From: a bacterium
GTDB taxonomy: Bacteria > Cyanobacteriota > Vampirovibrionia > Obscuribacterales > Obscuribacteraceae
Direction: 5' to 3'
Assembly (NCBI GenBank): GCA_018062085.1
Contig: JAGOSY010000012.1
Location: forward strand, 1 to 64,000
DNA: 64,000 bases
The notes beneath the pieces are model-generated. The model was not told the origin of the DNA, searched no databases, and was given only the letters and a program-made list of their open reading frames with translations. Within the stretch, counting starts at the first letter, position 1, and the number at the start of each line of letters is the position of its first letter. Below, piece after piece: positions 1 through 64,000 of this stretch. The translations under genes were made by a program, and so were the position numbers.

Positions 1-779
1 AAGGCTCAGTAATTGCCACAACCAATAGCTCTGGTGTGGTTACTAACAGCAATAGCTATTCACCATTCGGACAAAGTGCTGCTGCATTGGCGAGTAACTT
101 TGGTTTCACCGGTCAACGATTCGACCAGGAAACTGGGCTGTACTATTTCAAGGCGCGACACTACTCACCAGAAATTGGACGTTTTCTACAGCCAGATCTG
201 GTTGGTTACAGCGACGGTCTGAACATGTTCACTTACGTCGGAAACGACCCTATCAACAAACGTGATAGCACGGGGATGTTCTCCATTGTTACTGTTGTGG
301 ATTTCCTTCCTTTCGAACAGTTCAATCGTATCTTCGACATGATAATCGGCGGAACCTTGGGAGGCAGCGGTGAGAAAAGTGGAGGTAAAGGAGAACAACC
401 TCCACCGAATCCTGGTGATGGTGATGGATATACTGGCATTTTGGTTCCAGGCGCTGAGGATTTGCCACTATTTAACGACAGCGGTGATTCTGGCAGCGGT
501 GGAGGCACAGCGGTAGAAGATCCACCCACTAAACCTGAGCCCGGTACAGCAGGCGGAGGCGCCGGAGAAGGAGGTGGCGGTGACGGCGGAAGGCATTTGC
601 CTCCTGATCCGCCAGATGACGGCTCAGATGGTGAGGGATCTGACGGCGAGTTTCCGAACTGGCATGAAGATACCTCAGACTGGACGGCGGAAGATTGGGT
701 CTGGTGGTTCGAAGCTATGGATCATGCGCTAGGTATCGGTGAGCATCCCGGTCCCCGCCCAGGAAGTGAAACACCATAA
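1..779 (+). CDS. RHS repeat-associated core domain protein, C-terminal part (5' truncated by window)
   Basis: The reading frame beginning at base 3 is open to the left edge, so only the C-terminal 258 or so residues are visible. The RHS core signature is clear: a YSPFG motif, then GFTGQ, YYFKARHYSPEIGRFLQPD and YVGNDPINKRDSTG. In RHS/YD-repeat proteins this core closes a large beta-cage shell and is followed by a variable C-terminal domain. Here the variable tail is about 170 residues, rich in Gly, Pro and acidic residues, ending in a Trp-rich acidic patch. It does not look like a nuclease or other toxin domain I recognise. A hairpin terminator follows about 100 bases downstream. RHS proteins are usually large, exported or cell-surface polymorphic proteins. 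The function of this one is unknown. Confidence 0.85.
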   Translation, partial: GSVIATTNSSGVVTNSNSYSPFGQSAAALASNFGFTGQRFDQETGLYYFKARHYSPEIGRFLQPDLVGYSDGLNMFTYVGNDPINKRDSTGMFSIVTVVDFLPFEQFNRIFDMIIGGTLGGSGEKSGGKGEQPPPNPGDGDGYTGILVPGAEDLPLFNDSGDSGSGGGTAVEDPPTKPEPGTAGGGAGEGGGGDGGRHLPPDPPDDGSDGEGSDGEFPNWHEDTSDWTAEDWVWWFEAMDHALGIGEHPGPRPGSETP

Positions 780-881
780 CGTAGCTAACAGCCTCTTTTA
801 GGAATTTTTTTAGTTCGGTCCATTTCTCACATTCCGCAGAGCACGCCAAGCTTAAGGCGGAGTTGCGGAAACCGACGGTGC

Positions 882-915
882 GGGCCCTCTCCATAGTGGA
901 GAGGGCCTGTTCTTG
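882..915 (+). terminator. Intrinsic terminator after the RHS gene
   Basis: A perfect 10-bp stem (GGCCCTCTCC at 883-892 with GGAGAGGGCC at 898-907) encloses a 5-base loop and is followed by a T-rich stretch (TGTTCTT). It lies about 100 bases past the RHS stop codon on the same strand. The T-tract is interrupted, so termination strength is uncertain. Confidence 0.6.
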
Positions 916-1037
916 GTATGCCTGCTGCCACGATGTTTATGTGCGTCAAGTTTTTGCTTAATGAGCGGCGACTGAGTATTAGCATCGTGTAGCGTCATTA
1001 AGAAATGTCTTTAGGATACATAATACCCATTGTGTCT

Positions 1038-1062
1038 ATGATACCATTGACAATGGTATCAT
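1038..1062. promoter_or_regulatory. 25-bp perfect palindrome, candidate operator
   Basis: Two 12-base arms (ATGATACCATTG and CAATGGTATCAT) are exact inverse complements around a single central A at 1050. The site is in the gap between the RHS gene and the Clp-N gene at 1215, about 150 bases upstream of the latter. There is no T-tract, so it does not look like a terminator. The symmetry and length suit a dimeric DNA-binding protein. The regulator is unknown. Confidence 0.45.
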
Positions 1063-1214
1063 CTGCGTAGCTTATGTAAGGTTGCGACTGTTCGAGAGCT
1101 TTTGTATTTAGAATTGTCGAGTGTGAGATGGTCTTCAAAAATTTCAGCTTGTTCGAAAGAATCGAGGTTTAGAGTGAAAAATTGCTACCTGCGCCAGATT
1201 GAGTTTGTTCATCT

Positions 1215-1829
1215 ATGAAAATGGATAGCCCGTTTCGAGATTTCTCGAAACCTAGTGCTTATGCTATTTATGAAGGCTCCACGCTAGCAAGAGTTTTTGG
1301 TCATAAGAGTTTGGAAGTGCTGCACTTGTTCTACGGTTTAGTACAAAGTACTGATTCGTGTATTTCTTTTTTAAGTGGAAAGTATCCGTTTGACGCTTCA
1401 GTTGTGAAGCAAATTGTTGGCGCCCAGTATGGATTGTTGACACCGCATAGTGAAATTACTATACCTTTTTCGGCAGATTTTGTTAGCGTCATTAGAAGAG
1501 CCGTGGAAATCAAGGAGATTTCCAAAGAAGAATTAGTTCTTACTAGTCATCTCTTTTTAGCTGTAGTTGATGAAGGACTTAGTGATTTTCCGAATGAATG
1601 GAAAGATGTTCTTTTGAAGTGCGGAAGTAATTTCCAAGCTGAGCTTCTCAATCCAACCACAGATGGAAGGGTTTTTCCGCATACAGATGTTGTTATGTCG
1701 AATATTGAATGGCTAGATTGGGCTGTTCAGTTTGCTCAATCTGAGCCCCTGTGGCGTAGTGTATTAGCTGTGCGATTGGCACAGAAAGGACTTACTGTAT
1801 CGGATATAGAAGCACGCCTTTCGCCGTAG
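1215..1829 (+). CDS. Clp N-terminal (repeat) domain-like protein, stand-alone
   Basis: This 204-residue protein resembles the double Clp-N repeat of ClpA/B/C chaperones. One half has an A-R-x-F-G-H-x3-L-x-V-L-H-L-F pattern (about residues 25-40). A second half, around residues 85-120, has a comparable FSADFVSVIRRA ... TSHLFLAV pattern. There is no AAA+ ATPase module, so it cannot be a Clp unfoldase itself; it could be an adaptor or decoy binding site. The last 40 residues are unassigned. Start codons at 1215 and 1221 are both ATG in frame and neither has a strong Shine-Dalgarno. The AT-rich upstream gap carries the palindrome at 1038-1062. The domain call rests on motif resemblance only. Confidence 0.6.
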   Translation: MKMDSPFRDFSKPSAYAIYEGSTLARVFGHKSLEVLHLFYGLVQSTDSCISFLSGKYPFDASVVKQIVGAQYGLLTPHSEITIPFSADFVSVIRRAVEIKEISKEELVLTSHLFLAVVDEGLSDFPNEWKDVLLKCGSNFQAELLNPTTDGRVFPHTDVVMSNIEWLDWAVQFAQSEPLWRSVLAVRLAQKGLTVSDIEARLSP

Positions 1830-2248
1830 TTTGGATTTATCGTATTTCGGCTTTCCGGACGCAAATACAAATCTACTAGAAATGGTCAACTTGATCCTGG
1901 CTTTTTATTTTGCTGACAACTGTTTGCAGTTGGTCGATACTTTCTGCTTGTGCGCATCAAATAAACAGTAGTGTAGCATCGCTTCTCTTGGTCTGATATA
2001 CGCAGATTACCAGAAGGTTTTCAGAGCAAAGTTTTTACCTTTGAGTGTCACGGTAGCTGGTGGCACTCTTTTTTATCTCTTGAAGATTTTCTACTATATT
2101 ATGTTTTAGGTTGCGCTAAAGCTAGCCGAAAATGAACGATTTAGGCTATGTTCGCGAATTTCACCATTAAAACATTGGTTAACCAAGCGGTTTTTGGTGG
2201 TTTGGAGTAAGGGGTGCCAGCGAGCGATTTCAGATATCTTCTCCTTGT

Positions 2249-2292
2249 GCTGGCAGAAAGCTGCTGATAAATTGCAGCTGCTTTCTGCCAGC
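2249..2292. repeat. Inverted repeat, 13-bp perfect arms
   Basis: GCTGGCAGAAAGC (2249-2261) is the exact inverse complement of GCTTTCTGCCAGC (2280-2292). An extra 3-bp TGC/GCA pair can extend the stem inward past a bulge. It lies 118 bases beyond the resolvase stop codon. It could terminate resolvase transcription, although no T-tract is present, or it could be a remnant of a mobile-element end. Confidence 0.5.
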
Positions 2293-2313
2293 ATTTACAA
2301 ATTTGACAAATTG

Positions 2314-2332
2314 GGTACGATGAAATCGTACC
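2314..2332. repeat. Short palindrome, 8-bp arms
   Basis: GGTACGAT (2314-2321) and ATCGTACC (2325-2332) form perfect arms around GAA. It sits between the larger inverted repeat and the resolvase gene. Its role is unknown. Confidence 0.4.
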
Positions 2333-2409
2333 GCCAAGGCAACCTGTATTAGGGCGATCTAGTTGCTAGCCATGCCATGCAGCCGAGAGTGCCAAGTCGG
2401 CTCTGGCGT

Positions 2410-3024
2410 TTACCGCTTCTTGAGAAGCTTCCTCCCGTCAGGCCGTAACGCCCCAGTCGGGCTGACATAGCGGTAGAGAGTCTGACGGCTTATGCCCAGT
2501 TCCTGGCAGAGATCATTGACTACCGTACCGGATTTGCCCATTGCTGCCTTTGCCATGTGCACTTTCGCTGGCGTCATCGTGTGGCGGCGTCCACCGACTC
2601 TACCACGTGCTCTGGCGGCGGCTAGCCCGGCCAGCGTTCGCTCAGAGATAAGCGCCGCTTCGAATTCAGCTAGGGCAGAGAAGATCCCGAAAATCAGTTT
2701 CCCGGACGCTGTGCTGGTATCAATACTGGCACCCCGACCAGTTAGCACCTTTAGTTTGACTCCGCGTTTTGAGAGGTCTTGAATGAGATTGACTAAGTGA
2801 GTTAGGTCGCGGCCAAGGCGATCGAGCTTCCAAACAAGCAGCGTGTCGCCTTCGCGCAGCGCTTTGAGACACGCGTCTAGCCCAGGGCGGTCGTCTTTTC
2901 TGCCTGAGGCGTGGTCCTCATATATTCGTTTCTTCGTCACGCCAGCGGCCACGAGAGCGTCCTTCTGTAGGTCGACGGTTTGGGAGCCATCGGCTTTTGA
3001 TACCCGCATATAGCCTATTAGCAA
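2410..3024 (-). CDS. Serine resolvase/invertase, Tn3-resolvase family
   Basis: This is a small serine recombinase. The N-terminal catalytic domain begins with IGYMRVSKADG, where the Ser of RVS is the expected nucleophile. It continues with the family blocks LDRLGRDLTHLV and GKLIFGIFSALAEFE, and the last 50 or so residues form a helix-turn-helix (LCQELGISRQTLYRYV). A GTG at 3054 is the longest possible start, but a strong GAGGGG Shine-Dalgarno sits 9 bases before a TTG at 3024. That gives a 204-residue protein and leaves the res-like site outside the gene, so I prefer 3024. No transposase is adjacent. It could serve resolution of a lost transposon, a plasmid-derived module or a DNA inversion. 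The region looks richer in G and C than its neighbours, which hints at acquisition by transfer. Confidence 0.85.
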   Translation of the reverse strand: MLIGYMRVSKADGSQTVDLQKDALVAAGVTKKRIYEDHASGRKDDRPGLDACLKALREGDTLLVWKLDRLGRDLTHLVNLIQDLSKRGVKLKVLTGRGASIDTSTASGKLIFGIFSALAEFEAALISERTLAGLAAARARGRVGGRRHTMTPAKVHMAKAAMGKSGTVVNDLCQELGISRQTLYRYVSPTGALRPDGRKLLKKR

Positions 3025-3048
3025 TTTTTTTTGCCCCTCTTTTTGTGC

Positions 3049-3169
3049 TGTCACTTATACGGCCGTTTGCGGGACAAGTTATTTTCAAGCAAAACCAGGC
3101 GCTTTTGTGTCACTCATCCGGTCACGTTTTCAATGTTCCACAAAGCTAGGCAAGTTTTGTTAAGTGACA
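3049..3169. promoter_or_regulatory. Candidate res recombination site for the resolvase
   Basis: Three copies of a 10-base motif TGTCACTyAw lie upstream of the resolvase: 3049-3058, 3108-3117 and, inverted, 3160-3169. The first forms an exact 28-base unit from TGTC (3049) to GACA (3076), the size of the crossover subsite I in Tn3-type res sites. The whole span is 121 bases, close to the known three-subsite res length of about 115-120. The position, directly upstream of the resolvase reading frame, is also typical. Functional assignment is inference. Confidence 0.5.
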
Positions 3170-3218
3170 AGCCTAATTTAGTTCCGACTCTAGAAGTAGA
3201 TCAATGGACGCATGCAGT

Positions 3219-4268
3219 TCAAATCTTCGATTCACCTTGAAAAACTTTGATCAGTGCGTCAGCTAATTCGTCCATGAAATAATAGTCGTGAGCGCCACAG
3301 TAGCGTTTCACTACGCCCCCGAACTGGCTTTTGAATTTAGAAAAGCGTCCGTAGGGGTGGCTTGGTGAGCAAAATTGATCAAAGCCATAGAGGTCATATT
3401 GTGCACAGCCAGCTGCTTTCGCTCGCTTAATGGCTTCCCATTGCAGAGCATAACCGCTCATTAGGTTGCGCTTGTTGTTTGTGATACCACCATATAGGTA
3501 GGTGCTGGTTTTGCCGAAAGTGATTTGTATAAGACCACCTAAAATTTCTTCTTCATGTTCGGCGATAAGCAGGTGCGCTAGTTTGTTGGAGAGTAGTGTC
3601 TTGGCCAGCTCGACGAAGAATGCGACAGGTTCAACTTCAAAATGATCACGCCTGGCTGTGATATTTAGAATAGGGTAGAAGCTATCAATCACTTCACTTG
3701 GGCTGCCACTGCGCACGGTGACGCCTTTGCGCTGAGAGAGGCGAGTATTGTAGCGCCCTTTTGTTTTCATCTGGGCCAAAATATCTTCCAGTGAGCCGGT
3801 TAAATCAAGGCATAAAGTCTCTTTTGGTAAAAGATCTATGGGCGAACGCGCGAATTCTGTTAGTAATTCTGGCAGCGATGGTTCTAGAAGAGGCTCTATT
3901 CTAAAGCCAATTAATCCTTCTTCTTTAGCTAGCCGCTCACAGCTGGAGATAATTAGACCAAGACATTTTCTTGCGAGTTCTTTGTTCTCCCAGGGTAATA
4001 TTGGACCATGAGGTGCCACCAAAAATCCAGGATTGTTTTCTGCGGCATAATACAAGATACATCCAGCTACAAGTTCATCACTCAAGAAAATACCGAGGCG
4101 AATATGCTTCAGGCCTTGACCGCGCTTGAACTGAGCCCACTCTATGCTTTGCATGAAACCGCTAGCACGATTTGCTGCTAACAAGTTGTTCCATTGCCTA
4201 GAGGTAGGCGTGTCTAGTTCTAGGCCTTCAAGAAAGCGAATTTCAAGAGCACAAGAATGGCTATTCAT
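3219..4268 (-). CDS. FemAB/FemX-type aminoacyltransferase (peptidoglycan bridge family)
   Basis: This 349-residue protein matches the FemAB/GNAT-like peptidoglycan aminoacyltransferase family. It has an early SGFMQSIEWAQFKRGQG segment (about residues 36-52), a central MKTKGRYNTRLSQRKGV block and a C-terminal YLYGGITNNKRNLMSGYALQWEAIKRAKAAG ... YDLYGFD segment typical of the second GNAT-like half. Family members attach amino acids from aminoacyl-tRNA to lipid-linked peptidoglycan precursors at the cytoplasmic membrane. The exact amino acid cannot be read from sequence. The gene starts 13 bases after the stop of the upstream spermidine-synthase-fold fusion gene on the same strand, so they are likely co-transcribed. 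There is no signal peptide, as expected for a cytoplasmic enzyme. Confidence 0.8.
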   Translation of the reverse strand: MNSHSCALEIRFLEGLELDTPTSRQWNNLLAANRASGFMQSIEWAQFKRGQGLKHIRLGIFLSDELVAGCILYYAAENNPGFLVAPHGPILPWENKELARKCLGLIISSCERLAKEEGLIGFRIEPLLEPSLPELLTEFARSPIDLLPKETLCLDLTGSLEDILAQMKTKGRYNTRLSQRKGVTVRSGSPSEVIDSFYPILNITARRDHFEVEPVAFFVELAKTLLSNKLAHLLIAEHEEEILGGLIQITFGKTSTYLYGGITNNKRNLMSGYALQWEAIKRAKAAGCAQYDLYGFDQFCSPSHPYGRFSKFKSQFGGVVKRYCGAHDYYFMDELADALIKVFQGESKI

Positions 4269-4281
4269 TGTAGTCTTCCAA

Positions 4282-7032
4282 TTAGCTCTGGAAATTGGCT
4301 ATCAGCTTGTTGATAGCTTCTGTCTCAGCTGGCATTGCGTTAATTTCAGCTTGCACTGAATCAATTCGCTTTTGCGCCTTGTTAATTTGATTACCAAGGC
4401 GTCTGATGGCTTCAGCTCTAGGTATTTGCTTCGTGCCAAATTGAACCATATCTTGCCCTTGACCTTGGTTTTGAGGCTGATCTTGACTCTGATTTTGGGC
4501 TTGAGTCTGTAGATTGTTCAATCTGTTGGTCATTTTGTCTATATGACCTTGGGTCTCCTGCATTTCTTGATTGAGGCTATCTAAGTGCGAGCTGCTGTCT
4601 TTGGCTAGACTGGCCAGGTAAGCTGCGATGATTGGGGTCAGTTGCTTAGGATATGGTTCTTTTAGTTTGGTCACACCTTGATCGCTGTACCAGTGATGGC
4701 CGTCGGTGTAGACAATTTCACCATCAGCTTTTTTTAGGATGACATACTTGCCACTGGCATCAGCCCAGGCGCTGCTGAATAGTTCAAAGGCGCCAGCAAC
4801 TGGTGGAGCTACTTGTTCTGGTGGGCGCTCTTGTGGGTCAGGAAAGTTCTGTTCTGCTTTCTCCAGTAACATGGCTGTGTTCTGCATGTTTTGCACTTCC
4901 GAGGCATCTCGTTGACCGTTGAAGCCATTGCCTTGATTGGCGCTGGTATCATCAGAGTTACTGCCACCAGAGCTGCTGCCGTCAGAATTGTTACTGCCTT
5001 GTGAGGCTCGCCTTAGGCCATTGGCTTGCTGTCTTAACTCAGAAGAGATATGCCAGACCAAAGTAGGATTGTTAAATAGCGAAATTATTGCTTTTCCGCT
5101 CTGTTGATCAATTAGATCAGAACTATCTGCTGTTACTCGCAAATAGGCAGTGTCAGTGATTGGCATAACGGTAACGCCAGTTTGTAGAACATCTACGTCT
5201 GGGCCTAGTCTGTATGCCGATTGCAGCAAGTTACTGCTGACCGATGTGGTGGCATTGTCGCTATTGCTATTGGCCGAAGACGAATAATTGGTTGGCGTGG
5301 TCGTATCGTAATTTTGAATATTTTGATTTGAATTGTTGTAGCTATTGTTGTTGTTGTAATTATATTGCCTTGACGGATATTGATTGCCCTGGCTGTCGAC
5401 AGTTTGGTTGTTGCTGCCGAAGTTTAGATTGATAAACCCAGGACCAGTGGCGTAGTTGAGCGGGTTGTACCAGCCCCATCCACCGCCCCAGCCACCCCAG
5501 CCTCCGCCCCAACCGCCACCCCAGCCGTGATATCCCCAATGGTTCCAGTGGTCCGCTCTGGCCCATCCGCCCCAATGGCCACGATCTCTGCCCCAGCCGC
5601 CATTCCATCCTCTGTTGCCACGGTCGAATCCGCGCCCCCCGCGGTCTCCCCTGTCTCCACCTCGTCCACCATCGCCTCTGGCGCCGTCTCCACGACCTCC
5701 TCTATCGCCTCCTCGACCGCCATCTCCACGGCCGCCACCGCCTTCGTGACCTCCTCCATGTCCGCCGCCTTTGCCGTAGGCTGAGTCGGGGAAGATGAAA
5801 TTGGCGAGAATGACAACTACTGCCAGGGTTGTTATGACTCGTTTGCCCAGATTGAGAAGTGATTCCCAATCGCCGCTCCAGTCTACGAGTTTTTCTTTAA
5901 GTAAGTTTAGTTCATTGACTATGCGCAATGGCAGTTCTGATGCACGTTTGAGTAGTGTGTCTACCAGAATCTTTAAGTCGAGTGCCTCAAGGAAAGTACC
6001 AGGGTCCACGACAAAGCGTGATAACAGAAGTTTGGTTCTTTGCGGCTGTAAGCCAGGCATCAAGCTGATTACATCGTCAAATAATTCTTGCTCATTGGCA
6101 TTTCTCTCGACCGGGGCAATTATTTTCGGCATGTTCTCATAATTTGCCGTTAGTGCATTCCACTTAGTGTCCGATTCTGCCAGTGGGTCAGAGGTGGCAA
6201 GAGGTTTATCTGTTTCTAAATAGGTGAGAAAAATTGAGGAGCCATGCTCTTCTGGCTGTGATACCGCCTGTAGTTTTTCGAAGTCGGTCGGGAATAGAAA
6301 TAGGTTTTCAAAGTCTGCTAGTTCTTGGGCTTGTACGCCATGCTCGTTGGCAGTTCCAAGGAAAAATCCCCAGTCGCTGCCATAACCTAACTCACTGAAG
6401 GAAGGGATGCTAACCCTGTAGGGGCGGCTGTTGAGGCCAGCGGCACGCATGCTATTGAAGATACTCCAATAGGCATTGGGCGTGTTTGATGGCGATACAG
6501 CATTAGTGGCAAGAACGGCGCCCGACGCCATTATCGAGGCAAGCGAACGGTACCACTCCACACTGTGAAACTTGGCCCCAGCTGCATCTTTGGCCACAGT
6601 CAGGTCGACAACAATGAGGTCGTATTGCTGGCCTGATTTTTGGCATTCTTCTACAAATTGCCAGGCGTCAGTGACATGTACCGTGGTGCGATGGTCGGTT
6701 AAGCTGTTGCCGTTGAGTTGTGCAAATTCGCTTTTTGCTAAATCGAGAACTTCTGGGTCGTAGTCGACTAAATCTATATCTATCTGACCGCTATTTGTCG
6801 ATGTCAGCAGTTCCCGGGCTGTCAACCCGTCGCCGCCGCCTATAATTAGTGCTCTTAGAGCCTTCGAGGCTATCGATTCGCTGCCTGCCTGCAGGCGCTT
6901 CTCTGCCACCTTGAGGGCAGGGAGGGCTAAACCTTCGTGATAAATCTTTTCGTCACGTTGATCAAATTGCAGGTCACCGTCTATGAAAAGGGCGACAGTG
7001 CCATCTGGACGGCGGCTTACGAAGGTTGACAT
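4282..7032 (-). CDS. Spermidine-synthase-fold domain fused to membrane span and Gly/Arg/Trp-rich plus Asn/Gln-rich domain
   Basis: This 916-residue protein has an unusual layout. Residues 1-260 resemble a polyamine synthase/SAM-binding Rossmann fold: ALIIGGGDGLTARELL (GGGDG at 65-69), then VDYDPEVLDLA and YDLIVVDLTVAKDAAG. A linker follows, with a helical stretch (about 340-395), then one hydrophobic segment at about 397-414. Right after it comes a block of about 120 residues of GGGHGGGH, RGGDRG and GGWGGGWG-like repeats, then an Asn/Ser/Gln-rich region and a C-terminal coiled coil with a Gln/Asn-rich stretch. The usual spermidine synthase is about 280-300 residues and soluble. The N-terminus could make polyamines or be a catalytically altered relative. 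The Gly-rich part probably lies outside the membrane. It overlaps no neighbour and probably forms an operon with the FemAB gene. Confidence 0.7.
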   Translation of the reverse strand: MSTFVSRRPDGTVALFIDGDLQFDQRDEKIYHEGLALPALKVAEKRLQAGSESIASKALRALIIGGGDGLTARELLTSTNSGQIDIDLVDYDPEVLDLAKSEFAQLNGNSLTDHRTTVHVTDAWQFVEECQKSGQQYDLIVVDLTVAKDAAGAKFHSVEWYRSLASIMASGAVLATNAVSPSNTPNAYWSIFNSMRAAGLNSRPYRVSIPSFSELGYGSDWGFFLGTANEHGVQAQELADFENLFLFPTDFEKLQAVSQPEEHGSSIFLTYLETDKPLATSDPLAESDTKWNALTANYENMPKIIAPVERNANEQELFDDVISLMPGLQPQRTKLLLSRFVVDPGTFLEALDLKILVDTLLKRASELPLRIVNELNLLKEKLVDWSGDWESLLNLGKRVITTLAVVVILANFIFPDSAYGKGGGHGGGHEGGGGRGDGGRGGDRGGRGDGARGDGGRGGDRGDRGGRGFDRGNRGWNGGWGRDRGHWGGWARADHWNHWGYHGWGGGWGGGWGGWGGGWGWYNPLNYATGPGFINLNFGSNNQTVDSQGNQYPSRQYNYNNNNSYNNSNQNIQNYDTTTPTNYSSSANSNSDNATTSVSSNLLQSAYRLGPDVDVLQTGVTVMPITDTAYLRVTADSSDLIDQQSGKAIISLFNNPTLVWHISSELRQQANGLRRASQGSNNSDGSSSGGSNSDDTSANQGNGFNGQRDASEVQNMQNTAMLLEKAEQNFPDPQERPPEQVAPPVAGAFELFSSAWADASGKYVILKKADGEIVYTDGHHWYSDQGVTKLKEPYPKQLTPIIAAYLASLAKDSSSHLDSLNQEMQETQGHIDKMTNRLNNLQTQAQNQSQDQPQNQGQGQDMVQFGTKQIPRAEAIRRLGNQINKAQKRIDSVQAEINAMPAETEAINKLIANFQS

Positions 7033-7194
7033 GCTTTTAATCTCTCATTGCTGAAGGCTTCGCTAATTTAGCCCAATGACGTTACGGCTACATTAAAGAA
7101 GAGCTTTTAATACGGCTTCTTCTGACATGGTCTATACTCTCTTGACGACTTTGGCTATGGCTGACTGTGTGCGTTTTTCTTCTTTTGGTGACCA

Positions 7195-8175
7195 ATGAGT
7201 TCTTTGCGTTCTTTCCAAATTATTTTGCTAGGTGGCTTTTTGCTTGTCTCCGTGCTGCCAGTCTTGGCGCTAGAGGCTGACAGTAGTCAACCTGCCGTTG
7301 TCGAACCAGTTGCGCCTGTAGCCCTTATCATCAAGAAGAGTTTGGTCAATGGTAAGGCCGGCAAAATTGCAGAGAAAAAAGACGAAAAGACAAAGGCATC
7401 CACAGAAAAAACAGCAAAAGTAAAAGTAGCAAAAGAAAAAGTCCCGTTTTACTTTAACCCCTTCAAGCGCATTGCCCACGACAGTAAAGTGATTTTGACT
7501 CCTCTGATAGAGAATGTCGGGGGGCCACTTAAGGGCACCGAAGATAATTTGAAGGCTTTGCAGAGTCCTCTGCGCAATCTGGAAGAACCTTTGACTGGTA
7601 TCCAAACTTCTGTTGGTGAGTTGAAATCACCACTAGAAGATTTGCAGAAGCCAATGGTGGAAATCAAGCAACCTATCGTCGAATTGCGCAAGCCGATTGG
7701 TGCTTTAAAACAACCGATTGCCGATTTGCGTAAGCCGTTAACTGACCTGTCAAAGCCAATTCATGAGTTGAATGTGCCAATTGATCACTTGCAGCGCAGT
7801 ATGAATTCATTGCCTAAGCCAATTGAGAGTTTAGTGCAGCCTCTAGACCAACTGAGAAAGCCTCTTGATGGTATTGCTGCCCCGTTGAACAATCTTGAGC
7901 CCAGCGTGCGCAATTTGGCACCACCGGTCAATCAATTGTCAGGTTCTGTTGATGTCTTGCAAGCGCAAGTGGCTTCGCTTGCTGGTGAGATGAAAGAATT
8001 GCGTCAGTCACTGCTTAACATCTGTGTCTATATTAGTTTAGCGATCGTACTGGGCTGTGGCATGATTTCTGGCACTTTGATTTGGCTCATTACTCACTTC
8101 GCCAGAAGCTATGATTTGACTCCTACCCAGGCCGGTCGTTATGTAGCCAATGCAGACGAAGTAATACGAAAGTAG
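7195..8175 (+). CDS. Secreted/membrane-anchored protein with heptad L-x2-P-[IL] repeats
   Basis: I do not recognise this family. The 326-residue protein starts with a hydrophobic signal-like segment (residues 7-26), followed by a Lys/Ala-rich linker (about 45-85). From about residue 95 to 255 it carries a striking seven-residue periodicity, roughly [ED]-L-x-[KQ]-P-[ILM]-x: examples are VELRKPIGALKQPI and ADLRKPLTDLSKPI. A likely transmembrane helix follows (about 275-300: VYISLAIVLGCGMISGTLIWLI), then a short tail. Leu spacing suggests a coiled coil, but a Pro in nearly every heptad would bend or break a normal helix, so an extended or left-handed rod is also possible. It is divergent from the preceding fusion gene and shares the 160-base intergenic region as promoter space. 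Confidence 0.65.
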   Translation: MSSLRSFQIILLGGFLLVSVLPVLALEADSSQPAVVEPVAPVALIIKKSLVNGKAGKIAEKKDEKTKASTEKTAKVKVAKEKVPFYFNPFKRIAHDSKVILTPLIENVGGPLKGTEDNLKALQSPLRNLEEPLTGIQTSVGELKSPLEDLQKPMVEIKQPIVELRKPIGALKQPIADLRKPLTDLSKPIHELNVPIDHLQRSMNSLPKPIESLVQPLDQLRKPLDGIAAPLNNLEPSVRNLAPPVNQLSGSVDVLQAQVASLAGEMKELRQSLLNICVYISLAIVLGCGMISGTLIWLITHFARSYDLTPTQAGRYVANADEVIRK

Positions 8176-8180
8176 CTTTT

Positions 8181-8247
8181 ACACACACACACTCTCTCTC
8201 TTTCTTTCTCTCTTTCTTTCTTTCTTTCTTTCTTTCACTCTCGCTCT
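8181..8247. repeat. Low-complexity AC/CT/TTTC microsatellite
   Basis: The 85 bases between two converging genes consist of an AC run, a CT run and about nine TTTC units, with a few interruptions. On the plus strand it is a near-pure pyrimidine tract. No hairpin terminator is visible here. Such tracts are prone to slippage and could vary in length between strains. Confidence 0.85.
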
Positions 8248-8260
8248 CTATTGGTCGCTC

Positions 8261-8911
8261 TCAAACGCTATCGGCTACCCGCACTATATGGGAAGGTTTG
8301 TGGTTGTGTTTGGCGCTAGCTTTGTCGTTATGAATTTGCTTAGAGATCGCTTTTGACTTGGGCTGCGCTGCAGTTAGTTTGGTGGATTTTTTCGCCGATG
8401 CAATCACAGGCTTAGCATTTGTAGCAGTATCGGCTTGTCTGGTTCTGTCTTCTAGAGGCAAGGTTTCACCAAAGTAGATATGTCTAACGTCGCCACGAAA
8501 GCCTGAGACAGCTTTGAGCAGATCGTGATTGCTGTGCAACACTCCGTGTACGGCTACTAGGCCAGCAATAAAGAGAATAGCCACAAGACCAAGAGCGTTA
8601 TGGACAATGTCATTATCTTTGTCTAGTAGCCACCAGTCACCAGCTTTAGGCATCTTGCCAGTGAGTTGATCGCAGACATCATTACCAATCGTCAAAATCA
8701 AACCAAAGAAGATAATAACTAAGGTAAGCACAAGACAGCTGTCTGGCCAATTGCAACATATCGCAAGGAGGCCAAAAAGTAGGGCACCGCTAGTAAGCAA
8801 AGTGCCTAAACAAAAGTATTGACGATGTCTTCCTCTAGCTAATCTGTCGCCAATGATGGCACCGATTCCGCCGACGATAATAAACAGGATAGTTAGGTAA
8901 AGTTGTGACAT
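8261..8911 (-). CDS. Hypothetical membrane protein with four predicted spans
   Basis: This 216-residue protein shows four hydrophobic segments in the N-terminal 125 residues (about 3-21, 33-53, 58-76 and 105-124). Between the third and fourth is a loop containing GNDVCDQLTGKMPKAGDWWLLDKDND. The C-terminal 80 residues are soluble, Lys/Ala/His-rich and low in complexity. No family is recognised. It converges on the preceding repeat protein across the microsatellite and diverges from the HET-C-like gene. Confidence 0.6.
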   Translation of the reverse strand: MSQLYLTILFIIVGGIGAIIGDRLARGRHRQYFCLGTLLTSGALLFGLLAICCNWPDSCLVLTLVIIFFGLILTIGNDVCDQLTGKMPKAGDWWLLDKDNDIVHNALGLVAILFIAGLVAVHGVLHSNHDLLKAVSGFRGDVRHIYFGETLPLEDRTRQADTATNAKPVIASAKKSTKLTAAQPKSKAISKQIHNDKASAKHNHKPSHIVRVADSV

Positions 8912-9068
8912 AACGCCGCTCCGTGTACTAACGCTATGATTATATCTTTCCCCTTGACAACGCCTTGGGAATTAAACTGGTATTTAGAATTGCCTGTTTT
9001 TAGCGACTCTGCAATCGGTTAAAGTACGCCTATGCCTAGAGGAATGGAAGCGAAAGGAAGTTTTGAGA

Positions 9069-9974
9069 ATGAATATTGGTTGGGGTAAGTTTGGCCAGAG
9101 CAAGTTAGACCAAACGATATTGGCATTTTCACTCTTTGTTTTGATTGCTATTGGGGTGCCTTCAGCGTCTGCCTTTATGACATTTCCCGCCGGCAACAAT
9201 ATTCATAGAGCTATTTTAGAGGAAGGTTTGAAGCCGTTTAAGCTAAGCAAGGCAAGTCTTGGATTTATGGCAAAAGGAATGGATAGTCAGGATAATCCAT
9301 TCTCAAACAAGTGGAAAATTCCTGAGCATCATGCTTGTGATAACAAAATAAAAGGTGCCTTTCTCTATATAGATGCACGAACCAGTAAGGCTGTTGAGCT
9401 GGCTGGTCGGGCAGATAGTGATTCTGATGCTTGCCGTCAGGCTCTTTATGCTTTAGGCGAGGCTATGCACACTATTCATGATTTTTACTCTCATGCTAAT
9501 TATGTAGAGTGGCTACTTTCGCAAGACAAGTCAATGGAGCCCATTGATCGTAGTGGTTCTGACATTCCTGAATCAATTCGCACTTGTTACTATTTCTATG
9601 AGAGCAGCCTCAAGCAAGAGCCATTTTTAAGTCATAAAGAAAATGTTCGCAGGCTGCTGGCTCAGCACCCAGAGCTTACTTTTCGCAGCGAAGCTGAATA
9701 TGTTGCTCGTAAACAATCGGAAGATCGACAATCGGCTCTAGACTATGCTCTCAAGCCTGGTTCGTTGCTGCATATGGAGCTCAATAAGGATAGCGTCAAG
9801 CAGCTTGAGGGGCAGGTGATGGTCGGTCGTGACGGTAAGACGCTTTTTGATCTTGCTCGTGAGATTGCAGTGAAGGACACGACAAAACAGTGGCAGATTT
9901 TTGAGGAGAAAATTAAAGCAAAATATGGTGAAAGGGCTTCAGCTATAATTGCGGCCTTGGAGAATGCCTCTTGA
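9069..9974 (+). CDS. Exported HET-C-like/zinc-dependent phospholipase C-fold protein
   Basis: An N-terminal hydrophobic segment (residues 13-33, ending PSASA) is a signal peptide. The diagnostic block is GEAMHTIHDFYSHANYVEW, with H134, H137, D138 and H142. This H-x2-H-D-x3-H arrangement is the metal-binding core of HET-C-like proteins and resembles the zinc phospholipase C/S1-P1 nuclease fold. The 301-residue length fits the core domain alone. Enzyme activity, if any, would be hydrolysis outside the cytoplasm; the substrate cannot be told from sequence. The ATG at 9069 is chosen because AAGGAAG lies 8 bases upstream; a TTG at 9063 is too close to it. The stop codon overlaps the start of the caspase-like gene by four bases, implying translational coupling. 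Confidence 0.7.
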   Translation: MNIGWGKFGQSKLDQTILAFSLFVLIAIGVPSASAFMTFPAGNNIHRAILEEGLKPFKLSKASLGFMAKGMDSQDNPFSNKWKIPEHHACDNKIKGAFLYIDARTSKAVELAGRADSDSDACRQALYALGEAMHTIHDFYSHANYVEWLLSQDKSMEPIDRSGSDIPESIRTCYYFYESSLKQEPFLSHKENVRRLLAQHPELTFRSEAEYVARKQSEDRQSALDYALKPGSLLHMELNKDSVKQLEGQVMVGRDGKTLFDLAREIAVKDTTKQWQIFEEKIKAKYGERASAIIAALENAS

Positions 9975-11341
9975 AAAAAACGTTGAATCTGCTTTTCGTA
10001 AGCGCGTGTTTAATGGTTTCTCCCGCAGCGACCGCTGTCGCCCCGGGGCCAAAGCCAGAGCCTGAGCAATTTAGTAATAGTCAATCTGCTGTTTCTGGCT
10101 CTGCTTCAGCTCTTGGTTCGGTGGCTAGCTCGGTCACTAGTCAGGTGGCTGCTCCGGTAGCTGATAAGTGGGCCTTGATTGTCGGTATAAGTAAGTTCAA
10201 AGATGAGAAAGTCAACCTCAAGTTCGCTGCCAAAGATGCCACTGATTTTGCAAATTTCTTGATCAAACATGAGAATTTTGCAGCAGATCACGTACTACTT
10301 TTAACTGACGATAAAGCTACTCGCAAGAATATTCTTGAGTCTTTGGGCAGCAAATGGCTGCCGCGGCTGGCTATGCCGTCTGATCTTGTCGTGCTTTATT
10401 TTTCAACCCATGGCAGCCCTTCTGATATTGATGAAGGCGGTGTCAATTATTTGATTGCCCATGATACTGAAGTCGACAATTTATATGCTACTGGTATTCC
10501 AATGCAAGATCTGGTTCGTATGATCAAGGGCCGTGTGCATTCAGATCGAATTGTTATTTTCTTAGATGCTTGTCATAGTGGCGCCACTACTGCTGATGGC
10601 AAAGGTATCGTACGGGTGAGTAATATTGATGCTGATGAAGTCGTTCAAGGCACTGGGCAATTGGTAATTTCTTCTAGTGCACCTAATGAGCGATCTTGGG
10701 AGTCTAAGAATGATACTAATGGCGTTTTTACGAAGCATTTGATTTCTGCACTTTCTAAAGATGGTGCAGCAACTACATTAGGCAATGCCTTTGTCGCCTT
10801 AAAGCAAGACGTGCAGGCTGAGGTGCTGAGAGACCGGGCACAGTTGCAGACACCGGTGTTGCGTAGTAAGTGGCAAGGTGCTGATTTGGCTCTGGCTCTT
10901 CCGCCGACTAAGCCGAGGCAATCACTGCCTTTCGAGGCGGCTAGCGATGACCTCCCGGTCAGCGATGCTAGTGTTTCGAAGCCAGCCACTGCGTCCTCAA
11001 CCTCTGCAAGCTCTGGAACTTCGGCTGTCTTTAGTAAAGGTGTTGATGGTCAGTGGGATTCCAACTGGGGCAAAGTCACTCTTGTGCATGGCGCGATAGT
11101 GGGTGATAAGCCTGTGAAAGTCACAGGCTATTGGATTCAAGATGCAGACAAGAACCGAGGTGTGTTTCGCTCTGGGTCTTTCGATCCTAAAACTGGTTTG
11201 CTAAAGTTGACTTACTGGCAGAATTGGAATCTGATGCTAGGTAAGGCTACTTTTAAAATGAGCACAGATGGAAAACGCATGGAAGGCTCGTGGAAACATT
11301 TTGGTGTTGCTGGTGACCCTTGGATTATCTGGCGTCCTTAG
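9971..11341 (+). CDS. Exported caspase-fold (C14, metacaspase-like) protease with C-terminal beta domain
   Basis: This 456-residue protein begins at a TTG overlapping the previous stop (TTGA). It has a signal peptide (residues 1-22, ending ATA) and a Ser/Ala-rich linker. The caspase-like p20 region spans about 65-300: WALIVGISKF, then VLYFSTHGSP with catalytic His147, and IVIFLDACHSGA with catalytic Cys201. The block VISSSAPNERSWE ... GVFTKHLISAL is also typical. A second Ser/Thr-rich linker leads to a C-terminal domain (about 355-456) with the patterns GQWDSNWGKVTL and GKRMEGSWK, which looks like an antiparallel beta fold found at the ends of many exported bacterial proteins. Both His and Cys are present, so activity is plausible. 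Caspase-like proteins of this type prefer basic or acidic P1 residues depending on family; this cannot be read here. Confidence 0.85.
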   Translation: MKKTLNLLFVSACLMVSPAATAVAPGPKPEPEQFSNSQSAVSGSASALGSVASSVTSQVAAPVADKWALIVGISKFKDEKVNLKFAAKDATDFANFLIKHENFAADHVLLLTDDKATRKNILESLGSKWLPRLAMPSDLVVLYFSTHGSPSDIDEGGVNYLIAHDTEVDNLYATGIPMQDLVRMIKGRVHSDRIVIFLDACHSGATTADGKGIVRVSNIDADEVVQGTGQLVISSSAPNERSWESKNDTNGVFTKHLISALSKDGAATTLGNAFVALKQDVQAEVLRDRAQLQTPVLRSKWQGADLALALPPTKPRQSLPFEAASDDLPVSDASVSKPATASSTSASSGTSAVFSKGVDGQWDSNWGKVTLVHGAIVGDKPVKVTGYWIQDADKNRGVFRSGSFDPKTGLLKLTYWQNWNLMLGKATFKMSTDGKRMEGSWKHFGVAGDPWIIWRP

Positions 11342-11351
11342 ATTTTTAGAT

Positions 11352-12056
11352 TTAGTTGCGCGAATATATTTCTAGATATTCTTTGTGGTTGGCGTCCCAA
11401 CTACCTGTCAGTCCAGTGTGTAAGAGTTTCCATTCTTTGGCGATTTTCTTGTAAAAGGCTTTGCTAGCACAGCAGGTTTTTTCGCCAATCACAATAATTT
11501 TTTGGCCTTTATATTCACTCAGTGCCTTGAAAGCCATTGTGTTTTGCGGCGGCCAGCACATCAGTAAGGTGTAGTCGGTATAGTTTACTACAGAGCTACT
11601 GTCGCCCTTTTCAATGCGTGTCCAACTCTTGCCATTGGTCGTCGGCAGGCCAACAATGCTGGTACTGAAGAACCAATTTTTTCCCTCTTCTACAGGAAAA
11701 GCATCAAGAGCAATTGTTTCAACTCCCATTTGTTGCAAGAGCCAAGCATTGTAACCGTTGCCAGCACCTAGCTCTACTAAGGGGCCGTGGGCAGCTATGA
11801 GATCGAGTATTTGTTTGGAGAGTACTGAATACGAATACTTTTCTCTCAACGACTCGAAGAAAATTTCTTCAATGGCCTTGGTGTTGTAGAACGGTAGAAG
11901 CGAATGCATTTTAATTGATGCTTTTTTGATTTGATCTAAATCAGCTAGATTAGCCAATTCTACTATTTGTTTGGCAGACTCTTTTGTGTTGGCTGAGCGC
12001 AGGTCAACCAGTTTGGAATAAATATCCCAGTATGGATGTTGCAGATCTTCAGGCAT
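11352..12056 (-). CDS. Class I SAM-dependent methyltransferase-like protein
   Basis: This 234-residue protein has a Rossmann-type SAM-binding motif, GPLVELGAGNGYNAWLLQQMG followed by VETIALDAFP (about residues 89-120). A downstream YTLLMCWPPQ segment sits where a D/N-P-P-Y/W-like catalytic motif often lies, and it is followed by KIIVIGEKTCCAS. The N-terminal 85 residues are helical. The substrate is unknown. The stop of this gene converges with the caspase-like gene only 10 bases away. Its start lies directly after the stop of the coiled-coil protein gene upstream, so the three minus-strand genes from 14133 down to 11352 probably form one transcript. Confidence 0.65.
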   Translation of the reverse strand: MPEDLQHPYWDIYSKLVDLRSANTKESAKQIVELANLADLDQIKKASIKMHSLLPFYNTKAIEEIFFESLREKYSYSVLSKQILDLIAAHGPLVELGAGNGYNAWLLQQMGVETIALDAFPVEEGKNWFFSTSIVGLPTTNGKSWTRIEKGDSSSVVNYTDYTLLMCWPPQNTMAFKALSEYKGQKIIVIGEKTCCASKAFYKKIAKEWKLLHTGLTGSWDANHKEYLEIYSRN

Positions 12057-12884
12057 TTATTTGGCTTTTCCTTTGACAGTGCCAGACACTTTCGAAACTC
12101 CAAGACTTGGGTTAGCTAGCTTGCCGCCAGCAAAGAGAGCCTTGTGTTGAGTGTTAAGGAGAGACAATTCGGTCTTTAATGACTCAAATTCGGCAGCTAA
12201 GTTTCGCTCAGCTTCTACAACTTTGCTGCGCTTTAAAAGTTCTCCGTCGGCATTGGCATTCTCTCGTTTGGCGTTGGCTAGACGACCTTCAGCATTAGAC
12301 AGATCTAGCTCGGCCCGCGCTAGTCTTTCTTGATCGGCTTGCATCTGGTGTGAAAGTTTGGCATTCTCTGCCTGAGAGATCATCATGTTGGGACACAGAT
12401 GTGGTGGCGGGATTGGTGGCAGGTGATATTGATCGACGTGCATGGTGTATTTTTTAGCGTGCTCTTTGTATTGTTTTTCTGCTTCTTTGCAGTGGCCAAT
12501 GTCGCGCTCGACTTGGTCCAGGTGAGCCTTGTAAAGGTTGACATGCTCTCTAAAGGCATTAAGGTCGCTTTTGTATTGATCAGTATGGGCGGCAGACATC
12601 TTGGTTAATTTATTGGCACCACCGGTGAGACCACGGGCGTTTCGAATAGCATCGCGCATATTAACTGTTGATTGTGAGGCATTCAGTCTAAAGTCTTTTC
12701 CTTCGGCAATCAGTTCGAGGGCTGACTCTACTCTTCCTGGTTGGGTGCAGAGTTCATCTGGGATAGTTTTGGGCTTGCGTGGGCTAGCAGTGGCTTCAGG
12801 GGCAAGTATTGAGCCTAAGGCCAAAGATGAGGAAATTAGAGCAGCAAGGGCCACTCGACTGACTCTGATTGATTTGCTTTCCAT
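12057..12884 (-). CDS. Secreted coiled-coil protein of unknown function
   Basis: Starting at the ATG at 12884 gives a 275-residue protein with a signal peptide (MESKSIRVSRVALAALISSS ... ending ATAS). This start is preferred because AGGAAAA lies just upstream and the longer frame adds 50 residues without signal character. The mature part is largely alpha-helical: a segment rich in His, Tyr and Lys (about 85-160), a short Pro/His patch (HLPPIPPPHLCP) and a long coiled coil (about 175-255) with Ala, Glu and Asn. Three cysteines are present in the mature part. No family is recognised. It lies 16 bases after the TPR protein gene. Confidence 0.6.
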   Translation of the reverse strand: MESKSIRVSRVALAALISSSLALGSILAPEATASPRKPKTIPDELCTQPGRVESALELIAEGKDFRLNASQSTVNMRDAIRNARGLTGGANKLTKMSAAHTDQYKSDLNAFREHVNLYKAHLDQVERDIGHCKEAEKQYKEHAKKYTMHVDQYHLPPIPPPHLCPNMMISQAENAKLSHQMQADQERLARAELDLSNAEGRLANAKRENANADGELLKRSKVVEAERNLAAEFESLKTELSLLNTQHKALFAGGKLANPSLGVSKVSGTVKGKAK

Positions 12885-12900
12885 CTTATTTTCCTGGATG

Positions 12901-14133
12901 TTAGCGGAGTTTATGCGCCTTGGCGGCCAACTCAACTGGAGCGTCATCAGCCACTGGGCCATCGTTCCAGCTCGGAGTATCGCTGCCATAATAGCGCACA
13001 TAGAGGTTTGTACCCAGTGCGCGTAATCTGGCATTACCTGGTCTAACTGGCTGCATCATCTGTGCTTTAAGATCGGCGGCACTCTGGGCGACAAATGCAG
13101 CTTTGCGAGCGGCCTCAGCTCGAATTTTCGTGGCCTGAACCGCGGCATCGTTGCGCACATAGTTGTTTCGGAGGTTGGCTAAATTAGATTGCTCGCGATC
13201 GTCGTATCCTTGATAACCGCGCCTGCTTAAGTAATTGACACTAGTATTGCTTTCTTGGGCGATGCGGCGCAATTGAATGTTAGCCAAGTCGGTGCGCCAG
13301 CGCGACCATCTTTGGCCTTCAGCGGCATGAATACTGCTCAGATCGTTGGATTGTCGGTTGATGAGCTTGAGCGTGCGCTCGACAACTAATTGGGAATCTT
13401 GGGGCTGCGTGCGCATGTAAGCATCCCGTTTGGCTAAGCCCATTAGTTTTGCTTTGCCGTAACGACCATATTGACCGAAAGGATCTACCTCAAACCCTGC
13501 TCTGTAGGCTTCTTTTGCCCCTTCGTAGTCTTTTAATTTAACTAAGATATCGCCAAGATAGGCGTAGGCTGGGGAATAGCGAGGGTTTATGCTGATAACT
13601 TTTAGATAGGCGTCAGCGGCAGCGTGATAGCGCTTTTGTCTGAGTTCTTGGGCGGCCAGTGCATAGGCTTTGTTAAAGGTAAGTTTGACAGGCTTTTCGG
13701 CTTTGGCTGATTTGGCTGCATTAATTGCTGCTTTTTCTGCCGCGAGAGCTTTGGCTTGGTCGTCTAGCTTCTTCTGCGCTAGGTCAGATACAATCTGCTC
13801 AATGTTAGCGACTCGGCTGTTGCTATCTTTTGACTCGTTAGATTGGCCAAAAACCAAATACTCAAGGCGACGGAGTCGTTTCTCTTCCTTTTCGCTGGCG
13901 AAGCTATGACCAAAGTAGTGTTCTTCGAGTGTGCTTAGCTTCTCGCCTCTTGTTGAAGCGGAAGCCGAAGCTAAAGCCGATGCCGAAGCTGTGCTTGTGC
14001 CCAAAGCATTGCCTGAGGCATTGCTAGTTAGGGGAATCATTGAAAGAGTTTCGCCCCAAGCTGCCGTGGCACTGAGAAATGTCAGTGATATGCCGGCTAC
14101 TAGAACTGAGCAAAAACGCTTATAAATCTTCAT
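12901..14133 (-). CDS. Exported TPR-repeat protein with LExxxFG motif
   Basis: The ATG at 14133 (MKIYKRFCSVLV) gives a signal peptide ending around AAWG and a 410-residue protein. After a low-complexity Ala/Ser stretch there is a motif STLEEHYFGHSF ... RLRRLEYLVFGQS, two spaced L-E-x-x-x-F-G units. A central region (about 150-235) contains at least two TPR-like repeats (YHAAADAYLKVISINPRYSPAYAYLGDILVKLKDYEGAKEAYRAGFEVDP). The C-terminal half is helical and rich in Arg, Asn and Ala. It probably scaffolds proteins outside the cytoplasm. The longer frame upstream of 14133 lacks signal character. It diverges from the TldD-like gene. Confidence 0.65.
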   Translation of the reverse strand: MKIYKRFCSVLVAGISLTFLSATAAWGETLSMIPLTSNASGNALGTSTASASALASASASTRGEKLSTLEEHYFGHSFASEKEEKRLRRLEYLVFGQSNESKDSNSRVANIEQIVSDLAQKKLDDQAKALAAEKAAINAAKSAKAEKPVKLTFNKAYALAAQELRQKRYHAAADAYLKVISINPRYSPAYAYLGDILVKLKDYEGAKEAYRAGFEVDPFGQYGRYGKAKLMGLAKRDAYMRTQPQDSQLVVERTLKLINRQSNDLSSIHAAEGQRWSRWRTDLANIQLRRIAQESNTSVNYLSRRGYQGYDDREQSNLANLRNNYVRNDAAVQATKIRAEAARKAAFVAQSAADLKAQMMQPVRPGNARLRALGTNLYVRYYGSDTPSWNDGPVADDAPVELAAKAHKLR

Positions 14134-14311
14134 CGGAGCTACTAATGGGGATGACCTATTATACATGCAAACTTGTGTTGTCAAGCATTATACTTTATAG
14201 CTTATGTGCTTTTGTAGCTTGTGGTCTCTCGGCCGCTGGGTCAGTAGTGGTACGCGCACAAGTTCCAAAGCCATAAATACTTGCAAATGCTTGCAATCCA
14301 GGTTGTGAGGC

Positions 14312-16249
14312 TTGATAATTTTTCTACTTACTAGCGAGTGTTACCTTTTGCCTCTCCCATTTAGATTTCGAAGGAATAATTTCCTAAATCTACCTAACCC
14401 AACTTTTTTGCTCGGCCTCTCCCTATCTCTGTGCTTCTCTTTATCAGATGCCATTATGTTGCCGTCCGTGGCACTGTCAAAAGTGGAGACAAGGCATGTC
14501 TTAACGCCTGAGACAAAACATGTAGAAAAGAAGCTAGAGAAGAGTTTTGGCAATCATACAGGTAGTCATTCAGGCAATTACGATAAATCGCACAGCAAAT
14601 TGGCTCAAAGCCCGCTGCTTACGGCCATGCGCGTTGAACTGGACCGCTCATTCGTCAGTCTGAAGAATGCTGGAGAGGCACCGCTTTATTTTCTCTCCTA
14701 TTCTCTCTATGACATCGAGTCTCTAACTGTGCAGGCTGACTATGGTGCGCTGTACTCACAAGAAAACAATGATCATTCACGCAGTCTCGACATCGATTTG
14801 CGCGTCGGTAGCCCTAAAGTAGACAGCAGCCACAAGCTAAGAGAAAGCGATTTCAATCTTGACTCTTTAGATTTGGGCGCTAGCGGAGGACCGGCCTTTC
14901 CTCTTGGTGATGACCAGGCGGCCATTCGCACGGCGCTGTGGCAACGTACTGACGCTGCTTTTAAGAAAGCCCAGAAGAAGTACCGCAAAGTGGTAACAAA
15001 TAAGGGTGTTAAAGTTGAAGAAGACGATACCTCTGATGACTTTTCCCTAGAAAAACCGCATTCTGAAACTTTGCCATCCACGGCTTTTTCTCCTGATAGA
15101 AGCGCCTGGGAAGAGCGCGTACGTCGCCTGTCTGCGCTCTACAAGCTTTATCCGGCTGTGCAAGACTCAAATGTTTCTTTTTCTGCTTCTAAAACTAAGC
15201 ACTATTTAGTCAACAGTGAGGGTACCAATATCGTCGATGAGCGTATTCAATATAGAATCGCATCGACAGTGACTGCCACCGCCAGCGATGGTATGAAAAT
15301 ATGGCTATTCGATGGAGTAGAGGCTAGCTCCCTCGATGAAATTCCAGATGACGCTGCTTTAGAGAAAATGGTGCGCAAGCTAGCTGAAGATTTGACTAGC
15401 TTAAAAGCTGCTCAGCGGGCTGAACCATATGCAGGGCCAGCAATTTTGCGGGCCAAGGCAGCCGGTGTATTCTTCCATGAAATTTTTGGTCATCGAATTG
15501 AGGGCCATAGACAAAAAGATGAATCAGAAGGGCGCACTTTCACCAAGAAAGTTGGTCAGCTGATTATGCCTCCATTTATTTCAGTGATTGATGATCCGAC
15601 TTTGCAGCGCTTTGGTTCTAAGCCTTTAAATGGATATTACAAATATGACGATGAAGGTGTTCCTGCTGAAAAAGTTGTATTGGTCGATCAAGGCGTACTA
15701 AGAAACTTTTTGATGGCTCGTTCGCCAATTAAGGGTTTCTCTCGTTCAAACGGACACGGTCGCTCATCGCGGGGTCATGCTGTGGTAGCACGTCAAGGCA
15801 ACTTAATTGTTGACTCGTCTAGACGTGTGCCCATGGCTGAGTTAAGGCAAATGCTGGTGGCTGAAGCGAAGAAGCAAGGAAAGCCTTACGGCTTGCTATT
15901 TGATGAGATAGCTGGTGGCTTCACCATGACCCAAACATTTATGCCGCAGTCATTTAAATTGCTTCCCCTTAGAGTGTGGAAGGTATTTACAGATGGCCGT
16001 CCTGATGAGCTTTTGCGAGGTGTAGACCTTGTTGGCACGCCACTTTCTTCATTAGATCGCATTGTTTGCGCTGGTGATGATGATGATACTTTTAATGGCA
16101 CCTGTGGTGCTGAATCAGGTTGGGTGCCTGTATCTGCCACCTCCCCCAGCTTGTTGGTAAGCAATATAGAAGTTGAGTTGCAGTCAAAAGCGCAAGAGAA
16201 ACCCCCGCTCTTACCAGCCCCACTCTTTGATAAGGAGGAGGCAAAGTAA
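14312..16249 (+). CDS. Exported TldD-like metalloprotease (HExxxH)
   Basis: The 645-residue product matches the TldD/PmbA family. The active-site helix is FFHEIFGHRIEGHR, giving HExxxH at about residues 389-394. It is followed by the family blocks FISVIDDPTL, YKYDDEGVPAEKVVLVDQGVLRNFLMARSP and DEIAGGFTM. In the TldD-TldE complex, this subunit binds zinc and cleaves unfolded peptides. The classical TldD is cytosolic and about 480 residues. This protein has an N-terminal hydrophobic segment (about 30-47) that looks like a signal peptide or anchor, plus about 100 extra residues rich in His and Ser. The start is uncertain: TTG at 14312 is the first available and includes the hydrophobic segment, while ATG at 14456 would remove it. 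The stop overlaps the next gene by one base (TAATG). Confidence 0.75.
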   Translation: MIIFLLTSECYLLPLPFRFRRNNFLNLPNPTFLLGLSLSLCFSLSDAIMLPSVALSKVETRHVLTPETKHVEKKLEKSFGNHTGSHSGNYDKSHSKLAQSPLLTAMRVELDRSFVSLKNAGEAPLYFLSYSLYDIESLTVQADYGALYSQENNDHSRSLDIDLRVGSPKVDSSHKLRESDFNLDSLDLGASGGPAFPLGDDQAAIRTALWQRTDAAFKKAQKKYRKVVTNKGVKVEEDDTSDDFSLEKPHSETLPSTAFSPDRSAWEERVRRLSALYKLYPAVQDSNVSFSASKTKHYLVNSEGTNIVDERIQYRIASTVTATASDGMKIWLFDGVEASSLDEIPDDAALEKMVRKLAEDLTSLKAAQRAEPYAGPAILRAKAAGVFFHEIFGHRIEGHRQKDESEGRTFTKKVGQLIMPPFISVIDDPTLQRFGSKPLNGYYKYDDEGVPAEKVVLVDQGVLRNFLMARSPIKGFSRSNGHGRSSRGHAVVARQGNLIVDSSRRVPMAELRQMLVAEAKKQGKPYGLLFDEIAGGFTMTQTFMPQSFKLLPLRVWKVFTDGRPDELLRGVDLVGTPLSSLDRIVCAGDDDDTFNGTCGAESGWVPVSATSPSLLVSNIEVELQSKAQEKPPLLPAPLFDKEEAK

Positions 16250-18075
16250 TGAAATTCAAGATGCAAATCAAATTCTCCGAACAAGCCAAGCTTTCCCTCC
16301 AAGTTAAGTCTCTATTGCTGTCTGTCACTCTAAGTCTTTCAACTTTTGCAATCGCCCCACTGAGTGCCAATGCCGCAGACAACGATGATGGGGATGTGGT
16401 TAGTCGGGCGTTAAAAGACGAAATGAAACGCAGTATCAGTCGGCTTCGTCTTGACCAATATAAAGGCCCTTATTTTGGTTCTTATTGCCTCGATCAGTTT
16501 GATACTCATCATGTGGCTGCCTCTTTTGGTGCCCTCAATTCTGATTATCGCTCACGTACTCGCAGTTTAGCGGTGGTGATGCGCGAAGGCGACTATGCCC
16601 TCGATAGCTCGGGCATGGGCTCTGGCGGTGCGCTCTCAGCTCTATTTGGCAAGCTGCCCAGTGGCAGCTCAATAACTTGTGATGATAACTATGATGCCAT
16701 TCGTCATGAGGCCTGGCTAAAAACCGATGAAGCCTACAAAAAGGCAATTGAAGATCTGGCTGCTAAGAAAGCATACTTAGTTGAGAACAATGTCAAAGAC
16801 TTGCCCGAGTCAATGTCTAAAGAAGAGCCTGTAGTCATTGTTGGCGAGACCTGTCGGCTAGGCCCTGACGACAAAAAGGTAAGTGATCTTATTGCCCATT
16901 TGTCTGCGATATTTCGCAAATATCCGCAAGTGCAAAAATCATTTGTCAAACTAGACGAAGATGCTGTTACCCGCTGGTTTGTAAATAGTGAGGGTTTCTA
17001 CCATCGCCTGCCTCACACTGAGTGTCGCTTGGTTATAGCCGCCAGTGGCCAAAGTGCTGATGGCTCGGTGGTTGCTGACGCTCAGTCTACTAGTGTATTA
17101 AACAGCGAAGGGCTGCCTTCAGCTACTGAGCTTGAACTGCAGGTAAACAAGCTAGCAGAGCGAGTGACTAAGCTGATTGCGGCACCTGAAATTGAAGAAT
17201 ATCACGGCCCGATCTTGTTTGAAGGTGAAGCCGCGTCATCGTTCTTTGCTGATATTTTGCAGCCTCATCTAGGCTACAAAGCTCCACCGCTTAGCAAATT
17301 TGGCGCTATGGAAGGGGCTAGTGCTAATCCATTCGCTGAGAAAATTGGCACTCGCGTACTTCCTGCTTTTATTACTGTAGTGGACGACCCCTTGACCAAG
17401 AAATTTGGTAAGACCAATATTCTTACTAGCTATCTTGTTGATGATGATGGCGTCAAAGCCGAGCGAATTACTCTAGTAGAGAAGGGCATTCTGAAAGTTT
17501 TCGCTATGAGTCGCGTGCCATCAAAAACTGTTAAGCATAGCAATGGCCATAGTAACGCTGGTAGTGGCGCTGCTCAAAACCTGTATATAAAGTCTGATGT
17601 GAAATTAACTCAAGCGCAATTGAAAGAGCGTCTAATTGTGCTTGGCAAAGAAGAGGGCTTGAAGGAAGTTCTGATTATTCGGCGCTTAGCTAACTCTATT
17701 AGTGGTGCACTGTCTCCCCAGTCACTTTTGTCGAGCATGCTTGGAATGTTTGGCAAGTCGTCTGAGGTGAAGCTCTCTGGCCCGGTAGAGATAGTGCGGG
17801 TTTCTGTTGCCGATGGCCATGAAGAATTGGTTCGCGGCGGCCAATTTGCTAACTTAACCATGCGCGTTTTGCGTGACATTGAAGCCACCGGCGACGATAC
17901 TAAGGCTTACGCCACTAGCTCGGCTGCTGCAGGGGCTTTGGGCTCGCTCTCTAGCGGTTCGGCCTGCACGATTGTGACGCCCTCAATATTGGTGAAAGAA
18001 GTTGAATTGCAAAAGCCCTCGAAGCAAACGGACTTGCTGCCGATATTGAAAAATCCATATTTTGAGCAAAAGTAA
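16249..18075 (+). CDS. Exported TldE/PmbA-like partner lacking the HExxxH motif
   Basis: This 608-residue protein is a divergent paralogue of the preceding TldD-like protein. It keeps the family order: FVNSEG, GPILFEGEAASSFF, FITVVDDPLTKKFG, YLVDDDGVKAERITLVEKGILK and a C-terminal NIEVEL-like block (ILVKEVELQKPS). At the position of HEIFGH it reads ADILQPHLGY, so the zinc ligands are gone. This is what one expects of TldE, the non-catalytic partner. A signal peptide (about residues 17-42, ending ANA) suggests export. Translation starts at the ATG overlapping the stop of the first gene, with AAGGAGG inside the end of that gene. The tight coupling supports a heterodimer. Confidence 0.75.
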   Translation: MKFKMQIKFSEQAKLSLQVKSLLLSVTLSLSTFAIAPLSANAADNDDGDVVSRALKDEMKRSISRLRLDQYKGPYFGSYCLDQFDTHHVAASFGALNSDYRSRTRSLAVVMREGDYALDSSGMGSGGALSALFGKLPSGSSITCDDNYDAIRHEAWLKTDEAYKKAIEDLAAKKAYLVENNVKDLPESMSKEEPVVIVGETCRLGPDDKKVSDLIAHLSAIFRKYPQVQKSFVKLDEDAVTRWFVNSEGFYHRLPHTECRLVIAASGQSADGSVVADAQSTSVLNSEGLPSATELELQVNKLAERVTKLIAAPEIEEYHGPILFEGEAASSFFADILQPHLGYKAPPLSKFGAMEGASANPFAEKIGTRVLPAFITVVDDPLTKKFGKTNILTSYLVDDDGVKAERITLVEKGILKVFAMSRVPSKTVKHSNGHSNAGSGAAQNLYIKSDVKLTQAQLKERLIVLGKEEGLKEVLIIRRLANSISGALSPQSLLSSMLGMFGKSSEVKLSGPVEIVRVSVADGHEELVRGGQFANLTMRVLRDIEATGDDTKAYATSSAAAGALGSLSSGSACTIVTPSILVKEVELQKPSKQTDLLPILKNPYFEQK

Positions 18076-18087
18076 ATTGCTTATCGG

Positions 18088-20526
18088 TTAAGGATGCCCT
18101 TCCCATGACTCATGCCTTTCTGCGTGCAGGCGTTGGTCGAATTGACTGCTCTGCAAGAATGGCTGCTGGCTTTCTAGCCAGCTTTGATCTGTCGTTGCGC
18201 GTTGATGCGCTGGCCCCGGAATAGCAATTAGTGCCCGTCCATTTGAAAACGAGCCAGCCTGCCAGTATTTTGGTTTGATAACTAACTTGCCAGTCCTATC
18301 AACATAACCATATTTTCCATTTATCTTGACAGCAGCTAGACCCTCAGAAAATGACTTTGCGTCTGCGAACCTTGGCGGGCAAATAATCTTGCCAGTTTGA
18401 TCAATGAAACCCCATTTCTCTGAAACTTGGACTGCTGCGCGACCAAGTGAAAACGAACCAACTTGATCAAATTTTGTCGGTATCACAACCGTACCTGATG
18501 GATTAATAAAGCCCCATCTTGCAGGCTGGGCCTTGCCGGGATCCCAGACATACTTCTCTTTTCTCGCACGCACCTCAGCTGGTGAGAGATGGAAGCCAAA
18601 TCCGGCCTTACCCTCCTTAAATGGCAGGGCTAAGTCAAAATTTGGTTTTACTACAAATTCGCCAGCGTGATTTATGTAGCCGAACTTAGCTGGTATAGTT
18701 CCCGCGTCTTTACTTGGAAAATCAAAGGGTGCGGCTACTTGCATTGTCTTCTCTGGTCGCGGCGAATATTTGACTGCGGCAAGTCTTTCTGAAAAAGAGG
18801 TGGCTTCTTCAAATTGATGCGGAATTTGCAGTACACCTACGTGGCCGACATAACCGAAGTTGCCGAAATCTCTATCATCGACTGCTGCCAGTCCTTCCGA
18901 AAATGATTTTGCTATTTCGCTTATAGATGGACCACCGGCGCAGTGCATAGCAAAAGCTTCTGCCCCTTGTCGATTTATGAAACGCCAGTCTAAGTCTGGA
19001 CCACAAAGAAGTGAGAAGCCCTCATGAAAAGGATTTGGATAGCTTCGGTGGTCTCCGTATCCTTCCCCCGCGGGGAAGGTTGGAGCGATGATGAACTTCC
19101 CGCTCTTGTCAATGAAACCCCACTTGTCTCCTATTTGAGCCGCTGCAAGACCTTCTGAAAATGGACAGGCATTGTCGTATTTTGGAGATAATACCCAGTT
19201 CCCGCGGTCATTGATAAATCCCCATTTCGTGCCGCTTTGAACAGCACACAGTCCTTCCGAAAAGTTTCTAGCGCCTGTAAATTTGGGGGCAATTGCCTGA
19301 TGACCGAACCGATCTATAAAGCCACAATGTAAATCACCATTTGCTTGCAGAATTTTGTTTTTTTCATCTGACGAAGCACTAACTGCTGCTGCTGCTAAAC
19401 CTTCGTGAAATGTGCCAGCATCGAAGAAAGTTGGTGGAATTAAAAATTTTCCGGTGGTATCGATGTATCCGTACAGGCCATCAACCCTGACGAATGCAAT
19501 TCCGTCACAAAATTGTTCTTGAACTAATTCAAACTTCGCTGGTATCACCATGCGAGCCTGAGTGTTTATGTAGCCCCATTTTCCAGACCGTGTTTGAACT
19601 GCGGCCAGGCCTTCAGCAAAAGCATTTACCCTACAGTAGTCGCCCCAAACCTGCTTGCCGTCTGCATCAATGAAGCCCCATTCATCGGATGCCGAACCAC
19701 TCTTATCTCTCTTTACGATGCCAAATCCGTTTTCGAAAGGGTCGGCACTGTCAAAATATTTATTGCCAATTGAGGTGCCATCCTTTTTGATGAAACCGCT
19801 CTTTTGTGCATTTGGTTGAAGCTTGCTGTTCCAACAATCTACGGATGCGATGCTATTTTTAAAGTCGTGTGCGCTGTAGAACCGTGGTGGAATAACGAGA
19901 TGACCTTGTTCATTTATGAAACCCCAGGCATTCAAGTTTCTATCGCTTGCTAGCGGCCCTGCGGAATTGTCGATCGTAAATCGATTTGTATCTGTTGCCT
20001 TCGTGTGTTCTGAGTCGATTTTCAGCAGAAGTTCTGGGGGAAACTTGCACATGGCAAGCCCTTCAACGAATGGTTCAAGTTTTACTTGGCTGGCGTGGGC
20101 AATAAAGTTAGTTCCGCTAACATCATAAATATCGCCTTTGAATATTTTCTTGTCAGCCTCTGCTTTTTCTTGAGCCTCCCTCGCCCAGCGGGCATTTTTT
20201 ATTTTGCTATAAAATTCTATGGACGGTGTTCTTTGATCTAATACTTTACCGGTCTTGTCGATATGAAAGCAGTTGCCACCAAGTTTTACTACCGCAGAGC
20301 CATTTTTGAATCCTTTAACAATATCGAAGCGAGGTGGGACGATAAACTTACCGCTCTTGTCGATGAAGCCCCAATGCCTGCGTCTTTGAAGATGCGACGC
20401 TATTACAGATTGCACGCCATGATTCTCAAACTTTGATCGATCAAACCCGTCTTCATCCGCTTGGCAAGGCGTCATCGCAAAGCAAACTGTAGCTATGAGA
20501 GAAAGCCATGGTTTTATGGAGACCAT
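18088..20526 (-). CDS. Secreted WG-repeat protein
   Basis: An 812-residue protein with an N-terminal signal peptide (ends around CQA, residue 23) and about 15 WG-type beta repeats. Each repeat has the form WGFID-x-x-G-K-x-(V/I)-x-P-(P/K)-(R/K)-F, usually followed by F-x-(E/N)-G-(L/R)-A-(A/V)-V. Some repeats are degraded (SGFIKKDG and WRFINRQG, for example). WG repeats form a beta structure, commonly in exported or surface proteins, and no enzyme motif is visible. The last 45 residues are rich in Gln, Ser and His. It starts 44 bases after the AAA+ gene on the same strand and may share its transcript. Confidence 0.85.
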   Translation of the reverse strand: MVSIKPWLSLIATVCFAMTPCQADEDGFDRSKFENHGVQSVIASHLQRRRHWGFIDKSGKFIVPPRFDIVKGFKNGSAVVKLGGNCFHIDKTGKVLDQRTPSIEFYSKIKNARWAREAQEKAEADKKIFKGDIYDVSGTNFIAHASQVKLEPFVEGLAMCKFPPELLLKIDSEHTKATDTNRFTIDNSAGPLASDRNLNAWGFINEQGHLVIPPRFYSAHDFKNSIASVDCWNSKLQPNAQKSGFIKKDGTSIGNKYFDSADPFENGFGIVKRDKSGSASDEWGFIDADGKQVWGDYCRVNAFAEGLAAVQTRSGKWGYINTQARMVIPAKFELVQEQFCDGIAFVRVDGLYGYIDTTGKFLIPPTFFDAGTFHEGLAAAAVSASSDEKNKILQANGDLHCGFIDRFGHQAIAPKFTGARNFSEGLCAVQSGTKWGFINDRGNWVLSPKYDNACPFSEGLAAAQIGDKWGFIDKSGKFIIAPTFPAGEGYGDHRSYPNPFHEGFSLLCGPDLDWRFINRQGAEAFAMHCAGGPSISEIAKSFSEGLAAVDDRDFGNFGYVGHVGVLQIPHQFEEATSFSERLAAVKYSPRPEKTMQVAAPFDFPSKDAGTIPAKFGYINHAGEFVVKPNFDLALPFKEGKAGFGFHLSPAEVRARKEKYVWDPGKAQPARWGFINPSGTVVIPTKFDQVGSFSLGRAAVQVSEKWGFIDQTGKIICPPRFADAKSFSEGLAAVKINGKYGYVDRTGKLVIKPKYWQAGSFSNGRALIAIPGPAHQRATTDQSWLESQQPFLQSSQFDQRLHAERHESWEGHP

Positions 20527-20570
20527 CTGTACCGAACCCCGTACTCTTTACTTGTGAGTTTTGGCTTTCT

Positions 20571-21926
20571 CTAGTCTGTGACACCAGCCATAGCACCACC
20601 AAGAAGCTTGAGATTGAGGCTGCCACCACTGAAGAGCATATCTTCAAGGGCTAGGGTAATGTGCTCTTCTTCTAAAACATCTTTGCCGCCAGCTTGAAGA
20701 ACATGTTGCGCCGAGCGGCGCATAAGCTCTTTGATGAAGGCTGGACTGGCTTGGTCGGTTTTCCTTACGATCAGGTCTGACAGCTTTTCTTTAACGGTTA
20801 AACCGCGGCCATACAGTTTGACTAGTTTTCGTCTTCCCTCTTCATCAGGTAGCGGGAATTCAATCGATTGATCTATTCGACCGGGGCGCGAAGACAGTGC
20901 TGTTTCTAGTTGCTCTGGTCTATTGGTTGTGAGAACAAACAAAATTTCTGCGTCTTCTCTAAGCCCATCCATTTCGTTCAAAAGCTGATTAAGCATGCTT
21001 TCTTCGCAGGGGCTGTTAATATCATCGCGATTGCGGGCAATGAGGTCAGCGTCTTCAATCACTAACATGGCTGGTTGCAAGAATCTAGCTAGGGCGCAAT
21101 ACTCTTCGAGAAGACCAATCTGATTGGCTGTTATCAACAAAGTGGTATGGTCTGGCAATTGACTGGCTAAATAGTGGATCGTGTGGGTCTTCCCGGTTCC
21201 TGGTGGCCCGTAGAAGAGCAATCCCTTTTTCACTGGCATTCCTAATTCGCGAAGTTTTGCGCGACACTGAATGAACTCAGTGACGTTACGCTCAAGTAGT
21301 TGTAGCGTCTTGGTCGGTAGAATCACGTCTTCGCGTGCCACCTGTCTGAGCTTGTGTACTCGTACTGAGCCAGACATACCAGAATAACGTGACGCTTGCT
21401 CAAGTGATATTACCTTGCCCCTGAACGAACTGCTGCCGTTGACAGACTGCTCTAATTCCTGGAGGAACTTTCTCGATAGTGCGAGGCCAGCTTCACCTGG
21501 CGGAACTGCAATGGTGAGTGTTATGCGGTCGTCAGAATGCCTCTCAGGCATAGCTAGAATCACAGAGAAGAGTGTCTTGCCATCACGGCATATCCAAAGC
21601 ACCTGCTTCATGCAGCGCGCCGGGAATTCATCACCAATGTCGACTTCGTCGTATTGCAATGGACCGATGAGCACCGGATCATTACCATCAGTCATGCAGT
21701 CTGAAAAACTTAGGGCAGCAAATCCATAGGTGCGATGGGTTCCGAATGGCTTGGCTTCATATTTTTCAGCGAGAATATTGTCTAGTGCCCGTTGCAAATC
21801 GACACGGGCCGTAAGAGGGAACTGCCGGCTCGCAGTTATCAGTTCAGAGAGAGCAACCTTGCCAAAGTGATTGGCCAGAGCGTTCATCATCATGGTTTTG
21901 GGGTCACGCTTTTGCTTCTTGCTCAT
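20571..21926 (-). CDS. AAA+ ATPase (CDC48/FtsH-type AAA module) with novel N-domain
   Basis: This 451-residue cytoplasmic ATPase has Walker A GPPGTGKT at residues 240-247, Walker B LVIEDAD at about 288-294, and a second region of homology TTNRPEQLETALSSRPGRID with an Arg finger candidate. The C-terminal four-helix lid contains LVRKTDQASPAFIKELMRRS. The first 200 residues form an N-domain I cannot assign, presumably for substrate choice. There is no protease, helicase or transmembrane segment. It could be an unfoldase or a remodelling factor for a protein partner. It is upstream of and co-oriented with the WG-repeat gene. Confidence 0.85.
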   Translation of the reverse strand: MSKKQKRDPKTMMMNALANHFGKVALSELITASRQFPLTARVDLQRALDNILAEKYEAKPFGTHRTYGFAALSFSDCMTDGNDPVLIGPLQYDEVDIGDEFPARCMKQVLWICRDGKTLFSVILAMPERHSDDRITLTIAVPPGEAGLALSRKFLQELEQSVNGSSSFRGKVISLEQASRYSGMSGSVRVHKLRQVAREDVILPTKTLQLLERNVTEFIQCRAKLRELGMPVKKGLLFYGPPGTGKTHTIHYLASQLPDHTTLLITANQIGLLEEYCALARFLQPAMLVIEDADLIARNRDDINSPCEESMLNQLLNEMDGLREDAEILFVLTTNRPEQLETALSSRPGRIDQSIEFPLPDEEGRRKLVKLYGRGLTVKEKLSDLIVRKTDQASPAFIKELMRRSAQHVLQAGGKDVLEEEHITLALEDMLFSGGSLNLKLLGGAMAGVTD

Positions 21927-22126
21927 TTTGACCTGTATATTTGGCTGCGCTGTCAGACCGTTTTTTGAGATATACCCGAATTGGCAAGCGCTGGCCCGCA
22001 GCTACTCTAAAGCGATACTAAAAGTATTATTTCGATATTTACCGACTTTGACCGGTTAGATCTAGGCAATACCCTGAAGCATTGAGTTGGCGGTGATGGC
22101 ACAATGTGTGTTTAAGTTTCTTGATC

Positions 22127-22749
22127 TAAGAGGTGGATTTTGAGATTTCGGGTAACAAGAAATTCTGCAGTAGTATTGGCCACGTTACTAGCTTTTTGTA
22201 GTATCAACTTCGGTCAACTTCCATACTTACGTGTCGGATTTATCTGTGTTAGCAATTTTTAGCGCAAGCACGACTTAACTTCGATGCTGCAACCATTGTC
22301 GTCATGATTCCCTCGATGGTTCTGACGCTGCTAATTCTGGTTTGCGGGGTAAGAAAAGCACTATTGGGCGCTACGGCCAGCTGACCTGTCAATTAATGCC
22401 GCTGAGAGTGGGCAGCGTAGTGCAGATGACTGCCGCATTGCCTTGGCGATAAACGACTAGATATATATTTCTATGGCCTTGCTCTCGTAAATGCCTTAGC
22501 TACTTTCTTTCTGTCAAGTATGAATTATGCAATTTCGCCTGGAGATACATTTCATACATGGTTTTCATTTTTCTTGCCCTTTGGACCGTTCCTATTGTCC
22601 AAGCCATTTTTGTGGCTTCTTTCGGGCTGCCTGGCGATCTGTATCTCCTAAAAGATCTGGCAAGAATATGCATCGCTAATAATGTAGAAGTCGCAGAAAT
22701 TGTTTCAGTGCATTTGCTTGAGCGAGCGGAGGCAATGAAATTATCATGA
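22127..22749 (+). pseudogene. Probable decayed membrane-protein gene
   Basis: The 867-base gap between the AAA+ and GNAT genes contains no intact gene, but hydrophobic, gene-like stretches appear in shifting frames on the plus strand. An initial piece runs from the TTG at 22140 (after an AGGTGG) to a stop near 22260. A second piece reads FDAATIVVMIPSMVLTLLILVCGV. A third reads YFYGLALVNALATFFLSSMNYAISP and FSFFLPFGPFLLSKPFLWLL, ending near 22650. These would fit one multi-span protein broken by frameshifts and stops. The alternative is chance hydrophobic frames in AT-rich DNA. Confidence 0.35.
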
Positions 22750-22793
22750 TTTCAAATTCGTCTTAGATTGGGCTGGTGCTGCTCGCGATTCGC

Positions 22794-23348
22794 TTACGCC
22801 GATTTATGCTCACTACTCAAATCAACAGTCATACTAATAACCGAAGATGAGCGCTTCAGCCGATTTACTGGATATTTCGAATGGCGGAGAAAGCTGAGCA
22901 TTTTGCTATTTTCTGGCATGATGTAACAGACAAACTCAGATACACCCTTAGTAATGGCAATCTGCGCTAGATGGTCGAGCAGTATGTTACCGAGTCCTTG
23001 TCGTTGATATTCTTCGCCTACTAACAGAGCCAGCTCGGCACCGCCGGTGCCTTCGTCTCCAGTTTGAGTAATGTAGCGGCCAACAGCAATTGGAGTTTCG
23101 CTTTCATCGCACAGGCTGACGATTAGGCCAATATGGCTGTCAAAATCAATTTCTGTAAAGTATTTGAGTTCTTGGCTGGTAAGCAATTTTTTGGCGCAGA
23201 AGAAACGGAAGTAACGCGACTCGGCGCTGACGTCTTTCATTAGTTGCTGCAGCAAGTCTTTATCGCTTGCCCTGATGGCTCTGACGATTACTGCTGTGCC
23301 GTCTTTCAAGCGGTCTTTGGCGGCATACTCATGGTTGCCATTAAACAT
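22794..23348 (-). CDS. GNAT-family N-acetyltransferase
   Basis: This 184-residue protein has the GNAT fold signature. The start of the domain reads GTAVIVRAIRASDKDLLQQLM. A beta strand with ELALLV is followed by the acetyl-CoA loop YQRQGLGNILLDHL (about residues 122-137). Similar domains occur as C-terminal modules of protein lysine acetyltransferases (Pat type) as well as free enzymes. The substrate is not identifiable. It is the last gene of the minus-strand run that begins at CstA. Confidence 0.8.
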   Translation of the reverse strand: MFNGNHEYAAKDRLKDGTAVIVRAIRASDKDLLQQLMKDVSAESRYFRFFCAKKLLTSQELKYFTEIDFDSHIGLIVSLCDESETPIAVGRYITQTGDEGTGGAELALLVGEEYQRQGLGNILLDHLAQIAITKGVSEFVCYIMPENSKMLSFLRHSKYPVNRLKRSSSVISMTVDLSSEHKSA

Positions 23349-23423
23349 TGGGATTCCTTGAACAAAACAATTGAACGCTACCTGTACAAGGGTCTTTGTA
23401 TCAGCTTTGAGGTTAAGGTGACA

Positions 23424-23759
23424 CTAAATTCCTTCACACTTGTCACATTGGCTCAAACCAGGAGACCAAATCAACTGCACAACAATGGCATTGCCATTGA
23501 CTTCAGGCTCGATTTTAAATGCTTCACCGTTAGACAGTAGACACTGATCTCCAGCTTGTAAGAGTTGAGCCCCTGATGCCGTGTGTAAAGTGGCATTGCC
23601 AGACCAGACTACAATCAGCAATTCGCCATGATATTTGTCGAACAAGGCAGAGGTCGATTTTGTTTCTATCCTCATAACTTCAACACGCATGTGCGGTTCA
23701 GAGGCTAGATGTCTGCTCTCAGTCTCGTTTGCGATCATTGATTGGTGCCAGTATTGCAT
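23424..23759 (-). CDS. Small cupin-like protein
   Basis: The ATG at 23759 is chosen because AAGGAG lies 7 bases upstream; this gives 111 residues. The sequence has the cupin-type beta pattern, with FDKYHGELLIVVWSGNATLHT, then QLLQAGDQCLLSNGEAFKIEPE. The first motif contains only one of the usual histidines, so metal binding is uncertain. A Cys-x-x-Cys (CDKC) is present near the C-terminus. The role may be small-molecule binding; there is no clear hint from context. Confidence 0.5.
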   Translation of the reverse strand: MQYWHQSMIANETESRHLASEPHMRVEVMRIETKSTSALFDKYHGELLIVVWSGNATLHTASGAQLLQAGDQCLLSNGEAFKIEPEVNGNAIVVQLIWSPGLSQCDKCEGI

Positions 23760-23828
23760 CAGATTTCTCCTTACTTGTTTGACACCCTGGTTTTCTATTG
23801 AATTAGGACAATTAGTGAATTGCATCTT

Positions 23829-24563
23829 TTAGTGAATTAGATCAACATACATATCAGATGGTGACTGAGCATAGAGAATTTGCTCGAGTTTTGCTGCTCT
23901 TTTGTATTTGGCGATAGCGGCGAAATCAGGTTTCTTAAGCCGCACAGATTTAACTGCATCAGTGGCTAAAGTGGCATTGTATTTGTGGTCGCTGCGCAAG
24001 CCTATTAGGCTATAGGGAAGGCCTGGGGTAGCTGGTACGCTAAATATTCGACCAATAATTAGAGCACCTTCTTTGGGTAGTTTGGTCTTCAGAGTCGACA
24101 GGGTGAAGTGTTCAACTACTACTACTACTTCGCGCTTCAGTTGCTCGTTGAGAAAGATAGGTTCGTTGCGTGTTCCGGGCAGTTTGTACTGCAAGAAGAC
24201 AAAGCCTCTTCTGCGTACCTCGGTGTGCGTTGAAGGGAGCTTAAACTCAGTGGTGTAAGACATTGCTCCAATGGCACCGGCAAGAGATGATTTCTTTGAA
24301 ACTTCGCCGTAAGTCATCATTTTGCAAATCTTTTTGTCTGGTCTATAGAAGTATGTCTTCCATTCAGGAGCTTTGCTAACGACGCAGTAGCCTTGTGTTG
24401 GTACCTTTACCTGAAACCAGTCGTCTGCCACTTCAACAATTATTTGTTTGCCAAGACTGACTGAGCTTTGGTGAAGCTCTATGCCTTCTTCGTCAAGTGG
24501 TTCTGCCAGAAGCGATTGGCAAAACACGGTTGCGCTGACTGCAAGTAGCACTGCACTTCTCAT
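23829..24563 (-). CDS. Secreted protein of unknown function, coupled to kinase 1
   Basis: This 244-residue protein has a signal peptide (about residues 1-20, ending SLLA) and a mainly beta mature region with many Lys and Arg. No family or catalytic motif is recognised. Its ATG overlaps the stop of the upstream Ser/Thr kinase by one base (TAATG), so translation is probably coupled. Function with the kinase is only suggested by this arrangement. Confidence 0.6.
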   Translation of the reverse strand: MRSAVLLAVSATVFCQSLLAEPLDEEGIELHQSSVSLGKQIIVEVADDWFQVKVPTQGYCVVSKAPEWKTYFYRPDKKICKMMTYGEVSKKSSLAGAIGAMSYTTEFKLPSTHTEVRRRGFVFLQYKLPGTRNEPIFLNEQLKREVVVVVEHFTLSTLKTKLPKEGALIIGRIFSVPATPGLPYSLIGLRSDHKYNATLATDAVKSVRLKKPDFAAIAKYKRAAKLEQILYAQSPSDMYVDLIH

Positions 24564-26734
24564 TATTTTATCCAGTCTGCTGGTGATTCACCGGCGAAAG
24601 CATCTGGGTTTTGGATGCTGTTCGTTATGATTTTGATTGGCCTACCCTTGCGTGCTGCTTTCACTTTCTTGATTGTTTCGGCTGTCACCGCACAGTCACG
24701 AATGTTTAGTTCTGTCAATTTTGGTAGCTCGCTTAGTAACAGCAGAGACTCATCTGTTAGCCCACTGGCTTCGACGTCTAGAACTTGGAGGTTCTTGCAT
24801 TGGGCGATTAACTTGGCCTGTTCGATGGTGAGCATAAGGTCCGGGCCAGGTATATTGAGGGTTTGAAGTTTGTTTGATCCCTTGAGGCCTAAGAGCAATG
24901 CTGGTACCCCTTTGTTGTAGCCGAAGTCTAGAAATTGGAGATTTCTTAAGCCGCTATACTTTGCTAGGGCATCGCCAGTAATATCAGTGGTGCTAATATT
25001 TAGAGATTGAAGCTTTTGTAGTTTTTCTAGGTAGGGAATTATTGAGCTGTCGGCTTTGTTTGCTTTTAGATTGAGATCTCTAAGGCCCGTCAACGCTGAT
25101 ACATGAGGCATGATTGGCTTGGTGTCGATAGCTTGCCCGTAGGTCAAAGGGATGGAAAATGACCATAAATCGTCTGGTCTGAATAAGTCAATTAGGCTGG
25201 GATGGGCACAAAGATACTCGCTTGCCAGCAGGCAAATTTTTCCTTTAACTTTTAGGATAGTCTGTCCTTTCGCTTCTTTCCGTATCTTAAAATGCAAGTT
25301 TCCGATTTTTCCAAGTGATTGATCTGCCGGAAAGTTAAAGACAATAGATTTGTCATCATTGAAAGAAGTTGAGTAAAAGTTCGGATGGGGTACTTCTTGA
25401 GTAATCGACGTCGCTATGTTTGTTGATCTAGTCATTGCTTTTTCGAATGCAGCTGCAGTTCCGGGAACAGTGGAAGCATCTACAGTCACCTTTTTCGATG
25501 ATTTGACTATTAGGCTAAATGCAAACACTGCAATAGCAGCGAGCACTAGTAATGCTCCCGCAATTGCAAATGTTCGAAGTTTTCGTTGTGTTGGCTTGAC
25601 TATTTGTATTTCTTCGTCTTCATCTATGACGCTGTCACTATTTGCCTCTCCGAAGCGGTCAAGACTGATGTTGTTTATGTATGGTGACGTGCTAATTTCC
25701 TCGCCACGGCGAATCTTTTCTAGGTCGTCACCAACACGCTCTAGATTGGGATAGCGGTTCATAGGTGCTTTGGCCAGCATTGTTGCCACTAGGTGTTCTA
25801 TTGATTCAGGGAAATCTAATCCACTTGCTTCGGCCAGTGTGCGCGGCTCGGCTTGGCTATGCATGAGCATTGTTGCCACTTGGTTCTCACCATGAAAAGG
25901 TACCTCACCAGTTAAGGTTTCAAAGAAAGTGCAACCGAGCGAATAGATGTCTGAGCGGGCGTCAATTCGTTTGCCCTCGCACTGCTCTGGGCTCATGTAT
26001 AGCGGGCTACCAAAGACTTCTCCAATAGTAGTGAGCTTTTGATTGTCTGGGTCGATAGTTCCAGCTAATTTGGCTATGCCAAAGTCAACAAGCTTTACTC
26101 TGGCACCGCTTACGTCAATTTCATCAAGAATGACTATGTTGCCTGGTTTTATGTCGCGATGCACAATGCCTTTTTTGTGAGCAAAGCCGAGGCCGTCGCA
26201 TATTTCAATAAAGAGGGGCAGGCTCTCTTCTAAGCTCAGGCGTTTGTTGCGCTTTAGTATCTCCGCCAGGTTTTTGCCCTTAAGAAAATCCATCACATAG
26301 TAGGGAATTTTGCTTGGCTGAGTCCCTTGTTGAGGATCTTGAAGAGTCCCTTGATGAATACCTAAGTTATGAATGCCGACGATATTGGGATGATTAATGC
26401 GAGCAATAGCTTGGGCTTCCACTTGCAGCCTGCGCCAAGCCATTTCGGAGACCTGTTCGCTGCTAATAGTCTTCATGGCGTAGATTTTTTCGAGTATAAG
26501 GTGGCGTACTTTGTAGACATAGCCCATGCCGCCAACACCGAGTAGTTCGATGATGACGTAGTTGTCGCCAACAATATCGCCAGGTTTGAGTTTGTCGTCT
26601 GATATATAGGGCATTGCTACAGAATTTGGCAGGCCCTGACCAGAGCTCAGTCGCGTGCTAGTTTGACCATCTGGGTCAAATGGTCCAGACGGTCCAAGAG
26701 TTCCGAACGTGCGCCGAGGGTCATTGGTGTCCAT
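24563..26734 (-). CDS. Receptor-like Ser/Thr protein kinase 1 (kinase-TM-LRR)
   Basis: The 723-residue protein has an N-terminal cytosolic kinase: GVGGMG loop at 66-71, Lys88 in YAMK, the catalytic loop HRDIKPGN at 192-199 and DFG at 217-219. The activation segment has GSPLYMSPEQC. A basic linker precedes one membrane helix (about 388-412). The outer part is a beta-like domain and then leucine-rich repeats (LTGLRDLNLKAN, LQSLNISTTDITG, LTELNIRDC). All residues for kinase activity are present. The LRR part would face outside. It is one of four tandem paralogues and is nearest to the 26849-29002 copy. Confidence 0.9.
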   Translation of the reverse strand: MDTNDPRRTFGTLGPSGPFDPDGQTSTRLSSGQGLPNSVAMPYISDDKLKPGDIVGDNYVIIELLGVGGMGYVYKVRHLILEKIYAMKTISSEQVSEMAWRRLQVEAQAIARINHPNIVGIHNLGIHQGTLQDPQQGTQPSKIPYYVMDFLKGKNLAEILKRNKRLSLEESLPLFIEICDGLGFAHKKGIVHRDIKPGNIVILDEIDVSGARVKLVDFGIAKLAGTIDPDNQKLTTIGEVFGSPLYMSPEQCEGKRIDARSDIYSLGCTFFETLTGEVPFHGENQVATMLMHSQAEPRTLAEASGLDFPESIEHLVATMLAKAPMNRYPNLERVGDDLEKIRRGEEISTSPYINNISLDRFGEANSDSVIDEDEEIQIVKPTQRKLRTFAIAGALLVLAAIAVFAFSLIVKSSKKVTVDASTVPGTAAAFEKAMTRSTNIATSITQEVPHPNFYSTSFNDDKSIVFNFPADQSLGKIGNLHFKIRKEAKGQTILKVKGKICLLASEYLCAHPSLIDLFRPDDLWSFSIPLTYGQAIDTKPIMPHVSALTGLRDLNLKANKADSSIIPYLEKLQKLQSLNISTTDITGDALAKYSGLRNLQFLDFGYNKGVPALLLGLKGSNKLQTLNIPGPDLMLTIEQAKLIAQCKNLQVLDVEASGLTDESLLLLSELPKLTELNIRDCAVTAETIKKVKAARKGRPIKIITNSIQNPDAFAGESPADWIK

Positions 26735-26740
26735 TGATTA

Positions 26741-26780
26741 AGTAACCGCTGCTTAGCCTAACCATTATGCCCAATATTAG
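26741..26780. repeat. Duplicated kinase leader, copy A
   Basis: This 40-base stretch upstream of kinase 1 matches the stretch at 29009-29048 upstream of kinase 2 at 35 of 40 positions. Both begin with AGTAACCGCTGCTT on the plus strand. It indicates that the duplication included leader DNA, or that both leaders carry a shared regulatory site. Confidence 0.7.
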
Positions 26781-26848
26781 GTAGAAACGGCTCTAATGGC
26801 ATAGAAAAGCAGTCGGGCACTTTGTTTATTCAAGGGGCTGAAACCTAA

Positions 26849-29002
26849 CTATTTCGGTAATATCCATTTGCCTGGATCTTCTCCGCCAAAGGACTCCTTT
26901 AGACTGGTGTTCACTTTGTTTGAGCGTGAGATGTTCAGATTACTATTTGGGTGAAATTTTTTCGCTTTTGCAATGCAGGCTTCTGTAATTTGGCAGGCTG
27001 TGACTCCTATGTAGTCAAGCTTTGGCATTTTCGCGAGGATCTCAATAGTCTTATCGCTGGCAGTCGAACCCTCAAGATCTAAATGCTTTAGGTTTGGACA
27101 GCTGGCAATTAATCGGGCAATTTCGTCATCAATTGCGTGGCCCTCTAGATATAGAGTCTCGATTTTAGTTGAGCCCGCTAGGGCTTTAAGCAGGTCTTTG
27201 CAGTCATTATTGTAGCTGAAGGAAAATGATGTGAGATTTTTCAAGCCCTTAAACTTTCCCATGCCGGCGCCCGTAACTTTAGTCCAATCGACTTTTAGGT
27301 TTTCTAAATTTGTCAGTTGATTGAGATCTTCTATGCCAGAGTCAGCAGTGTTGCTGAGGTCGAGGACGAGACGTTTCAATCCAGTAAGTTTGCCAATGTG
27401 CGCTAAGGCTTTGTTGACGTCGAGGTTGTCTTTCTTTGTTTCAGCTATATCTGAAATTATCGAAGATTGAGGTGTGGTGAGCGAATACAGGTCATCATCT
27501 CTGAACGCGTCGAAGCACTCAGGGTGCAATATCGCATACTCGTTGGCTGTAAAATACAAACGATCACTTCTGTTGAAAGTAACAGCGCCCTGAGCTTGTT
27601 TCGCTTTCTTGCTGTTGCTGGTGGTTGAAATAGTGCCTATAGAATGGTTCTCTGGAAAATTGAACTGAATTTGGCCGTTTATTAGTATGCGTGAATACTT
27701 TTCGGCGGGTATTGCTTCCTTTTTTACAACCAAGGCGTCTGTTGCTACTGCCGTTGTTCTGTCAATTGCTCTCTGGTTGAAAAAGTAGACAGTAATTGTC
27801 ACTAGCGCACCCAGCAGTAGACCGGCTAGCACAGCTATTTTGGTTGGAGTGATGTTTTGTATGACCTTGATTGCTACGGCTTCTTCAGCAACCTTAGATT
27901 GCCCTTCATCACCACCATCTATCGATAGGTTAGGCATCCCGTGGGCATTAAAGGGCGCTGCACTGATTTCTTTTCCGTCAAGAATATTTTGCAAATCAGC
28001 GCCAACTCGCTCTAGATTGGGGTAGCGATTCATTGGCGCTTTTGCCAGCATTGTCGCTACTAGATGTTCAAGCGAGTCGGGGAAGTCTAAACCACATGCT
28101 TCATAGAGTGTTGGTGGCTCCTCTTTAGTATGCATGATCATTGTTGCCACTGGGTTTTCACCATGAAATGGCACGTCGCCCGTTAGTGTTTCAAAGAAAG
28201 TGCAACCGAGTGAATAAATATCTGAGCGGGCGTCAATGCGGTTACCTTCGCATTGTTCTGGACTCATGTACAGCGGGCTGCCAAAGACTTCGCCAATGGT
28301 TGTTAGCTTTTGATTTTCAGGGTCGATGGTGCCAGCTAATTTTGCTATGCCAAAATCTACGATTTTTACTCTGGCGCCATTAAAATCAGGTTCGTCAAGA
28401 ATGACTATGTTGCCTGGTTTAACGTCGCGGTGCACAATCCCCTTTTTGTGAGCGTAGCCCAGGCCATTGCATATCTCAATGAAGAGCGGCAGGCTCTGCT
28501 CTAGGGGCAAGTATCTTTTTTGCTTTAATATCTCAGCCAGGTTTTTACCTTTGAGATAGTCCATTACATAGTAGGGAACTTTGCCTTGCTGAATGCCTTG
28601 CTCAATAACTTGATGAATGCCTAGATTGTGAATGCCAACTATATTGGGATGATTAATGCGAGCAATTGCTTGGGCTTCAACTTGTAGTCTGCGCCAGGCC
28701 ATCTCCGAGACTTGTTCGCCACTGATCGTTTTCATGGCATAGATTTTTTCGAGAATGAGGTGGCGCACTTTGTAGACATAGCCCATGCCGCCAACACCAA
28801 GCAGTTCAATGATGACGTAGTTGTCGCCGACAATGTCACCCGGCTTGAGTTTGTCGTCCGATATATAGGGTTTCGCAACAGAACTGAGCTGGCCTTGACC
28901 AGAGGTCAAGCGCGTGCTGTTTTGACCATCTGGGTCAACTGGTCCAGAACTACCGGCATTTTCAGAAGTTCCAAAAGGTCGCTGAGGTTCTTTGGGGTCC
29001 AT
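26849..29002 (-). CDS. Receptor-like Ser/Thr protein kinase 2 (kinase-TM-LRR)
   Basis: A 717-residue paralogue of kinase 1. It has the same order: a short Ser/Gly-rich N-terminus, kinase domain with GVGGMG, YAMK, HRDVKPGN and DFG, one membrane helix (about 389-410: ITPTKIAVLAGLLLGALVTI) and C-terminal leucine-rich repeats (LTGLKRLVLDLSN, CPNLKHLDLEG). The kinase domains of copies 1 and 2 are nearly identical over long stretches, whereas the linkers and the outer domains differ. That fits recent duplication with divergence of the sensor part. Confidence 0.9.
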   Translation of the reverse strand: MDPKEPQRPFGTSENAGSSGPVDPDGQNSTRLTSGQGQLSSVAKPYISDDKLKPGDIVGDNYVIIELLGVGGMGYVYKVRHLILEKIYAMKTISGEQVSEMAWRRLQVEAQAIARINHPNIVGIHNLGIHQVIEQGIQQGKVPYYVMDYLKGKNLAEILKQKRYLPLEQSLPLFIEICNGLGYAHKKGIVHRDVKPGNIVILDEPDFNGARVKIVDFGIAKLAGTIDPENQKLTTIGEVFGSPLYMSPEQCEGNRIDARSDIYSLGCTFFETLTGDVPFHGENPVATMIMHTKEEPPTLYEACGLDFPDSLEHLVATMLAKAPMNRYPNLERVGADLQNILDGKEISAAPFNAHGMPNLSIDGGDEGQSKVAEEAVAIKVIQNITPTKIAVLAGLLLGALVTITVYFFNQRAIDRTTAVATDALVVKKEAIPAEKYSRILINGQIQFNFPENHSIGTISTTSNSKKAKQAQGAVTFNRSDRLYFTANEYAILHPECFDAFRDDDLYSLTTPQSSIISDIAETKKDNLDVNKALAHIGKLTGLKRLVLDLSNTADSGIEDLNQLTNLENLKVDWTKVTGAGMGKFKGLKNLTSFSFSYNNDCKDLLKALAGSTKIETLYLEGHAIDDEIARLIASCPNLKHLDLEGSTASDKTIEILAKMPKLDYIGVTACQITEACIAKAKKFHPNSNLNISRSNKVNTSLKESFGGEDPGKWILPK

Positions 29003-29008
29003 TTATTT

Positions 29009-29048
29009 AGTAACCGCTGCTTCGCCTCAGCATTATTCCCATTATTAG
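29009..29048. repeat. Duplicated kinase leader, copy B
   Basis: Partner of the 26741-26780 element, with five mismatches over 40 bases, placed just upstream of kinase 2. The leaders of kinases 3 and 4 do not share it. Confidence 0.7.
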
Positions 29049-29058
29049 ATAAATGCCC

Positions 29059-31152
29059 TTAATTCCCTAGAGTCCGGCGCAGCTCAGCTTCGTCAAGACT
29101 TGTCCAATGGCGGTTTTTTACATCCGCTGATTTTAGAGCTTTCATCTTTTTCAGCGACTTTAGGGCTTGCTTATCTACAGTGCCCATATTTGCTGATAAG
29201 TCTTTTAGTTTTGGCAGTCGCGCCAGTATCTCAATGGCTTCATTGTTGACCCCGTCGCTGTTAATTTCTAGCTTTTCTAGATTGGGCAGGGTAGCAATAT
29301 TGCTTATGTCTTCTTTGCTTAGGGGGCCATCGCTCAATTCGTTTGCCTTTAGGCAGACCATGTTTTTGCTACCAGCTAGGGCTCGAAGAAGGGGAGAAAT
29401 TTGGCGGCAGGCCGTAAAATCGAGGTTTCTTAGGTTCTTTAGGTAGGTTAGCTTTGCCAGTTCGCCGCCTTTGGCATTGGTATTGATTAATTCAAGATCT
29501 GTTAGGTGGGGAAACTGGTTGAGAAGGGCAATATCTTCGTCGGTTGTTTGAGTGCAGTGGGCGAGGCTGAGAGAGGGTAGTTTGTCTAAGTGTGCCATTT
29601 GCTTTAGGGCACCGCTGATATCAGCCATACTTGCTTCTGGTAGGGCAAACATTGCATCGCTTTTAGGCGGCTTGCCTTCTGCTAAATAACGTAGCTCAAT
29701 GCTCGAAAAATCGCCATTTCTAAATGCTTTGAAGTTTTCTGGATGACTCATCATTTTGTCTTTTGCTGTAAAAGTCAGTTTGGTTTCGGCCGGACATTCT
29801 ATGTGACCTCTGGCTAGCCAACCTTTTCTCATATCGTCGTTCGGGGTAATTATGCCAAATTGCAGGTTGGGAAAATTGAAGACTTTGATTAGCTTGTTGT
29901 TTCTGTGCACATAGCTACAGACTGGGCCGGTTAGTCGGTTTTGTGGAGCTTTTTCGACCTTGATAATGGTGGCAGTTTGTTCGTTGACTTTGCTTTCTAC
30001 TTTGCTTGTACTTAGGTCTTTTTTTCCAACGAATAGCCTTGTCAAAGCAGGAATAGTGGTTGTTCCACTGATGGCGAGGAAAGCGAAGCTAGACACTACA
30101 AGAGTACAGGAGGCAATTGCCACCACTGCTAGGGCAAGATTTCTTTTGATCTGGTTAGTTTCGACGTTTTCCTTTGAAGTTGCGAGTGCGTTAATTCGCT
30201 CTAGATCTTCAGCCACTGCTGCCAGATGCTGATAGCGCTCCATTGGCTTTTTAGCAAGCATTTTCGCTACTACTTGTTCTAACGCTTCAGGGAATAAAAT
30301 TTTTGGTGCCTTTTCTGCTAGGGTTGGAGCTGGCTGACCTTGGTGCAGCATCATGGTTTGCATCTGGTTATTGCCACGAAATGGTGGCTGGCCAGTCAGG
30401 GTTTCAAACAATGTGCAGCCTACTGAATAGACATCAGAGCGAGCATCAGTGCGCTCAGCTAAACATTGTTCTGGGCTCATGTACAGAGGGCTGCCAAAAA
30501 TTTCGCCAATTGATGTGAGGTTCTGATTGTTTGGATCGCTCGTGCCAGCTAGCTTGGCTATGCCAAAATCGACGATTTTTACTTTCGCACCAGAAGCATC
30601 GGCTGACTGCAAGAGAATGATATTGCCGGGCTTAATATCGCGATGAATAATTCCTTTCTTGTGGGCATAGTTAAGGCCACAACAAACCTCTATGAAGATT
30701 TGCAGGGCTTGTTCCAATGGCAGCGGCCCCTTCTTTAGTTTCTCGGTAAGACTAGTTCCTTCTAGTAAGTCCATGGCATAAAAAGGACGACCCTCATGCA
30801 TGCCAAAATTGTGAATGCCGACAATATTGGGATGGCTCATACGGGCAATTGCTTGGGCCTCTACTTGCAAGCGTCGCCAAATGGTTTCATTCATGCGATC
30901 TGCTCTAATTGTTTTTAGAGCATAGACCTTGTTGAGAACACGGTGTCTGGCTTCATAGACAAAGCCCATGCCGCCTGTTCCAAGTAGGTTTAGGATTTCA
31001 TAGTCACCAACCATATCGCCGGGATGCAGCTCATATTGCTCGCTATCTGCAAAAGGCTGCTGACTGCCTATACTTGGCCTGGTTAGGTCTTCGGGTTGAT
31101 TTCTATCTTGTTTCTTGTCTTCGTCGCTATCTTCTAAATCGTTCATAGACAT
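29059..31152 (-). CDS. Receptor-like Ser/Thr protein kinase 3 (kinase-TM-LRR)
   Basis: A 697-residue member of the kinase array, with LLGTGGMGFVYEAR, YALKTIR, HRDIKPGN and DFGIAKLAG in the cytosolic half. The membrane span (about 339-362) is followed by a Lys/Thr-rich linker and an outer region with leucine-rich repeats (LPSLSLAHC, FPHLTDLELINT, LKNLRNLDFTACRQ). It is more divergent from copies 1 and 2 than they are from each other. The N-terminal 40 residues are acidic and differ from the other copies. Confidence 0.9.
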   Translation of the reverse strand: MSMNDLEDSDEDKKQDRNQPEDLTRPSIGSQQPFADSEQYELHPGDMVGDYEILNLLGTGGMGFVYEARHRVLNKVYALKTIRADRMNETIWRRLQVEAQAIARMSHPNIVGIHNFGMHEGRPFYAMDLLEGTSLTEKLKKGPLPLEQALQIFIEVCCGLNYAHKKGIIHRDIKPGNIILLQSADASGAKVKIVDFGIAKLAGTSDPNNQNLTSIGEIFGSPLYMSPEQCLAERTDARSDVYSVGCTLFETLTGQPPFRGNNQMQTMMLHQGQPAPTLAEKAPKILFPEALEQVVAKMLAKKPMERYQHLAAVAEDLERINALATSKENVETNQIKRNLALAVVAIASCTLVVSSFAFLAISGTTTIPALTRLFVGKKDLSTSKVESKVNEQTATIIKVEKAPQNRLTGPVCSYVHRNNKLIKVFNFPNLQFGIITPNDDMRKGWLARGHIECPAETKLTFTAKDKMMSHPENFKAFRNGDFSSIELRYLAEGKPPKSDAMFALPEASMADISGALKQMAHLDKLPSLSLAHCTQTTDEDIALLNQFPHLTDLELINTNAKGGELAKLTYLKNLRNLDFTACRQISPLLRALAGSKNMVCLKANELSDGPLSKEDISNIATLPNLEKLEINSDGVNNEAIEILARLPKLKDLSANMGTVDKQALKSLKKMKALKSADVKNRHWTSLDEAELRRTLGN

Positions 31153-31187
31153 CTTTAGTATGCTGGCAGATCAATTCAAGCATACAG

Positions 31188-33437
31188 TCAAATTACTTTC
31201 GAATCTTTTTCAAACTTGACATGCTTGATCTTGGGAAATAGCCTGTTGAACGTTAGCTGGCAATAGGGAGTCCAAGAGCGTGAGTCGAAATCGATAGACT
31301 CTAGGTTGGACATCGCCTTGATCTCTGAGAAACACTCTTGGTCTATTTTGTTATCACTTGCGTAGAGCATTTTGAGGTGAGGCAATGTGGAAAGTATCGC
31401 CAAGCCACTACGATCAATTTTGCAGTCGTCCAAATCTAGTCGAGTAAGGTTTTTACAGCTGGCAATTAGTCTTAGATCGCTCAGGGTTAATGATCTGTCG
31501 ACGGGGCGGTCTAGGCCCAAACTGGTGAGCTTCTTTGAGCCTGCCAAAGCCTTGAGAAGAGTGCTTATTTGCGTACCTTCACTGTAGGTAAGTGAATTTA
31601 ATTGTTTGAGCCTAGTCAGCTGGCTAAGGCCTAGACCGCTTATGCCTGTTTTGCTTGCGCGCAATTCAGTTAGATTGGCTAGTTTGTTCATTTCGACGAT
31701 GCAAGAGTCGTTGGCATTGGGCGCGTCAAGTAAATCAAGTTTTTTCAGAGAAGTCATATGCTGCAAATGTTTAATAGCTTCGGTAATGTCGCTCTCATAG
31801 TTTTCGGGAAGGAGAAACTCGGTACTCTTACTATTTTCACTATTATTGCCGCTTGCTTGCTTTTGTTGTGGCATGGCTTGTTGAAAGAGGCGTACGCCGT
31901 AGAGATCATCTGCTCTAAAACGATCAAAGTAATCGAGCTGAGCCATTAGTTGTGGTGAAGCAACGAGTTCAAGTTTTGCTAGGGCTGGAAACTGCTTACC
32001 TTTTGCTTCCCAATACTCAGAGCCTTCTCCTACTATGATGCGGCCTAAGTAGATGTCGTCGGGAAAGTCGAATTGTTTAACGGCCTTGCCGTTCTTGCCG
32101 ATGGCCATATGGCTAAATGGTTGCTTCTGTGTTCCACTAATTTTTGCACTGGTCTTTGAACTAGTCGCGATACTACTGGCGGTATCAGTTTTCTTGGCGA
32201 CTTGAGCCTTTTCTGGCGCTTTCTCGGCAGCACTAGGAAGATGCTCATTTTGTTTGCTTTGGAAAAACAAAATTGAGGCTGAGACGAGAACGGCTGCTAT
32301 GGCGATAATTGCCACTGTGATTGGCAATGCCAAGTTTTTTCTGGGCGCCTGTTCGTCGTCGTCTTCTTCTTTGGCGGCGAAGAAAGTATGGGTGTCAAAT
32401 AGTGCTTTGGTCTGAACTTCTCTGCCAGAGGCTATGGCTTGCAAGTCTTCTGCTACTTTGTCTAAAGTTTGATAGCGATCCATTGGTGCTTTGGCCAAAA
32501 GCGTTGCCACTAATTCTTCAATTTCATCAGGAAAATTTTTGCCCGAGGCCTCACTCATTGACGGTGGTTCATGACTTTGATGCATGACCATGGTTTGTAC
32601 CGGGTTGTTACCCCTGAAAGGCGGGTGGCCAACCAGTGCTTCGAAAATCGTGCAGCCGACAGAGTAAATATCAGAGCGGGCATCGATACGCTTGCCTTCG
32701 CACTGCTCAGGACTCATATAATAAGGGCTGCCGAAAACCTCGCCAATGCAGGTGAGGTTTTGATTGCTTGGGTCGCTGGCACCAGACAATTTAGCAATGC
32801 CGAAGTCGACTATTTTTACTGTCGCCCCAGAGCTATCAGGGGTTTTCAGCAAGATGATGTTGCCTGGTTTAATGTCGCGGTGAATAATTCCCTTTTTGTG
32901 GGCGTAGCCTAGACCTTTGCAGACTTCAATAAATATTGGCAGAGCTTGAGCTAAAGTCAGAGTGCCGCGTTTTAAGCGGTCGGCCAGAGATTCGCCGTCG
33001 AGCAGATCCATAACGTAGTAGGGCAGACGATCTTCATGCAAACCAAGATTGTGAATACCGACAATATTGGGGTGGTTCATCCGGGCAATGGCTTGAGCTT
33101 CAACTTGCAGGCGGCGCCAGGCGATTTCACTGACATGCTGGGAGCTGAGAGTTTTCATTGCATACTGCTTTTGCAGAATGCGGTGCCGGACGCGATAGAC
33201 ATAGCCCATTCCGCCCACGCCAATGAGCGAGATGATTTCATAATTTTCGCCCACAATGTCTAGGGCGTGCAGTTTGCCGTCATTGAGCTGGGCTGGGGCA
33301 ATCGTAATATTTGAATCTGTCAGCCCCAAAACTGGGCTGCCGGTTAATCTTGTACTGTCTTGACTCTCTATGCCTAGGATCGGGCCTGGGTCAGTGTTGA
33401 CGCTAGAGAAGCTCTGAGATTGATCGTTGTGATTCAT
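31188..33437 (-). CDS. Receptor-like Ser/Thr protein kinase 4 (kinase-TM-LRR)
   Basis: The first gene of the array in transcription order, 749 residues. Kinase landmarks are GVGGMGYVYR, YAMKTLS, HRDIKPGN and DFGIAKLSG. The membrane helix is around residues 372-392 and is followed by a Lys/Ala-rich linker of about 50 residues. The outer region ends in leucine-rich repeats (MTSLKKLDLLDAP, LTSLGLDRP, CKNLTRLDLDDC, LPHLKMLYASDN). Its start lies 79 bases after the stop of the helical protein gene at 33517-34665. Confidence 0.9.
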   Translation of the reverse strand: MNHNDQSQSFSSVNTDPGPILGIESQDSTRLTGSPVLGLTDSNITIAPAQLNDGKLHALDIVGENYEIISLIGVGGMGYVYRVRHRILQKQYAMKTLSSQHVSEIAWRRLQVEAQAIARMNHPNIVGIHNLGLHEDRLPYYVMDLLDGESLADRLKRGTLTLAQALPIFIEVCKGLGYAHKKGIIHRDIKPGNIILLKTPDSSGATVKIVDFGIAKLSGASDPSNQNLTCIGEVFGSPYYMSPEQCEGKRIDARSDIYSVGCTIFEALVGHPPFRGNNPVQTMVMHQSHEPPSMSEASGKNFPDEIEELVATLLAKAPMDRYQTLDKVAEDLQAIASGREVQTKALFDTHTFFAAKEEDDDEQAPRKNLALPITVAIIAIAAVLVSASILFFQSKQNEHLPSAAEKAPEKAQVAKKTDTASSIATSSKTSAKISGTQKQPFSHMAIGKNGKAVKQFDFPDDIYLGRIIVGEGSEYWEAKGKQFPALAKLELVASPQLMAQLDYFDRFRADDLYGVRLFQQAMPQQKQASGNNSENSKSTEFLLPENYESDITEAIKHLQHMTSLKKLDLLDAPNANDSCIVEMNKLANLTELRASKTGISGLGLSQLTRLKQLNSLTYSEGTQISTLLKALAGSKKLTSLGLDRPVDRSLTLSDLRLIASCKNLTRLDLDDCKIDRSGLAILSTLPHLKMLYASDNKIDQECFSEIKAMSNLESIDFDSRSWTPYCQLTFNRLFPKIKHVKFEKDSKVI

Positions 33438-33516
33438 GTTTTAGGATTCCGGGATGCCAAATGCAACTCTATTTATATAGCGTTTGCATAGAAAAAACTG
33501 TATTGCAATATCATTG

Positions 33517-34665
33517 CTAAATATCTAGTTTTGCTATCTCATTTTTTAATAGAGCAGTGTTACTTTCACACATATCGAGTAAGCGTGCGGCCTGCTGCCA
33601 TTCTTCCTCTTTGAGAGAGCGTTTCATTTGGGGCAGTGTTTGTCGCAGCTTGTCTAGGGCAGTTTCTGCTTTTTTTGCGTCGGGATAGTGCTTCTTAAGC
33701 AGGCTGGCCATTCTTGCCAGATCTTCTCGCAGGCTGGTCGATTCAGTCGCTAAAAGATTAAAATTGAGTGGTGCTTGCTCCTCTGTACTGACCTGAACAC
33801 TGCTCTCGGCATGAACTTCATACTGCTTTAGAGCTTGTGATTCGATCTGTCCCAGACGTAGGTACTTTTCCAAATCGTTAGTATTGTCTGTCATATAGGC
33901 ATCCAGAGCTGATTCTAAGCTCTTCTCTATTGAATGCATTTGCGCCCGTAATTGATTTGTTTGCTTCAGTTTAGGTGACGAAGTCAGGCTGGAAAAATTT
34001 GTCGTGATTTGCCAGGCGAAGCTGGTGAGCGATCGTAGAGCTTTGTTTGGGTGCTTTTGGCTGTAGAGTTCATCGTTGTTAAAATGGCCATAAATAAATT
34101 GCGCCCAGACCTGGCCACATTCGGCTAATTTTGTCGCACCTTTGTTACTGGCGCCTGTCTGACCATAACTTTCAATGGCATCTTGAAGTGATTGGACAAC
34201 GTCTAGCAGGCGTTCTTGTAGGCGGCGGTTTAAAACGATTTTTTTGTATTCGACTACTAGCTTAATTTGAGTGATTGCTTCAATAAGAGTTTGAATACTT
34301 TCTTCGCAACTTCCTTCAGCAAATTGAGGGGCTGGAGCCGTTAGTTGTGATAGCTCCGTTTTGGTGCTGTTGAAATGCGTTCTTGCTAACTCTACGTGCA
34401 AAAGACCCCGCCGAGAATGTTCAATTGCTTCCTCATATTCATCGTCGGTAACAGCGTGTTTTGCTTTTTGGTAGGCGCGCCTTGCTTTGGCTAGGCGCAG
34501 GTGTGATAACTGCTGATGAACTGCAGAGCTCTCTTGCTCACTAGCCTGGTTTTCGTTGCTATTTATGCTTTCTTTGGCAATGCTGTTTGAGAGTAGCGCC
34601 AAAAGTTCTTCAGCTACTTTCGGCGTTTGCTTTAGAGGCTTGTCAAAGTCAAAACTTCCTGTCAT
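33517..34665 (-). CDS. Helical protein of unknown function
   Basis: A 382-residue, mostly alpha-helical soluble protein with no signal peptide and no recognised domain. It includes helical stretches such as LRLAKARRAYQKAKHAVTDDEYEEAIEHSRRG (about residues 56-88), which look TPR-like or helical-bundle-like. Its start overlaps the upstream gene's stop by four bases (ATGA), so the two are translationally coupled. Confidence 0.6.
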   Translation of the reverse strand: MTGSFDFDKPLKQTPKVAEELLALLSNSIAKESINSNENQASEQESSAVHQQLSHLRLAKARRAYQKAKHAVTDDEYEEAIEHSRRGLLHVELARTHFNSTKTELSQLTAPAPQFAEGSCEESIQTLIEAITQIKLVVEYKKIVLNRRLQERLLDVVQSLQDAIESYGQTGASNKGATKLAECGQVWAQFIYGHFNNDELYSQKHPNKALRSLTSFAWQITTNFSSLTSSPKLKQTNQLRAQMHSIEKSLESALDAYMTDNTNDLEKYLRLGQIESQALKQYEVHAESSVQVSTEEQAPLNFNLLATESTSLREDLARMASLLKKHYPDAKKAETALDKLRQTLPQMKRSLKEEEWQQAARLLDMCESNTALLKNEIAKLDI

Positions 34666-35129
34666 TTGCTCTTATCTTCTTCTTCTTCTTCTTTTTCTAG
34701 TCCTTCTTTCTCTAGTTCTTCTTGGTCACCGCTGGCATCGAGAATTTCACCTTCATAGATCAAGAGTCGCTTCTCAAGTCGTTCTAGCGTATGTGCAAAC
34801 CAGTCATGCAAATGTTTTTTCGTTTCGACTAAATCTAAAAAAGTATCATGACCAAGAAGGTGCTCTGTTGCTTCTGCAGCCAAAATATCTTGGGCAAACT
34901 TGGCGTAAAACCAGGCCACATTCAACGACTTTGTTGTCTGGCCGCGGTCATACTGGGCCAGGCTCTTTACCCCTTCAGAGATTGCCGACTCGGCATTGAT
35001 GATCGATAATTCGACCACTTCGCTGTGGTGATAATCGGCTGCAGCTTGTGCCTCTTTTATGACGCTGACGAACTGCTCTAGAGCAGCTATGTGCTCGATT
35101 AATTGTTTGCTGTTACTCTGTTTGGGCAT
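34662..35129 (-). CDS. Helical protein of unknown function, coupled partner
   Basis: I prefer the ATG at 35129, giving 155 residues; an in-frame TTG at 35174 would overlap the end of CstA. The protein is helical and ends in a very acidic tail (runs of Glu from about residue 133). The central part (AESAISEGVKSLAQYDRGQTTKSLNVAWF) has a repeat-like helical pattern similar in style to its coupled partner. No family is recognised. It starts 4 bases after the CstA stop. Confidence 0.55.
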   Translation of the reverse strand: MPKQSNSKQLIEHIAALEQFVSVIKEAQAAADYHHSEVVELSIINAESAISEGVKSLAQYDRGQTTKSLNVAWFYAKFAQDILAAEATEHLLGHDTFLDLVETKKHLHDWFAHTLERLEKRLLIYEGEILDASGDQEELEKEGLEKEEEEEDKSK

Positions 35130-35133
35130 AGAT

Positions 35134-37395
<2,262 letters not shown>

Positions 37396-37416
37396 TTATT
37401 GTTCTGTAAACTGGGT

Positions 37417-38709
37417 CTATGTTAGCAAGCCCGCCAGTGTGGCAGATAGGTACGAGGCTAGAGTGCCGCAGATCAGTGCTTTTACCCCAAGTTTGGCTAG
37501 GTCTTCGCGCCGATTTGGTGCAATTTCACCGATGCCACCAATTTGAATTGCGATTGAAGAAAAATTGGCAAAGCCACAAAGAGCAAATGTAGCAATGGTC
37601 TCAGCTTGGGCTGACAAAGTATTGGCGGGGTCTTTTAGCATGTTCGATAGATCGGTATAAGCAACGAATTCGTTGATTACTAGTTTTTCGCCCATTAATC
37701 TGCCAACTGTATGGGCATCAACCCAAGGCACTCCGAGTACAAAAGCAACGGGGGCAAACAGGGCTCCGAAAATTCCTTTTAGCTCTAAGTGTGCCAAGTC
37801 AATGCCGATACCATCAAGCCGCATACCCCAAACAAATAGCCAGTTTCCGGCCCAGCCAATCACTGCGTCACAGAGCGCTATCAGGGCGATAAAGGCAATT
37901 AGCATGCCCACTACGTTGAGACCAATACGCAAGCCTTCGGAGGCACCATGGGCGGCGGCATCGATGATATTTGCTTGAGATCTTTTGACTTCTACTTTGA
38001 CTTCGCCTTTGGTATCTGACACTTCAGTTTCAGGCCAGACAATTTTTGCGATTACAAGAGCCCCTGGGGCCGCCATGATACTAGCCGTGAGCAAATAAGA
38101 GGCTTTGATGCCGAGGCCGATATAAACTGCCAAGACACCGCCAGCGACACAGGCCATTGAGCCTGCCATTGAAGCGAGAAGCTCTGACATGGTCATAGTT
38201 GGCACATAAGGCTTAATTAGAAGTTGAGCTTCGACTTGGCCAACAAAAACAGAGCCAGCGTTAGAGAGCGCTTCGGCGCCACTGGCGCCCATGGTCACTG
38301 AGACTATTTTGGCGACAATCTGCACAAATTTTTGCATGATGCCAAGAAAGTACGAGATGCTCACTAAACTGGAGACAAAGATAATTGTCGGTACGACGCG
38401 AAAAGCAAAAATATAGTCGGCACCTGGGCCGAAGACTTTGACTAGGTTCTCTGGGTTTTGCACTAAGGGGCCGAAGACAAAACCGGCACCTTTGTCTGAG
38501 AAGTGCAGAAGTTGGGTTATGCCGTCACCCAGACTGCGAAATAGCATTTGGCCGAACTCTACTTTTAAAACAAATATCGCCAAGAGAAGCTGTAGAACCA
38601 GCCCTGATATAACCAAACGATAGTTGATTTTGGAGCGGTTGTTTGACATCAGGTAGGCTGTGCCCAAGATGAGCACGAAGCCGACCAGTCCCATTGCTTT
38701 GGAGGTCAT
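37417..38709 (-). CDS. nupC: Concentrative nucleoside transporter (NupC/CNT family)
   Basis: This 430-residue inner-membrane protein matches CNT-type nucleoside:cation symporters. The gate-like motif GSVFVGQVEAQLLIKPY, and the later NEFVAYTDLSNM and CGFANFSSIAIQIGG segments, are characteristic and contain the substrate and ion-binding region. It imports nucleosides. Around nine membrane segments can be seen. It is oriented as the first gene of the minus-strand block ahead of cstA. Confidence 0.88.
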   Translation of the reverse strand: MTSKAMGLVGFVLILGTAYLMSNNRSKINYRLVISGLVLQLLLAIFVLKVEFGQMLFRSLGDGITQLLHFSDKGAGFVFGPLVQNPENLVKVFGPGADYIFAFRVVPTIIFVSSLVSISYFLGIMQKFVQIVAKIVSVTMGASGAEALSNAGSVFVGQVEAQLLIKPYVPTMTMSELLASMAGSMACVAGGVLAVYIGLGIKASYLLTASIMAAPGALVIAKIVWPETEVSDTKGEVKVEVKRSQANIIDAAAHGASEGLRIGLNVVGMLIAFIALIALCDAVIGWAGNWLFVWGMRLDGIGIDLAHLELKGIFGALFAPVAFVLGVPWVDAHTVGRLMGEKLVINEFVAYTDLSNMLKDPANTLSAQAETIATFALCGFANFSSIAIQIGGIGEIAPNRREDLAKLGVKALICGTLASYLSATLAGLLT

Positions 38710-38800
38710 GCTGTTCCCGCATTTTTGTGAGCTATTTCAACCAGGTCACTATAACCCACGGGCGCTCGCCGGAGTTAAGCTTAGAAAATTTTTCTAGGTT

Positions 38801-39721
38801 TTAGACTTGCAGAGGTGGCTTAGTTTGAACTGGCTTGCCAATTATTAGCCCTTGGTTCTTATTGAATAGCTCTAGGGCTTCTTGTTTGAGCACGAAGGCT
38901 GCAGAAGTGTCACCCTGTACGGCCTTGACGTCGGCTAGCACGATGCGTGCCATAGCCTGCTCGCTGGCGGCCTTGAGCAAGGGCTCTTGGGCTTGGGCCA
39001 GACCCTCCGAGGCTGCCTTCAGTTGGCCCTCGGCGGCTTTGGCCGTATCAAAGCTCTTCAAAACATCGGGATATTGACCCAGCTCTTTGCGTAGCTCAGC
39101 TGTCAGCGACGGGCTTATGGTATCGCGCTGCAGCAAATTGACCATGGTTGAGACTTCTTCGCGTTTTTCTTCAGGCAGCTCTTTGATGTTGGCGTTGAGA
39201 GTTTGCACGGTGCCCATGAACATTGAGCCTTTCATCGCTACTTCTCTTCTGCCCAAGCCGAGCTTGCCCCAGTTAGCTGCTACAGAATCGGCATAGTCGC
39301 TATCTGACTGTTTGACCGCGGCTTCGAACCGTGGCTGATAGCTTGCTGCGGCGCCTTTTATATCTTTCTCGCTTTCCAGCTGGACTGCTGCTTCTCTGGC
39401 CTGTTTCATGCCGGTTCCCAATTGCTCGGGCTTTATTTTGATAAGGGCCTTGAGGGCATCTTCATTGCGGTGACTGTTGGCCCCCTCGTCTGCTGCTTGA
39501 ATTAGCTCTGCTTTTGGATCTGCTTTTAAGTCGGCAGGGCGATAGCCGAGCACTTCATTCTGCATGGCTGAAAGAGATGGAAACGGTTCAGCCACTTCTC
39601 TTGCCGACTGATCTGATTCTGCGCGATTAGCCATGGGTAGCTGTTGCCTCTTTTGACAAAGATCTAGCATCTTGTCAAGAATATGATCTATTTTAGGTTG
39701 TGTGAAGGGTAGAATTCCCAC
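38801..39721 (-). CDS. Helical hypothetical protein
   Basis: The GTG at 39721 has a nearby GAGGGAAG and is taken as the start (306 residues); an ATG at 39634 is the alternative. The protein is mostly Ala/Glu/Lys-rich helix with no signal peptide and no motif I recognise. Some helical pairs, for example SDYADSVAANWGKLGLGRREVAMKG, resemble TPR-like repeats. Confidence 0.5.
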   Translation of the reverse strand: MGILPFTQPKIDHILDKMLDLCQKRQQLPMANRAESDQSAREVAEPFPSLSAMQNEVLGYRPADLKADPKAELIQAADEGANSHRNEDALKALIKIKPEQLGTGMKQAREAAVQLESEKDIKGAAASYQPRFEAAVKQSDSDYADSVAANWGKLGLGRREVAMKGSMFMGTVQTLNANIKELPEEKREEVSTMVNLLQRDTISPSLTAELRKELGQYPDVLKSFDTAKAAEGQLKAASEGLAQAQEPLLKAASEQAMARIVLADVKAVQGDTSAAFVLKQEALELFNKNQGLIIGKPVQTKPPLQV

Positions 39722-39793
39722 TTCTTCCCTCTTCGAAAAATGGTCTAGTTAAAGAATGAGAGTCGTGTATTTCAAACAGTAGCCTGTGGTGGC

Positions 39794-40153
39794 TCAGTAG
39801 TTGTACTGATTCAGTGTGTGACAGCCGTTCGGTAGTGAAACTTGCGATGCCTCTAGGTTTCTGATGGCCTGAACAATTTGCTGATAACTCATGTTCTTGA
39901 TGCTGTCTTCATTCTGATACACCAATAGTACGCCCGGATGATTTCTCTTTGGCCTGGTTTCTTCGACAAAGTCATCGCAGTTGATTGTTAGTACAAGCAG
40001 GTTGTTTGCGCTAGCAAACTCAAGAACCTTCTTGTCTGTCAAGCCTTGCAGTCCAGCTTCTGTTGCAGTAAAGACTTTGTGTCCTTCTGTCCTTAGCTGT
40101 TCTACCAACATTTTTGCTTGAATGCACTCATCGACAAGGAGTGACAGTGTCAA
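39794..40153 (-). CDS. DUF5615-like PIN-fold protein, candidate toxin
   Basis: The 119-residue protein opens with LSLLVDECIQAKMLVEQLRTEGH and continues with VLEFASANNLLVLTINCDDFVEE. This pattern of acidic residues after hydrophobic strands is typical of the Mut7-C/DUF5615 PIN-like family, whose members often act as RNases with a small partner. It begins at a TTG inside the end of the upstream DUF433-like gene, overlapping by 26 bases, which indicates coupled translation. No later ATG would keep the first conserved strand, so the TTG is likely real. Confidence 0.7.
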   Translation of the reverse strand: MTLSLLVDECIQAKMLVEQLRTEGHKVFTATEAGLQGLTDKKVLEFASANNLLVLTINCDDFVEETRPKRNHPGVLLVYQNEDSIKNMSYQQIVQAIRNLEASQVSLPNGCHTLNQYNY

Positions 40154-40649
40154 CTTCTATACCTTTTTCTCTTAGTCGCCGTAACTCTTCTTGCGCTTCC
40201 ATACGAAGTAGATCTTGGTTAGATTCGCAGTATTCGATAATCTCGTTTACGGCTGCGGCGGGTAGATCCCAGTTGTCCATTGCTTGCTCTAAGCTCAAGT
40301 TATTGGTTTTGATGGCACTCCAAACCGCTGCCGCCGGTAGCTTCCTTCCTTTGACGTAGAGCTGTCGTTTCCATGGATGCTCGTGTGGAACCAGGTAGAG
40401 CAGAGGTTTCAAATCTGGTCTCTCGATTCCAAGCATGACAAACCGCCTTAGGTCCTCTCCTGGATGCCCGACAAAGAGCTGATTCCCCTTCTTTAGTTCG
40501 GCGGCCAAAAGTAATGTAGTGCGCACTGCCATCAAGAGGGCATCTTTTTTCGTAGGCGCGTCGATTACGTGTTGAAGCATCTCGATGGATGCCTGCTGTT
40601 CCGGGCTTACATCGAAATTTTCACGCTTAAGATCTTTCATTTTGGCCAT
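40128..40649 (-). CDS. DUF433-like protein, candidate antitoxin
   Basis: A 173-residue protein with a C-terminal part matching the DUF433 helix-turn-helix pattern: GRKLPAAAVWSAIKTNNLSLEQAMDNWDLPAAAVNEIIEYC (about residues 101-141). The N-terminal half has a helical segment (about 17-55) possibly involved in dimerisation, and the linker includes ELKKGNQLFVGHPGED. DUF433 and DUF5615 proteins frequently pair as putative toxin-antitoxin modules. This fits the 26-base overlap and order, antitoxin first. A longer-than-usual N-terminal part is present compared with the usual ~75-residue DUF433 proteins. Confidence 0.6.
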   Translation of the reverse strand: MAKMKDLKRENFDVSPEQQASIEMLQHVIDAPTKKDALLMAVRTTLLLAAELKKGNQLFVGHPGEDLRRFVMLGIERPDLKPLLYLVPHEHPWKRQLYVKGRKLPAAAVWSAIKTNNLSLEQAMDNWDLPAAAVNEIIEYCESNQDLLRMEAQEELRRLREKGIEVDTVTPCR

Positions 40650-40797
40650 AGCTAATCTCTGAGTAGATTATGAGTATATATTGTTCACTCACCTCTTGGC
40701 AATAGTGTTTCGTTCCCTTGCGTGACCTTGTACTCATGGACGTGCCTTGCAGCTTTTCTGTTCGCTGGGGCAAATGTAACCAAATTAAAAACTACTG

Positions 40798-40826
40798 TTG
40801 ACATTGCCTGGGTTGCCCTGTAGTGT
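40798..40826 (+). promoter_or_regulatory. Promoter of the argC leader
   Basis: TTGACA at 40798-40803, a 17-base spacer, and TAGTGT at 40821-40826. Transcription would begin around 40833, just before the leader ORF's AAGGTG Shine-Dalgarno (about 40840-40845). The -35 is a perfect consensus; the -10 is weaker. Confidence 0.6.
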
Positions 40827-40856
40827 CGACGTTAGATAAAAGGTGCTTCCATAAAC

Positions 40857-40934
40857 ATGCATTCGTTCAACACCAGCACATATACCAGCCGACGCCGCCG
40901 CGATTTCCTAGAGAACTCGGGGCCGATAACGTAG
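40857..40934 (+). CDS. Arginine leader peptide upstream of argC (attenuation)
   Basis: A 25-codon ORF starts at ATG 40857 and ends at TAG 40932-40934. Codons 12-15 are four consecutive arginine codons, CGA CGC CGC CGC (40890-40901). An AAGGTG Shine-Dalgarno is about 11 bases upstream. The stop codon lies inside a possible hairpin in which CGATAA (40924-40929) pairs with TTATCG (40951-40956), and an intrinsic terminator follows at 40965. The layout is that of a classical amino-acid attenuator: ribosomes stalling at Arg codons when charged tRNA-Arg is scarce would change leader folding and allow read-through into argC. Confidence 0.75.
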   Translation: MHSFNTSTYTSRRRRDFLENSGPIT

Positions 40935-40964
40935 CTGATATATAGCACTATTATCGTAATTGTC

Positions 40965-40995
40965 TCCCCGGGTTCTATGATCCGGGGATTTTTTT
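40965..40995 (+). terminator. Intrinsic terminator/attenuator in the argC leader
   Basis: TCCCCGG (40965-40971) pairs with CCGGGGA (40982-40988), and a run of seven T follows (40989-40995). It lies between the arginine leader ORF and argC, only 12 bases before the argC start, so it must be bypassed for argC expression. CGGGG at about 40918-40922 could pair with CCCCG in the left arm as an antiterminator, but I have not folded it computationally. Confidence 0.75.
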
Positions 40996-41007
40996 AGGGA
41001 AAATATC

Positions 41008-42129
41008 ATGGCAGTGCAGTTAGAACAATTGAAGACGCTTGAGAGCTCTAGCAGTAAAGAGGCAGAGAAGGCCGTAAAGAAAGTGGCTGTTGTCGGCGCT
41101 ACCGGCTACACAGGGCACGAGCTGGTGCGTCTATTGCTGCAGCATGGCCGGGCGCAGCTACAGACAGCCGTATCTCAAAGCAGCGATGGTAAGAAACTCG
41201 CTTCAGTCTATCCTGGCTTGCAAAAGCATACAGATCTTGTCTGTAGCAGCGGAGATCTCGAAGAGCTCGCTGAGCAAGTCGATTTGCTATTTCTCGCCCT
41301 ACCCCATGGTAATGCCGCGGGTAAAGTGACTAAGAGCATTCTGGCAAAGTGCAAAGTGATTGATCTTGGCGCTGATTTCCGTTTGAAGTCGGCCGCCGAC
41401 TACGAAACCTGGTACAAATTCAAGCATCCCCAGCCGGAGCTTTTGGCGCAGGCTGTCTATGGTTTGCCCGAGCTCAATCGTGCTGCTATTAGTCAGGCTA
41501 GTCTGGTAGCCAATCCGGGGTGCTATGCTACCTGCTCGATATTGACATTGGCACCACTTTTGCAGGCGGGCATAATTGACCCGAAGTCTATTATCATCGA
41601 CGCCAAGTCAGGTGTCTCGGGTGCTGGGAGAGCGGCAACATTAGGCACTCATTTCAACGAATGTAACGAGTCGATAAAAGCCTACGGAGTGGCCTGCCAC
41701 AGGCATACTCCGGAAATTGAAGAACAGCTCGCCGCCTTTAGCAAGACTGCATTTTGTACTTCCTTTACACCGCATCTGGTGCCGATGAATCGGGGCATTC
41801 TCGTCACCGCTTATGCGTCGCTTGTAAGTAATATAAATAAACAAGAGTTATATAATATATACAGTAAGTTCTATGAAAATGAGCTATTCATCAGGCTCTT
41901 CTCTCCTGACGACGCCGAGTACACGATGCCCGAAACACGTTTTGTAAAGGGCGTAAACTTCTGCGACATTGGTATGACAATCGACCAAAGAACCAATCGT
42001 GTCATTGCCGTCGGTGCCATAGATAATCTAGTGAAAGGCGCAGCTGGACAGGCTATACAGAACATGAATCTGTTATTCGGTTGGCCTGAATCTAGCGGAC
42101 TAAAGCAGTCAGCAATTTTTCCGGCGTGA
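41008..42129 (+). CDS. argC: N-acetyl-gamma-glutamyl-phosphate reductase
   Basis: The 373-residue enzyme reduces N-acetylglutamyl phosphate with NADPH in arginine synthesis. The NADP-binding loop is VAVVGATGYTGHELVRLLLQH (about residues 27-47). The catalytic Cys lies in LVANPGCYAT, and a VACHRHTPEIEEQL block and FTPHLVPMNRGIL follow. Length is slightly over the usual 345-350 because of a 25-residue N-terminal extension. An AGGGA Shine-Dalgarno is 7 bases before the ATG. Transcription appears to depend on read-through of the leader attenuator. Confidence 0.95.
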   Translation: MAVQLEQLKTLESSSSKEAEKAVKKVAVVGATGYTGHELVRLLLQHGRAQLQTAVSQSSDGKKLASVYPGLQKHTDLVCSSGDLEELAEQVDLLFLALPHGNAAGKVTKSILAKCKVIDLGADFRLKSAADYETWYKFKHPQPELLAQAVYGLPELNRAAISQASLVANPGCYATCSILTLAPLLQAGIIDPKSIIIDAKSGVSGAGRAATLGTHFNECNESIKAYGVACHRHTPEIEEQLAAFSKTAFCTSFTPHLVPMNRGILVTAYASLVSNINKQELYNIYSKFYENELFIRLFSPDDAEYTMPETRFVKGVNFCDIGMTIDQRTNRVIAVGAIDNLVKGAAGQAIQNMNLLFGWPESSGLKQSAIFPA

Positions 42130-42146
42130 TATTTTTTTAGAAATCG

Positions 42147-42175
42147 TTGACATAGGTGCGAAACCATCGTAACCT
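42147..42175 (+). promoter_or_regulatory. Promoter of the argJ leader
   Basis: TTGACA at 42147-42152, a 17-base spacer, and TAACCT at 42170-42175, placed 18 bases after argC's stop. The arrangement repeats that of the argC leader (consensus -35, weak -10, leader ORF about 25-30 bases later), giving argJBD an independent start. Confidence 0.55.
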
Positions 42176-42202
42176 TTCCAAAAGTTAGTGAGGCAATTTT
42201 CA

Positions 42203-42316
42203 ATGTTCGCTTCGGACAGCAAAAACCACATAAACAACTACTCAATCGGCCACTCTAGCAGCCGACGAAACTCGCGACGCCGCCTATTGCGCTTGGGTTT
42301 TATTTGGTTGTGTTGA
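42203..42316 (+). CDS. Arginine leader peptide upstream of argJ (attenuation)
   Basis: A 37-codon ORF runs from ATG 42203 to TGA 42314-42316, with GTGAGG about 9 bases upstream. Six codons are Arg: CGA CGA (42263-42268), CGA CGC CGC (42275-42283) and CGC (42290-42292). As in the argC leader, an AGC codon (Ser) precedes the first Arg cluster. The stop codon lies in a possible hairpin around 42306-42329 (GTTGAT with ATCAAC), and a terminator follows at 42340. This reproduces the argC leader design with a different peptide length. Function is inferred. Confidence 0.75.
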   Translation: MFASDSKNHINNYSIGHSSSRRNSRRRLLRLGFIWLC

Positions 42317-42339
42317 TTTGATCAACAACTAAATTTTTT

Positions 42340-42378
42340 ATCCCTGAGCGCAAGGCAAGCACTCAGGGATTTTTTTTC
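42340..42378 (+). terminator. Intrinsic terminator/attenuator in the argJ leader
   Basis: ATCCCTGAG (42340-42348) pairs perfectly with CTCAGGGAT (42362-42370) and is followed by a run of T (42370-42377). It stands 43 bases before argJ's TTG and after the arginine leader ORF, so it is likely the attenuator for argJBD rather than the terminator of argC. Confidence 0.8.
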
Positions 42379-42420
42379 ACGTATACGTCCATAGTGACAT
42401 GACAATCGGGAGACACAACT

Positions 42421-43749
42421 TTGAACTCAATAGCCAGATTACAAACCATTCAAAATGCAGCTACTACAGCTGTAGCGGCTGCCCCTAGTGTTCATAGCGG
42501 CCAGAAAGCGAACATAAGCGCTCTCGGTGCCGACGGTTGCACCGGCGGTGTCACTAGCCCTAAGGGGTTTATGGCAGCTGGCGCCCACATCGGCGTTAAA
42601 CGCAAACGCAAAGATCTTTCGCTAGTCTGGAGTGAGGTTCCAGCCCACCTGGCAGCGGCCTTTACTACCAATGTCATGAGAGCGGCACCAATTCTCTGGA
42701 ATGAAAAGGTTGTGGCAGGAGGAAAGCCAGTGCGCGGCATCGTCGTCAACAGCGGCAACGCCAACGCTTGCACCGGCGAGCTTGGCATGATCAATGCCGA
42801 GGTCATGGCCGCTACTTATGCCGATAGCATGGGCGTAGGCAAAGAAGAAATCATCATCGCTTCCACTGGAGTGATTGGTGTGCAACTGCCAATTCAGCTG
42901 ATCAAGCAGGGCATTGAGACTACCTGCCAAGATTTGGACTGCTCGGCTGAAGCCGGCTTGAGTGCGGCACAGGCAATCATGACCACAGACACCTATGTTA
43001 AGCAAACTGCGGTGGTATTCGAAGTAGATGGTAAGAAAGTCACCATCGGTGCCATGGCCAAGGGCAGCGGCATGATTCATCCAAATATGGCTACCATGCT
43101 CAGTTTTCTCACCACCGATCTGAATATTTCTCCGCTACTTCTCAATAAAGCCCTGAAAGAAAGCACAGCCGAAACATACAACATGATTAGTGTCGACGGT
43201 GACACCAGCACCAATGACATGGTTGCTATTCTTGCCAACGGCAAGGCAGGAAACAAACTGATCGATAGCGAAGGCAAAGACTATTTCACCTTCTGTCAGG
43301 CGCTGAAGACAATCAACATAGAATTGGCTCAAGCAATCGTGCGGGATGGCGAAGGTGCCACTAAATTTCTTGAGGTTCAGGTCAAGCACGCAGACTCTGT
43401 CGCAGAGGCACGCAAGCTGGCCCGTTCTATTGTTTCGTCTAGCCTAGTCAAAACAGCCTTCTTTGGTGAAGACGCCAACTGGGGCAGAATCATCTGTGCC
43501 ATGGGCTACAGCGGCGTTCAGTTCAAACCAGAAACTGTCTCAATCGCCATAGAAAGTGCTGGCGGCAAACTAGATTTGATGCAGGAAGGGGAGCCAGTCG
43601 TTGTCAACGAGATTCTCGGCAAAGCGGTGTTGGCAGAGAAAGACATAGTTATCCACATTGACATGAAAGCGGGCTTGAGTCAGGCAACAGCCTGGGGCTG
43701 CGACCTCAGCTATGAATATGTGCGCATCAACGGCTCATACAGGACATAG
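42421..43749 (+). CDS. argJ: Ornithine acetyltransferase/N-acetylglutamate synthase
   Basis: This 442-residue enzyme recycles the acetyl group from N-acetylornithine to glutamate. The characteristic self-cleavage region reads KGSGMIHPNMATMLSFL, with the Thr of MATM the expected new N-terminal nucleophile. Other family blocks are VVNSGNANACTG and IICAMGYSG. The start is the TTG at 42421 with GGGAG 8 bases before it. The usual length is about 400-410, and an extra 35 residues lie at the N-terminus. Its presence implies a cyclic acetyl pathway, so no separate argA or argE is required. Confidence 0.93.
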   Translation: MNSIARLQTIQNAATTAVAAAPSVHSGQKANISALGADGCTGGVTSPKGFMAAGAHIGVKRKRKDLSLVWSEVPAHLAAAFTTNVMRAAPILWNEKVVAGGKPVRGIVVNSGNANACTGELGMINAEVMAATYADSMGVGKEEIIIASTGVIGVQLPIQLIKQGIETTCQDLDCSAEAGLSAAQAIMTTDTYVKQTAVVFEVDGKKVTIGAMAKGSGMIHPNMATMLSFLTTDLNISPLLLNKALKESTAETYNMISVDGDTSTNDMVAILANGKAGNKLIDSEGKDYFTFCQALKTINIELAQAIVRDGEGATKFLEVQVKHADSVAEARKLARSIVSSSLVKTAFFGEDANWGRIICAMGYSGVQFKPETVSIAIESAGGKLDLMQEGEPVVVNEILGKAVLAEKDIVIHIDMKAGLSQATAWGCDLSYEYVRINGSYRT

Positions 43750-43758
43750 GTGGCAGAA

Positions 43759-44685
43759 ATGGTAGCTTCAATGAATTTAGCTTCAATAAATTTAAAATCA
43801 ATAAACCTTGAATCAGTGCCCGCGACTGCGACGCCATTGGTGCCCTTCAATCTCGCAACGGCGAAAGAGACGCTAAAACAGAACGCTTACGAAGTTGTCG
43901 TCTTGAAATTCGGCGGCAATGCCATTGGCAATGAGTCTGTGCTAGATGCCCTTATCGATGAAGCGGTTGTCCTGATTAAATCAGGCATTCATGTAATTGT
44001 TGTCCACGGCGGTGGTACTGCCGTCAACGATGCTTTGGCATCTATAGGTAAAGAGACGAAGAAGATAGACGGGCTGCGGGTAACTGATGAGGAGACCCTT
44101 TCTATTGCAGTCAAGGTATTCAGCGAGATAAACAAAAAACTCACTGAAAAATTTCGGAAGAGAGGTGTGAGCGCTTTGAGTTTTTGCTCTAAGTCAGAAA
44201 TACCTTTTCAAACCGAGAAAATGTCTGCCGATCTTGGCTGGGTCGGTGAAATAGTTGATGTTCGCTCTAAGGGTATTGAGAGCTGGATGTGGGCTGGCTG
44301 GACGCCCATAGTCTCGCCGCTTGGCATTGATGCTAGCGAGCAGTTTTATAACATCAACGCCGATCATGCCGCTCTGGCTTTGGCAATTAGTCTAGAGGCT
44401 GACGGCTTGATTTTCATGACCGACGTACCAGGCGTGCTTAAAGATTTCAATAAGCCGCAGTCTAGGATTGGCCATGTTACACCAACTAGTGCCCAAGAGC
44501 TTATAAAAGAGGGCACCGTTAGTGGCGGCATGCTGCCCAAAATCAAAAGTTGCGTCATGGGCATCAAGAACGGTATTAGACGCATTGCCATAATTAATAG
44601 CTTTGCACCAAACGCTCTTATCAGTGGTTTCTTAGCGCCGCAAGAGACAGGCACACTCATTACTGGAGATAAATATGACCACTAG
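43759..44685 (+). CDS. argB: Acetylglutamate kinase
   Basis: The kinase phosphorylates N-acetylglutamate. Family marks are VVLKFGGNAIGN, VHGGGTAVNDAL, GLRVTDEETL, ADHAALALA and GTVSGGMLPKIKSCVMGI. The ATG at 43759 is preferred because AGGTGG lies 5 bases before it; a GTG at 43750 directly after the argJ stop is possible. Length (308 residues) is near the usual 280-300. The gene is tightly packed between argJ and argD. Arg-sensitive forms carry a distinct N-terminal helix, and the 40-residue N-terminal extension here could provide that, but I cannot confirm it. Confidence 0.93.
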   Translation: MVASMNLASINLKSINLESVPATATPLVPFNLATAKETLKQNAYEVVVLKFGGNAIGNESVLDALIDEAVVLIKSGIHVIVVHGGGTAVNDALASIGKETKKIDGLRVTDEETLSIAVKVFSEINKKLTEKFRKRGVSALSFCSKSEIPFQTEKMSADLGWVGEIVDVRSKGIESWMWAGWTPIVSPLGIDASEQFYNINADHAALALAISLEADGLIFMTDVPGVLKDFNKPQSRIGHVTPTSAQELIKEGTVSGGMLPKIKSCVMGIKNGIRRIAIINSFAPNALISGFLAPQETGTLITGDKYDH

Positions 44686-45904
44686 TATATGCGCCGAATT
44701 TGCTCCCTCAGCCTCTACACAAAGCGATTGGGTAGAGCGTGGCAAGAAAGTACTGATGCAAACCTACGCCACCCAGCCTATGGTACTAACTGAGGGACAG
44801 GGAAGTTATGTTGAGGATGTCGACGGCAAAAGCTATCTCGACTTCGCCTCAGGCATTGCTGTCAATTCGCTTGGTCACTGCCATCCTACCTATGTTGAAG
44901 CGCTGACTAAGCAACTAAGTAAACTGAGCCATTGCTCCAATCTTTATTACAACCAGCCTGCCATTGAGCTGGCTGAAAAGCTTGTGGCAAATAGTGCTTT
45001 TGACCGGGCTTTCTTTTGTAATAGCGGTGCTGAAGCTGTAGAGGGCGCCCTCAAACTCAGTCGCAAGCATGCCAAGAAGCACAAAAGTGAGAACTGCACG
45101 AAGATTCTTACCATGAGCAATTCTTTTCATGGCCGCACTTATGGTGCCCTTTCGGCCACGGCTCAAACAAAATATCAGGAAGGCTACCACCCGCTGGTGC
45201 CGGACGTAAGTGTGGTTGAGTTCAACAATATTGCCTCGATACTGGCCAATGATTTAGATGCGGTCGCCGCCATAATTATCGAGCCGGTACAGGGCGAAGG
45301 TGGAGTGCACTTAGTTGATAGCAGTTTTCTCAAAGAAGTGAGAGTGCTCTGCGATAAGCACAATATTGTTTTGATATTTGATGAAATACAGTGTGGTGTC
45401 GGCCGCAGTGGCTACTTTTTTGCCAGTGAGAATTTTGCCGTGGCCCCAGACATCGTAGCGTTGGCCAAGGGCCTCGGCGGCGGCTTCCCTATCGGAGCAA
45501 TTCTGGCCAAAGAAAGTATCGCCAGTGCCTTCAATGCTGGTGAGCATGGTTCGACTTTTGGCGGCAATCCGATGGCTGCCTCAGCGGCATTAGCCTGTGT
45601 CAATATCATTGGCAACGAGCAGTTTTTAGGGTCTGTAAAGACTAAAAGTGAGCTGCTAGTAGCAGAGCTGGTAGACCTCAAGTCTATGCATCCATCAATA
45701 AAAGCAATTCGGGGATTGGGTCTGATGCTGGGAGTTGAGTTTGATATTCCAGTCAAGCCAATCATTGAGAAATGCGCAGCGCAAGGCCTTTTGCTCGTTG
45801 GTGCTGGCGAAAATGTCATACGGTTTCTGCCGCCTTTGACGGTAAGTGATGATGAGATTAATGAGGCAATTGGCATATTGGCGAATGTTTTGGGGACGCA
45901 ATAG
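44675..45904 (+). CDS. argD: Acetylornithine aminotransferase
   Basis: A 409-residue class III aminotransferase. Family motifs are LDFASGIAVNSLGHCHP, FCNSGAEAVEGALKLSR, IFDEIQCGVGRSG and PDIVALAKGLGGGFPIGA, whose Lys binds pyridoxal phosphate. It converts N-acetylglutamate semialdehyde to N-acetylornithine. The start overlaps argB by 11 bases, indicating coupled translation. No argF or argG lies in the window. Confidence 0.93.
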   Translation: MTTSICAEFAPSASTQSDWVERGKKVLMQTYATQPMVLTEGQGSYVEDVDGKSYLDFASGIAVNSLGHCHPTYVEALTKQLSKLSHCSNLYYNQPAIELAEKLVANSAFDRAFFCNSGAEAVEGALKLSRKHAKKHKSENCTKILTMSNSFHGRTYGALSATAQTKYQEGYHPLVPDVSVVEFNNIASILANDLDAVAAIIIEPVQGEGGVHLVDSSFLKEVRVLCDKHNIVLIFDEIQCGVGRSGYFFASENFAVAPDIVALAKGLGGGFPIGAILAKESIASAFNAGEHGSTFGGNPMAASAALACVNIIGNEQFLGSVKTKSELLVAELVDLKSMHPSIKAIRGLGLMLGVEFDIPVKPIIEKCAAQGLLLVGAGENVIRFLPPLTVSDDEINEAIGILANVLGTQ

Positions 45905-45979
45905 GCTGCAGAGTCTTTGTTTGCTCCTCGTAGCGATGGAAGTTTACAGTCCCAATTATTGTTTGTGGCGCGCTAGTCG

Positions 45980-46390
45980 TTATGAGATATCCTTATCGGC
46001 TTTCAGAAGCAGTTCATTTGATATTTCAAATGCACGTTCCAGTGCCTGATCTGCGGTATCCTCTAGCTTTTTGATTAGTCTGCTGTCATTTAGGTCATTT
46101 AGGTAGTCGCAGTCATTTCTTCTCCAGCGAAGCCACTCTAAACTTTTCCCTACTTCTTTTAGATCGTAGTTGGCATGCTTCTTGCAAGTATCGATTAGGT
46201 CACCATGATCTTCAACAGCACCTTTGGGATAAAAAATTTTCTTGCGATGACAGAAATTTCTTGCCATACAATAAGCACCGTAGTAGGCCCGGCTAACGCT
46301 ATTTCGATGTCTCAGCTCTTGTCCAAAGGCGCCTTGTTCCCCGTTATAGAGAGCATCTGCAAACTCTAGGTACTCATGCCATTCAAACAT
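45980..46390 (-). CDS. HEPN-domain protein
   Basis: A 136-residue all-helical protein with the HEPN pattern: an N-terminal NSVSRAYYGAYCMARNF segment and a later LEWLRWRRNDCDYLND segment. The usual catalytic RxxxxH of HEPN RNases is replaced by R-x4-D-C-D-Y, so it resembles the R-x-x-A-D-Y type found in many toxin-like or adaptor HEPN proteins. A conserved His in an E-D-H-G-D motif precedes it. It is the last of a three-gene cassette, starting 3 bases after the preceding stop. Confidence 0.65.
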   Translation of the reverse strand: MFEWHEYLEFADALYNGEQGAFGQELRHRNSVSRAYYGAYCMARNFCHRKKIFYPKGAVEDHGDLIDTCKKHANYDLKEVGKSLEWLRWRRNDCDYLNDLNDSRLIKKLEDTADQALERAFEISNELLLKADKDIS

Positions 46391-46393
46391 TTT

Positions 46394-46933
46394 CTAACTA
46401 AGGTCAATTGAAAGTCTGCCTCGGCCACGAGGCATGGCGTTAAACCACCAACCAGCATCAAAAGCACGAGATGCTGCGCGATTATCAGAATAGCTTCCGA
46501 CGAAATCAATCAAGACACTCAGAATTCTTCGGTCTTTGATTTCTCTATCCTCAATCACTACTAGCCTGACGACTGCGTTTTTGAAGTGTTTTTCGATGGC
46601 GAATTTTGCATCAATGAGCAAAGGAACTAAAAACTGGTTTGCCTCTAGAAAGCTTCTAACTTCCATTCTGTCGGGAAGAAAATAGAGTTTTAGAACCCGC
46701 TCGATCTCTAAACTGCTTGCCGTCTCAATCGCTGTGCCGATATACAGTTGAGTAAAAGCTGGATTTTCAGCTCGTTCACTCACTGAAGTTGATTGTTCCG
46801 TCGGGACGTACCACCAATTGTTCGGTGCAGGTATGGTTTTCCTTGAAACCAAGCCAGTGGCATATTGACGAACTTCAGAGCTTGCCGAGCAAATTGAATA
46901 GTTTGGTTGTTCTGTAATTTCGAAACTCTGCAT
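46394..46933 (-). CDS. Hypothetical protein, middle gene of TIGR04255-like/HEPN cassette
   Basis: The 179-residue product is not recognised. It is predicted soluble, of mixed helix and strand, with a strand-rich C-terminal half (VVRLVVIEDREIKDRRILSVLIDFVGSY). It resembles a small alpha/beta fold in the order of its segments, but no catalytic motif stands out. It starts 5 bases downstream of the first cassette gene's stop. Confidence 0.55.
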   Translation of the reverse strand: MQSFEITEQPNYSICSASSEVRQYATGLVSRKTIPAPNNWWYVPTEQSTSVSERAENPAFTQLYIGTAIETASSLEIERVLKLYFLPDRMEVRSFLEANQFLVPLLIDAKFAIEKHFKNAVVRLVVIEDREIKDRRILSVLIDFVGSYSDNRAASRAFDAGWWFNAMPRGRGRLSIDLS

Positions 46934-46938
46934 TTCTA

Positions 46939-47682
46939 CTAACTCCTAAACAAATCTCTGAGTTTTTCAGTTAGGCAATTTTCAAACATAGTATTTATAT
47001 GCCCATGAGCAACCTCAAACCAATCCATCAATAACTCATTATTGGGCATTTCTTTTTGAAGTCTGTAGTTAATATCCAACAAAAATGTTGTGTGATCTGC
47101 CAAACCATTTTCGGACTGTAACTGTAGTGTGAGTAGGTCGCTTTTGTCTCTATATGGGTATGTCACAAAAACCATAAACGGACCATGGTCTTTGGGAAGT
47201 GCCGGACCGGTGTATGGGCGGAACTCTAGGTAGTCCTCGAATTGACAGAAGCCCGTACTTTTGTTTGGTATCTGAACACGATTGATGTATCTTAGGCTTA
47301 CCCCTTGCACAGTCTTCTTGCCACCTGCATCTAAGTAGCAGTTCCAACCCCTGGTTAGAATTGGTTTAAATGAGCTTTCCCAGCTTTTATAAGGCTGCAA
47401 GTGATTTATCGCCATGATGTCCGGACCGATCTGAACAAGAGCACTTCCATCTTCTCGTAAAAATTGCATACGGTTTTGTGGAATAAATTGCTGAAATCCA
47501 CCTGATGGACCGCTGGTAATTTGAACGCCACCTATAGTGGATATTTGCTGGCGCTTTGGGAAATCTTCTTTGAGCCGTTCATACATGGCTCCTGGCAGCA
47601 TTAAATCCCATTCTGTCGGATTTTCAAATTGAAAATCCGCAACAACTTCAATTATTGGCGATTTCGTGTAGATTGCTTTCAT
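46939..47682 (-). CDS. TIGR04255-family-like protein
   Basis: The 247-residue protein has the layout of the sporadically distributed TIGR04255 family: an N-terminal SPIIEVVADFQFENPTEWD strand block, a central LRYINRVQIP and a C-terminal AHGHINTMFENCLTEKLRDLF segment. The function of that family is unknown. It is often found next to short uncharacterised genes in variable genome regions. It is the first gene of the three-gene minus-strand cassette. Confidence 0.65.
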   Translation of the reverse strand: MKAIYTKSPIIEVVADFQFENPTEWDLMLPGAMYERLKEDFPKRQQISTIGGVQITSGPSGGFQQFIPQNRMQFLREDGSALVQIGPDIMAINHLQPYKSWESSFKPILTRGWNCYLDAGGKKTVQGVSLRYINRVQIPNKSTGFCQFEDYLEFRPYTGPALPKDHGPFMVFVTYPYRDKSDLLTLQLQSENGLADHTTFLLDINYRLQKEMPNNELLMDWFEVAHGHINTMFENCLTEKLRDLFRS

Positions 47683-48056
47683 TTTTGGTTCGCGTAAGGA
47701 GCAAAACTAAATGTACACCAACCAAGTTGATAGTGACCGCTGAAGATTTTCTTTTTCAGTTTTGAGTGAGGACAATTTTGCACAAATTGGTAATGTTTTA
47801 TCGGTTCTTGATTGACTCACTAAGAGTTTTTGAGTTAGTGGGTGTTGGTGTCTGCTGTCCAAGCTATTAGTGAACAGCAACGGAAGGCTTTACTTGACAT
47901 TCGGAGTTATTGCTATCAGTGAATTGGGCTTATTTCGAATGGATGCAAAGTAGCATGGTGTGGTTGCCAGCGGTATAGCTAAAAATTAATGACTTTCTTA
48001 GGCTGTAGTCCTGCCATGTCGCTGGCAAGTCAAATCGCTTTGGCTGTCAATAAAAC
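47683..48056. other. Gene-free gap upstream of the TIGR04255-like cassette
   Basis: No reading frame of note is present in these 374 bases. A dyad lies at 47815-47843: ACTCACTAA pairs with TTAGTGGGT (one G-T pair) around an 11-base loop. It could be a terminator without a long T-tract or an operator. Confidence 0.4.
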
Positions 48057-49223
48057 TTAAGTCCGCCAGCGCAACACTTTCTCTTTGATCGGATTGACGA
48101 AAGCACGACCCTGGTCGTAAGCATCGTTCCACTCTTTTTTCAGCATGAAATACCAGTGCCCTGGTGTACCAGCGTCTTTGATAGTCATGATCAAGCGCGG
48201 ATTGTACTTATTGATGATTTGCTCTTGCATCAATGCCAGAGTCTGGTCTTGCATCAAGAATGTGGTGACGAAGTAATCGACAATGGGCGAAAACATCTGA
48301 GTCAGAGGTGGTGCCCAGGTCCAATAAGTCGTGTGGTTGAGTTCGGTGTGGGTATCATCAACTGGTGTCAGGGTGGTGATACCAGCCATCTTAGTTTGAT
48401 TGTGATAGCTTAGATATTCGCGGCGACAGCCAGGTAAACGGAAGCTGATTTCTGTCTCGATATAATTGCCAATTAGCTTGAATAAAATAGAGCCCTGGGA
48501 TGGTTTGTGTTTCACCATTGTCCAGCCTGTCCCCTCTGGAACATAAGTTTTGGCTTTTTCTTTCAAAACTTTTTGTGAGCGCCACCACCATGAATTGTGA
48601 ACGAAAGGCACATGGGCAGTGTCGATCAGTGCTGCTACTGCGTAGTCTATATGAGTGGGAAGTAGCAGAGTTGTCGTTGTCTTTGCGTAGGTACATCCTT
48701 CCAAACCAGGAGCATGAGGCACTTCTGGTAGATCTTCTTCAGCAATAGGTTTGTCGCCAAAGTAGACCCAAATGCAATCTAGTACTTCGCGACATGGGTA
48801 AGTGCGGCTTTTGATACCACAAAGATTGATTTTTTGATCTGCACAAAGTGATGGAATGACAGTGCAGACACCACTGGTATCAAATTTCCATCCATGAAAA
48901 GGACACTCTACTTCTTTGCCGTCAAAGTGACCAGCTGATAGAGGAACGGCTTGGTGGGGGCAGATATCGCGCATGGCAAAAACTTTGCCTTCGTTGTCTC
49001 TGCCAACCATGACTGGTTGATTGAGCATTATTTTCGCTACTTTCTCACCGCGCTTGAGCGCCTTAGAAGGAGCGGCAAAGTACCACATATTTTTAGTGAA
49101 AGTCTTGCCGTAGGGCGAGATGTAGCCGTCGCTACTTTCGTTAGTGTCAACAGTTTCTTCTATTTTTACTTCCACTTCAGCAGCGGTACTGCGGTGTCTT
49201 TCAGTTTCAGTGAGCATTGCCAT
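48057..49223 (-). CDS. Rieske-type ring-hydroxylating oxygenase, alpha-subunit-like
   Basis: A 388-residue mononuclear-iron oxygenase. The Rieske cluster ligands are in CPHQAVPL and, 18 residues later, CPFHGWKF. The iron-binding motif is DTAHVPFVH, with a D-x2-H-x4-H pattern. The C-terminal part has hydrophobic helical segments as in plant and cyanobacterial PaO/DAF-36-like oxygenases rather than dioxygenases of aromatic degradation. It probably hydroxylates or desaturates a hydrophobic substrate using electrons from an unlinked reductase. No reductase or ferredoxin gene is beside it. The substrate is not identifiable. Confidence 0.85.
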   Translation of the reverse strand: MAMLTETERHRSTAAEVEVKIEETVDTNESSDGYISPYGKTFTKNMWYFAAPSKALKRGEKVAKIMLNQPVMVGRDNEGKVFAMRDICPHQAVPLSAGHFDGKEVECPFHGWKFDTSGVCTVIPSLCADQKINLCGIKSRTYPCREVLDCIWVYFGDKPIAEEDLPEVPHAPGLEGCTYAKTTTTLLLPTHIDYAVAALIDTAHVPFVHNSWWWRSQKVLKEKAKTYVPEGTGWTMVKHKPSQGSILFKLIGNYIETEISFRLPGCRREYLSYHNQTKMAGITTLTPVDDTHTELNHTTYWTWAPPLTQMFSPIVDYFVTTFLMQDQTLALMQEQIINKYNPRLIMTIKDAGTPGHWYFMLKKEWNDAYDQGRAFVNPIKEKVLRWRT

Positions 49224-49347
49224 CCCAGTTTCTTATTGGTCAAAAGCTTATTTTCGCATCAAGCTTACAATGGAAGGGCGCAAAGATATCAAGTACAGCT
49301 AATAAATTTCCTTAACGCAGACAGCAAAAGCTTATTTTGTGGCCATC

Positions 49348-49731
49348 TTAGTGTTCTAGCGAGACCCCTAGATAGTCTTGCCGCTTGAAGTCGAGCGATT
49401 TCGAAAATGTCTTGTAACCGGGTTTCTTAATTTCTAGCAAGTGAGAACCATTGCTAAGATGGCACCAAAATGCCCCACCGCTAAGGCCCGAGTTGTTGGC
49501 TGAGGTGATTTTGCCCAGCCTTGTGCCATCTACATAAACGATTCCACCCACTGATTCTGAGTCGCCATTAAGAAACAAGTTGGAGTTGCACTGGCCGCTT
49601 GTTCTCGTCTCGGCAAAAATCACTAATAAGACAATGGCTGTCACTAATAGCCAGAGTTTGGGTGCCTGCGAACGCTTTGGTAAATATTGCTCACTTACTG
49701 CTGTTGTTGTATGAGTAGCTATGGCTGTCAC
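49348..49731 (-). CDS. PEGA-like membrane-anchored protein
   Basis: A 127-residue protein with a single N-terminal membrane anchor (about residues 24-42). The outer part resembles a PEGA domain: GGIVYVDGTRLGKI, then LSNGSHLLEIKKPGYKTFSKSL. PEGA domains are small beta domains found in surface proteins. It starts at a GTG overlapping the stop of the penicillin-binding protein gene by four bases, so it is probably co-expressed with it. Confidence 0.65.
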   Translation of the reverse strand: MTAIATHTTTAVSEQYLPKRSQAPKLWLLVTAIVLLVIFAETRTSGQCNSNLFLNGDSESVGGIVYVDGTRLGKITSANNSGLSGGAFWCHLSNGSHLLEIKKPGYKTFSKSLDFKRQDYLGVSLEH

Positions 49732-52049
49732 CGGGTGCCGCCTTCCTTAGGTGCGACGGGCATCCACAGGGTCGGTGCGGCGTAAGGCAGAAGGCGCTTT
49801 TCTGGTTCAGCTTTTTCTCTTACTGGTTCTGGTGCCGCTTTGGGTTCAGCAGTTGAGTTGCCAATGGGCGGAGCCAAAGCAGGCGTCGTAGAGCCAGAAG
49901 AGGAGGAGGAAGAAGAGCTTGTGGATGACGTTGCGGTTGAAGAAGGAGCGGATGGGGTGGACACCGTGGTCTCTGGTTGAATTGGAGTGCCTGGTGTGGG
50001 GGCGGTTTCGCTGTTGCCTGTTGAGAGTGATTGAGCCTCTGCTTTTAGTTCGCCACTGCCATCGCCGGTAGCGTTTGCAGTACTGGCTGTTTCATCTTTT
50101 GGTGTGGCATCTGGATTTTTGGCGAGTTGATCTCCACCTTTTTTCTCGTCAGGGACAAACTGACTTGGCGCCATAAAGCTCCCTGGAGCCGTTGGTCTAG
50201 CTTTGTAGAAGGCTTCATTGTAATCGTGCCAGATCTTGGCCATTATTACGCCGCCGGTGACGTTCTTGCCTTCGATTGCTTTGTTTTCATCGTTGCCACC
50301 CCAGACAGCTGTCACCATATCTGGTGTGAAGCCAATGAACCAAATATCTTTGCCTTCATCGGCGGTGCCTGTTTTTCCGGCTACCGGTCTGTCAGCTAAT
50401 TTAGCCTGGGTGCCGGTTCCCCAGCGTACGCAATCTTGCATACACTCGACTAGTCTGGCTACTGGTTCTACTTGGAAGGCACGGTCGGCTCTAGGGTCGA
50501 ACACTTCAATTACTTGGCCGCGATTATTTTCGATTTTGCGAATGACTTGGGGCTTGATGGCAATGCCAAATCTAGCAAAAGTCGAATAGGCGCCAGCCAT
50601 CTCTAGCGGAGAGGCAGCGGAGCTGCCGAGGGCCAGCGATAAGTTTGGGTCGAGCTTCGCTGTCACACCAGCAAGGCGTGCTGTTTCAATCACACTTTCC
50701 ATGCCCACTTGCTGTCCTACTTTTACAGCAGGTACGTTGCGAGATAAGGCTAGAGCCCGGCGTATTTGCATACGACCGTAGAATTTATGGTCGAAGTTTT
50801 TTGGAGCATAGGGCGCTTGACCCCAAGGTGATTTGATCACCAGTGGGCTGTCATCGATCATACTGTCGGGGCCGAGCACGTTTTTGCAGAAGGCTGTTAA
50901 GTAGACAAATGGTTTAAACGAAGAGCCAACAGTGTGCGGATTTGTGGCACGGTTGAACTGATTCTTCCAGAAGTTTCCTACACCACCCACCAGTGCCACT
51001 ACTTCTCCACCGCTGACTGAGACTGATACTAGAGCACCTTGAGTAACGCCTTTGGGTGCTTTTTTAATGCCCTCGTTTAAGGCCTTCTCTGCTAACTCTT
51101 GGGCTACAGGGTCGAGGTTGGTATAGACACGCAGGCCTTGTCGGCGCATTTCTGCTTGGCTGAAGCGTTCGCGCAAAACTTGCAATACATAACTAATGTA
51201 GTAAGGATACTTTTGCATCGAGTTGGTGCCTTTTTTAAAGGCAAGTTGCTGGCCTTTGGCTTCTTTAGCCTGTGACTCAGTGATATAGCCATATTCGACC
51301 ATTTTGTCGATGATTTCTTTTTGTCTGCTATATGCAGCCGCGCGGTTTTGCGGTAAGCCTAACTCGGAAGGTGCCTTAACTAGACCAGCCAGAAAAGCTG
51401 CTTGGGCAAGCGACAGTTGGGCTGCGCTGCGGTCAAAATAGCGGGAAGCAGCGCGCTCAATGCCATAGGCGTTGTTGCCGAAATAGACTTGATTGAGATA
51501 CATATTGAGAATGCGCTCTTTGCTGTAGCGTCTCTCTAAGTCCCAGGCGACATAGGCCTCTTTGATTTTTCGGTCATAAGTTCTGCCAGCATCGGCAAAG
51601 AACAAGTTTTTTGCCAATTGTTGTGTGATGGTTGATCCACCCTCTTTGACGTGGCCGGCTGCCATATTGGCCATAGAAGCGCGGAAGATACTAAAGAAGT
51701 TGATGCCGTTGTGTTCGTAGAAGTGGTGATCTTCTGCGGCCAGAATGGCCTGCTGCATTTTTGTAGAGATTTGATTGAGGGGAACTACGCGTCTGTCTTC
51801 GTCGCCCTCGACTGTGCAAATTAGGTGGTCTTGTTTGTCGAGTATTTGAATTGCTTCGATGGGCTCAAAGCGTTCAACCATTGTCACGTCGGGCAATTCT
51901 TGAATCTGCTTCCACATAGAAGCACCGAGGTAACCGCAGCCGAGAGCACCCACTATTAAACAGATAGTGAAGGAGCGCCGTGCAAAGACTCCAGCGTTAC
52001 CTAAAACACCTTGGTTCTTGCGTCGGGCTACAGATCTTCGCTTGGCCAC
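49728..52049 (-). CDS. Class A penicillin-binding protein (PBP1A-like)
   Basis: This 773-residue bifunctional enzyme builds peptidoglycan at the outer face of the membrane. After an N-terminal anchor (about residues 24-45), the GT51 transglycosylase has AAEDHHFYEHNGI and GGSTITQQLAKNLF and the block RKIKEAYVAWDLERRYSKERILNMYLNQVYFG. The transpeptidase has SSFKPF (SxxK), SRN and KTGT. The final 120 residues form a Ser/Thr/Pro/Glu-rich low-complexity tail with a long Ser run. The start is a GTG at 52049. A terminator separates it from the upstream Xer gene. Confidence 0.93.
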   Translation of the reverse strand: MAKRRSVARRKNQGVLGNAGVFARRSFTICLIVGALGCGYLGASMWKQIQELPDVTMVERFEPIEAIQILDKQDHLICTVEGDEDRRVVPLNQISTKMQQAILAAEDHHFYEHNGINFFSIFRASMANMAAGHVKEGGSTITQQLAKNLFFADAGRTYDRKIKEAYVAWDLERRYSKERILNMYLNQVYFGNNAYGIERAASRYFDRSAAQLSLAQAAFLAGLVKAPSELGLPQNRAAAYSRQKEIIDKMVEYGYITESQAKEAKGQQLAFKKGTNSMQKYPYYISYVLQVLRERFSQAEMRRQGLRVYTNLDPVAQELAEKALNEGIKKAPKGVTQGALVSVSVSGGEVVALVGGVGNFWKNQFNRATNPHTVGSSFKPFVYLTAFCKNVLGPDSMIDDSPLVIKSPWGQAPYAPKNFDHKFYGRMQIRRALALSRNVPAVKVGQQVGMESVIETARLAGVTAKLDPNLSLALGSSAASPLEMAGAYSTFARFGIAIKPQVIRKIENNRGQVIEVFDPRADRAFQVEPVARLVECMQDCVRWGTGTQAKLADRPVAGKTGTADEGKDIWFIGFTPDMVTAVWGGNDENKAIEGKNVTGGVIMAKIWHDYNEAFYKARPTAPGSFMAPSQFVPDEKKGGDQLAKNPDATPKDETASTANATGDGSGELKAEAQSLSTGNSETAPTPGTPIQPETTVSTPSAPSSTATSSTSSSSSSSSGSTTPALAPPIGNSTAEPKAAPEPVREKAEPEKRLLPYAAPTLWMPVAPKEGGTR

Positions 52050-52140
52050 GCTTTACGTTCTCAATTCTCGATGTTTGGAGAGCAACCCCTGACATTATAT
52101 ATATTAAGGTGCCGGCGTGCTTTCTCCGTCAAAATCACGT

Positions 52141-52174
52141 AAAGAAAAGAGAGCGACTGTTGCCGCCCTCTCTT
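52141..52174 (-). terminator. Probable terminator after the Xer-like gene
   Basis: On the minus strand a 7-bp stem (AAGAGAG with CTCTCTT) is followed by TTCTTT, 54 bases past the Xer stop codon. Inner C/G pairs extend the stem with a bulge. Confidence 0.45.
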
Positions 52175-52227
52175 CTTCTATTTTTCATTAACTCTGGTTT
52201 AGTTAGTTAAGCTTACTCGGCTCCAAG

Positions 52228-53427
52228 TTAGGCTCTTGGGTGAGTATTCATATAAACCCGTCTCAAGCGGTCCAAACTTACATGAGTGTAAATTTGGGTG
52301 GTGTTGATAGTGGTGTGACCTAGAAGATCTTGAACTACACGTAGGTCAGCCCCACCTTCAAGCAGGTGAGTGGCGAATGTGTGTCTCAAAGTGTGGGGAG
52401 TGATTGGTTTGTTGATACCAGCTTTGAGGGCATACTTCATGACGATACGGTGGACAGATCTTGACGACAGGCGAGTTGCTTGTCGGCTGACAAACAGAGG
52501 ATGCTCTGCTTGCGGTGTGCGACCTTCTGCCAATTTGGACCAGGTTTCGCTGAGATATTTCTTCAGCCAGTTGTGAGCGCTTTGATTGAGTAGTACTACT
52601 CTTTCTTTGCCGCCCTTACCTAGAACCCGCATCTCCATGCCTTCTTGGTTGTAGTCTTGAACTCTTAGACCGCAGAGTTCGCTGACTCGCATGCCGGTGG
52701 CATACAAAACTTCCATCAAGGCGCGGTCACGTGCACCCAATACTGAATTGGTATCGGGTGACATCAGTAAACGCACGATTTCTTCTTTGTCTAAGCAGGC
52801 AGGCAATCTACGGGTGAGTTTAGGGCCGCGCACTTGCTTTGATGGATCTTCATCGATCAATTGCTCTCTTCTCAAGTAGCGATAGAACGATCTAATTGCC
52901 GAAATTTTACGAGCGACAGTTGGTCTTGAATATTGTTCTTGAATTTGTCTTATGTAAGCACGCAGACCTTCGGCTTCAAGCCAGCCGGAGCCGGTTGTTG
53001 CGGATGAAGTTGTTTGCTCGGTTGAATCAGCGTTTGTATTAGCAGTTGTATCAGTTGTAGATATTGGGGCACTACCGGTAGTTGTGTTAACTACTGTATG
53101 GCCAGTGTAAGAATTCTGCTGCTCACTTGTTACTGCGTCCGCTGGAGTTTCGCCAGTGGAGCTAACGTCGCTGCCAATCAGCTGTTTGAGGTCATTCATG
53201 TAAGCGCGAATTGTATGCGATGAGTAATTGCGTTCTACTTCTAAGTAGCCTGCAAATTGATCGAGCCAATTTTTATGAGCATTAGCCTGGCCATTTGCTA
53301 AGCCGTCGACACTTTTCTCTAGAGCAGTGTGCATGCCTGGAATGGCTTCTGGCAAGCCATTTATCAGACCTCCAGACTGTGCTCCAATGTTTCCGTGCAT
53401 GTTATTTGTTCCGTTTTGAAATGTCAC
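52228..53427 (-). CDS. Xer-type tyrosine recombinase with a low-complexity insertion
   Basis: The 399-residue protein is a tyrosine recombinase. The C-terminal catalytic residues are all present: R247 (GMRVSEL), the Lys loop GKGGKE (about 270-275), H345-x-x-R348 (HTLRHTF), H371 (LGHTT) and Y380 (IYTHV). The N-terminal core-binding domain begins at about residue 52 and is interrupted by a Thr/Ser/Ala-rich stretch at about 86-148. A 50-residue N-terminal extension also precedes it. Xer proteins are usually about 300 residues. It may resolve chromosome dimers. Insertions of this type suggest an unusual linker. Confidence 0.85.
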   Translation of the reverse strand: MTFQNGTNNMHGNIGAQSGGLINGLPEAIPGMHTALEKSVDGLANGQANAHKNWLDQFAGYLEVERNYSSHTIRAYMNDLKQLIGSDVSSTGETPADAVTSEQQNSYTGHTVVNTTTGSAPISTTDTTANTNADSTEQTTSSATTGSGWLEAEGLRAYIRQIQEQYSRPTVARKISAIRSFYRYLRREQLIDEDPSKQVRGPKLTRRLPACLDKEEIVRLLMSPDTNSVLGARDRALMEVLYATGMRVSELCGLRVQDYNQEGMEMRVLGKGGKERVVLLNQSAHNWLKKYLSETWSKLAEGRTPQAEHPLFVSRQATRLSSRSVHRIVMKYALKAGINKPITPHTLRHTFATHLLEGGADLRVVQDLLGHTTINTTQIYTHVSLDRLRRVYMNTHPRA

Positions 53428-53616
53428 TATTTACCGTCTTTCTAGAATTTAGTAATTGATGTGCACCACAATTACTAATTATGAGAACTTTGAAAGCTTT
53501 GTAAAGACCCCAATAGTCAGTATCTGAGTAGTCATGAGGCAAATACGATCGCGTTTATCAGCACTGCTTGAACAAAAAAGCGGTGCTACAGATGGTGGCG
53601 CAAAGCTACTAGAATT

Positions 53617-53712
53617 CGGGGATGCGTGGGAATCGAACCCACCCAGGACAGCGTAAATCTGCCCCGCAACGATTTTGAAGACCGCACACCACACCAGCGA
53701 TGCTCCATCCCC
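53617..53712 (-). tRNA. selC: tRNA-Sec (anticodon UCA), selC
   Basis: On the minus strand the 95-base body folds as a selenocysteine tRNA. A 7-bp acceptor stem is followed by a G-G mismatch at the eighth pair. The D arm has a 6-bp stem (CATCGC with GTGGTG) around a 4-base loop. The anticodon arm has the loop CTTCAAA with anticodon TCA. A long variable arm of about 8 bp (CGGGGCAG with CTGTCCTG) and a T arm GTGGG-TTCGATT-CCCAC complete it. The extra-long variable arm, 6-bp D stem and UCA anticodon are diagnostic of tRNA-Sec rather than a serine tRNA. A discriminator G is included; CCA is not encoded. Confidence 0.9.
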
Positions 53713-53929
53713 AGGTCTCTATCAATTTACCCTATTTCTTCCAAACCTGGGTGAACTGCCGATCTTAGTAACTTAGGTAAGTTTCATAGTCATTAAGAAA
53801 AACAAAAGATATTAATGAAATTTTATCAAGATTCGCTATGGCTCATCGGCACTGTCAATTGGGGATCGTGAAAAACTACTAACAAGGGTTGTAAGGAGCC
53901 CGAGATCGTCACAGTTCCCTACATTTGCA

Positions 53930-53959
53930 TTGACAATATTATAGATAGATACGTATAGT
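53930..53959 (+). promoter_or_regulatory. rpoB operon promoter
   Basis: TTGACA at 53930-53935, an 18-base spacer, and TATAGT at 53954-53959. Transcription would begin near 53966, giving an 86-base leader with two short hairpins (TTGCC-CTC-GGCAA at 53979-53991 and ATATGC-TTTC-GCATAT at 54010-54025). An AGAGGTAA Shine-Dalgarno precedes the ATG at 54052. Confidence 0.7.
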
Positions 53960-54051
53960 TCCATCCCTGTGCCTGCAATTGCCCTCGGCAACTGCGGTTT
54001 CGTGCACAGATATGCTTTCGCATATGAGCAGCCACTCAACAGAGGTAACCG

Positions 54052-57000
54052 ATGGCTTTAGAGTTGTCTGAGCGCGTCCGAACCTTCGGGGCGGGAAGTT
54101 CGCGCATCGCGGATTTACCTGATCTCGCTGAAATTCAGAAAAGTTCGTTCAAATGGTTTATCGAAGAAGGTCTAGCAGAGGAACTGCGGGCTTTCAGTCC
54201 TATCAAGGACTACACGGGAAGGTTGGAGCTCCACTTCCTGACTAATTACAATTTTGAGGATCATACTGAGCCTAACAAGCCCAAGACTCCTGAAGATGCA
54301 AGGGCCCTAGATGCCAGCTACACCAAGAAGCTGCGTATTCAAATGCGTCTTGTCAATCGCGAGATGGGTGAGATCAAAGAGCAAGAGATCTACGTCGGCG
54401 ACATTCCAATGATGACCGACCGCGGTACCTTCATTATTAATGGCGCTGAGCGTGTAATCGTTTCTCAGATCGTTCGCTCCCCTGGCATCTACTATAAAAG
54501 GGAAGTCGACACCAACGGTAAGAGAACCTTCTCCGCTACCCTTATACCTAACCGTGGCGCTTGGCTGAAGTTTGAAACTGATGTCAATGACATTATCTAT
54601 GTAAAGATAGATAAAAACAGAAAACTTCCTGCCACTACCCTCTTGAGAGCCCTTGGTTATTCAGATAGTGAAATGGAAGGTATTTTCCGTCACAAAGAAT
54701 TCCTCAAGAAAACTCTTGATAAAGATTCCAACAAAACTCGTGAAGATTCGTTAATCGAAGTCTATCGCAAACTTCGTCCAGGTGACCCGCCCTCTGTTGC
54801 TGGTGGCCAAAGCATTCTTGACAGCCGCTTCTTCGATGACAAACGTTATGACCTTGGTCGCGTTGGTCGCTATAAATTGAATAAGAAGCTCAGCTTGTCG
54901 GTGCCAGAAGCTCAGCGCACACTGACTAGAGAAGACATCGTTGCAGCGGTTGATTATTTGATTGGCCTACATTATGACGAAGGCCACGTTGATGACATCG
55001 ACCACCTCGGCAACCGTCGTATTAGATCGGTTGGCGAACTTCTACAGAACCAATTCAGAATCGGTCTTACTCGCCTTGAGAGAATTGTGCGCGAGCGCAT
55101 GACTTTGCAAGACGCCGATACTCTCACTCCAGCTAACTTGCTCAACACCAAACCCTTGGTTGCAGCCATCCGCGAATTCTTCGGATCTTCGCAGTTGTCT
55201 CAGTTCATGGACCAAACCAATCCTCTAGCAGAACTGACGCACAAGCGCAGACTGTCAGCTCTAGGACCTGGCGGTTTGTCGAGAGAAAGAGCCGGCTTTG
55301 CCGTTCGAGACATTCACCCGAGCCATTACGGACGTATTTGTCCTGTAGAAACTCCTGAAGGTCCTAACGCTGGTCTGATTGGCTCACTAGCTACCCATGC
55401 TCGCGTTAACGCTTACGGTTTCATTGAAACTCCTTATCGCCGTGTTGAAGGCGGTCTCGTTACCGACCAGATTCACTACCTGACAGCTGACGAAGAAGAT
55501 AACTTCAGAGTGGCCCCAGGTGATGCGCCTGTAAACGATGACGGTACTTTCGTTCATCCTCTAGTTCCTGTGCGTTACCGCGCCGAGTTCATCGAGACTG
55601 GACCAGAGCAAGTCGACTATGTTGGCGTCAGCCCCATTCAAATTGTGTCCGTAGGAACGGCCTTAATTCCATTCCTTGAGCATGATGACGCTAACCGCGC
55701 CTTGATGGGTTCAAACATGCAACGTCAGTCTGTACCTTTGGTACGTACTGAGCGTCCACTAGTTACAACTGGTATCGAGCGTCAATCAGCTCGAGATTCA
55801 GGCATGGTGATTGTGGCCGATGTTGAAGGCGTGGCCGAATATGTTTCCGCTACATCTATACACGTTCGCACTAAAGATAAACGTCTGGTCAAATACAGAC
55901 TATCTAAGTTCCAACGTTCAAACCAAGATACTTGCTTGAACCAAAAACCAATCTTGCGTGTGGGCGACCACTGTAAGCCTGGTGATGTCATCGCCGACGG
56001 TGCTGCTACCAATTCTGGTGAGCTTTCCGTAGGTCGTAACTTGCTCGTGGCCTTCATGCCATGGGAAGGCTACAACTTTGAAGATGCCATCTTGATCAGC
56101 CAGCGCCTTGTCTTTGAAGACGTTTTGACTTCAATTCACATCGAGAAACTTGAAATCGATGCTCGTTCCACCAAGCTCGGTCCTGAAGAAATCACCAGAG
56201 AAGTTCCAAACGTCTCTGAAGAATCTCTTCGTCACCTAGATGAAAATGGCATCGTTCGCATCGGCTCAAGAGTCTATCCAGATGACATTTTGGTCGGCAA
56301 GATCACCCCTAAAGGTGAATCGGAACACCCACCAGAAGAGAAACTGCTTCGCGCCATCTTCGGCGAAAAAGCACGCGACGTTCGTGATAACTCACTAAGA
56401 GTTCCGCACGGCGAAGGCGGCCGGGTTGTAGACGTTAAAGTCTTCGACCGCGAAAAAGGCGATGAACTTCCTCCTGTTGCCAACAAAGTGGTGCGCGTCT
56501 ACATCGCTCAGAAACGTAAAGTCTCTGTTGGCGACAAAGTAGCCGGACGTCACGGTAACAAAGGTATCGTCGCTAAGATTCTACCGACCGAAGACATGCC
56601 TTTCTTGCCAGATGGCACACCAGTCGACATTGTATTGAATCCACTGGGCGTACCTTCTCGTATGAACGTTGGTCAAACTTTCGAAACTCTGCTTGGCTTG
56701 GCAGCAATGCTCACCAACCAGCGCTACGAAGTGCCACCATTCGATGAAATGTACGAAAAAGAAGCTTCATCGATGACTGTTCACCGTGAAGTAGTTAAAG
56801 GCAAAGCTATGACTGGCTTCGACTGGATTGGAGATGACGGTAAAGTCACTCTCTATGACGGCCGCTCTGGTGATGCTTTCGAAAATCCTGTTTCTGTCGG
56901 CAAAATCTACATGATGAAACTCGTTCACCTTGTAGACGACAAGATTCACGCTCGTTCAACTGGTCCTTACAGCTTGGTTACTCAGCAGCCGCTGGGTGGT

Positions 57001-57597
57001 AAAGCGCAGTTCGGTGGTCAGCGTCTCGGAGAAATGGAATGCTGGGCTCTTGAAGCTTTCGGCGCCGGATACTCACTACAAGAGATGCTCACCATTAAGT
57101 CAGATGACGTTAACGGTCGCTCTAAGGCTTACGAATCAATCGTTAAGGGTGAAAACCTGAGACGTCCTGGTATTCCTGAGTCGTTCAAAGTGCTCGTGCG
57201 CGAACTTCAATCTATCGGTCTTGACGTTTCTGTGGCCAAGCGTACTCGCGAAGGCCAAGAAGTAGAAGTTGACTTGATGACCGAAGTTGAGGAAGTACGT
57301 CCACGCGGTCTGAGAAGACTCAGTCCGTTTGGCGAGATTGGCCTCGAATCAGAACTTGCTGAGCTTTCACGGCAGACTGCAATCCCAGCTTCGGCTGTGG
57401 CAACGGCAGACCCTGACGAGCTAGTGGAAGATGGAGACAACGAAGTGGTTGGCGACTCTTATGAAGGTGTCGTTGACGTGCTCACTCCTAGCATTCCAAT
57501 AGTTGAGGCCCTAATCGGAGCCATCGAAGCACCAGACTTTTCAGTAGATGTTGATTCTGAACCTGAAGATCTGATCGACGACTCAGACGAAGCCTAA
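54052..57597 (+). CDS. rpoB: RNA polymerase beta subunit
   Basis: The 1181-residue product matches RpoB across its length. Landmarks are [20 protein letters not shown] at the start, the [13 protein letters not shown] fork region, the rifampicin-region segment [33 protein letters not shown], and [29 protein letters not shown]. No large internal insertion is seen. The last 85 or so residues form a very acidic extension (Asp/Glu-rich, ending DLIDDSDEA). It is the first gene of the operon with rpoC1 and rpoC2. Confidence 0.97.
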
Positions 57598-57635
57598 TCA
57601 AGCCTAACTAATTCAAAGGGAGAGTGTCATCTAAA

Positions 57636-59435
57636 ATGACTACGAGTATTGACCGCTTTGACTACATAAAAATCGGGATCGCCTCACCTGAGCGTATCCT
57701 TAGCTGGTCACACGGCGAAGTAACCAAGCCTGAGACCATCAACTACCGTACCCTCAAACCAGAGAAAGACGGCTTGTTCTGCGAGCGCATTTTTGGACCA
57801 TCAAAAGACTGGGAATGCTACTGCGGTAAATACAAACGTGTAAGACACCGCGGTATCACTTGCGAACGTTGCGGCGTTGAAGTGACCGATTCTAAAGTTC
57901 GTCGTCACCGTATGGGCCACATCAAACTGGCTTCTCCTGTGACTCACATTTGGTTCCTCAAAGGTATTCCAAGTTACATCGGCTTGCTTCTCGATTTGCC
58001 ATTGCGCGATCTAGAACAAGTTGTTTACTTCAATGCTTATGCCGTAACCAACCAAGGCAACTCACCTGACTTACACAAGAATCAACTTCTTGCTGAAGAC
58101 GAGTACGAGAAGCTTTTAGAAGACCCTAACATGCAGTTCGACGTTGGTATCGGTGCAGAAGCTGTTAAGCAGCTCTTGTTCGATATCGCCAGACCTCAAT
58201 ATGAACGCCCTGACAACAAAGACGATCGTGGTCGTTTGTTAGAGCTTCCTGGTTTGAAAGAACTATCTAAGCAACTTCGTGAAGAACTGGCTGGCGCAGG
58301 CGGCTCCCAACAGAAGAGAGCCAAAATCATCAAACGCTTGCGTTTGGTTGAAGCACTGGTAAATTCGCACACTGACCCAACTTGGGTTGTGCTCGATAAT
58401 CTACCGGTTACTCCTCCAGATTTGCGCCCAATGGTGCAGCTCGATGGTGGACGTTTCGCTACATCAGATTTGAACGATCTATATAGACGGGTTATTAACC
58501 GTAACAACCGTCTAGCTCGTTTGCTCGAAATGGGCGCTCCTGAAATTATCGTGCGCAACGAAAAGCGTATGTTGCAAGAAGCAGTTGATGCTCTGATCGA
58601 TAACGGCAGACGTGGCCGCGTGGTGGTTGGTCCAAACAACCGTCCACTGAAGTCACTATCTAACATTATCGAAGGTAAGCAAGGCCGTTTCCGTCAGAAC
58701 TTGCTCGGTAAACGGGTTGACTACTCTGGACGATCTGTAATCGTTGTCGGTCCTACTCTTAAGTTGCACCAGTGCGGCTTGCCTAGAGAAATGGCCTTAG
58801 AACTCTTCAAGCCATTTGTGATCAACAAGCTGATCGAAAGACAGATTGTTCAGAACATCAAATCGGCTAAGAAACAAATTGAAAAGGGTTCGGCAATTGT
58901 CTGGGAAATTCTTGAAGAAGTAATTCAAGGTCACCCAGTACTGTTGAACCGCGCTCCCACACTGCACAGACTCGGTATTCAAGCTTTTGAACCAGTATTG
59001 GTAGAAGGTCGCGCTATCCAGTTGCACCCGCTTGTATGTTCGGCCTTCAATGCCGACTTCGACGGTGACCAAATGGCCGTGCACGTTCCATTGTCGGTTG
59101 AAGCTCAAGCTGAAGCTCACATGCTCATGCTTGCTTCAAACAACACTCTACTTCCTGCTACTGGCCGACCAACAATCACACCTACTCAAGACATGGTGCT
59201 TGGTATTTATTACCTCACTATTGAAAAGCCAGGCAGTGATGATCCTAAAGTGTGCCGCGGCGCAGGCATGAGATTCGTCTCCTTGGCTGATGCAAGATCA
59301 GCTTATGAAGCCGGAATTCTTGATCTGCACGCCAAAATCAAAGTACGCGATGTGGACGGCAAAATGGTTGAGACAACTCCCGGTCGCGTCATCTTCAATG
59401 AAGTTGTGCGTGAAGCAATTCTGGTTGTTAACTAA
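57636..59435 (+). CDS. rpoC1: RNA polymerase beta' subunit, N-terminal part (gamma; RpoC1)
   Basis: This 599-residue protein contains the N-terminal half of beta': [18 protein letters not shown], the zinc ribbon around [20 protein letters not shown], and the catalytic [12 protein letters not shown], whose aspartates bind the active-site magnesium (around residue 472). It ends naturally at [13 protein letters not shown] with a stop codon, and rpoC2 starts 61 bases later with its own Shine-Dalgarno. This is the split known from Cyanobacteria and plastids. I prefer the ATG at 57636; a GTG at 57624 is too close to the AAGGGAG. Confidence 0.93.
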
Positions 59436-59496
59436 AGACTGGTAGAGCACCAACAGTATCAACCTTTATCTAAATTCTTTATCTAAAGAGGGTCCA

Positions 59497-62400
59497 ATGG
59501 TCACAGGCGATAAGAAGAAAGAAACAATGGATTACATCAACACAACTGTTGATAAGAAGAAGCTCGGCAATCTTCTTTCAGATGTGTATGAGAGATTCGG
59601 CACAGCAAGAACAGCTGAACTAGCCAACTCACTAAAAAACCTCGGTTTTAAGTTCGCAACCAAAGCCGGCGTAACTGTTTCTATTGACGACTTAGACGTA
59701 CCGGAAGCCAAGAAAGGCTTGATTTCCGCTGCTGAAAAAGAAATTGAAGAAGCACAACGTCGCTATGAGCGCGGCGATATTACTGAAGTTGAACGCTACA
59801 ACAAAGTAATTGATACCTGGTCAGCTACCACCGACCAGCTCACCAAAGAAGTTGTAGATAACTTTGATCGCCTGAACCCTGTCTATATGATGGCTTTCTC
59901 TGGAGCTAGAGGTAACATCTCCCAGGTTCGTCAGTTAGTTGGTATGCGGGGCCTGATGGCTGACTCTCAAGGTCAGATCATCGACTTGCCGATTAAGTCT
60001 AACTTCCGTGAAGGTCTAAACGTTACTGAGTACATCATCTCCTCCTACGGAGCGAGAAAGGGCTTGGTAGATACAGCGTTGAAAACCGCCGACTCTGGTT
60101 ACTTAACCAGACGTCTGGTTGACGTTGCCCAAGACGTAATCGTGCGTGAGCCTGATTGCGGAACCGTTCGCGGCATCTTCATGCAACCAATTGCAGAAGG
60201 CGACAAAGACCTTGTCACCTTGCAAGAGAGAATCTTTGGTCGCTCTGCTTCTATTGATGTTGTTGATCCTGAAACCGGTGAAGTTCTAGTTCGTGCTGGT
60301 GAATTGATCAGCCGTAAGCAGGCAGCTCTTCTTGATAAAACCCTGAAGAAGCCAAACAAAGTTGTGATGGTGCGCAGCCCACTTACTTGCGAAAGCCAAT
60401 ATGGTGTTTGCCAGAAGTGCTACGGTTGGGCTCTCACTAGCCACCGTCCTGTTGACCAGGGTGAAGCAATCGGTATTATTGCCGCTCAGTCAATCGGTGA
60501 ACCTGGTACACAGCTAACCATGAGAACGTTCCACACTGGTGGTGCCGTTTCTGGTGGTAAGTCACGTAACCAAGTTAAAGCTCCTGCTAAGGGTACTGTG
60601 GTCTTCAAGATCCAGAGCCGTTCTATGCGTACCGCTTACGGTGACGTTATGGAACAGACAACTCGCGATGGCGTGATGAAAGTTGTGGTAGGCGAGAAAG
60701 AGCATTCTTTCCCAGTGCCAGTCGGAACTCTACTCTTCTTGCCATCAGGCTCAGAAGTAATCGCCGGACAAATTATTGCCGAGTACGATCCACCGGGTTC
60801 GAAGAAGAACTTGACTGAACGCGCCAGCAAAGATATCACCGCTGATATCTCGGGCCGTATCATGTTCCAGAACTTCCAGGCTGACGAAAAGAGAGACCGT
60901 CAAGGTAACATCTCAAGAACAGCCAACCGCGCCGGTATCATTTGGGTATTAGAAGGCGACGTATACAACTTGCCATCAGGCGCCCATGTGGTCGTCAAAG
61001 ATGGTCAAGACGTTAACGCTCTAGATGTATTGGCCGAAATTCAAATCACTTCCGAACACGGTGGTGAAGTTAGATTCGGACCAGAAATCGAAACTGAAAC
61101 TGTCAAAATCAGCAAGACCAAATCGCAAGTTAGACTGACCAAGGGCAAAGAGATGAATGTCATCATTGCTTCAGTCGGTGCTAACAATGCCAAGCTTGAG
61201 CCTGGTCAAAAAGGTCATATCTGGCGCGTGCAAAAACAAAAAGAATCATTCGCTATCAAAGTAGTGAACGAAGAAGTTGTTGAGAACGGCAAGATTATTG
61301 CTGAGTTGGTTGATGATGGCTTGAACGTGGTCAGCTGTGGTGGCGAGATTATCTACGATGGCGTAGAAATCGATGACCGCCGCGTTGTCACCAAAGCCGG
61401 TAAAGTACTCTTCGTTCCTGAAGAAGTACACTTCATCTCTAAAGATAGCTCTCTGAAAATGTCTGAAACTGGTGAAACAGTTACAGCTGGCCAAGAAGTT
61501 GTTAAAGACGTCTTTGCTCACATGGAAGGTATCGTCGAGATCATCGCTGATAACGACATCATCCACGAAGTAATCGTCAGACCAGGCGACTTGGTTCCAA
61601 TTGGCGATCCATCCGAAGTGAAAGTGCCTGAAGGTCAAATCGTTGAGCCTGGTACTGAAATCGTTGAAGGCTATACATACAAAGAGCGCAAGCTCGTTAA
61701 CCTCTTCGAAAAAGAAGATGGTTCCTGCTACGTCATCGTTCGTCCAGTCGAAGAGTACTGGATTGAACCTAGAGAAACTAAGTTCAAGCACAAAGCGACA
61801 GACGAGAAAATTTCTCTCCGTTCAGTCACTCAGTTGCTCTTCCGTGACAGAGAAAAAGTCAGACACATCCAAGGCGCTCAGTTGACTAGAACCTCACTGG
61901 TTCTGCAAATGCAAGGCCACCTGCAAACCCTCAAGGGTATTGTAGAAATGGGTGAAGATCTAAACATCGTTGTGCAAGAGAACATTCTCTTGCGCCGTGA
62001 GCAAGATCTCAACGTCACTCTCTTGTCTGTTGAACACGGTCAAATAATTGACGCCAAGGCTGCAGTTGCCACAACTCAAGTTCTCACTAGAACTGATGCT
62101 CGTGTTCAACTCTCCAAGTCAGACGAAAGAAGAATCTTGTTGGTGACCGAAGAGCAGCAAGTGCACCAGAAAATCAAAGGCACTTGTAACTTGAAAGAAG
62201 GCGATTTAATTCGCTTCGGTGACCCACTATCTAAGGCTTCTAGTGCTTCTATCTCGGGACAAATCGTCTCGGTTGATGGTGCTGAAGTGGTGCTGAGAAA
62301 AGGTCGTCCGTATCTAATTTCAGTCAACACCCAGCTACAGTGCGAAGACGGTAACTTAGTTCAACGGGGCGACTTGCTCGCTACTCTGATCTTCGAACGT

Positions 62401-63189
62401 CAGAAAACTGGAGACATCGTTCAGGGTCTTCCTCGTGTAGAAGAAGTTCTGGAAGCAAGAAAGCCGAAAGAAGCTGCCATACTCGCCGAGCGTGAAGGTA
62501 AGGCTAGACTGGCTACTGAAGACGATACAACCAGACTCTACATTGTCTTTGGCGATGGTACCGAAGAAGAAATTCCAATTCCTCAAGGTCTCAACATCAT
62601 CCTTGAAGACGGAGACCCCGTCACTCTCGGTATGCCTTTGACAGACGGTCCTCCTAACCCACACGACATCGTGCGCTTAAGAGGCATCGAAGCGGCTCAG
62701 AAATATCTGGTCGACGAAGTGCAGTCTGTATACCGTTCACAGGGTGTAGAAATCGCCGATAAGCACATCGAAGTTATCGTCAGACAGATGACCCGCAAGG
62801 TTCGTGTTGATGATCCAAAAGACACCATCATGTTGCCAGGCGAGTTGATGGAGCGTTATCACATTGACCAGGAGAACGAGAAATCGGCTCAACAAGGTCT
62901 AGAAGGCGCTACATACACTGATGTATTGCTCGGTATCACCAAGGCTTCACTCAACACTGAGTCATTCATCTCTGCTGCATCATTCCAGGAAACCACAAGA
63001 ATTCTGACTGAAGCTGCCGTAGAAGGTAAGAAAGACTGGTTGCGTGGTCTGAAAGAGAACGTCATCATCGGCCGACTCATCCCAGCAGGTACTGGCTTCC
63101 AAGGCCATGCAATGCCGGTTGAGGAAGAAGAAGAAGAAGAAGATATCTATCCACCAATCGGTGAAGGTAGCTTCAACGTTCCTGCTTAG
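59497..63189 (+). CDS. rpoC2: RNA polymerase beta' subunit, C-terminal part (RpoC2) with large trigger-loop insertion
   Basis: A 1230-residue protein. It starts with GTARTAELANSLKNLGFKFATKAG, a region also found at the start of cyanobacterial RpoC2. The bridge and trigger loop are MMAFSGARGNISQVRQLVGMRG and IGEPGTQLTMRTFHTGG (around residue 345). Between this and the conserved QGLPRVEEVLEARKPKEAAIL (around 972) lies an insertion of roughly 620 residues. It consists of many beta-rich repeats with Val/Glu/Gly-rich units, like the sandwich-barrel SI3 of Cyanobacteria. The C-terminus has a short acidic tail. RpoC1 plus RpoC2 give 1829 residues, against about 1400 in E. coli. Confidence 0.93.
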   Translation: MVTGDKKKETMDYINTTVDKKKLGNLLSDVYERFGTARTAELANSLKNLGFKFATKAGVTVSIDDLDVPEAKKGLISAAEKEIEEAQRRYERGDITEVERYNKVIDTWSATTDQLTKEVVDNFDRLNPVYMMAFSGARGNISQVRQLVGMRGLMADSQGQIIDLPIKSNFREGLNVTEYIISSYGARKGLVDTALKTADSGYLTRRLVDVAQDVIVREPDCGTVRGIFMQPIAEGDKDLVTLQERIFGRSASIDVVDPETGEVLVRAGELISRKQAALLDKTLKKPNKVVMVRSPLTCESQYGVCQKCYGWALTSHRPVDQGEAIGIIAAQSIGEPGTQLTMRTFHTGGAVSGGKSRNQVKAPAKGTVVFKIQSRSMRTAYGDVMEQTTRDGVMKVVVGEKEHSFPVPVGTLLFLPSGSEVIAGQIIAEYDPPGSKKNLTERASKDITADISGRIMFQNFQADEKRDRQGNISRTANRAGIIWVLEGDVYNLPSGAHVVVKDGQDVNALDVLAEIQITSEHGGEVRFGPEIETETVKISKTKSQVRLTKGKEMNVIIASVGANNAKLEPGQKGHIWRVQKQKESFAIKVVNEEVVENGKIIAELVDDGLNVVSCGGEIIYDGVEIDDRRVVTKAGKVLFVPEEVHFISKDSSLKMSETGETVTAGQEVVKDVFAHMEGIVEIIADNDIIHEVIVRPGDLVPIGDPSEVKVPEGQIVEPGTEIVEGYTYKERKLVNLFEKEDGSCYVIVRPVEEYWIEPRETKFKHKATDEKISLRSVTQLLFRDREKVRHIQGAQLTRTSLVLQMQGHLQTLKGIVEMGEDLNIVVQENILLRREQDLNVTLLSVEHGQIIDAKAAVATTQVLTRTDARVQLSKSDERRILLVTEEQQVHQKIKGTCNLKEGDLIRFGDPLSKASSASISGQIVSVDGAEVVLRKGRPYLISVNTQLQCEDGNLVQRGDLLATLIFERQKTGDIVQGLPRVEEVLEARKPKEAAILAEREGKARLATEDDTTRLYIVFGDGTEEEIPIPQGLNIILEDGDPVTLGMPLTDGPPNPHDIVRLRGIEAAQKYLVDEVQSVYRSQGVEIADKHIEVIVRQMTRKVRVDDPKDTIMLPGELMERYHIDQENEKSAQQGLEGATYTDVLLGITKASLNTESFISAASFQETTRILTEAAVEGKKDWLRGLKENVIIGRLIPAGTGFQGHAMPVEEEEEEEDIYPPIGEGSFNVPA

Positions 63190-63274
63190 TTAGGACCTGC
63201 TTAAATAGAGCCACCATAAACATCTGGCACCTAGCCTACCTAAGGCAAATTGCGTGTATATACACCTAATTTAC

Positions 63275-63306
63275 AAAAAAGGCCTCCATTGTGGAGGCCT
63301 TTTTTT
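63275..63306 (+). terminator. Strong bidirectional intrinsic terminator
   Basis: AAAAAAGGCCTCCA (63275-63288), loop TTG, and TGGAGGCCTTTTTTT (63292-63306) form a near-perfect symmetrical hairpin with A and T tracts at either end. It ends the rpoBC1C2 transcript and also the convergent membrane-protein gene on the minus strand. Confidence 0.9.
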
Positions 63307-63318
63307 AGTGCCTTCAGC

Positions 63319-63792
63319 TTAGTGCTTATGTTTACGCTGATGACTATGATTATGCGAAGCGGTGCGATAGTCAGGGTGCAAAATCTGGTTAGCGTTGAAG
63401 CGCTTGCGAATGCGACTGGCCAGAAAATAGGTCCCGACTTTCCTTGAAGGGTTGCAGCGTTGGTCTAAGAGCAGGTGGGTCAAGATTGAAACGGTAATGC
63501 CTACGCGATAAGGTTGGCGGCTTTTGCCCTTGAATAGAAGGAAGAAAAGGGCCAATAGCTCGTAAGAGTGGAGAGGCAGGTAGAGCTTGCCGCTGTAGTT
63601 CTCGTGGGATGCTTCTTTGAACATCACCCAGTTAAATTTCCAGCCGTGAGCCCGAACATAGTCAAAAATGTGGTCTAAGTCGATTAGAAAACCTACCAGA
63701 AAGCTGGCCAATGCAGCCTTGCGAGACCTGTAAACATAGTAACTGGCGCAGCTTACGCCTGCTGAAGTGATGATGTGTCCAACGGTTCGCAT
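63319..63792 (-). CDS. YdjM/DUF457-like membrane-bound metal-dependent hydrolase
   Basis: The 157-residue membrane protein has the family marks of YdjM-like proteins: the acidic FLIDLDHIFDYV, a HSYELLALFFLLF segment with a membrane-buried His, and ILTHLLLDQ with another His. Three hydrophobic segments are visible. The last 20 residues are rich in His, Lys and Arg. Function is unknown beyond family membership; it is often described as a membrane-bound metal hydrolase. It converges on rpoC2 across the terminator. Confidence 0.7.
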   Translation of the reverse strand: MRTVGHIITSAGVSCASYYVYRSRKAALASFLVGFLIDLDHIFDYVRAHGWKFNWVMFKEASHENYSGKLYLPLHSYELLALFFLLFKGKSRQPYRVGITVSILTHLLLDQRCNPSRKVGTYFLASRIRKRFNANQILHPDYRTASHNHSHQRKHKH

Positions 63793-63958
63793 ACTTTCAA
63801 GATTCCCTAATTTGCCCTGATCCTTGATAAAATCGTCACTTGTAGCGGTTTTTACCCTCGGTATCTGAGACCATCAATTAGATATACCCGGTGGCCAATT
63901 TTTTACGCAATTTTCATATTTGTCCATATCTAGGTTTTATTTCGGAGTTTTAGAACAA

Positions 63959-64000
63959 ATGCAATTTGTGCAGGGGCCTATGGGCCGTAAAGGGAAGCTT
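63959..64000 (+). CDS. Possible start of a new gene, cut by the window
   Basis: An ATG at 63959 with GGAG about 11 bases upstream opens a frame that runs to the window edge. Only 14 codons are visible. No family can be assigned from these. Confidence 0.3.
   Translation, partial: MQFVQGPMGRKGKL

What the first reader, a model, noticed from the sequence alone, without database searches (positions are those of the whole stretch)
9069..11341. Coupled secreted HET-C-like protein and caspase-fold protease
The two genes overlap by four bases (TTGA), both products have signal peptides, and both keep metal or catalytic residues. HET-C-like domains and caspase-like proteases are each linked to programmed cell death or incompatibility in fungi and to bacterial conflict systems. 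A translationally coupled, exported pair could be a lytic, nutrient-acquisition or intercellular antagonism system. Proteolytic activation of one by the other is possible.
Basis: partly seen in the sequence, partly recalled or inferred. Interest (0 to 1): 0.75.

Follow-up and report, generated by a model that had tools for sequence, protein, structure and literature searches.

The report
Exported Het-C hydrolase with caspase partner
Two overlapping genes in a non-photosynthetic relative of cyanobacteria encode an exported metal-enzyme-like protein of the Het-C family and an exported caspase-type protease; the pairing is real and occurs in two genera, but it is rare, it has been lost once, and whether one enzyme controls the other is unknown.

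Summary
A 301-aa Het-C/VWA7_N-type protein (9069-9974 +) and a 456-aa caspase-fold protease (9971-11341 +, TTG start) overlap by TTGA. Both begin with signal-peptide-like sequences. The caspase dyad H147/C201 is intact. In a 50-genome family census, 9 genomes hold a ligand-complete Het-C gene. The pair is intact in 3 (two genera, always a 4-base overlap) and decayed in 1, where the caspase carries two deletions while Het-C is still constrained. It is absent in 4 and unreadable in 1. Paired proteins carry private marks: a C-terminal caspase domain (3 of 43 caspases, plus one contig-end fragment) and 22 private Het-C residues. The catalytic domains of the paired caspases are not one clade (AU p 0.001), so partners were swapped or recruited more than once. 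Exported caspases are very common here (19 in this genome). Best reading: a coupled exported hydrolase-protease module acting outside the cytoplasm. Proteolytic activation is possible but not shown, and is not obligatory. No programmed-cell-death evidence. A new variant of a known kind.

The parts
9069..9974 (+). Het-C/VWA7_N-type exported protein, 301 aa
   Evidence: Het-C and VWA7_N match in 8 of 8 aligned members
9069..9173 (+). predicted Sec signal peptide (aa 1-35), ending ..SASA before F36
   Evidence: A35-F36 invariant in 8 of 8; read from sequence, no predictor run
9174..9176 (+). F36, predicted mature N-terminus; inferred counterpart of the N-terminal Trp metal ligand of PLC/P1 nucleases
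   Evidence: S1-P1 relatives show A before W at the same place; the ligand role of that Trp is recalled, not tested
9204..9206 (+). H46, predicted ligand
   Evidence: invariant
9291..9332 (+). D75 and H88, predicted ligands
   Evidence: invariant
9468..9509 (+). H134xxxD138xxxH142, N144xxE147 core motif
   Evidence: invariant in A3; equals the published Het-C motif HxxxDxxxH, Nxx[DE] (PMC3482391 passages)
9771..9791 (+). H235-x-E-L-N-K-D241 motif
   Evidence: H235, L238, N239, K240, D241 invariant in A3
9959..9962 (+). GGAG, possible ribosome-binding site for the caspase inside the Het-C gene
   Evidence: present in G000, G001, G005; not in G015
9971..9974 (+). four-base stop/start overlap TTGA
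   Evidence: 4-base overlap also in G001 and G015
9971..11341 (+). exported caspase-fold (metacaspase/orthocaspase-type, C14) protease, 456 aa
9971..10039 (+). predicted signal peptide (aa 1-23)
   Evidence: read from sequence; crude hydrophobicity
10166..10867 (+). caspase domain
   Evidence: PF00656
10409..10411 (+). catalytic His147
   Evidence: invariant in 3 of 3 paired caspases
10571..10573 (+). catalytic Cys201 (DACHSG)
   Evidence: invariant in 3 of 3 paired caspases
11036..11338 (+). C-terminal domain (aa 356-456), probably all-beta, private to the paired caspases among caspases examined; no Pfam match
   Evidence: beta prediction from a low-confidence model

Best explanation
The locus is a two-gene operon for an exported enzyme pair. 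Shown by sequence: the Het-C-type protein has an export-like signal and a complete set of conserved His/Asp/Glu residues; the caspase has an export-like signal, an intact dyad and an extra C-terminal domain; the genes overlap, so one mRNA most likely makes both. Inferred: signal peptidase cuts before F36, whose free amino group, with H46, D75, H88, H134, D138, H142 and H235, completes a metal site like that of zinc phospholipase C and S1/P1 nuclease, so the protein hydrolyses phospholipid or nucleic-acid phosphodiesters outside the cytoplasm. The caspase, a Lys/Arg-type protease by family, acts in the same compartment, most likely on the same target material (envelopes, debris or competitors), and possibly also trims the Het-C protein. 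The pair is an accessory module, not an essential or obligate one: the Het-C gene persists where the caspase is gone.
For: Intact pair with a 4-base overlap in 2 genera, 35-37% (Het-C) and 46-51% (caspase) identical. dN/dS about 0.10 for Het-C and 0.107 for the caspase (dS near saturation). Invariant ligand set and A-F cleavage junction equal, with two small differences, to the published Tox-HET-C signature, whose authors predicted kinship with phospholipase C and S1-P1 nuclease (PMC3482391 passages). Private C-terminal domain on the paired caspases: 3 of 43 caspase ORFs plus the G020 contig-end fragment, a clade at 81/88. Paired Het-Cs share 22 private residues, 11 of them in aa 148-232, against 8, 8, 13 and 9 (0, 1, 5, 3) when another relative takes G015's place. 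Het-C kept in G005 after caspase loss.
Against: No enzyme activity is known for this family member. Profile comparison with S1-P1 nucleases was not significant (probability 0.8% and 1.8%). The AlphaFold models were useless (pLDDT 43 and 34), so the metal site and fold are untested. The pair is absent from 4 readable genomes with a ligand-complete Het-C. The paired caspases' catalytic domains are not one clade, which may mean loose partnership.
Confidence: 0.5

Rival explanations
1. Protease-activated effector: the caspase cuts the Het-C protein (for example in the variable insert between E147 and H235), turning an inactive exported hydrolase into an active membrane- or cell-killing enzyme, in the manner of caspase-processed gasdermins or caspase-released Sec-exported toxins.
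For: Coupled genes; both exported; private paired-specific residues cluster in the 148-232 insert; caspase-like domains are described as processing peptidases in Sec-dependent toxin proteins (PMC3482391 passages) and protease-gasdermin two-gene clusters are known (PMC10197012 passages).
Against: G005 keeps a constrained Het-C gene with the caspase deleted; four readable genomes have ligand-complete Het-C with no caspase nearby; caspase catalytic domains of the two paired lineages differ.
Confidence: 0.2
2. Two independently acting exported enzymes that share an operon only because one of many exported caspases was inserted or recruited behind a Het-C gene; no functional link.
For: About 20 caspases per genome make chance neighbours less unlikely; other caspases also sit behind unrelated secreted proteins or a kinase; partner lost in G005; catalytic domains polyphyletic.
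Against: Recurrence in two genera with an exact 4-base overlap, and private domain and residues on both partners. With about 0.4% of genes being caspases (my estimate: 19 per roughly 5,000 genes, gene number not counted) chance recurrence is unlikely.
Confidence: 0.2
3. Self-directed programmed lysis or incompatibility: the pair kills its own or related cells in the way fungal het-c mediates heterokaryon incompatibility.
For: Family names only; Het-C was first found in fungal incompatibility and a Pseudomonas version acts on fungi (PMC3482391 passages).
Against: No immunity gene found, dN/dS about 0.1, export signals, and about 20 caspases per genome without Het-C beside them. Allelic diversification was not tested.
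Confidence: 0.06
4. Intercellular antagonism with a Het-C toxin (Tox-HET-C) of the polymorphic-toxin kind.
For: Same motif as Tox-HET-C; Het-C fused to very long repeat-like proteins in relatives G012 and G025.
Against: No repeat region, no delivery domain, no conserved immunity gene beside the pair (flanks differ in G015), no variable toxin cassette.
Confidence: 0.12

Closest known systems
Het-C domain (Pfam PF07217) / Tox-HET-C of Zhang et al. 2012 (PMC3482391)
   Same: H, [DE], HxxxDxxxH, Nxx[DE] and [ST]G-type positions; exported; Pfam score just over the cut-off
   Different: short stand-alone protein; [ST]G is TC in the paired members; no toxin-delivery architecture; partner is a separate caspase gene
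VWA7 N-terminal domain (PF25107)
   Same: match in 8 of 8 members, best E 2.5e-11; relatives in other families of the phylum also match
   Different: no von Willebrand domain in the window's protein; window protein itself 1.1 bits under the cut-off
Zinc phospholipase C / S1-P1 nuclease superfamily
   Same: order of ligands, small residue at the signal cut followed by an aromatic mature N-terminus (ligand roles recalled)
   Different: no significant profile match; spacing D138 to H142 is 4, against 6 between D and the second conserved H in the S1-P1 relatives
Bacterial metacaspases/orthocaspases (C14B)
   Same: p20-type caspase domain, H147/C201, DACHSG; nearest solved chains are metacaspases
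   Different: signal peptide and a private C-terminal domain; member of a lineage-specific expansion of exported caspases
Gasdermin-protease two-gene clusters
   Same: effector gene beside a caspase-related protease gene (PMC10197012 passages)
   Different: Het-C is not a gasdermin, both products are exported, and no cleavage is shown

Membership tests
Het-C / Tox-HET-C | Pfam PF07217 over its curated cut-off | tested here: met
   21.3 bits against 21, aa 115-151 only; narrow
Het-C / Tox-HET-C | motif H, [DE], HxD, HxxxDxxxH, Nxx[DE], [ST]G | tested here: met
   H46, D75, H88 (HxxD here), H134xxxD138xxxH142, N144xxE147, T172 followed by C; two positions differ in detail
Het-C / Tox-HET-C | phospholipase/nuclease or cell-killing activity | not testable with these tools
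   no assay; published only as a prediction for the domain in the passages seen
PLC/S1-P1 nuclease superfamily | profile similarity to S1-P1 nucleases | tested here: not met
   hhalign probability 0.8% and 1.8%
PLC/S1-P1 nuclease superfamily | common all-alpha fold with trinuclear metal site | tested here: inconclusive
   model pLDDT 43
Metacaspase/orthocaspase (C14) | caspase domain with His-Cys dyad | tested here: met
   PF00656 84.2 bits; H147, C201
Metacaspase/orthocaspase (C14) | Arg/Lys P1 specificity | not testable with these tools
   family property from the start of an abstract (PMC6426788, search listing)
Polymorphic toxin system | N-terminal delivery region, variable C-terminal toxin, immunity gene next door | tested here: not met
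   neither gene has a repeat or delivery region; flanks not conserved in G015; no neighbour shared by 3 or more of 6 loci
Known anti-phage defence system with caspase | match of both genes to defence models | tested here: not met
   PADLOC: caspase model only for the protease, nothing for Het-C

The most novel reading that the evidence does not exclude
A bacterial extracellular 'caspase plus Het-C' module: an exported caspase matures or unleashes a co-secreted Het-C phospholipase/nuclease outside the cell, one member of a wider system in which about 20 exported caspases per genome are each teamed with a different partner (kinase, ricin-B-like lectin, unknown secreted proteins) in these non-photosynthetic relatives of cyanobacteria.
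Probability: 0.15. Interest if true: 0.72.

Novelty: new variant of a known kind. Interest (0 to 1): 0.42.

Why it matters
Het-C proteins are known from fungal incompatibility, but their enzyme activity was only a prediction in the papers seen here, and bacterial metacaspases mostly lack known substrates (recalled). A conserved co-translated pair gives a specific protease and candidate substrate that can be tested in vitro. The family-wide expansion of exported caspases is itself a little-described trait that may explain how these bacteria process their surface or environment.

Tried and rejected

Rows dropped: the two L121 caspase domains were left out of the clade test as long rows (the first tree, held them); L115 and short or weak domains failed the score or length filter in both. 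Caspases from other genomes were chosen by me from the listing, not at random. Only 12 loci of the C-terminal domain were fetched, of 31 listed matches in 19 of 50 genomes, and 11 rows were used in the tree. The Het-C tree held 15 chosen rows.

Literature: nothing on a Het-C-caspase bacterial pair in searches (open-licence PMC only). Passages read: PMC3482391, PMC10197012. Other papers: search listings only.

Full report
What is there. The window is part of a 5.83 Mb, 80-contig genome. A relative's contig at the same locus is titled 'Cyanobacteriota bacterium' (L040); a home in Obscuribacteraceae is my inference from memory and was not tested. At 9069-9974 (+) lies a 301-aa protein with weak but sufficient Het-C similarity (21.3 bits, cut-off 21) and VWA7_N similarity just below its cut-off. 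At 9971-11341 (+) lies a 456-aa caspase-fold protease starting with TTG. The four shared bases are TTGA.

The Het-C protein. Eight ligand-complete relatives were aligned. Invariant are A35-F36, H46, D75, H88, H134, D138, H142, N144, E147, T172, H235, N239, K240 and D241, among others. This equals, with two small differences, the Tox-HET-C signature H, [DE], HxD, HxxxDxxxH, Nxx[DE], [ST]G given by Zhang et al. 2012, who predicted from a borderline profile match that Het-C shares the active site of zinc phospholipase C and S1-P1 nuclease (PMC3482391, passages). The invariant A-F pair sits where signal peptidase should cut. In S1-P1 nucleases fetched from the same phylum, including one in this genome, the same place reads A-W. 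In those enzymes the N-terminal Trp is a metal ligand (recalled). I therefore infer that F36 is the mature N-terminus and completes the site. A profile comparison with VWA7_N-like proteins of other families of the class gave 99% probability.

The caspase. It matches PF00656 at 84 bits, with H147 and C201 intact. This genome has 19 PF00656 places. Of 40 genomes searched with the window's caspase (this one included), 21 have matches at E 1e-40 or better, up to 22 per genome. Of 42 caspase ORFs scored crudely, 35 begin with a signal-like hydrophobic stretch. So an exported caspase is ordinary for this lineage. What is special is its C-terminal domain (aa 356-456). Of 43 caspase ORFs examined, only the 3 paired ones carry it, plus a caspase cut off at a contig end in G020. 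The domain also occurs in other, non-caspase secreted proteins; 19 of 50 family genomes have a match. The caspase-borne copies form a clade at 81/88.

Is the pair conserved? In the family census (50 genomes) a full-length ligand-complete Het-C gene was found in 8, and in two contig pieces in a ninth (G004). The intact pair with a 4-base overlap is in G000, G001 and G015; G015 belongs to another genus, its Het-C is 35-37% identical, and its flanking genes differ. Its overlap is ATGA instead of TTGA. In G005, at the same locus with the same flanks, the caspase has lost two internal stretches. About 43 codons and the ends survive, with 4 synonymous and 6 non-synonymous changes on that branch. Its Het-C gene is intact, with 12 synonymous and 5 non-synonymous changes on the same branch. 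No caspase lies near the Het-C genes of G012, G019, G002 or G004 (G004 assumes that the two pieces are one gene). In G025 the gene runs off the contig, so its downstream side cannot be read. In a draw of 386 genomes of the phylum, only 9, this one included, had any match at E 1e-10, and none of the other 8 fetched had a caspase beside it; fetched flanks were only about 1.5 kb or less there.

History. The paired Het-Cs, with the G005 one, form a weakly supported clade (74/81). They share 22 private residues, 11 of them in the insert between E147 and H235; putting any of the other four relatives in G015's place gives 8 to 13 (0 to 5 in the insert). The caspase catalytic domains behave otherwise: G000/G001 join an unpaired caspase of G012, and a clade of the three paired caspases is rejected (p-AU 0.00102). 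Neither half of the domain joins the three. The simplest account is an old pair whose catalytic domain was exchanged with a paralogue in one lineage; recruitment twice is the alternative. Either way selection seems to keep 'some exported caspase with this C-terminal domain' behind this Het-C type.

How it works. My best reading is an exported hydrolase-protease module acting outside the cytoplasm on polymers, envelopes or competitors, with optional trimming of Het-C by the caspase (confidence 0.5 for the module, 0.2 for activation as the main point). Shown: gene order, overlap, intact active-site residues, export-like N-termini, conservation, constraint. Inferred: metal site, substrates, compartment, joint action. 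Not supported: programmed cell death. Its only support is the family names, while the genome is full of caspases.

Novelty. Each part is a known kind; the two-gene combination was not found in print in the open-licence library. I call it a new variant of a known kind. Het-C and caspase domains are both listed among exported toxin-related domains, and caspase-like domains as processing peptidases, in PMC3482391, so the combination is foreseeable but not described there in the passages seen.

A wider pattern. Other exported caspases here also follow other genes closely: a protein kinase in G000 and a similarly placed gene of like length in G015, a small secreted protein in G000 (weak ricin-B-lectin match, gap 37) and in G015 (gap -1, no Pfam match), and unknown secreted proteins in G010 (4-base overlap), G004 and G015. 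The window's pair may be one instance of a general arrangement, which is the boldest reading that I leave open.

Noticed in passing
own genome, 19 places including window 10166-10867; L112-L126: Large family of caspase proteins, most with signal-peptide-like starts (35 of 42 ORFs scored over several genomes), some with long N-terminal regions; a striking expansion of exported caspases in this bacterial family.
   Followed up: partly
L114:1310-4861 and L134:2990-6493: Ser/Thr protein kinase gene (Pfam in L114) directly upstream (39 bases) of a caspase; in G015 (L134) a gene of like length lies 36 bases upstream of the related caspase (its Pfam content was not scanned).
   Followed up: no
L123:4024-6007 and L136:1828-3731: Small secreted protein (weak ricin-B-lectin match in G000 only) directly upstream of a caspase gene, in two genera.
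   Followed up: no
L046-L056, L059, L060 (e.g. L046:7689-8462); L048 in this genome: Second Het-C-like paralogue, widespread in the family at one syntenic place beside a DnaQ-like exonuclease gene and a ThiF/MoeB-like gene (names from reading the sequence), with several predicted ligands lost (H142 often R or N, H235 often missing); perhaps a non-catalytic relative.
   Followed up: partly
L041:5314-11658 and L042:1-3336: Ligand-complete Het-C domain at the N-terminus of a 2114-aa protein (and of a 1112-aa fragment cut at a contig end) with long repeat-like regions.
   Followed up: partly
window 4282-7032 (-): Spermine-synthase domain followed in the same frame by a glycine-rich region and a coiled-coil-like tail, 916 aa; unusual fusion, similar in G005.
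   Followed up: no
window 7195-8175 (+): Exported-looking protein with many copies of a short repeat of the type L-x-x-P-[IL] and a C-terminal transmembrane-like stretch.
   Followed up: no

Follow-up and report, generated by a model that had tools for sequence, protein, structure and literature searches.

A short open reading frame with four consecutive arginine codons lies upstream of the arginine biosynthesis gene argC in a bacterium of the Obscuribacterales, and raises the question of whether the arg genes of this organism are controlled through the decoding of these codons. The Obscuribacterales belong to the Vampirovibrionia, little-studied non-photosynthetic relatives of cyanobacteria. 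Control of arg genes had been ascribed to ArgR and T-boxes, and to our knowledge arginine is missing from the amino acids for which sensing by classical attenuation has been described. We analyzed a stretch of 64,000 nucleotides, referred to here as the 64-kb window, for which a sequence-only reading had proposed an arginine attenuator in front of argC. We conclude, with a probability of about 0.9, that each of the transcription units argC and argJBD is controlled by ribosome-mediated transcription attenuation of the classical type, with charged tRNA-Arg as the signal sensed. No expression data and no wet-lab evidence stand behind this conclusion.

The arg genes and their surroundings

The gene argC, encoding N-acetyl-gamma-glutamyl-phosphate reductase, occupies positions 41008-42129 of the forward strand, and its product matches TIGR01850 above the cut-off (E=3e-133). 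The open reading frames of argJ (42421-43749), argB (43750-44685), and argD (44675-45904) lie on the same strand, 3' of a second attenuator. The names argJ, argB, and argD were assigned by reading the translations, without a family search.

Two overlapping small genes are located upstream of argC on the opposite strand (39794-40153 and 40128-40649), and by eye the pair looks like one of the toxin-antitoxin type. The sequence upstream of the argC promoter differs in relatives from that in the 64-kb window. Elsewhere in the window, the reverse strand carries a selenocysteine tRNA gene (53618-53712; Rfam RF01852, 69 bits), which suggests that the lineage has a selenocysteine system.

Elements of the argC leader

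The argC promoter (40798-40826, forward strand) is composed of a -35 element TTGACA (40798-40803), already noticed in the sequence-only reading, a 17-nucleotide spacer, and a -10-like element TAGTGT (40821-40826). The TTGACA is also found in those homologous leaders of relatives in which this part is readable, where the -10 variants are TAATGT and TAACTT. The promoter was not scored by a consensus promoter scan. The leader transcript is expected to start near 40833.

The leader peptide MHSFNTSTYTSRRRRDFLENSGPIT is encoded by 25 codons on the forward strand (40857-40934), from the ATG at 40857 to the TAG at 40932-40934. The start codon is preceded by AAAGGTG, which contains the Shine-Dalgarno motif GGTG. 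Four Arg codons in a row, CGA CGC CGC CGC, form the putative sensor at 40890-40901. The Shine-Dalgarno motif, the length of the reading frame, and the position of the Arg run are as the sequence-only reading had described them. Homologous argC leader reading frames occur in the loci L002-L004, L007, and L008, and in genus g21.

Folding of the full leader RNA predicts a 1:2 protector hairpin (40897-40923, forward strand), in which residues 40897-40899, 40901-40903, and 40905-40907 pair with 40913-40915, 40917-40919, and 40921-40923. Segment 1 (40897-40907), the possible partner of segment 2 (40912-40923), shares nucleotides with the third and the fourth Arg codon. The hairpin is weak at the argC of the window, with 9 base pairs interrupted by two 1x1 loops; its equivalent in genus g21 is predicted to be stronger. 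The 11-bp 2:3 antiterminator joins positions 40912-40922 with 40966-40976 of the forward strand (AGAACTCGGGG and CCCCGGGTTCT; RNA arms AGAACUCGGGG and CCCCGGGUUCU) and encloses the further pairs CGAUAA/UUAUCG and GCU/AGC. It was identified by RNA folding, by covariation, and by a detector that requires an Arg-rich short open reading frame, a terminator, and an antiterminator of at least 6 bp. A dyad over the stop codon had been listed as an element of its own; its halves are present (CGATAA 40924-40929 and TTATCG 40951-40956), but they form the inner part of the antiterminator.

Segment 3 (40966-40976) is also the 5' arm of the intrinsic terminator, where its alternative partner is segment 4 (40979-40988). 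The terminator 3:4 (40965-40995, forward strand) consists of a ten-pair stem (40965-40988) and a U-run encoded by T7 (40989-40995), and it precedes the argC ATG at 41008, in agreement with the G/C-rich hairpin reported before. The argC leader has a short reading frame with a start codon and a Shine-Dalgarno motif between the promoter and the structural gene, and an intrinsic terminator between this reading frame and the first structural gene. The antiterminator and the terminator are mutually exclusive; across the leaders, the antiterminator helices have 6-12 bp and share the terminator 5' arm. The sequence-only reading had overlooked the antiterminator, the predicted protector hairpin at the Arg codons, and the second attenuator before argJ.

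A second leader upstream of argJ

The argJBD promoter (42147-42175, forward strand) has the elements TTGACA (42147-42152) and TAACCT (42170-42175) separated by 17 nucleotides. It is kept in relatives, with TAATCT in locus L047. The argJ leader peptide MFASDSKNHINNYSIGHSSSRRNSRRRLLRLGFIWLC is encoded at 42203-42316 of the forward strand, as judged from the detector, the sequence, and relatives, and an alternative in-frame GTG start is possible at 42188. The peptide includes RRNSRRRLLR, with Arg runs of two and three residues, and the Arg codons are located at 42263-42268, 42275-42283, and 42290-42292. The reading frame is conserved in genera g1, g21, g22, g17, g19, and g23. The antiterminator, found by the detector and by comparison with relatives, pairs UUGCGCUUGGG (42287-42297) with CCUGAGCGCAA (42343-42353) on the forward strand. 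The intrinsic terminator, found by the detector and in the sequence, spans about 42340-42377 of the same strand and is formed by ATCCCTGAG and CTCAGGGAT, followed by T8.

As far as can be judged from the sequence, the argJ leader is a second complete and independent Arg attenuator in the 64-kb window. Apart from the 1:2 hairpin, which is a prediction and weak at the argC of the window, the leaders meet those structural criteria of an attenuator that a sequence can test; their response to Arg-tRNA is inferred.

Specificity of the architecture and signs of selection on the encoded arginine

The detector yielded exactly two matches on both strands of the 64-kb window, both of them before arg genes, and three weak matches unrelated to arg genes on both strands of 0.92 Mb of other contigs of the same genome. 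It recovered all 14 leader-bearing argC loci and had no match in 60 argC upstream regions from outside the family (35 from other Vampirovibrionia and 25 from other Cyanobacteriota). In the family DNA that was retrieved, 49 of 50 distinct matches precede arg genes.

A run of at least four Arg residues is expected in a random 25-codon reading frame with p of about 1e-4, given the Arg content of the genome of 4.95%. The codon CGA makes up 28% of the Arg codons in leaders versus 12% in the long reading frames of the genome, and it is not used for any of the 37 Arg codons of argCJBD (41008-45904). Taken on its own, the short argC leader showed no purifying selection in codon-position statistics, which are too weak on reading frames of this length. 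The leaders contain in-frame indels of 12 nucleotides in locus L044 and 3 nucleotides in genus g21, and their Arg residues are retained through synonymous swaps that include CGA/AGA. The in-frame indels and these swaps indicate selection on the encoded arginine.

Leaders of several arg transcription units in the family

Of the 50 family genomes, 28 have at least one leader with Arg codons before argC, argJ/argB, argF(G), or argG, and these genomes are distributed over 11 genera (g1, g3, g8, g10, g16, g17, g18, g19, g21, g22, and g23). A covariance model (R1) built from the argC leaders was run on 289 genomes of the class. It revealed second, paralogous attenuators before argF, with argG as the usual next gene, in genera g1, g10, g16, g18, g21, and g22, and attenuators before argG in g3 and g17. 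The genome to which the window belongs also has a second argC-like leader at the end of a contig, reading into the start of argF, the N-terminus of which matches that of genome G004. A model of the argJ leader (R2) identified attenuators before argJ or argB in g1, g17, g19, g21, g22, and g23. The attenuator proposed in the sequence-only reading is supported, and its extent had been underestimated: a single argC leader was described where the architecture points to a regulon of several operons (argC, argJ/argB, argF, and argG).

Matches of R1 in the family f5 genomes G155, G160, G220, and G245, and the R2 match G045:C209, were rejected for lack of a downstream arg gene. The R2 match G040:C233 (E=0.01) was left unassessed.

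The argC leader peptides contain RRRR in genera g1 and g22 and SRRRPG in g21; the peptide of g8 is also rich in Arg and otherwise bears little resemblance to these. The g8 leader is unrelated in sequence, yet an Arg-rich reading frame, a 9-bp antiterminator, and a terminator recur in it. Each of the 14 argC leaders has an Arg run of three or more residues, and relatives differ by synonymous exchanges of CGA and CGC. The Arg runs, the stop position, the terminator, and the antiterminator are kept while the leader sequence diverges. A lack of conserved Arg codons or terminators in close relatives had been named as grounds for refutation, and the attenuator proposal survived this comparison.

The argC leader L016 (G036:C1, about 708045-708168) has a shorter peptide owing to a frameshift directly behind the Arg run, and the new stop codon still masks segment 2, the antiterminator arm. 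One assembly contains two argC loci (G043:C49 and G043:C445), both accompanied by a separate Arg leader and a separate argJ leader, which reflects either a duplication or a strain mixture.

Folding, covariation and spacing of the leaders

With a ribosome placed on the Arg codons, the argC RNA of the window folds as the antiterminator (-25 to -28 kcal/mol), and once the ribosome is at the stop codon the terminator is the sole structure remaining (-16.9 kcal/mol). The sequence-only reading had called for folding the leader in the stalled and unstalled states, and the two expected folds were obtained at this locus but not throughout the family. In several relatives, placing the ribosome on the Arg codons does not remove the preference of the minimum-energy fold for the terminator, and the argJ leader with a ribosome on its last Arg codons still has the terminator as its minimum-energy fold. 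Since the terminator is thermodynamically preferred in these cases, antitermination would have to be kinetic. In nascent RNA without the terminator 3' arm, the antiterminator is the minimum-energy fold of 14 out of 14 argC leaders.

The argC antiterminators of g1/g22 and g21 differ in two pairs changed on both sides (alignment columns 45-109 and 46-108), and 92% of the cells of the antiterminator alignment are paired. The argJ terminator exhibits double changes from C-G to U-A and from G-C to A-U across relatives, and the strand common to both structures keeps its pairing in the antiterminator by means of G-U pairs or compensation. Such a pattern would be expected of a strand that takes part in two alternative helices.

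The distance from the Arg run to the start of the antiterminator arm is 3-19 nucleotides in most detected leaders, and from there the stop codon is a further 16-30 nucleotides away. With this spacing, a ribosome on the Arg codons could leave the arm free, and a ribosome at the stop codon could cover it. The mutually exclusive 2:3 and 3:4 helices, the compensatory changes, and the preserved geometry support the original proposal of an Arg attenuator, in which the dependence on arginine remains inferred.

ArgR and T-boxes in the family

No match to ArgR (PF01316) was found in the genome of the window, the assembly of which is 88% complete. PF01316 is present in 8 of 50 family genomes (genera g7, g15, g19, and g23) and absent from every genome with an argC or argF/argG attenuator. 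Four genomes, G032, G033, and G034 from g19 and G046 from g23, have ArgR alongside an argB/argJ attenuator and are possibly intermediates between the two modes of control. A perfect exclusion of ArgR and attenuators was considered and dropped after the R2 model had found argJ/argB attenuators in the ArgR-bearing genera g19 and g23. The association between ArgR and attenuators has a Fisher p of 0.018 by genome and is not significant by genus (p=0.52).

Covariance-model searches of the 50 family genomes gave no T-box match, and no Rfam cis-regulatory leader, T-box included, matched the argC leader above its gathering score. Reading frames with Arg runs upstream of argG in ArgR-bearing genomes were rejected, as by their coordinates they lie inside argR. 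The overlap is clear for G013, G025, G033, G034, G032, G014, and G046; G012 was left out.

Proposed mechanism and alternative explanations

The reading frames, Arg runs, terminators, and antiterminators, together with their geometry, conservation, and covariation, were observed. Translation of the leader, stalling, its effect on termination, and the response to arginine are inferred. When Arg-tRNA is ample, the ribosome would pass the Arg codons, reach the leader stop, and cover segment 2 (40912-40922). The terminator 3:4 would then form, and transcription would end before argC. Under a shortage of Arg-tRNA, the ribosome would stall on CGA CGC CGC CGC, melting the 1:2 hairpin and leaving segment 2 free. 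The free segment 2 could capture the terminator 5' arm in the 2:3 helix, so that RNA polymerase would continue into the arg genes. Equivalent leaders before argF(G) or argG in the same family would extend this control to an arginine regulon.

The residues that follow the Arg run are conserved within the g1/g22 argC clade (RRRRDFLENSG), which would also fit an arrest peptide acting as a nascent chain in the ribosome tunnel, where it would sense free arginine or ornithine instead of the decoding rate. SpeFL and the fungal arginine attenuator peptide are examples from other organisms of arrest peptides for Arg and ornithine. However, the RNA that encodes DFLENSG is explained by the antiterminator arm, and the Arg residues alone recur across the argC, argJ, argF, and argG leaders, the flanks of which are unrelated. 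Moreover, if plentiful free arginine arrested the ribosome, segment 2 would be exposed and the pathway switched on in times of plenty, which is the wrong sign. We consider an arrest peptide very unlikely.

Leader translation could instead influence the stability of the mRNA or be coupled to argC, either by reinitiation or by governing access to its ribosome-binding site, with the hairpin being no terminator. Upstream reading frames with Arg codons that work through occlusion of a ribosome-binding site or mRNA decay have been described (PMC13009471, PMC6386406). Such a role is hard to reconcile with the G/C-rich hairpins and subsequent U-runs at nearly all leaders, with the compensatory changes in the terminators, and with the position of the leader stop about 70 nucleotides upstream of argC, the start of which is outside the hairpin. 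A chance arrangement of an ordinary terminator of an upstream small transcript and a fortuitous Arg-rich reading frame is conceivable, as reading frames with Arg runs do arise in this manner, for example those out of frame upstream of argG. The conservation across genera and several arg units, the compensatory changes, and the near absence of the architecture elsewhere leave next to nothing in favor of coincidence. Ribosome-mediated attenuation by charged tRNA-Arg remains the preferred reading of the argC and argJBD leaders. It is also probable that they are part of the first arginine-specific leader-peptide attenuation regulon, in which argC, argJBD or argB, and argF-argG or argG of one Vampirovibrionia family each have their own Arg-codon attenuator, largely replacing ArgR, with the same geometry in unrelated sequences.

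Comparison with known systems

A leader-peptide transcription attenuator of arginine biosynthesis with Arg codons was not found in the literature searched, most subscription papers being outside its scope, and the novelty suggested in the sequence-only reading is therefore probable, not proven. A survey from 2010 added Firmicutes to the Proteobacteria and Actinobacteria, the only groups in which leader-peptide systems had been known (PMC2965389), and a study of Actinobacteria from 2005 listed arginine as T-box controlled (PMC1262725).

The Salmonella speF leader orf34 contains consecutive Arg codons, and ribosome pausing there alters RNA folding (PMC6386406). Unlike the arg leaders, it controls ornithine decarboxylase through Rho, RNase G, and access to the ribosome-binding site; no intrinsic-terminator attenuator is described there, and the operon is not one of arginine biosynthesis (PMC6386406). 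The upstream reading frame of rbfL-rbf from S. aureus senses Arg supply by Arg codons, but it occludes the ribosome-binding site of a biofilm regulator, with the opposite sign and without transcription attenuation (PMC13009471). A carA(B) leader peptide in P. aeruginosa and a predicted attenuation of carA in P. syringae are cited in PMC4997734. The Pseudomonas leader resembles the arg leaders in preceding an arginine/pyrimidine gene and differs from them in that this gene is shared by the two pathways, and it may count as a partial precedent. ArgR repression and arginine T-boxes also make arginine biosynthesis follow arginine status; however, ArgR is a protein repressor that acts on DNA, and a T-box binds tRNA directly.

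An arg regulon under attenuators, including genomes without a recognizable ArgR, would represent a natural swap of a repressor for an RNA switch, and would extend the reach of leader-peptide attenuation to Cyanobacteriota. The leaders of unrelated sequence reveal what selection keeps: the Arg run, the spacing, the stop position, and the shared terminator arm. The mechanism is of a known kind, and its arginine specificity over an arg regulon in Cyanobacteriota appears to be undescribed. Like the leader-peptide attenuators of the trp, his, leu, ilv, thr, and phe genes, the arg leaders have a short reading frame with a run of codons for the product of the pathway, alternative 2:3 and 3:4 hairpins together with a predicted 1:2 hairpin, a terminator with a U-run before biosynthetic genes, and a stop codon set to mask segment 2. 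They differ from these attenuators in their specificity for arginine, in their distribution over several separate arg units, and in their occurrence in Vampirovibrionia (Cyanobacteriota).
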